This document shows positions 1 through 21,118 of a stretch of 21,118 nt of DNA, in pieces; position 1 is the first letter of the stretch; every line of letters begins with the position of its first letter. The DNA comes from a virus. Location of the stretch: positions 1-21,118 of IMG/VR virus record IMGVR_UViG_3300020469_000309; one strand, written 5' to 3'. Position numbers and translations under genes: made by a program. The notes under the pieces are model-generated. The model saw only the letters and a list, made by a program, of their open reading frames with translations. It was not told the origin of the DNA and did not search any database.

Positions 1-968
1 GTTGCACTTGGAATACGTCTTTGATGTATTTCTGTTTTAACTCTTTCAACAAATTGCATTGCAAGGTGACTTGGCATATTACCTACATCAATATAAAACA
101 CACGTCTTTCGGGTGCTCTCTGTGTTCTGTATATAATAATGGCATCTTCTAGTAATTCTTTTTGTTTAAACACTTTGAACACTGCTTCCAACAATGAATT
201 TCCAAATGGAAAGTTGTTATCCAGTCCTTCTGACAAACTTAAATGTACCACGTGTTCGGAATCAACTGCAATCTCTTTCATGCCTGTTGAAAATCTTGAT
301 CCTGATGATGTTGCGTAGTCATGACCACTTGCACCAACGTATCCTCTTGCTCCACCTGTTAAGTATCCTGAACCACCACCAGTAACATTTCCTGTTGTTT
401 GATATGGAGTTGTTGCAACCATGTTTTTAAAATTAAAATTTATGTCTTTAATAATGTATTGTTCAGGTGTTTTTCCTGTGCTTTCATTCACAATTATTTT
501 TGTTACTTTTGCAGGGTCTACATGGAACCATTTTTTAGTTTCTGGATCTCTAACAAAGAATGCATCACCATACTTGAACACATTACGTAAAATTTTAAAC
601 ATTCTTTTGTTGAAGTCATTCATTTTACACCATTGTTGTAGATATTGTTTTAAAATTTGTACTTCTGAATTTGTTGCTCTTTGTTTGAAATCCATTCTAA
701 ATACTGTGCTGTTGTTAGGATTCTGTTGACTGGTAAATTCTGCAAGTATATCCAAAGCCGCATTGACTTCAGAATCTAAATCCATTGTGTTGTATTGTCC
801 GTATCTTTCAATCCTGTTCGGTGAACCTGTGTACACATCAGGTAGATATGATGAATAGTTTGTTCTTGCCGGTCCCGCTCTACCGGATACCGTTGAACCC
901 ATTGCTGATGCATTGCCTGTGACATCTGTACCAACTGGGACCTGTGTAAAATATCTTTTCCAACTCAT
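1..968 (-). CDS. 20: Portal protein gp20, N-terminal part (runs off left edge)
   Basis: Translating the minus strand from ATG at 968 gives an open frame of 322 codons with no stop before the window edge, so the C-terminal part is missing. The portal forms the dodecameric ring at one capsid vertex through which DNA is packaged and to which the tail joins. What I see: the start MSWKRYF, then YLPDVYTGSPNRIERYGQY and a segment on building the N-terminal domain, and near the edge PERRVFYIDVGNMP followed by IHQRRIPS. The RRVFYIDVGN block is the well-known conserved stretch of T4-type gene 20, used in marine T4-like phage surveys. An AGGA stretch lies 7 nt before the ATG. The gene follows the tape-measure-like gene by only 8 bases, so the two are probably co-transcribed. 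Identification is firm; the last few hundred residues cannot be judged. Confidence 0.93.
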   Translation of the reverse strand, partial: MSWKRYFTQVPVGTDVTGNASAMGSTVSGRAGPARTNYSSYLPDVYTGSPNRIERYGQYNTMDLDSEVNAALDILAEFTSQQNPNNSTVFRMDFKQRATNSEVQILKQYLQQWCKMNDFNKRMFKILRNVFKYGDAFFVRDPETKKWFHVDPAKVTKIIVNESTGKTPEQYIIKDINFNFKNMVATTPYQTTGNVTGGGSGYLTGGARGYVGASGHDYATSSGSRFSTGMKEIAVDSEHVVHLSLSEGLDNNFPFGNSLLEAVFKVFKQKELLEDAIIIYRTQRAPERRVFYIDVGNMPSHLAMQFVERVKTEIHQRRIPSA

Positions 969-976
969 TATTTTTC

Positions 977-3103
977 CTAAGTATTATAAACGTTCGAGTT
1001 TGATGTTTTTCTCGAAATGTTTTTGTTACTGTTTGCCACGTCTTCCATTACTAGTTTAATTTCTGCAAGTAGTGTACTTATTCCATCCAGTTTATCTTGA
1101 TTGCTTCTTCCGGACGATGTAATTGCTCCACTCATGCTTGTATTCACTTCTCTAAATGCTCCTGCTAACTCTTCTAACTTTGTAGTATACAATGATAATT
1201 TGTCTTTGTCAAGATCATCTAGTGCTTCTGACATAGTTCTGGCATAAGTTTTCATTCCAGACACAGCGTTTGCCAAATTACCTGTGTTACCAACACCAGA
1301 AACCAATGCTAAAACTAAATTTTTGGTTCCATCAGCAACATCGGACAAGTTTTTGCCGTCTACATTGTTGAATGTTTGCAATCCTTTTCCAATTGCCGCA
1401 ATACCTAAACCAGCACCAACACCTGATAAACCTAACAAAGCACCAATACCTAAACCAGCAAACGCACCGCCTTTTGCCACTGCCGGACCTGCCGAACCTA
1501 ATGCTTTCATTCCGCCTATTGCCGCACCGCCTCCACCTAATGATGGAAGAAGTTTGCTCATAAATCCGCCAAGCAATTTAAATGTTCCTCCTAGTGCCAT
1601 TGAAGCAATTTTAAGTGCTCCTAATGCCAGTGCCGCCGAACCTAATCCTCCTACAAATTTTACAAGTGCATCATCAGATGCCATCAGAGGAGCCATTATA
1701 CTGTTTACAAGTTTTGCGAGACCACCTAAAGCAAAACCAAATGCTTGAAGGAATGGTAAAAGAACTGTGATCGCAAAGTTTTGAATATCTTTGAATGCAT
1801 CTTTGAATCCTAATATCTGATTTGATGTTGCCTTGATTGCCTCTGCCTGTTGTCTCTCTACCGCAGATCTTTGTGCACCAAATTTTGTCAAGTTAAACAA
1901 CTCAACATTTGCCGCAAGTGTTTGATTGCCAAGCACATCTAATAGTGCTCCTGTTCTTTGGAATCCACTACCCAAGTTTTGTGATATGCCTGCTGTCTGT
2001 CTGATGATTGCTTCAAATTGTTCCACAGAACCATTTCCAAAACTGACCTGTCTGGCAAAAGTGGCAATCTGAGGATTCAACCTTACTAAACTTTTTGCAA
2101 AGTCTGATATAGGTACACCGCCTGTTCCTATTAATTCTTTAAATGCATCTTGTGTTGCTTGAGGTAAACCTTGTAAACTTCCTAATATTTCTTGTACTCC
2201 CGGAACCATACTAGACTCAAGCGACTGTATAATACCTTTAATACGTTTTTCCATCATGTCTGCTTTAACGGCATCAGCAATTTGTTTTCTCTGTTTACCT
2301 GTGATGGATGAAAGTTGATCTAAATTCATTATGAAGTCTTGAGCACCAGCATTCAATTCTCTATTGGTCATAGTTTGTGCTCTACCTATTGACGTCTGTA
2401 TTTCTAAATAATCTGTAAGAAGATCTGTTGTTTCTTCAAAAGTCATTCCTAGACCGTTGGCTGTGGATCTAAATTCTCCTTGAAGCAATCTACTGATGTC
2501 AGTGAAACGTTCTGTACCACCTCTTACACTTCCGCCCAACAGTGCAAGTGTGTCTGCACTTTTACCTAGTGCGTTTGAAAATGCGTCCAACGATAGTGAT
2601 GCTCTCAGTGCCAATTCTCTTGTGGTGAATAATCCGTCACTGAACTGAATACCAACTTCTGATAGTTGTTTAAAATTGTCCACCTGTGTGTCTATCAATT
2701 TTGCAAGTTGTTCAACACTTTTCATCAAGATGAACATATACTTGTTTCCCGTGATGTCCGCCATAGTGGTCAAGGTTGATGCAAAACCTTCCACAGACAT
2801 TGAACCACTCATCAATTGGCTGGAGAACATTTTGGTACCTGTCCACAAAGAGTACATGCCTCTTTCGTTTTTTCTCAACTCCATTTCCCATTCGGCTAAT
2901 TGGTCAGTTACGTCTTCAATCTGTTTGGTATTTTCTTCTTTTGCTTTTTGTTCCTTTTTTTCTACAGGAGTTTTTGGTGCTGATGTTGATTTGCCTGTTA
3001 AGGCGTCGGCAAGGCGTTTCATTGTGGCTTCTGAGGCTGGCCCTAGTTGAGTCCGCCCATCCAATTCTTTCAGATATTTCAGTAGATCGTCTACTTCTGC
3101 CAT
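977..3103 (-). CDS. Probable tail tape-measure protein
   Basis: 708 aa, start ATG at 3103. It is probably the tail length ruler that fills the tube during assembly. Evidence is architectural, since I cannot recognise a named family by wording alone. There is a charged, Lys/Glu-rich N-terminus (residues 1-80), long amphipathic helical stretches, then a very hydrophobic Gly/Ala/Leu-rich region at about 443-575 (for example ALGALKIASMALGG and GIGALLGLSGVGAGLG), and a polar C-terminus. That pattern is typical of tape measures. At about 1.5 angstrom per residue it would suit a tail of roughly 100 nm. Its neighbours support the call: the gp26-like gene and its small partner, in the position of tail-assembly chaperones, lie just across the divergent intergenic region. 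A perfect late promoter box lies 69 nt upstream. Alternative: another large virion protein. T4 gp29 is the functional counterpart. Confidence 0.65.
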   Translation of the reverse strand: MAEVDDLLKYLKELDGRTQLGPASEATMKRLADALTGKSTSAPKTPVEKKEQKAKEENTKQIEDVTDQLAEWEMELRKNERGMYSLWTGTKMFSSQLMSGSMSVEGFASTLTTMADITGNKYMFILMKSVEQLAKLIDTQVDNFKQLSEVGIQFSDGLFTTRELALRASLSLDAFSNALGKSADTLALLGGSVRGGTERFTDISRLLQGEFRSTANGLGMTFEETTDLLTDYLEIQTSIGRAQTMTNRELNAGAQDFIMNLDQLSSITGKQRKQIADAVKADMMEKRIKGIIQSLESSMVPGVQEILGSLQGLPQATQDAFKELIGTGGVPISDFAKSLVRLNPQIATFARQVSFGNGSVEQFEAIIRQTAGISQNLGSGFQRTGALLDVLGNQTLAANVELFNLTKFGAQRSAVERQQAEAIKATSNQILGFKDAFKDIQNFAITVLLPFLQAFGFALGGLAKLVNSIMAPLMASDDALVKFVGGLGSAALALGALKIASMALGGTFKLLGGFMSKLLPSLGGGGAAIGGMKALGSAGPAVAKGGAFAGLGIGALLGLSGVGAGLGIAAIGKGLQTFNNVDGKNLSDVADGTKNLVLALVSGVGNTGNLANAVSGMKTYARTMSEALDDLDKDKLSLYTTKLEELAGAFREVNTSMSGAITSSGRSNQDKLDGISTLLAEIKLVMEDVANSNKNISRKTSNSNVYNT

Positions 3104-3122
3104 AATTATATACGCACTTAAT

Positions 3123-3143
3123 TAGTAGTAGTAAATACTACTA
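3123..3143. other. Perfect 8-bp hairpin in divergent leader region
   Basis: TAGTAGTA (3123-3130) and TACTACTA (3136-3143) are exact inverted repeats around a 5-base loop. They lie between the divergent starts of the tape-measure-like gene (3103) and the gp26-like gene (3190). In the minus-strand late transcript expected from the box at 3173-3180 the hairpin falls in the 5' leader. It could be an mRNA-stabilising or operator-like element; the role is unknown. Confidence 0.45.
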
Positions 3144-3172
3144 TATTATTTGAATGCATTCCTTTGTGTGTG

Positions 3173-3180
3173 TATTTATA
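3173..3180 (-). promoter_or_regulatory. T4-type late promoter box for tape-measure/portal genes
   Basis: The minus strand reads TATAAATA, a perfect match to the T4 late promoter consensus read by gp55-bearing RNA polymerase. It points towards the 708-aa gene, whose ATG is 69 nt further on. The box touches the Shine-Dalgarno sequence of the opposite-strand gp26 gene (AGGAG, 3180-3184). Late expression fits tail and portal genes. Confidence 0.7.
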
Positions 3181-3189
3181 GGAGAAAAA

Positions 3190-4062
3190 ATGACAGAACA
3201 AACAACAGGACAAAATACCAGTAATCCGTTACAGAAGTATTTTAGACAACCTAAATTACACGTTCGTTTACCGAGCGGTGGAAAATACTATCCACCAGGA
3301 TCATTGGATTTACCTGAATCAGGCGAGGTGGCAATCTATCCACTCACAGCCAAAGATGAATTGCTTTTAAAAACACCAGACAGTTTAATGAACGGCACAG
3401 CCACAGCAGATGTGATTAAAAGTTGTGTGCCACAAATCAAACAGCCTTGGTACATGCCAAGTTTAGATGTTGATGCATTGATCATGGCAATAAGAATTGC
3501 CACATACGGTGAAAACATGACAATCACAGTCAAAGTGCCCAACACAGGAGATGAAAAAGATTTCACAATAGATTTAAATTCTGTAATAGCACCTTTGATG
3601 TCAGCCACGTATGCAGACACAATCAAATTGGAAAACATGACAATCACTCTGCGTCCATTGATGTATTCAGAGTTTACCAAAGATGCACTACGCAGTTTTG
3701 AAGAACAAAGAGTGTACAACTTGGTGAATGATGACACAGTGCCCAACGAAGAAAAAATGGAAAGATTCAGACAAGCATTCAACAGGCTTACTGACTTGAC
3801 TGTGGAAACTGTGGCAAAAAGTATTGCAAAAATTGAATTGATGGATGGACAAGTTGTTAATGATCCAAAACATCTCTTGGAGTTCATGCAAAACACCAGC
3901 AAAGAATTTTACACAACAATTTTAGATCACATCACAGAACAGCGAGACAAGTTTGCTGTTAAACCATTCATTGCCAACACAACCAAAGACGAACAGGAGA
4001 AAGGTGCACCGGAAACATTTGAAGTTCCAATCACCTTTGACCAATCAAATTTTTTCGTATAA
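3190..4062 (+). CDS. 26: gp26-like baseplate/tail assembly protein
   Basis: 290 aa from ATG at 3190, chosen over the upstream 3154 start because AGGAG (3180-3184) sits 5 nt before it. The N-terminus carries LHVRLPSGGKYYPPGS, then YPLTAKDELLLKTPDSLMNG and a helical C-terminal half, the pattern of the T4 gp26 baseplate-hub family as found in marine T4-like phages. T4 gp26 itself is about 208 aa, so this version is longer, as is usual in this group. In T4, genes 26 and 51 are adjacent and act in hub assembly; here a small ORF in the -1 frame follows 11 bases after the stop. Near the 3' end, A AAT TTT at 4047-4053 is a canonical -1 slippery heptamer, so a longer fusion product is plausible. The gene is divergent from the tape-measure-like gene, which fits a chaperone role. 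Confidence 0.85.
   Translation: MTEQTTGQNTSNPLQKYFRQPKLHVRLPSGGKYYPPGSLDLPESGEVAIYPLTAKDELLLKTPDSLMNGTATADVIKSCVPQIKQPWYMPSLDVDALIMAIRIATYGENMTITVKVPNTGDEKDFTIDLNSVIAPLMSATYADTIKLENMTITLRPLMYSEFTKDALRSFEEQRVYNLVNDDTVPNEEKMERFRQAFNRLTDLTVETVAKSIAKIELMDGQVVNDPKHLLEFMQNTSKEFYTTILDHITEQRDKFAVKPFIANTTKDEQEKGAPETFEVPITFDQSNFFV
4047..4053 (+). other. Candidate -1 ribosomal frameshift site joining gp26 to the next ORF
   Basis: The gp26 frame reads TCA AAT TTT TTC GTA TAA. The bases AAATTTT form an X XXY YYZ heptamer in the correct phase. Slipping back one base after TTT gives TTT CGT ATA AGG ATA CTC TCC ATG, which is open and in frame with the ORF at 4074-4286. The -1 frame is closed upstream by TGA at 4038-4040, so the shift must happen within 4041-4062, exactly where the heptamer lies. 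The predicted fusion is about 365 aa. A 4-bp GTAT/ATAC stem (4057-4068) follows at once. Confidence 0.55.
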
Positions 4063-4073
4063 GGATACTCTCC

Positions 4074-4286
4074 ATGTCCGAACTCGAGGTGAAAAAGGAA
4101 ATCGCCAAGATGGAAGCGGACAAAAAACAATTCAGATTTGATCTAGTGCGTATATGCTGGTACATGAGAGGTGGAGTCACACTGAACGAAGCATACATGA
4201 GCACCTACGAAGAACGTGAAATGATTGGCAATTTGGTCAAAGAGAATTTGGAAACTGCCAAAAAAACTGGACAGCCTTTCTTTTAA
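4074..4286 (+). CDS. Small gp51-position protein, probable tail-assembly chaperone part
   Basis: 70 aa from ATG at 4074. AAGGA at 4061-4065 stands 8 nt before the ATG, so independent translation is possible. The protein is charged at its N-terminus, then RICWYMRGGVTLNEAYMS and a C-terminus ending in KKTGQPFF. I recall similar short ORFs behind gp26 in marine T4-like phages but cannot name a family domain. It occupies the place of T4 gene 51 (hub assembly, 249 aa), but is far shorter, so homology to gp51 is not shown. The frame is -1 relative to gp26 and reachable through the slippery heptamer at 4047-4053. That makes it a good candidate for the C-terminal extension of a gpG/gpGT-like chaperone pair that would serve the nearby tape-measure protein. 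Confidence 0.8.
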   Translation: MSELEVKKEIAKMEADKKQFRFDLVRICWYMRGGVTLNEAYMSTYEEREMIGNLVKENLETAKKTGQPFF

Positions 4287-4342
4287 ATCCTGCCCATTGC
4301 TGTGATAAGTACATAATATAAAGTATGAAACAATATGCGTTC

Positions 4343-4371
4343 TTGACACCTACAAGCAAATATGCTATTTT
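4343..4371 (+). promoter_or_regulatory. Sigma70-type promoter for the HemD-like gene
   Basis: TTGACA (4343-4348), a 17-bp spacer and TATTTT (4366-4371). The -35 box is perfect and the -10 box matches 4 of 6. The expected start near 4378 leaves a leader of about 34 nt before ATG 4412. The same TTGACA-N17 design appears before gp47 and gp55. The stretch 4287-4411 holds nothing else that I can support. Confidence 0.6.
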
Positions 4372-4411
4372 AATCACACAGACAGTAAATTAAATAATTC
4401 TACATTTTATT

Positions 4412-4981
4412 ATGATAGTGTATACTCAGATACAAGACCCGGGACCGCTCGAAGAAGGAGCCAGGTGGTTGCCTTGTTTGCAATCACATCACGTGGAACA
4501 CACAGCCGCTAGAAAAGGTCCACTTTTAATCACACACATGGAAGCACTGAACAATTATCAACACAGCCTTGAACCATTCATGGAAGAAAACATCTACAGT
4601 GTGGGCAACAAGAGTTGGGACAGATTGAATGCCAAAGGTTTCAAACACATACATTGGTATGACACTGCCAAGGACGTGCCCATGGTGGCCAAAGACCTTG
4701 CGCCATTGACGTGGTTGTGTGGCGACAGCCACGCGAGAGATTTTTCAAATTATGACGGAGTGGATCAACTGCAAACCTATCACACAGAGTTGCACATTCC
4801 AAACTGCAACGATTTGGCAGAACAGAATCCTGCACATCTTTATGTGTATTCACCCAAGGTGTTGAATCATTTGCAAAGTATTAAAAAGTGGGAAGACACC
4901 ATTCTACACTACACACCATCATGCGATCCAGATCATCACAAATGGAAACGTATGGAATCATTCAATCCTAGCACGCCTTAA
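4412..4981 (+). CDS. HemD-like (uroporphyrinogen-III synthase fold) protein, putative
   Basis: 189 aa from ATG at 4412; no clear Shine-Dalgarno. The layout resembles uroporphyrinogen-III synthase, the enzyme that closes hydroxymethylbilane to uroporphyrinogen III in haem, sirohaem and cobalamin synthesis. A short N-terminal strand (MIVYTQIQDPGPLEEGA) is where HemD has its VTRP-type start. LLITHMEALNNY (38-49) lies where HemD has IFTSxxAV. NIYSVGNKSWDRLNAKGF (60-77) matches the family's VYAVGxxTAxALxxxGF block. LTWLCGDSHARDF (99-111) resembles the GDxxRxxL stretch before a second-half YHTE, and VYSPKVLNHL (145-154) the second-half FTSPxAV. It is shorter than usual (about 250 aa). Active-site residues of HemD are poorly conserved, so catalysis cannot be judged. 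The gene has its own sigma70-type promoter, convergent hairpins downstream, and more G/C than the virion genes, suggesting acquisition as an auxiliary metabolic gene. Family call is by eye only. Confidence 0.55.
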   Translation: MIVYTQIQDPGPLEEGARWLPCLQSHHVEHTAARKGPLLITHMEALNNYQHSLEPFMEENIYSVGNKSWDRLNAKGFKHIHWYDTAKDVPMVAKDLAPLTWLCGDSHARDFSNYDGVDQLQTYHTELHIPNCNDLAEQNPAHLYVYSPKVLNHLQSIKKWEDTILHYTPSCDPDHHKWKRMESFNPSTP

Positions 4982-4990
4982 ATTGAGAGT

Positions 4991-5033
4991 GGATTAACTT
5001 CGTTAATCCAAATTAGGACTCGTCGTCCTAATT
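4991..5033. terminator. Two tandem perfect hairpins after the HemD-like gene
   Basis: Hairpin 1: GGATTAAC/GTTAATCC (4991-4998, 5002-5009), loop TTC. Hairpin 2: AATTAGGAC/GTCCTAATT (5011-5019, 5025-5033), loop of five. They start 10 bases after the stop at 4981 and one base separates them. A shorter third stem, CTTAC/GTAAG with loop GAA, lies at 5050-5062. There is no long T-run on either side, so they are terminator-like or 3'-end protecting rather than textbook intrinsic terminators. Their symmetry would serve transcripts coming from either direction. Confidence 0.5.
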
Positions 5034-5385
5034 GAGTTCTTCAACATCGCTTACGAAGTAAGTTGTCGCATCATGCAGACAGTTGAGCCATACTTCACCC
5101 GTTGCCGGGAAAAGTACGGTGCCATCATGCGAGACGAGCCTACCATTGTGCAAAAGGAGATTTCTATGAACGGAAGCGGTGACCCGCCAACTCCCTACTC
5201 CAGACTTCATCAGTCACGGGCAACTGACACACCCTTTGCAAACAAAGTGTTCAGTTGTGATGTTGTATCTTTTTCACAGAGCATCATCTTTTGTGCCTTC
5301 AGTTAGCACTTGCCTTGCAACTCAGGATTCACCTAACGTCTTATCGACTGCATTTCCTGGATCTATGATCAACCGTGTTGCTATG
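5034..5385. other. Intergenic stretch with more G/C, no convincing gene
   Basis: Between the convergent HemD-like and GIY-YIG genes. Short open frames exist on both strands: plus 5073-5306, which contains an ATG at 5166 preceded by a strong AAAAGGAG, and minus 5028-5210. They overlap each other, match nothing I recognise, and show no clear protein pattern. Base composition is visibly richer in G/C than the virion genes. Inverted repeats at 5050-5062 and 5221-5257 suggest structure at the RNA level. It could be remains of an inserted element, a non-coding RNA, or a degraded gene. I cannot decide. Confidence 0.4.
5221..5257. repeat. Imperfect long inverted repeat
   Basis: CAACTGA (5221-5227) pairs with TCAGTTG (5251-5257). 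Inside it, CTTTG and CAAAG close a CAAA loop, with a small bulge and a few further pairs (CAC with GTG) between. The result is a stem of about 15 pairs in a 37-base element. It lies in the gene-poor stretch downstream of the GIY-YIG gene and may be a terminator without T-run or part of a structured RNA. Confidence 0.4.
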
Positions 5386-5820
5386 TTATGCCTTGGGATT
5401 GTGTTTTTTCAATTCTTCTTTAAGGATTCGGGAACCACCAACTCTAACATTGATGATGCCATTGTAGTAATCATCGGATTCTAGTACTCGCCTTTCGAAT
5501 TGTTCACGAGCTTCGAGGTAACTCATTGCGCCTCTGCCACTGCATATGTACAGTATTTGCCTTGTAAAGTTTTTTTCGCCTAGTTTTTCTACGTCTTCCA
5601 GCAAATGATCCGACGAACCCCAATATTCGCGCCAGTCAGATTCAACCTTGCTTCTACGTTTGTTTATCCTGCCCTTGAGAGGCGGACGTGTCTTCTTGAA
5701 TTTCGCCAGTTTTTTGCCCACGTACATCTTACCGTTGGTTGTGTTTGTGATCAAATACACAAATCCTTCACAGTGTTCTGGCAATGTCTCTATGATTTTA
5801 CCTTGATAAGTCCATGGCAT
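5386..5820 (-). CDS. GIY-YIG family endonuclease (Seg-like)
   Basis: 144 aa, ATG at 5820 on the minus strand. GIY-YIG nucleases cut DNA through a compact domain with an N-terminal GIY and YIG pair and a catalytic Glu. Here GFVYLIT (19-25) and MYVGKK (32-37) are the two strand motifs, a basic stretch KGRINKRRSKVESDW (49-63) follows, and YLEAREQF (101-108) supplies the probable metal-binding Glu104. Proteins starting MPWTYQGK with this layout are frequent in marine T4-like phages and are often listed as Seg-like homing endonucleases. It is free-standing: no intron or interrupted gene is visible next to it. The start lacks a clear Shine-Dalgarno. Composition is richer in G/C than the structural genes. 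It may act in homing or host DNA breakdown; which one is not shown. Confidence 0.85.
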   Translation of the reverse strand: MPWTYQGKIIETLPEHCEGFVYLITNTTNGKMYVGKKLAKFKKTRPPLKGRINKRRSKVESDWREYWGSSDHLLEDVEKLGEKNFTRQILYICSGRGAMSYLEAREQFERRVLESDDYYNGIINVRVGGSRILKEELKKHNPKA

Positions 5821-5871
5821 ACTGATAGTTACCAGTGATTGTGTTTGTCAGGTCAAAAATTGGCTTCCGCT

Positions 5872-5900
5872 AAAAAAATTTTTGCGTAGCATCGCTTCGC
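5872..5900 (-). terminator. Second terminator-like hairpin of a tandem pair
   Basis: On the minus strand GCGAAGC and GCTACGC (5884-5900) pair with one A-A mismatch around a GAT loop, followed by five A and seven T. It backs up the hairpin at 5914-5927 and would end the gp47-gp46-62aa transcript. Confidence 0.5.
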
Positions 5901-5902
5901 TC

Positions 5903-5927
5903 TAAAAAATTTTGGCGAGGCTTCGCC
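5903..5927 (-). terminator. Intrinsic terminator after the gp46 operon
   Basis: On the minus strand GGCGA/TCGCC (5914-5927, loop AGCC) is followed by AAAA then six T. It starts only 5 bases after the stop of the 62-aa gene (5932). A second, similar unit lies just beyond it. Confidence 0.65.
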
Positions 5928-5931
5928 TTCT

Positions 5932-6120
5932 CTACTTCCCTTGAGCCGCCTTGAACTGCTCCATTATTTCTGCTCTTCTCTTGATTGCAAGTCTTCTGAT
6001 GAGACTGAGAAACTTTCGTGCTTTTATTTTTGTTCTGTAGGATTTTTTCTTTTCAAACTGTTCGTTTGCTTTGTGATATTCCATGTATGCTTTGTATAAT
6101 TGGTCGTGTGTATCATCCAT
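5932..6120 (-). CDS. Small conserved-context protein downstream of gp46, unknown function
   Basis: 62 aa, highly charged and predicted helical: MDDTHDQLYKAYMEYHKANE, then a Lys/Arg-rich half with SLIRRLAIKRRAEIMEQFK. No domain recognised. The ATG overlaps the gp46 stop by 8 bases (ATGGATGA), so translation is probably coupled to gp46, and the gene ends five bases before a terminator hairpin. Being last in the gp47-gp46 operon suggests a role next to recombination or host-DNA breakdown, perhaps binding nucleic acid through its basic helix, but this is guesswork from charge and place only. Confidence 0.8.
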   Translation of the reverse strand: MDDTHDQLYKAYMEYHKANEQFEKKKSYRTKIKARKFLSLIRRLAIKRRAEIMEQFKAAQGK

Positions 6121-7894
6121 GTGAATCCATAACGTCTACATCATTTGCATATGATGTGAATCCGTTCTCCTTGATAACTTTGAGTACTCTGTTCACTCTG
6201 CCCATCAATTCATCTCTGTGACTGATTAAGAATATGTTTTTTGATCGTTCTCTGCTCATCTTTTTAAGAATAGCCAAACTGCTCTCCACACCAGCACTGT
6301 CCATACCACTGTCAATCAATTCATCAATAAACAACAAGTTGATGTTCTGATACAAACTTTCCCAAACATCTCTGAATGCAAAAGATAATCCTAATATCAA
6401 TCTGTTACGTTCACCTCGACTTAAATTATCAAAATCCAGTTCTTGACCTAGTTGTGTAATTTCTACACTCAAATCATTTCTAAATGTTACCAAATGAGGT
6501 AATCCTAATCTATCCAAATAGTTTGTCAACCTGTTGTTCAAGAATAACAAGTTTTGATCTATAATCTTTTTTCTAATAAACGAATCTTTGTTTGTTAACA
6601 GTTTGTGTAAGAATTCTTCATGTTCTTTTAATTTTTGCATATCATTGACCACAGTCCAATCAACTTCTTGTACTGCTTGATGTTTTAATTCATCTATTTG
6701 ATCAAGATATGGATTAGTTTCTTCTTTTTTGTTTGAAACAGCAGTTTGCAATGTATCCAAGTGCTGTTTGTGTTCATATGCTTGTTGTATTGATTCATAA
6801 AACGTTTGTGGTTTGTGTTCTGGCTCTCCTAAACTTTCCAGTTCTTTGTCTATCACTGATATCTTTTCTGCTAGATCCATCACGTAACTGTTTGCATCAC
6901 CAAACTGTTCTTCAAGATCTCTTTTCATTTTTTCAATTTTTTCATGTGGCAGTTCTTGTTCACAAGCATAACATTTTGCATCATCATGCAAACTGTCTAA
7001 ATCATTGCCTAATTTTTTTACCTGTTTGTCTGCTTGTACGATAGATGCTTCATAGTTGCTTTTATCTTTTAGCAGTTGATTGATTGAGTCTGTGTGTTTT
7101 TGCCACAGTTCTAATTTTTTATGAGATTCAAGTTCTTTTTCAATATCTACATCAACAAGTTCTGTGATTGTGCGTTCTAGTTTGCGTATATCCTCTTTCT
7201 TCTGTGAGTCCCATGCACTAGACTTGTTGTGCAATGATTGTATTGTCTCCTGCACTTTTTCATTGGAAATCTTTATTCCTTCAATTCTTGCATTTTCCAA
7301 AGCAATATCTTCTTTAGATTTTTTAATTTTTTGTTTTAGCACATCTGCTTTTTCAGACAACAGGGTTATTCCCAGCAGTTGTTCAATAATTTTTTGTTGT
7401 TCTGTGTGATGTAAACTTAAAAATGGTTGTGTGTATGTGTTTAGTGCCACAATGTGTTTGAACATTTCAGGACTCATACCAATCATTTTGTTTAATTCTT
7501 CTTGTGTTTTTCTTGAATCTCCTTGACTGATATCTTCAAGTTCTTGTTCTTGATCGTTAACAAACCATTTCATCACTCCAGGCTTTCTGCCACGTTCTAT
7601 TCTGTAGTCAATTCCATTCTGTTCAAATGTAAGTGTGACCAACATATTTTTACCATTGGTCTTGTTAACAAGATTATCACGTCTAATTTTTGTGAGTGCT
7701 TCGCCATACATTGCATAAGATAGGGCGTTGACCATGGTGGTTTTCCCTGTACCGTTTCGCGATCCAGCGTCATGTCCACCTTGGTCTAAATTCTCGCCCA
7801 ATACAAGGGTCAAATGTTTTTGGTCGAAGTTTAATCCTTGAGTCTGATTACCCACACTCATGAAATTCTTTACAGTTAAATCTTTTAATCTCAT
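6113..7894 (-). CDS. 46: gp46 recombination endonuclease subunit (SbcC/Rad50-like ATPase)
   Basis: 593 aa. With gp47 it forms the phage Mre11-Rad50-type complex that resects DNA ends for recombination-dependent replication and breaks down host DNA. Motifs in order: N-terminal strand VKNFMSVG; Walker A-type SRNGTGKTT (45-53), with Ser in place of the usual first Gly, preceded by a small insertion after GEN; Q-loop area TYTQPFLSL (153-161); long coiled coil about 165-440; zinc-hook CYAC at 308-311 near its middle; ABC signature LSRGERNRLILGLSFAF (491-507); Walker B LLFIDELIDSGMD (520-532); and H-loop ISHRDE (557-562). Length is close to T4 gp46 (560 aa). Start overlaps the gp47 stop by four bases (ATGA), and its own stop overlaps the next ATG, so all three genes form one translationally coupled operon. 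Confidence 0.96.
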   Translation of the reverse strand: MRLKDLTVKNFMSVGNQTQGLNFDQKHLTLVLGENLDQGGHDAGSRNGTGKTTMVNALSYAMYGEALTKIRRDNLVNKTNGKNMLVTLTFEQNGIDYRIERGRKPGVMKWFVNDQEQELEDISQGDSRKTQEELNKMIGMSPEMFKHIVALNTYTQPFLSLHHTEQQKIIEQLLGITLLSEKADVLKQKIKKSKEDIALENARIEGIKISNEKVQETIQSLHNKSSAWDSQKKEDIRKLERTITELVDVDIEKELESHKKLELWQKHTDSINQLLKDKSNYEASIVQADKQVKKLGNDLDSLHDDAKCYACEQELPHEKIEKMKRDLEEQFGDANSYVMDLAEKISVIDKELESLGEPEHKPQTFYESIQQAYEHKQHLDTLQTAVSNKKEETNPYLDQIDELKHQAVQEVDWTVVNDMQKLKEHEEFLHKLLTNKDSFIRKKIIDQNLLFLNNRLTNYLDRLGLPHLVTFRNDLSVEITQLGQELDFDNLSRGERNRLILGLSFAFRDVWESLYQNINLLFIDELIDSGMDSAGVESSLAILKKMSRERSKNIFLISHRDELMGRVNRVLKVIKENGFTSYANDVDVMDSHG

Positions 7895-8898
7895 CCTAAA
7901 TCGTTGTAAATGTCCATTAATGTTTTTTTGTTGTAATTGTCTGATTCGATAGAATCTAATTCTTTTGCAACAATCTCATCTACACTTTCAAATTTTGTTA
8001 AATCTAAGTCGCTGTTTATTTCTTCATCTTTTTTACTTGGAATAAGTGTAATTTCTCTACAATCATATTCTTTCATAAACGTTTCTTTTATAAAACTTGC
8101 TTCTTCGTAAGAAATATCAATGTCAAGCGTAACTCTTAAATGTATTTTAGGTTGCATTATTTCTTTTGTTTTGTCTAACAGTTCGCTTAATTTTACATAT
8201 TTGTATTTCGGGCAGTCATGCCAGTTTAAATATCTTGGTTCTTTGTCCCATTCTAAAATCATCATGCCACGATCATTGTCATCTACGTCTGCGTAATTGT
8301 GTGGGAAAGCATTTCCCAAGTAATGAATATTGTTTTTAACTTGTCTTTTGTGGAAGTGTCCAGAGAACACATATTCTTGATTTTGAAAGTCACTGCCTTT
8401 CAATTCACCTGTGTCAGGCATTTCTACCATTGCGTTCATAAAAAAATTAGGCAGTTCAAAATGACCAAACATATATTTGCATTTCATTTTGCCGACCTTA
8501 CGCCATTCATCGCCTACTAACCAAGGCACCATAACAACGTCATCAACATTCATTATTTCATTTACCATTGTTATGCCAGGAATAAATCTTCCAAACTCTG
8601 TGGACTGAATACTTCTGCTGTCTTTGAAATACAAATCGTGATTTCCAGGAAAGAAATAAAATTTATCAAATGCTTTTCCTATTTTTTCTAGACATCTAAT
8701 GGAAGCGTCCATGGTGGTAATGTTTACACTGTTTCTATTGTGATGCCAATCACCACAAAACATTCCTGTTTCACAACCTTCTTTTTTCGCTTGTTCAATA
8801 TACCAGTCTACAAATGCTTCGCAATCGTCGTTGTGTATTTTTGAATTAGACTTCAAGCCAAAATGTATGTCAGTAAAAACCGCTAATTTCTTAAACAA
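7891..8898 (-). CDS. 47: gp47 recombination endonuclease subunit (SbcD/Mre11-like)
   Basis: 335 aa metallophosphoesterase, the nuclease partner of gp46. Metal-binding motifs of the Mre11/SbcD family are visible in order: DIH at 10-12 (FTDIHFGLK), GDWHHNR (49-55), PGNHDLY (84-90), FGHFE (144-148) and SGHFHKRQ (179-186). The length equals that of T4 gp47 (339 aa). The start is TTG at 8898: no ATG occurs until Met46, after the first metal motif, and AGGAG lies 7 nt before the TTG. A TTGACA-N17-TACACT promoter stands just upstream, inside the gap behind gp55. The stop overlaps the gp46 ATG (ATGA), so both subunits are probably made in step. Confidence 0.95.
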   Translation of the reverse strand: MFKKLAVFTDIHFGLKSNSKIHNDDCEAFVDWYIEQAKKEGCETGMFCGDWHHNRNSVNITTMDASIRCLEKIGKAFDKFYFFPGNHDLYFKDSRSIQSTEFGRFIPGITMVNEIMNVDDVVMVPWLVGDEWRKVGKMKCKYMFGHFELPNFFMNAMVEMPDTGELKGSDFQNQEYVFSGHFHKRQVKNNIHYLGNAFPHNYADVDDNDRGMMILEWDKEPRYLNWHDCPKYKYVKLSELLDKTKEIMQPKIHLRVTLDIDISYEEASFIKETFMKEYDCREITLIPSKKDEEINSDLDLTKFESVDEIVAKELDSIESDNYNKKTLMDIYNDLG

Positions 8899-8918
8899 TA
8901 TTCTTCTCCTACATTGAC

Positions 8919-8947
8919 AGTGTAAAGTCTAAACTGCATAATGTCAA
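8919..8947 (-). promoter_or_regulatory. Sigma70-type promoter for gp47-gp46
   Basis: Minus strand: TTGACA (8947-8942), 17-bp spacer, TACACT (8924-8919). It begins two bases after the gp55 stop and points at gp47. The AGGAG of gp47 follows 7 bases beyond the -10 box. The -35 box is perfect and the -10 box matches 4 of 6. Confidence 0.6.
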
Positions 8948-8949
8948 GT

Positions 8950-9792
8950 TTACTTTTTGGATTTGGATTTTGAAACTTTTTTCTTCTTATCTGGTTGAGC
9001 ATTCATTGATTGAGTTTGTCTTGTTAAACTCGGCATCATGTCATTCATTTCTAAAATGTCATCTCTTATATTTTGATTACGTTTTTCGATATTAATGATT
9101 CTTACAAATGAATTAGTAACTGCCGCTGTGTAGTATGCAAATGGATTGTTTGATTTAGATTCATCAAATTGCAAACCAATTTGTGCAAGTTGCAAGATTG
9201 CTTGACCCTGCATTTCATCATTGTAGGTGTAACCTCTAACGTTACCTCTTGTACCATATCGTTCACACAACTTCATCCACATCTTTGCCAATTCGTTGGT
9301 TGCTCTGCCTTTTTCTTTGTTAAAGTAGCCGTTTGTCATTCCACCTTCCCAATGACTTTTTCCCACGCACACCAGATTGCCTTTTTCATCAAATTTCCAA
9401 TGTTGAAACGGAGTAAAATTGACTTTGGTTTTACTATCTGCTACTGTTTTTGGATTCTTTTTCCTGCCTGGTTCATCGGGCACGTGTTCGTATGTGTAAA
9501 TTCTAAACACAAGGTCCTCTTTTGGAATGGTCTTGTATTTTATTTCACATTGGCTTAAACGTATTTTTGGATTCAGTGCTTTGGCTTTTTCATATGCTTG
9601 TTGTGTAAGCCGTTTTGCCCTGATACGTTTTGCTTCTGCAATAGTCCTTAGGTTAATTCTGTCAATACTGGTCAATATAGTATCGTACTGATGGTGCTCA
9701 TCAGACACAAAACTACAAAAACTGGACTTGGATTTGTGTATCTCAACCAGTAAATCTCTGTTATTTAGATAATTTATTTTTCTCAATGCCAT
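8950..9792 (-). CDS. 55: gp55, sigma factor for late transcription
   Basis: 280 aa from ATG at 9792. I reject the upstream TTG at 9831 because that codon is the first half of a perfect -35 box. gp55 replaces the host sigma on RNA polymerase and reads the TATAAATA box of late genes. The C-terminal half has the family pattern: GRATNELAKMWMKLCERYGT, GYTYNDEMQGQAILQLAQIG, SNNPFAYYTAAVTNSFVRIIN and IEKRNQNIRDDILE, matching sigma region 2-like helices. T4 gp55 is 185 aa; this one has about 150 extra N-terminal residues (MALRKINYLNNRDLL through VPDEPGRKKNPKT and FTPFQHWKFDEKGNLVCVGKSHW), which I believe also occur in marine T4-like relatives. The C-terminus is a Lys/Ser tail (KKKKVSKSKSKK) and not the hydrophobic-acidic clamp-binding end known from T4. 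The mRNA from its promoter would be almost leaderless. Confidence 0.9.
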   Translation of the reverse strand: MALRKINYLNNRDLLVEIHKSKSSFCSFVSDEHHQYDTILTSIDRINLRTIAEAKRIRAKRLTQQAYEKAKALNPKIRLSQCEIKYKTIPKEDLVFRIYTYEHVPDEPGRKKNPKTVADSKTKVNFTPFQHWKFDEKGNLVCVGKSHWEGGMTNGYFNKEKGRATNELAKMWMKLCERYGTRGNVRGYTYNDEMQGQAILQLAQIGLQFDESKSNNPFAYYTAAVTNSFVRIINIEKRNQNIRDDILEMNDMMPSLTRQTQSMNAQPDKKKKVSKSKSKK

Positions 9793-9802
9793 ATATTTAT
9801 CT

Positions 9803-9831
9803 ACTATAATGTACGCAGTTAATTTTGTCAA
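9803..9831 (-). promoter_or_regulatory. Sigma70-type promoter for gp55
   Basis: Minus strand: TTGACA (9831-9826), 17-bp spacer, TATAGT (9808-9803). The -35 box is perfect and the -10 box matches 5 of 6; it is the best host-type promoter in the window. The expected start is near 9796, only about five bases before ATG 9792. Its -35 box shares two bases with the divergent late box of gp48. Confidence 0.75.
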
Positions 9832-9837
9832 TAAATA
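9830..9837 (+). promoter_or_regulatory. Late promoter box for the gp48 baseplate cluster
   Basis: AATAAATA, one base from TATAAATA, placed 14 nt before ATG 9852. The same nine bases, CAATAAATA, stand the same 14 nt before the gp6 start. It overlaps the gp55 -35 box at 9830-9831. No Shine-Dalgarno lies between box and ATG, so the transcript would be nearly leaderless. Confidence 0.6.
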
Positions 9838-9851
9838 AATGTATCAAACTT

Positions 9852-10727
9852 ATGAGCTCAGAAAATTTAAAAAAATTTATCGACAATACAAAGGGCAAAG
9901 CAACTAACCTTGCCAGCGATTTATCGTCCTCGGTTACCTCAACAGTGACTAATGCAAAGAACGTGCTGAACGATGGACTTAACTCCGTTAAAGCAAAACT
10001 GCCTTTTCTTGACAATAAGAGTGTTTTATCTCAACTAAACTTTAACATATCAAAAAACATTAAACAGGCAGATGTGGCGATTCAAAATGAAGAAAAAGAT
10101 TGGCGTCTGCGTCTAAGTTTGCCAAAAATGTTCAGAGATAATGCTCAAAACGAAACTGATTTATTAGCACCGTTGAATAAAACTAACGGCTTTGTGTTTC
10201 CATTCACTCCAACAGTGTTGGTATCGCAGAGTGCAAACTATCAATCAATTCAACCTGTACACACAAACTATCCTTACTATTCATATCAAAACAGCCAAGT
10301 GGATCAGATGACAATCACAGGAGACTTTTTTGTGCAAAATGCCGCTGAAGCAAGATATTGGGTGGCATGTATTCATTACTTGAGATCAGTTACAAAAATG
10401 AATTTTGGCGTAGATCAAGAAGCAGGGCAACCACCACCAGTTGTGCGTTTGAACGGTTACGGTGATTTTGTTTTCAACAATGTGCCAGTAATCATAAACA
10501 GTTTTCAGTTTGACATGCCTAAAGATGTTGATTACATTTCAACAGCAGTTGGAGCCACTTCGGCAACATCAGACGCAATTGAATCAACGCCGACAGGTTG
10601 GGCACCGGCAACAAGTATTGTTACAGTGGCAGTGACTCCACAATACAGTAGAACAAAACAAAGTAAGTTCAGTTTGAATGACTTTATAAAAGATGGTTAC
10701 ATAGGCAAAGGAGGAGAATTTATCTAA
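9852..10727 (+). CDS. 48: gp48-like baseplate/tail-tube cap protein
   Basis: 291 aa from ATG at 9852 (an in-frame TTG at 9825 overlaps both promoters and is not credible). gp48 sits on the central baseplate and starts tail-tube polymerisation. The N-terminus is helical and polar (ENLKKFIDNTKGKATNLAS), then EKDWRLRLSLPKMF, NGFVFPFTPTVLVSQSANYQ, HTNYPYYSYQNSQVDQMTITGDF split around residues 130-160, ARYWVACIHYLRSVTKMNFG, PPPVVRLNGYGDFVFNNVPV and a C-terminal VTPQYSRTKQSKFSLNDF. This is the pattern I know from gp48 of marine T4-like phages. T4 gp48 is 364 aa. gp54, the other tube-base protein, is the main alternative. The stop overlaps the gp53 ATG by one base. Confidence 0.8.
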   Translation: MSSENLKKFIDNTKGKATNLASDLSSSVTSTVTNAKNVLNDGLNSVKAKLPFLDNKSVLSQLNFNISKNIKQADVAIQNEEKDWRLRLSLPKMFRDNAQNETDLLAPLNKTNGFVFPFTPTVLVSQSANYQSIQPVHTNYPYYSYQNSQVDQMTITGDFFVQNAAEARYWVACIHYLRSVTKMNFGVDQEAGQPPPVVRLNGYGDFVFNNVPVIINSFQFDMPKDVDYISTAVGATSATSDAIESTPTGWAPATSIVTVAVTPQYSRTKQSKFSLNDFIKDGYIGKGGEFI

Positions 10728-11029
10728 TGTCAAAATACAGTGCAAATTCACCTTATGCATTTACTCCTATTGTGGATGATGAATATCTAGACATTCTTGT
10801 GCCTAGAGCAATTCCTATCAGTCGACTTGATCTGCCATACACAATTGAAAGTCAATTTCATTTACGTCCGGATTTAGCCAGCAACGAAATTTATAAAACT
10901 CCTAAGTTATGGTGGGTATTTGCACAAAGAAATTTTGATGTCCTAAAAGATCCTGTGTTTGATTTCAAAGCAGGAACTGAAATAATGATTTGTGAGCCGA
11001 AAACTCTATTCTCATATTTAGGATTGTAA
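10727..11029 (+). CDS. 53: gp53-like baseplate wedge protein
   Basis: 100 aa. GGAGGAG at 10710-10716, 10 nt before the ATG, is the strongest ribosome site in the cluster. The ATG shares its A with the gp48 stop (TAATG). It contains the gp53 wedge pattern: an N-terminal SPYAFTPIVDDEYLDIL, then RAIPISRLDLPYTIESQFHLRPDLAS as basic/polar stretch, and KLWWVFAQRNFDVLKDPVFDFKAG in two adjoining parts. In T4 gp53 (196 aa) clamps neighbouring wedges through the gp6 ring; the short form here keeps only the N-terminal core. It sits between the gp48 and hub genes as expected for the baseplate cluster. Confidence 0.85.
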   Translation: MSKYSANSPYAFTPIVDDEYLDILVPRAIPISRLDLPYTIESQFHLRPDLASNEIYKTPKLWWVFAQRNFDVLKDPVFDFKAGTEIMICEPKTLFSYLGL

Positions 11030-11030
11030 A

Positions 11031-13520
11031 ATGTCACGCTACGAAAAACGTCAGAAAATTAAAGAACTTCAAGAAAAAAAAATTAAAGAATTAGGTAATG
11101 ATACAACCTTCACTAAACCCTTTAAAAAACTCTCAAAAAGAAAACTTTTTCGACATGGCATCAACAAAGGCAAAGCAGACGCAATAGCAACAGCAGAGGC
11201 TGATGTTGAACTAGGATTAGAACTTGCTGTACCTGTAGGTGATTTGGTGCCCAAGATAAAAAAAAACAAAACGGTTAAACGAATACAAAATCCTCTTCAT
11301 AAATTTAACACAAATAATGCAATCTTCACACTAGCCGCAATGACGCTTGATGAAGTAAATTTTCCTGACGAAACTTTGATGAAAGGTTATGCACCAAAAT
11401 ACATTGTGGCGAAAAGTGCAGGAGGTTCAGCACGTGAATCTAATCTAGCAAAAGAACCTTTAGCATTAGAATTTTATATTGACAATGTGCAAATAGAAGC
11501 AATTATCCATAGTAATACTAAAACAGGACACACACAAGGTACAACTATTACTTTCACTGTGCAAGAACCTTTTAGTCTTGGATTATTCCTACAGAATCTT
11601 CAATTGCAAGTTACTCGTGCTTCAAATACAGGTAATGATGCAAATAAGGCTTCTTATCTCAACCACCCAATGGTTTTAATTTGTGACTTCCAAAACGGCA
11701 CAACAGATCCAGATACACCACTCACACCTGATGAAGAGAAACAATTACGCAAAATCATGCCTATTATGTTCAGTAAGGTTAATTTTTCTAGTAACAATGG
11801 AGTATCTCAATACGAAGTTGAAGCGATTGCTTTAAATGATGTTGCATTTGCAGATCAATATGCAAAACTTCCTGCCGATATTGAAATTCGAGGCGAAACT
11901 GTTTCCGAAATTTTATTTTCAGGAGAACAGAGTTTAGCAGGTATTTTAAATAATAAAGTAATTCAATCAGACAAATCAAAAAAAAATACAAAAGGAAATT
12001 TTCGACATGGCATCAACAGAGGCAAAGCAGACTCAAAAAAAACAATAAATTCTCCTAGAGATTACATTTTTATATTTCCAAACAGAGCAGGATTCACATC
12101 CAGCATAGTCAATAAAGCCGCGAAAGAAACTCCGACCACTGTGTATGCAGAAGACACTGATGGGTTTGCAGGACCTGTTCAAGTTCCATACTCACAAAGA
12201 ATACAAGGAATTTTCGGCGGATTGTTTGAAGGTAACAGTGATTATGAATTTGAAACGGGATTTAAAGGTGCAAAACAAAAACTACTCAATGAAATAGGCA
12301 AATCTAAGATGGTCATTGATCATTTGCAAAACGCCGCAGACACAGGTAAGGAGTTTGCAGACGACAACAGTGATACTAACAAGTATTACGATAAAAACAC
12401 TAAAACAACTCTTAAATCTACTGCAAAAATTGATACTAAAAAGAAAACAATTTCATTTAAAAAAGACACTCACATTTCTTCCATAATAGAAGAAATTATA
12501 TTATTAAGCGAATACGGACAGGATCTAGCAAAAAGGAAACAATCCGCACCCGATGGAATGATACAATGGTTCAAAATTATTCCTGGTAGATATATTTTTA
12601 ATGATTGGAAACTACAATCACAATTCAATACATATCCAGAAATAATAATGTTCAGAATAATTCCTTATTTGGTGCCAGACGATAAATTTATGGCTCCTGA
12701 TGAGGTCAGTAGAGCAGGGGCACTAGATGACTTTATAAGGAAAGAATACAATATATTGTATAAAGGCACAAACAAAGATGTAATAGACTTTAATGTGGAA
12801 TTCAACCAAGCATTTTTTACTGCACTAATGAACGATTTAGGAAACAGCAGTGGTGATACACAAGACAATGCAAATTCAAGTGTGTCAACTGAAAAGTCTA
12901 GTGTTGATCAAAATTCTTCATTTGATACTTACAAAGGCAACAATAGTAATCCTAATGTGGCATTCGGAGATCCTCAAGCGACAGGTGGAAATATAGAGAC
13001 TGTTGAATTACGTGTTGCTAGACAATTCAACAAAGCAATCCTAGACAGTGCTGTTGATTTAGTAAAATTAGATTTAAACATTGTTGGAGATCCTTACTTT
13101 CTACCTCAAACGGGTTTTGGAAATTATGTGGGTCATACAGAAAATGTTGAGACTGAATTATTTGAAGATAACGATGCGGCGGCGGATTTTTTAAGGGGAA
13201 TTGTGTTTACAAAAGTTAATTTTAGAACACCTCTGGATATTAGTCCAGACGGCACAATGCTATTCAACAAAGACACTGTGAGCGAAACAGATTTACAGGT
13301 GCTTGGCGAATTCAGTGGCTATTATTATCCAATCACTGTGAGAAGTTCTTTTTCCGGAAATAAATTTACTCAAGAAATAGAATTAATTAGAAACAAAACA
13401 GGCGTTATGGACCCTAATGCAAGAACAGACAATCAAGCGGCATTATCAGTTGATCCTAAAGATCCCAACGGTGCTTTTGAAATCGGCGACGATATGACTG
13501 GCCTAGGAGTAAGTGCTTAA
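11031..13520 (+). CDS. Large baseplate hub-like structural protein
   Basis: 829 aa, starting two bases after gp53. It is probably a central hub protein, in the position of T4 gp27, which forms the trimeric torus holding gp5; T4 gp27 is only 391 aa and I see no motif that proves homology. The Lys-rich start (1-40) is followed by FRHGINKGKAD (40-50). Next come a beta-rich domain, a second FRHGINRGKAD (324-334), and a middle part with SSIIEEIILLSEYG and WFKIIPGRYIFNDWK. A low-complexity Asn/Ser linker (about 615-650) precedes a C-terminal domain with LDLNIVGDPYFLP and a final FSGYYYPITVRSSF stretch. The C-terminal pattern recurs in large virion proteins before gp5 in marine T4-like phages. The gp5 gene follows directly, supporting a hub partner. 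Nearly identical 34-bp DNA repeats bracket residues 40-334. Confidence 0.7.
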   Translation: MSRYEKRQKIKELQEKKIKELGNDTTFTKPFKKLSKRKLFRHGINKGKADAIATAEADVELGLELAVPVGDLVPKIKKNKTVKRIQNPLHKFNTNNAIFTLAAMTLDEVNFPDETLMKGYAPKYIVAKSAGGSARESNLAKEPLALEFYIDNVQIEAIIHSNTKTGHTQGTTITFTVQEPFSLGLFLQNLQLQVTRASNTGNDANKASYLNHPMVLICDFQNGTTDPDTPLTPDEEKQLRKIMPIMFSKVNFSSNNGVSQYEVEAIALNDVAFADQYAKLPADIEIRGETVSEILFSGEQSLAGILNNKVIQSDKSKKNTKGNFRHGINRGKADSKKTINSPRDYIFIFPNRAGFTSSIVNKAAKETPTTVYAEDTDGFAGPVQVPYSQRIQGIFGGLFEGNSDYEFETGFKGAKQKLLNEIGKSKMVIDHLQNAADTGKEFADDNSDTNKYYDKNTKTTLKSTAKIDTKKKTISFKKDTHISSIIEEIILLSEYGQDLAKRKQSAPDGMIQWFKIIPGRYIFNDWKLQSQFNTYPEIIMFRIIPYLVPDDKFMAPDEVSRAGALDDFIRKEYNILYKGTNKDVIDFNVEFNQAFFTALMNDLGNSSGDTQDNANSSVSTEKSSVDQNSSFDTYKGNNSNPNVAFGDPQATGGNIETVELRVARQFNKAILDSAVDLVKLDLNIVGDPYFLPQTGFGNYVGHTENVETELFEDNDAAADFLRGIVFTKVNFRTPLDISPDGTMLFNKDTVSETDLQVLGEFSGYYYPITVRSSFSGNKFTQEIELIRNKTGVMDPNARTDNQAALSVDPKDPNGAFEIGDDMTGLGVSA
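11147..11180 (+). repeat. 34-bp direct repeat, copy 1, inside hub gene
   Basis: Matches 11999-12032 at 33 of 34 positions; the single difference (A/G) changes Lys to Arg. It encodes FRHGINKGKAD (residues 40-50). The spacing of 852 bp is an exact multiple of three, so recombination between copies would remove 284 codons in frame. Confidence 0.85.
11999..12032 (+). repeat. 34-bp direct repeat, copy 2, inside hub gene
   Basis: Second copy, encoding FRHGINRGKAD (residues 324-334), preceded like the first by a Lys-rich stretch (SDKSKKNTKGN). The sequences just outside the repeat are unrelated in the two places. Confidence 0.85.
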
Positions 13521-13521
13521 T

Positions 13522-15036
13522 ATGCCAAATCTAAGTAGAACAGATTTACAATTAACTGTAAGAAATAATTCAGGTCCTTATGAGGCTATTGTGAGATCAG
13601 TAATGGATCCTAAATTTCAAGGAGCATTAAAAGTTGAAATTTTAAAAACCACTCAAAGTGGACAAACTCAAACAACAGGACAAACAGTTAGAGCAAAGTT
13701 TCTTAATCCTTTTTATGGCACCACACCTGTAAACGATATCAGAGACAACAAAGATTACAGATATAGTCAAAGCAGTTATGGTATGTGGTTTGTTCCACCA
13801 GATATTGGCAACCGTGTAATGGTTATATTTGTGGAAGGCAACATTGAAAAAGCATATTGGTTTGGTTGTATTCAGCAAGAAGGAATGAACATCCAGTTGC
13901 CAGAAGGAAATCCGGCAACTAATTTACACAACTCAACTGAAGCAGGAGAGATTGACAAAAAAATGCCTGTGGTGGAATACAACAAAGAATACAACAAAAA
14001 TAATCCAAAAAAAGACGCAAACAATTACTTGAAACCTGTTCATAATACATTTAAAAATATTTTAATGAATCAAGGTTTAATCGAAGATGAAACTAGAGGC
14101 CTTTCATCTTCATCTGCTAGAAGAGAAGTTCCTTCCAGTGTATTTGGAATTTTGACTCCAGGACCAGTAGACAAAGACTTTGACGAAACTTTCAAGCCAT
14201 CAAAAAATTTACATTTCCAAAGAAAAGGTGGTTCGTCATTCATAATGGATGACGGTGACCAAACACTTATTAGAAAAGGCAGTGCTTCAAGCACATCGTA
14301 TGAATATGTAGATGTTGCTAAAAAAGAAACAGGCGGACAACCAGGTATTCCTTTCAACGAATTACTACGTTTGCGTACAAGAACAGGACATCAAATTTTA
14401 ATGCACAATTCAGAAGATTTAATCTATATAGGTAATGCAAAAGGAACTACTTGGATAGAAATGACAGCAAATGGCAAACTTGATATTTTTGCAGACGATA
14501 GTGTTAGCATTCACAGTAAAGGAGATTTTAATTTCAAAACAGATAGAGATTTCAATTTAGAAGCAAATAGAAACATAAATTTAAAAGCAAGTACCCTTAA
14601 CACAGAAGTTGCAACAGAAAATTTGAAAGTTACTGGTTCACAAACAAATCAAATAGGTGCAACTCAAAATACAACTGTAGGTGCGGCATCTAATCTATAT
14701 GCAGGAGCCAATGTGAACATAGATGTTGGTGGATTTGTCAATATTGCAAATGGTGTGTTTAGTGGCTTGCCGGTTACAGACTTATCTGTGTTTACCAATC
14801 CAGGTGAAAGCACAGATTCTATAATGAAACGTATACCTCAACACGAACCTTGGGGACATCATGAAAATTTAAATCCAACAAATGTTTCTAAAACCAACAC
14901 AGACAGAGCATCTGATTTCATATTTGAAGAAACAGGAACAACCAGCATACCACCTTCAACTGCTACAACCACTAGAGATCCTTTTTATATGAGTGTGTAT
15001 GTAGATCCAGAAGGAAGAGTAGTGGGTGATTTTTAA
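13522..15036 (+). CDS. 5: gp5-like baseplate hub/spike protein without lysozyme domain
   Basis: 504 aa from ATG at 13522, one base after the hub stop. An in-frame GTG at 13513 would add three residues; AGGAG at 13506-13510 is too close to it. gp5 is the cell-puncturing spike of the hub. Residues 10-125 fit the OB-fold domain (YEAIVRSVMDPKFQGALKVEI, and MWFVPPDIGNRVMVIFVEGN). About 235-400 is a beta-helix/VgrG-like part: GGSSFIMDDGD, LLRLRTRTGHQILMHNSEDL, GTTWIEMTANGKLDIFADDS and DFNFKTDRDFNLEANRNINL. Near the C-terminus is PQHEPWGHHENLNP, conserved in this group. T4 gp5 (575 aa) has a lysozyme domain between these parts; here residues 130-230 are a polar linker with no recognisable lysozyme motif, so the spike is probably non-enzymatic. 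Confidence 0.9.
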   Translation: MPNLSRTDLQLTVRNNSGPYEAIVRSVMDPKFQGALKVEILKTTQSGQTQTTGQTVRAKFLNPFYGTTPVNDIRDNKDYRYSQSSYGMWFVPPDIGNRVMVIFVEGNIEKAYWFGCIQQEGMNIQLPEGNPATNLHNSTEAGEIDKKMPVVEYNKEYNKNNPKKDANNYLKPVHNTFKNILMNQGLIEDETRGLSSSSARREVPSSVFGILTPGPVDKDFDETFKPSKNLHFQRKGGSSFIMDDGDQTLIRKGSASSTSYEYVDVAKKETGGQPGIPFNELLRLRTRTGHQILMHNSEDLIYIGNAKGTTWIEMTANGKLDIFADDSVSIHSKGDFNFKTDRDFNLEANRNINLKASTLNTEVATENLKVTGSQTNQIGATQNTTVGAASNLYAGANVNIDVGGFVNIANGVFSGLPVTDLSVFTNPGESTDSIMKRIPQHEPWGHHENLNPTNVSKTNTDRASDFIFEETGTTSIPPSTATTTRDPFYMSVYVDPEGRVVGDF

Positions 15037-15051
15037 AGGTTAAATATTGTT

Positions 15052-15498
15052 ATGGCATCAGAAGAAAAAAAATTATACAAAGAAATAACTGTTCAATCTA
15101 ATCAAAAACCTCGAGTGAATCCTACTCAAAGGGCCTATCGTGGGTTGAGTACAGTGAATCCAGACAATACAAGTTTCAAACTGTTTGATATTGCTTTGAT
15201 TAAACAGGATATTATCAACTTATTCCATATACGCAAGGGAGAAAAGTTGGAAGATCCAAATTTTGGCACAATTATATGGGATATGGTGTATGAACCATTG
15301 ACCAACGATAATAGAGATTTTATAAGCGAAAACGTTACTGATATTATAAACTATGATCCTAGAGTTCAAGTAGACGGGGTCACAGTCAGTCAATACGAAA
15401 GTGGTATACAAATTGAATGTCAATTGACATATTTGACGTATAATGTGTCAGAAAATATGAGATTGCGTTTTGATGAAGATGCTGGATTACTAGATTAA
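15052..15498 (+). CDS. 25: gp25 baseplate wedge protein
   Basis: 148 aa. gp25 is the small wedge protein that joins the sheath start to the baseplate; it has a lysozyme-like name in databases but is structural. The diagnostic block is RKGEKLEDPNFGTIIWDMV with YEPL following (about 60-82), equal to the family's GE....P.fG..l...vfEPl. Before it are YRGLSTVN and a SFKLFDIALIKQDIINLFH helix; after it VQVDGVTVSQYESGIQIE, the strand pair of the domain. Length is close to T4 gp25 (132 aa) with a short N-terminal addition. It lies between gp5 and gp6, an order shared with marine T4-like phages. Confidence 0.93.
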   Translation: MASEEKKLYKEITVQSNQKPRVNPTQRAYRGLSTVNPDNTSFKLFDIALIKQDIINLFHIRKGEKLEDPNFGTIIWDMVYEPLTNDNRDFISENVTDIINYDPRVQVDGVTVSQYESGIQIECQLTYLTYNVSENMRLRFDEDAGLLD

Positions 15499-15518
15499 AT
15501 AGGTACTTAATAGGAGCC

Positions 15519-15526
15519 AATAAATA
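15519..15526 (+). promoter_or_regulatory. Late promoter box for gp6
   Basis: AATAAATA, preceded by C as before gp48, and 14 nt before ATG 15541. The nearest Shine-Dalgarno-like TAGGAG (15511-15516) lies upstream of the box and would not be in the late transcript, so the gp6 mRNA would have a leader of about eight A-rich bases. Confidence 0.55.
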
Positions 15527-15540
15527 CAAATAAAAAAATT

Positions 15541-18500
15541 ATGTCCACAACACAAAGACAAAATAGATTACTACTTGCAGAGGATTGGAAACGCATATAC
15601 CAAAGTTTCCGGAACGCTGAATTCCAAAGTTATGACTTTGATAACTTAAGAAGAGTCATGATTGCCTACCTACGTGAAAACTATCCTGAAGATTTCAATG
15701 ACTACATTGAAAGTTCAGAGTATCTAGCATTGATTGATTTAATAGCATTCCTTGGGCAAAATTTATCTTACAGAATAGATTTGAATGCAAGAGAAAATTT
15801 CCTAGAACTTGCAGATAGAAGAGAATCAGTTTTAAGACTTGCACGTTTGTTAAGTTACAATGCAACAAGAAATCAATGTGCTAATGGCTTGTTGAAAGTT
15901 GTTGCAGTATCTACAACTGAAAACGTTATTGACAGTAATAATCTAGATTTAGGAAATGCAGAAATCAGTTGGGCAGATACATCTAATGCAGATTGGTATG
16001 AGCAATTCATAAAAGTAATGAATGCGGCATTTGGCCCTAACACAAAGTTTGGCAAACCGGTTGCTTCAGACACAGTGAATGGTATTTTGACAAGACAATA
16101 CAATGTTCAATCTTCTGCAACAGACATTCCAATTTTTGCATTTAGCAAAAGTGTAAATGGAAGAAATTTTGATTTTGAAATCACAAGTGCAGAAGTGCTT
16201 GATGCTTCTATAAATGAACATGCACCATTACCAGGAAGAAAATTTGGATTAATTCACAGAGATGACGGACAAGGAGCGTCCAGTGCCAACACAGGATTTT
16301 TTGTACATTTTAGACAAGGGTTTTTAGATCAAGGCGAATTCAATATCAGTTTGCCAACGCCTAACCAGTCTGTGAACCTTGATGCTAGAAATGTAAACAA
16401 CACAGATGTTTGGCTATATCAATTAGACGAAACAGGTGAAGAATTAAACCAATGGACAAAATTAGATTCCATGGTAGGCAATAACATAATTTACAATTCA
16501 TTGAATAAAAATAACAGAACAACTTACAGTGTTACAACCAAAACAGATGATAGAATAAGTTTACAATTTTCCGATGGCGTATTTGGTGATTTGCCACAAG
16601 GCTCATATAGAGTTTACTACAGAACTTCAGCCAATTTAGCATTTTCAATACCACCAACTGAAATGCAAAATATTCAAATAGATATTCCATACGTATCTGC
16701 AACAGGCAAATCAGAAACATTAAGTTTTGTTTGCAGTTTGCAATACACAGTTGATAACAGCACAACAACTGAAACTAACGCAAACATCAAAGTAAATGCT
16801 CCTACTTCTTTCTACACACAAAATAGAATGATTACAGGAGAAGATTACAATGTTGCACCATTAGGAAAAAATAGAGAAATTGTAAAAGTAAAAAGCGTCA
16901 ACAGAGTAAGTGCAGGCATATCCAAATATTTTGATTTTGTAGATGCAACAGGCACAAGCAGTGACGTCAATGTGTACGGCAATGATGGTATTGTGTACAG
17001 AGAATTAATTAATGATCTTAACACATTTAATTTTGGAACACGAACAGATATTGAAGGTGTGATCATCAATAAGATAGAGCCAGTATTAAGTGAAAACAGA
17101 TTGTTCAATTACTTTATTAATAATTTTCCAGACTTATTACTAGATGATTTGAATGCAAGTTTTGTACAGTCTACAAAAGGAAACAATTTAAGCACAGGTC
17201 TTTTGCAAGATCCAGACGGTTTGCAATATTCCGCTGGACCAACAACAGCAAGTCAATTGAAATACATTGAAACAGGAGCATTGTGTAAATTTGAAGCACC
17301 TAGTGGCTTTCATTTTATGGCTGACGGAACATTGATGTCAGGCACAGCAGATCATCCAGGTAGCAGTGACTACATTTGGACTAGTGTTGTCAGTGTGATT
17401 GGTGATGGTAAAACTGTGCAAACAGATGGTTCTGGACCTATTGCATTCAGCGATGTTGTACCAACAGGAGCAATATTAAAAAAAATTAAATCAAAATTTA
17501 CAAAATTTTTAAGTGCAGGTTTAAAAAATGATATCATAGAACAAATATTTGCTTACAACACATTTGGTTTAAGATTTGACCAAGACAGCAGAACATGGAA
17601 ACTTATTAAAGAAACAAACTTAAACATCTATGGCGACTTCAACATTGGTAAGAGCGGTGATGACAGTAATCAAAGATTGGACTCTAGTTGGTTATTGTTG
17701 TTTACAAACAATGGTGAAACGTACACAATGGAAAACAGAGGTATGAGGTATGTGTTCGAATCAGACAAAGAAATTAGATTTTTCTATGATTCAAGCAATC
17801 AAAACTACAATCCTACAACTGGTAAAACACAAAAAGACAGTGTTACAGTTCTAAGCATTAATACCAAACCTAACACAAACATTCCAATGACGACTGATGT
17901 TTCATTTTCAGGAGTTAAAGAATTTAGAGAGACAAGTGGTTATGTCAACAGTAAAAAATTAGAAGTATCTCTTTTTGACAGTGATCAAGATGGTTTTATA
18001 GATAATCCTGAAAGTTTTGAACTTGTTGTTGACACAACAAAATTTGTTTTTCAAAAAATTAACGAATTTAATGATGGCAGTAATGAAGTTAATTACGTAG
18101 ATGCTTCAAATGAAAAAATTGTTACAGTACAAAGCACAAACAGTATAGCACCTTACAGCACTTATGAAGATGGTACAATATTATACATTGTGGACACAGA
18201 TTCTTTTAAAAGCATTGACAAAGTTAATAATGTATTGGTTAATAATACATCTTATGTTGCTAAAACAGGAAGAGGTGGATTAAAATTCCATTATGTGCAT
18301 TCTGCAGACAGCAATTCAAGAATAGATCCAAGTACAAGCAACATAATAGATTTATATTTGTTATCAAGAACTTATGACAGATCATTTAGATTATGGTTGT
18401 CTGGTGCTAGTGCAACACAACCTAAAACTCCAAGTGCAGACAGTCTGTACAAAAATTATGGCGGAGAATTAGATAAAATTAAAAGTATTTCAGATGAATT

Positions 18501-19026
18501 AGTTTACCATCCTGTATCTTACAAAGTATTGTTTGGTTCAAAAGCAGATACTTCATTACAGGCAACTTTTAAAATTGTAAAAAATACAGAACAAGTTGTC
18601 AATGATAGCGAATTGAAAGTTCAAGTGATACAGGCTATTAACCAATTCTTTGCATTAGAAAATTGGGAATTTGGTGACACTTTTTATTTTTCAGAACTGA
18701 GTACATACGTAATGAACATTTTAGCGCCTGATCTTGCAACTTTTGTAATTGTTCCTAATACTGCAAGCCAAGGCTTTGGAAGTTTGTTTGAAATCAAATC
18801 AGAAAGCAATGAAATTTTTATAAGTGGAGCAACTGTAGATAACGTTGCAGTAATAGATGCCATTACTGCAAGTAAATTAAGAGCCTCGGGCGAAGTTGTA
18901 ACTACTTTTGGTACTGATCAAACCATAGTAACAAGTTCAAACACAACAACATCAAGTTCTTCAAGTTCTTCAAGTTCTTCAAGCAGTAGCGGAGGTTCTG
19001 GATCTTCTGGAGGCTCAGGTTACTAA
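15541..19026 (+). CDS. 6: gp6 baseplate wedge protein, long form with Ser-rich tail
   Basis: 1161 aa; T4 gp6 is 660. gp6 forms the inner iris of the baseplate wedge. The N-terminus has the family block: VMIAYLRENYPEDFNDYIE, SSEYLALIDLIAFLGQNLSY, RIDLNARENFLELADRRES and VLRLARLLSYNATRN (residues about 38-112). Near the C-terminus come VQVIQAINQFFALENWEFGD, TFYFSELSTYVMNIL and ATFVIVPNTASQGFGSLFEI, also typical. The middle is longer than in T4. The last 35 residues are a Thr/Ser/Gly run (13 Ser in a row, then GGSGSSGGSGY) coded by a 9-base repeat, a flexible tail not expected for the fold. A late-type box stands before the gene. The next gene starts two bases after the stop. Confidence 0.93.
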   Translation: MSTTQRQNRLLLAEDWKRIYQSFRNAEFQSYDFDNLRRVMIAYLRENYPEDFNDYIESSEYLALIDLIAFLGQNLSYRIDLNARENFLELADRRESVLRLARLLSYNATRNQCANGLLKVVAVSTTENVIDSNNLDLGNAEISWADTSNADWYEQFIKVMNAAFGPNTKFGKPVASDTVNGILTRQYNVQSSATDIPIFAFSKSVNGRNFDFEITSAEVLDASINEHAPLPGRKFGLIHRDDGQGASSANTGFFVHFRQGFLDQGEFNISLPTPNQSVNLDARNVNNTDVWLYQLDETGEELNQWTKLDSMVGNNIIYNSLNKNNRTTYSVTTKTDDRISLQFSDGVFGDLPQGSYRVYYRTSANLAFSIPPTEMQNIQIDIPYVSATGKSETLSFVCSLQYTVDNSTTTETNANIKVNAPTSFYTQNRMITGEDYNVAPLGKNREIVKVKSVNRVSAGISKYFDFVDATGTSSDVNVYGNDGIVYRELINDLNTFNFGTRTDIEGVIINKIEPVLSENRLFNYFINNFPDLLLDDLNASFVQSTKGNNLSTGLLQDPDGLQYSAGPTTASQLKYIETGALCKFEAPSGFHFMADGTLMSGTADHPGSSDYIWTSVVSVIGDGKTVQTDGSGPIAFSDVVPTGAILKKIKSKFTKFLSAGLKNDIIEQIFAYNTFGLRFDQDSRTWKLIKETNLNIYGDFNIGKSGDDSNQRLDSSWLLLFTNNGETYTMENRGMRYVFESDKEIRFFYDSSNQNYNPTTGKTQKDSVTVLSINTKPNTNIPMTTDVSFSGVKEFRETSGYVNSKKLEVSLFDSDQDGFIDNPESFELVVDTTKFVFQKINEFNDGSNEVNYVDASNEKIVTVQSTNSIAPYSTYEDGTILYIVDTDSFKSIDKVNNVLVNNTSYVAKTGRGGLKFHYVHSADSNSRIDPSTSNIIDLYLLSRTYDRSFRLWLSGASATQPKTPSADSLYKNYGGELDKIKSISDELVYHPVSYKVLFGSKADTSLQATFKIVKNTEQVVNDSELKVQVIQAINQFFALENWEFGDTFYFSELSTYVMNILAPDLATFVIVPNTASQGFGSLFEIKSESNEIFISGATVDNVAVIDAITASKLRASGEVVTTFGTDQTIVTSSNTTTSSSSSSSSSSSSSGGSGSSGGSGY
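18952..18987 (+). repeat. 9-bp microsatellite coding poly-Ser
   Basis: TCAAGTTCT is repeated three times exactly (18952-18978), followed by a diverged copy TCAAGCAGT. All code Ser-Ser-Ser. Whole units can be gained or lost in frame, so tail length may vary among relatives. Confidence 0.85.
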
Positions 19027-19028
19027 AA

Positions 19029-21118
19029 ATGGCATACGATAAAGGTCAAAAAGAAAACACGCCTATTAATTCTTCAAAAAAAAAGTCTTCCGACTTTTTA
19101 CCGAAGTATTTTAGAACTCCTGTAAACGAAAAGTTTTTACACAGTACAGTTGATCAATTAATTTCTGAAGGTCAGACAGAAAAAGTAAGTGCGTACTATG
19201 GCAGAAAAAACGCAAAAGCATTCAATGCCAACGATCCATACATTAGTGAAGTTTCAGACGATAGAGCAAATTACAAATTAGAACCAGCAATTACTGCCTT
19301 TGATAGTTTAGATAACAATGTGTTTCATAAAGATTACATTGACTATATTAATAGTGTAAAAGCACTTGGTGGAAATACAGATGACCACAATAAACTTAAT
19401 GCACAAGAATACTATGCTTGGAATCCAAATATTGATTGGGACAAGTTTTATAATTTTAGAGAATACTATTGGTTACCTTATGGTCCATTAACTGTGAGTG
19501 TTACAGGGCAACAAAGAAATGTTGTATCAACATATTCTGTAACATTAGATTCTAGTGAAATTAATTATGCATATGTTTTTAGTCCAGATGGCTTAACAAA
19601 AAATCCGTCATTAAAATTATACAGAGGACAAACTTATAAATTTAATATTGATTGTGAAGGAATGCCTTTCACAATAAGAACATCTGTGCTAGAAGGCGAT
19701 CAATATCTTTTCGATCTTGGCGTTGACCAACAAAAAATTGAGCAAGGTACAATTACATTTGAAGTTCCAGACACTGCTCCGGACACTTTGTTTTATCAAT
19801 CCACTAATGACATCAATACATACGGTGAATTCCGAATATATGATATTGAAGAAAACAGTGCCATTGATGTTGACAATGAAGTTGTAGGCAAAAAAGAATA
19901 CACTTTATCTAACGGATACAGTTTATCAAATGGAATGAAAATTAATTTTAGAGGTGAAGTTACTCCAGCAAGTTATAAAGACAACGAATATTATGTTGAT
20001 GGAGTTGGCTCTGCAATAAGACTTATAAAAGCAACTGAAGTTGAAATCACTGCAGACTACACAACAGAATATGCTGTGCCATTTGACTCAGTAAATTTTG
20101 ACCGTGTTGGGTTTGGCACATCAACAAGTTTTGCAACCACTAAAGATTATGTCGTAATTTCTAAAGCGTCTCCAGACAGAAATCCATGGAGTAGATACAA
20201 CAGGTGGGTACACAGAGACGTTGTGGAAAAGTCAGCAAAAATAAATGCAATAGAAACAACAGTAGATCAAAACACAAGAGCAAGAAGACCAATTATTGAA
20301 TTTGGTTCGGGACTCAAGTTGTACAAATTTGGAACTAAAGCCAAGCAAAGTGTTAATCTGATTGATAGTACAACCACAGATATATTCAGTATTATTGAAG
20401 GATCTGTAGGTCATTATGTGGATGGTATTCAATTGATTGATGGCATGAGAGTTTTATTCACCGCCGATACAAGCATAGATGCCAACAACAGAATATACAA
20501 AGTAAAATTTATAGATTTTTATGATGGAACAACCACTACTAGACAGATAAGTTTAGTGAAAGAAACAGATGGTGATCCAGCAATAGATGATGTGCTGTTT
20601 GTCACACAAGGAACAAACAACGCAGGTAAAAGTTTTTACTACAACGGTACTGCATGGCTAGAAGGGCAAAAGAAAACTTCTGTTAACCAATCACCATTGT
20701 TTGAATTATTTGACAATGACGGAGTAAGTTTCAGCGACAACACTGTTTATCCATCTATAAACTTTGTAGGAAATAAAATATTTTCTTACAAACAAGGTGA
20801 AGGAGCCAGTGATAGTGAACTAGGGTTTCCTTTAAGTTATCAAAATGTTGAAAATGTTGGCGATATAATTTTTAACTTTGATCTTTTAAGTGAAACTTAT
20901 TCATACCAAAAAGAAGCCACAGACACAATAACAAGTGCAAAAGGTTTTTTAAGAAAATATTCAGACCAAACCAACTTTACAGTGGTAAATGGTTATGTTA
21001 AAGGAAAAACTGAATCCACGCAAAAAGTAATTAGACAATATGTTGTAGAAGCATCACAAACCAATGACTTTGCAATAGATGTTTACAATAACAGTGCAAG
21101 TTTAACAGATTTGTCTGT
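19029..21118 (+). CDS. Very large baseplate protein in gp7 position (runs off right edge)
   Basis: Open from ATG at 19029 to the window end, 696 codons with no stop, so the true length is unknown. It lies two bases after gp6, where T4 has gp7, a 1032-aa wedge protein. Similar giant virion proteins follow gp6 in marine T4-like phages; homology with gp7 is by place only. Recognisable stretches: DFLPKYFRTPVNEKFLHSTV near the start, WNPNIDWDKFYNFREYYWLP (about 137-156), NPWSRYNRWVHRDVVEKSA (about 385-403) and ARRPIIEFGSGLKLYKFG (about 418-435). Residues about 190-274 look like a cupredoxin-type beta-sandwich (LKLYRGQTYKFNID, MPFTIRTS, TFEVPDTAPDTLFYQ, YGEFRIYDI), but the Cys and His expected as copper ligands near the end of such a domain are absent. 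It is likely part of the wedge or short-fibre apparatus. Confidence 0.85.
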   Translation, partial: MAYDKGQKENTPINSSKKKSSDFLPKYFRTPVNEKFLHSTVDQLISEGQTEKVSAYYGRKNAKAFNANDPYISEVSDDRANYKLEPAITAFDSLDNNVFHKDYIDYINSVKALGGNTDDHNKLNAQEYYAWNPNIDWDKFYNFREYYWLPYGPLTVSVTGQQRNVVSTYSVTLDSSEINYAYVFSPDGLTKNPSLKLYRGQTYKFNIDCEGMPFTIRTSVLEGDQYLFDLGVDQQKIEQGTITFEVPDTAPDTLFYQSTNDINTYGEFRIYDIEENSAIDVDNEVVGKKEYTLSNGYSLSNGMKINFRGEVTPASYKDNEYYVDGVGSAIRLIKATEVEITADYTTEYAVPFDSVNFDRVGFGTSTSFATTKDYVVISKASPDRNPWSRYNRWVHRDVVEKSAKINAIETTVDQNTRARRPIIEFGSGLKLYKFGTKAKQSVNLIDSTTTDIFSIIEGSVGHYVDGIQLIDGMRVLFTADTSIDANNRIYKVKFIDFYDGTTTTRQISLVKETDGDPAIDDVLFVTQGTNNAGKSFYYNGTAWLEGQKKTSVNQSPLFELFDNDGVSFSDNTVYPSINFVGNKIFSYKQGEGASDSELGFPLSYQNVENVGDIIFNFDLLSETYSYQKEATDTITSAKGFLRKYSDQTNFTVVNGYVKGKTESTQKVIRQYVVEASQTNDFAIDVYNNSASLTDLS

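Follow-up and report, generated by a model that had tools for sequence, protein, structure and literature searches.

A probable programmed −1 frameshift in the gp26-type gene of jumbo-phage relatives, and its relation to genes 26 and 51 of T4

The gp26-type gene and the small ORF that follows it in a viral DNA stretch of 21,118 nucleotides (IMG/VR record IMGVR_UViG_3300020469_000309; the whole stretch analysed is referred to as the window) very probably constitute one gene, in which a programmed −1 ribosomal frameshift, as judged from the sequence, would give a short and a long form of a chaperone. For most ribosomes, translation of gp26 would end at the stop at 4062 and yield the short chaperone of 290 aa, and a presumed minority would slip back by one base on T TTT TTC (4050–4056), where the phenylalanine tRNAs in the P-site and the A-site can both re-pair in the −1 frame. 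The slipped ribosomes would pass the stop and produce a long form of 365 aa in total with a conserved helical C-terminal domain, the predicted junction being ...QSNFF-RIRILSMSELEV.... By analogy with gpG/gpGT of lambda, the domain common to both forms would serve to cover the tape-measure protein and the rare C-terminal domain to bring in tail-tube subunits, and both forms would be dispensable in the finished virion. The features are listed in Table 1.

Table 1. Features of the gp26 region and other genes in the window (positions refer to the 21,118-nucleotide stretch).
Feature	Position	Strand	Remarks
Probable tape-measure protein, divergent neighbour, 708 aa	977–3103	-	blastp
gp26-type protein, short form, 0 frame, 290 aa	3190–4062	+	PF12322 T4_baseplate, phrog_150 baseplate hub; probable tail-assembly chaperone, TAC-N
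A AAT TTT, in phase	4047–4053	+	Overlaps the conserved heptamer; itself unconserved
Slippery heptamer T TTT TTC, in phase with gp26	4050–4056	+	Tandem −1 slip would give TTT TTT
−1 C-terminal extension, 76 aa + stop	4056–4286	+	Would be read only after slippage
0-frame stop TAA	4060–4062	+	One codon past the heptamer
Possible own start of the small ORF, TAAGGA then ATG at 4074	4060–4076	+	Window and few relatives
ORF, 189 aa	4412–4981	+	
SegE-like GIY-YIG endonuclease	5386–5820	-	PF19835, 120.6 bits
ORF, 1161 aa	15541–19026	+	

The gp26 ORF is open from position 3154, and the start at 3190 was selected by alignment with relatives. Its terminal codons in the window were shown to be TCA AAT TTT TTC GTA TAA. 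A sequence-only reading had described an in-phase A AAT TTT near the gp26 stop, an open −1 path from there into the next ORF, and a −1 frame that is closed just upstream of the heptamer. All three observations were confirmed: the last upstream stop in the −1 frame is the TGA at 4038–4040, beyond which the frame stays open from 4041 up to the TAA at 4284–4286, with the small ORF (4074–4286, ATG start) lying in this same frame. The choice of A AAT TTT as the heptamer was not upheld. The codon before TTT TTC was found to vary among relatives (AAT, AGT, CAT, CGT, GAT, TAT, GCT), and A AAT TTT was rejected as the functional heptamer; because it is broken in many relatives, T TTT TTC is taken to be the conserved slippery site. 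By itself this heptamer is not unusual in the window, where TTTTTTC occurs 19 times compared to 16.9 expected from shuffling, and it rises above chance because it is conserved in all 95 loci, comprising 73 distinct sequences.

The best named relatives of gp26 were found in the jumbo myophages Phosso, PA5oct, Atu_ph07, GAP32, RaK2, and 121Q. Relatives were encoded by 80 viral contigs, 79 of which reach the gp26 stop, and these 79 contigs, 15 isolate genomes and the window made up the set of 95 loci. The in-phase T TTT TTC near the gp26 stop was present in every locus (as T TTT TTT in two, XacN1 and CM1), and the site persisted among relatives down to approximately 27–30% protein identity. In the 79 contigs and the 15 isolates the −1 frame was open into an extension of 71–82 codons, one contig (L059) having an early downstream stop, and almost every marine relative had an extension of identical length. 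The 0 frame of the isolates continued for 1–11 codons beyond the heptamer, and the length and pattern of the −1 extension were unchanged. Among 72 representatives, the first phenylalanine codon of the heptamer was TTT in 72 and the second was TTC in 70, compared to TTT in 64–71% at three other conserved phenylalanine columns. The site is accordingly an X XXY YYZ heptamer that is in phase and synonymously conserved, as in programmed −1 frameshifting. The sequence-only reading had suggested following the heptamer and the open −1 frame in relatives, and had named a stop between the two frames as evidence against a fusion; both elements, with T TTT TTC as the heptamer, were kept in every relative examined, and such a stop was seen in none. 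The L059 contig showed the same junction as L058 and an early −1 stop at +50 nt after the gp26 stop, which is probably a sequencing or assembly error.

The gp26 product matched Pfam family PF12322 over residues 27–258 (55.4 bits, cut-off 24.5) and also phrog_150. The NCBIfam search gave no relevant match, a PDB sequence search with the gp26 profile found no relative, and Foldseek with the gp26 model gave no significant PDB match. The AlphaFold model of gp26 (pLDDT 85) aligned with the HK97 tail-assembly chaperone (2ob9_A) over 101 of 107 residues with a Z score of 6.2, a weak match that ranked 11 among unrelated chains, so that the likeness of the model to this chaperone (gp14 fold), with its middling score, is suggestive only. 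The extension alone was predicted to form four helices (pLDDT 86.5), and its fold comparison, with only three chains to compare, gave no useful PDB match. The gene divergent from gp26 probably encodes a tape-measure protein, the name being taken from the annotations of two blastp matches that occupy the same position in their genomes: RaK2 ORF088 (E 9e-9), noted as tape-measure-like, and a 'putative tape measure protein' of SNUABM_47 (3e-7).

In the literature on T4, gp26 and gp51 are listed as hub assembly chaperones, with gp51 absent from the particle (PMC3004832). According to papers that cite Vladimirov, Gautam and Davidson (2022), the tail-assembly chaperones of T4-like phages consist of a short gene and a long fusion gene (PMC10885494, PMC12846349), and poly-T slippery sequences are mentioned for the TAC-N genes of these phages (PMC12846349, on Vladimirov 2022). 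As conveyed by these citing papers, T4-like gp26/gp51 had been connected with tail-assembly chaperones in print by 2022. Because of the chaperone listing, the 2022 work as cited, and the probable tape-measure neighbour, we read the short and long forms of gp26 as most likely a tail-assembly-chaperone pair, by analogy with the logic of lambda gpG/gpGT. The layout provides a short and a C-terminally extended form from overlapping frames, adjacent to a gene named tape measure on the basis of annotations, which supports the earlier suggestion that the gp26- and gp51-type 'hub' proteins are the gpG/gpGT system.

It is unlikely, though conceivable, that the fusion is made while gp26 is a true baseplate hub protein, the long form being a rare hub variant and not a chaperone of the tape measure. 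The historical T4 annotation and the genetic studies that put gp26 in the hub (PMC3004832) would agree with such a role, as would the annotation of gp26 in phage CBB as 'structural protein', which would be unusual for a chaperone absent from virions. However, the chaperone listing comes from the same source as the hub placement, the gp26 of PA5oct is without the ESI-MS/MS note carried by neighbouring virion proteins, and the arrangement of short and long forms beside the tape measure matches gpG/gpGT, all of which argues for the chaperone pair.

The coding constraint on the extension was analyzed in the 225 nt that follow the gp26 stop in 56 marine sequences. Over this region the −1 frame contained no stops in any of the sequences, compared to 2–13 in each of the other frames, and the median pairwise dN/dS, 1.26 and 1.75 for those other frames, was 0.12 for the −1 frame. 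Purifying selection acts on the −1 extension, whose frame is open up to the site, and the alignment showed an FFRxxLL protein pattern that is conserved across the frame change. These results bear on the idea that no fusion is made and that the small ORF is an independent gene, with translation beginning at its own start codon or through re-initiation past the gp26 stop, which we regard as highly improbable. Such a gene would account for the ATG that, preceded by TAAGGA at a distance of 8 nt, lies 12 nt past the gp26 stop codon in the window and its closest relatives, and for the separate small CDS annotated in the public records of many isolates. However, the start is not conserved: an ATG at +14 (numbering begins with the first stop-codon base) was also found in L002–L005, L020, L027, L028, and L044 and was missing from most relatives, L004 has TAAGAA where the window has TAAGGA, and no ATG, GTG, or TTG was found within the first ~25 codons of the −1 frame in 4 of the 73 distinct sequences (L060, L071, L072, and PA5oct). 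The strong own ribosome site whose retention had been proposed as counter-evidence is thus not conserved. Furthermore, conservation of the −1 protein begins at the slip site (FFRxxLL), before any start is reached, the codons of T TTT TTC are frozen, and in T4 gp51 the same domain is joined to a gp26-like one. In the window, where TAAGGA lies 8 nt before the ATG, the C-terminal domain could to some extent also be made in free form, in addition to the frameshift product. Slippage of RNA polymerase on the T6 run, with mRNAs that gain or lose one base joining the two frames, would fit a conserved element that is a homopolymer of six T (seven in XacN1 and CM1) but is scarcely credible, as six T are short for such slippage and the phase of the run is in every case that of a tandem-slip heptamer, like classical −1 ribosomal sites.

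The predicted frameshift site was also present outside the jumbo phages. With Syn9 gp26 as query, 80 cyanophage-type loci were obtained, and T TTT TTC with an open −1 frame was found in all 80 of them, the extensions in L162 and L171 being short and ended early. The Syn9 gp26 gene ends in GCT TCT TTT TTC GGG TAG, and the annotated 47-aa gp13 of Syn9 ('T4 gp51-like') is the tail of the −1 frame. GAT TTT TTC with an open −1 frame was found in KVP40, Rhizobium IC12, Stenotrophomonas YB07, and Citrobacter Ci1; in the KVP40 record, the small ORF is described as resembling the C-terminus of T4 gp51. Both Syn9 gp13 and KVP40.0327 look like the −1 extension of gp26 and not like independent genes. They are annotated as baseplate hub assembly catalyst (gp51-like), at L116:7248–7391 and L197:3322–3489, respectively. 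None of the 19 annotated records of frameshift-type isolates that were examined joins both frames. Consensus folding detected no conserved downstream RNA structure in either group (pseudoknots being outside the model), and per-sequence folding gave only a mild mean excess, downstream only, with z of approximately −1.8 at best. A stimulatory RNA structure or an upstream Shine-Dalgarno sequence often accompanies programmed −1 sites, but not all of them.

The sequence-only reading had also stated that T4 genes 26 and 51 sit in this order; they are divergent in T4, and the order of 26 followed by a small '51' is that of Syn9 and KVP40. The 3′ ends of T4-type gp26 genes were found to be without the heptamer. 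T4 gp26 and gp51 both match phrog_150 as well as each other by blastp (E 1.7e-6), and the two genes are paralogues. Direct BLAST of T4 gp26 and gp51 against the window proteins gave no match, and profiles were therefore needed. In profile comparisons, the fusion of the window group was similar to gp51 (P 2.7e-5) in an alignment running through the extension, and the alignment of T4 gp26 to this fusion ended at the slip position; the extension of the window group alone matched gp51 weakly (P 0.0014). For the cyanophages, both the fusion (P 1.3e-16) and the extension alone (P 4e-9) matched gp51, and the reversed controls failed. With a PF12322 profile match above the cut-off and an extension homologous to the gp51 C-terminus, the window gene belongs to the gp26/gp51 family. 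In one T4-like contig (L105), a gp51 match starts at 2001 and the frame ends after 120 aa though the match covers query residues 1–247, possibly due to a frame break or error in the contig.

Two PF12322 genes per phage were found in all five split-gene T4-like phages and one in the 15 frameshift-type phages with a match, the match in the frameshift-type SCTP-2 being below detection. A tree of the common domain placed the split genes together and apart from all frameshift-type rows (99/97), and the jumbo group and the cyano group were each united. That T4 gp26 ends at the slip position and gp51 continues through the extension is what one would expect had a single frameshifted gene been replaced by two, which supports reading T4 gp26/gp51 as a split version of such a gene. 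Because the root of the tree is not fixed, we infer the direction of change, namely that in the T4 subgroup the frameshift would have given way to a duplication, with the short form retained as gene 26 and the long form as gene 51. It is likely that the T TTT TTC frameshift is ancestral for the whole family (jumbo phages, cyanophages, KVP40-like phages, and others), that the T4 genes arose by duplication, and that the small 'gp51' genes of cyanophages and KVP40 are extensions.

Lambda gpG/gpGT represents the G-T frameshift that is conserved among long-tailed phages (Levin 1993; Xu 2004; reviewed in PMC5009743), to which T4 has been named as an exception (PMC5009743). The window resembles the lambda system in having a predicted −1 shift close to where a short chaperone gene ends, a −1 C-terminal extension and a probable tape-measure gene nearby, whereas it differs in the protein family (PF12322), in the heptamer (T TTT TTC) and in the tape-measure gene, which is divergent and not located downstream. 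Compared to the T4-like chaperones of Vladimirov (2022), as described in citing papers, the jumbo group of the window would obtain both forms from one gene by frameshifting. In Vandenendeviridae and Andersonviridae, the chaperone frameshift that has been reported combines a conserved −1 site built around poly-T (GTTTTT) with a −1 frame that stays open for >200 bp, the extension being usually annotated as a separate hypothetical protein (PMC12846349). The poly-T −1 site, the long open −1 frame and the separately annotated extension are shared with the window, but these are other phage families with another reported motif. With a programmed frameshift at this site, a large set of jumbo myophages (RaK2, 121Q, PA5oct, GAP32, Atu_ph07, and marine relatives) would conform to the general rule that tail chaperones are frameshifted. 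The mechanism is classical, yet overlooked in the public annotations of the jumbo group, for which it would mean a correction. The pair of 0 frame and −1 frame predicts a junction peptide ...FF-R... in culturable phages.

Among the other genes in the window, the ORF of 189 aa directly after the chaperone gene showed no Pfam match and no significant PHROG match. Shortly downstream of gp26, a SegE-like GIY-YIG gene is present where isolate relatives often have endonuclease VII. The 1161-aa ORF product has a long serine- and glycine-rich run at its C-terminus.
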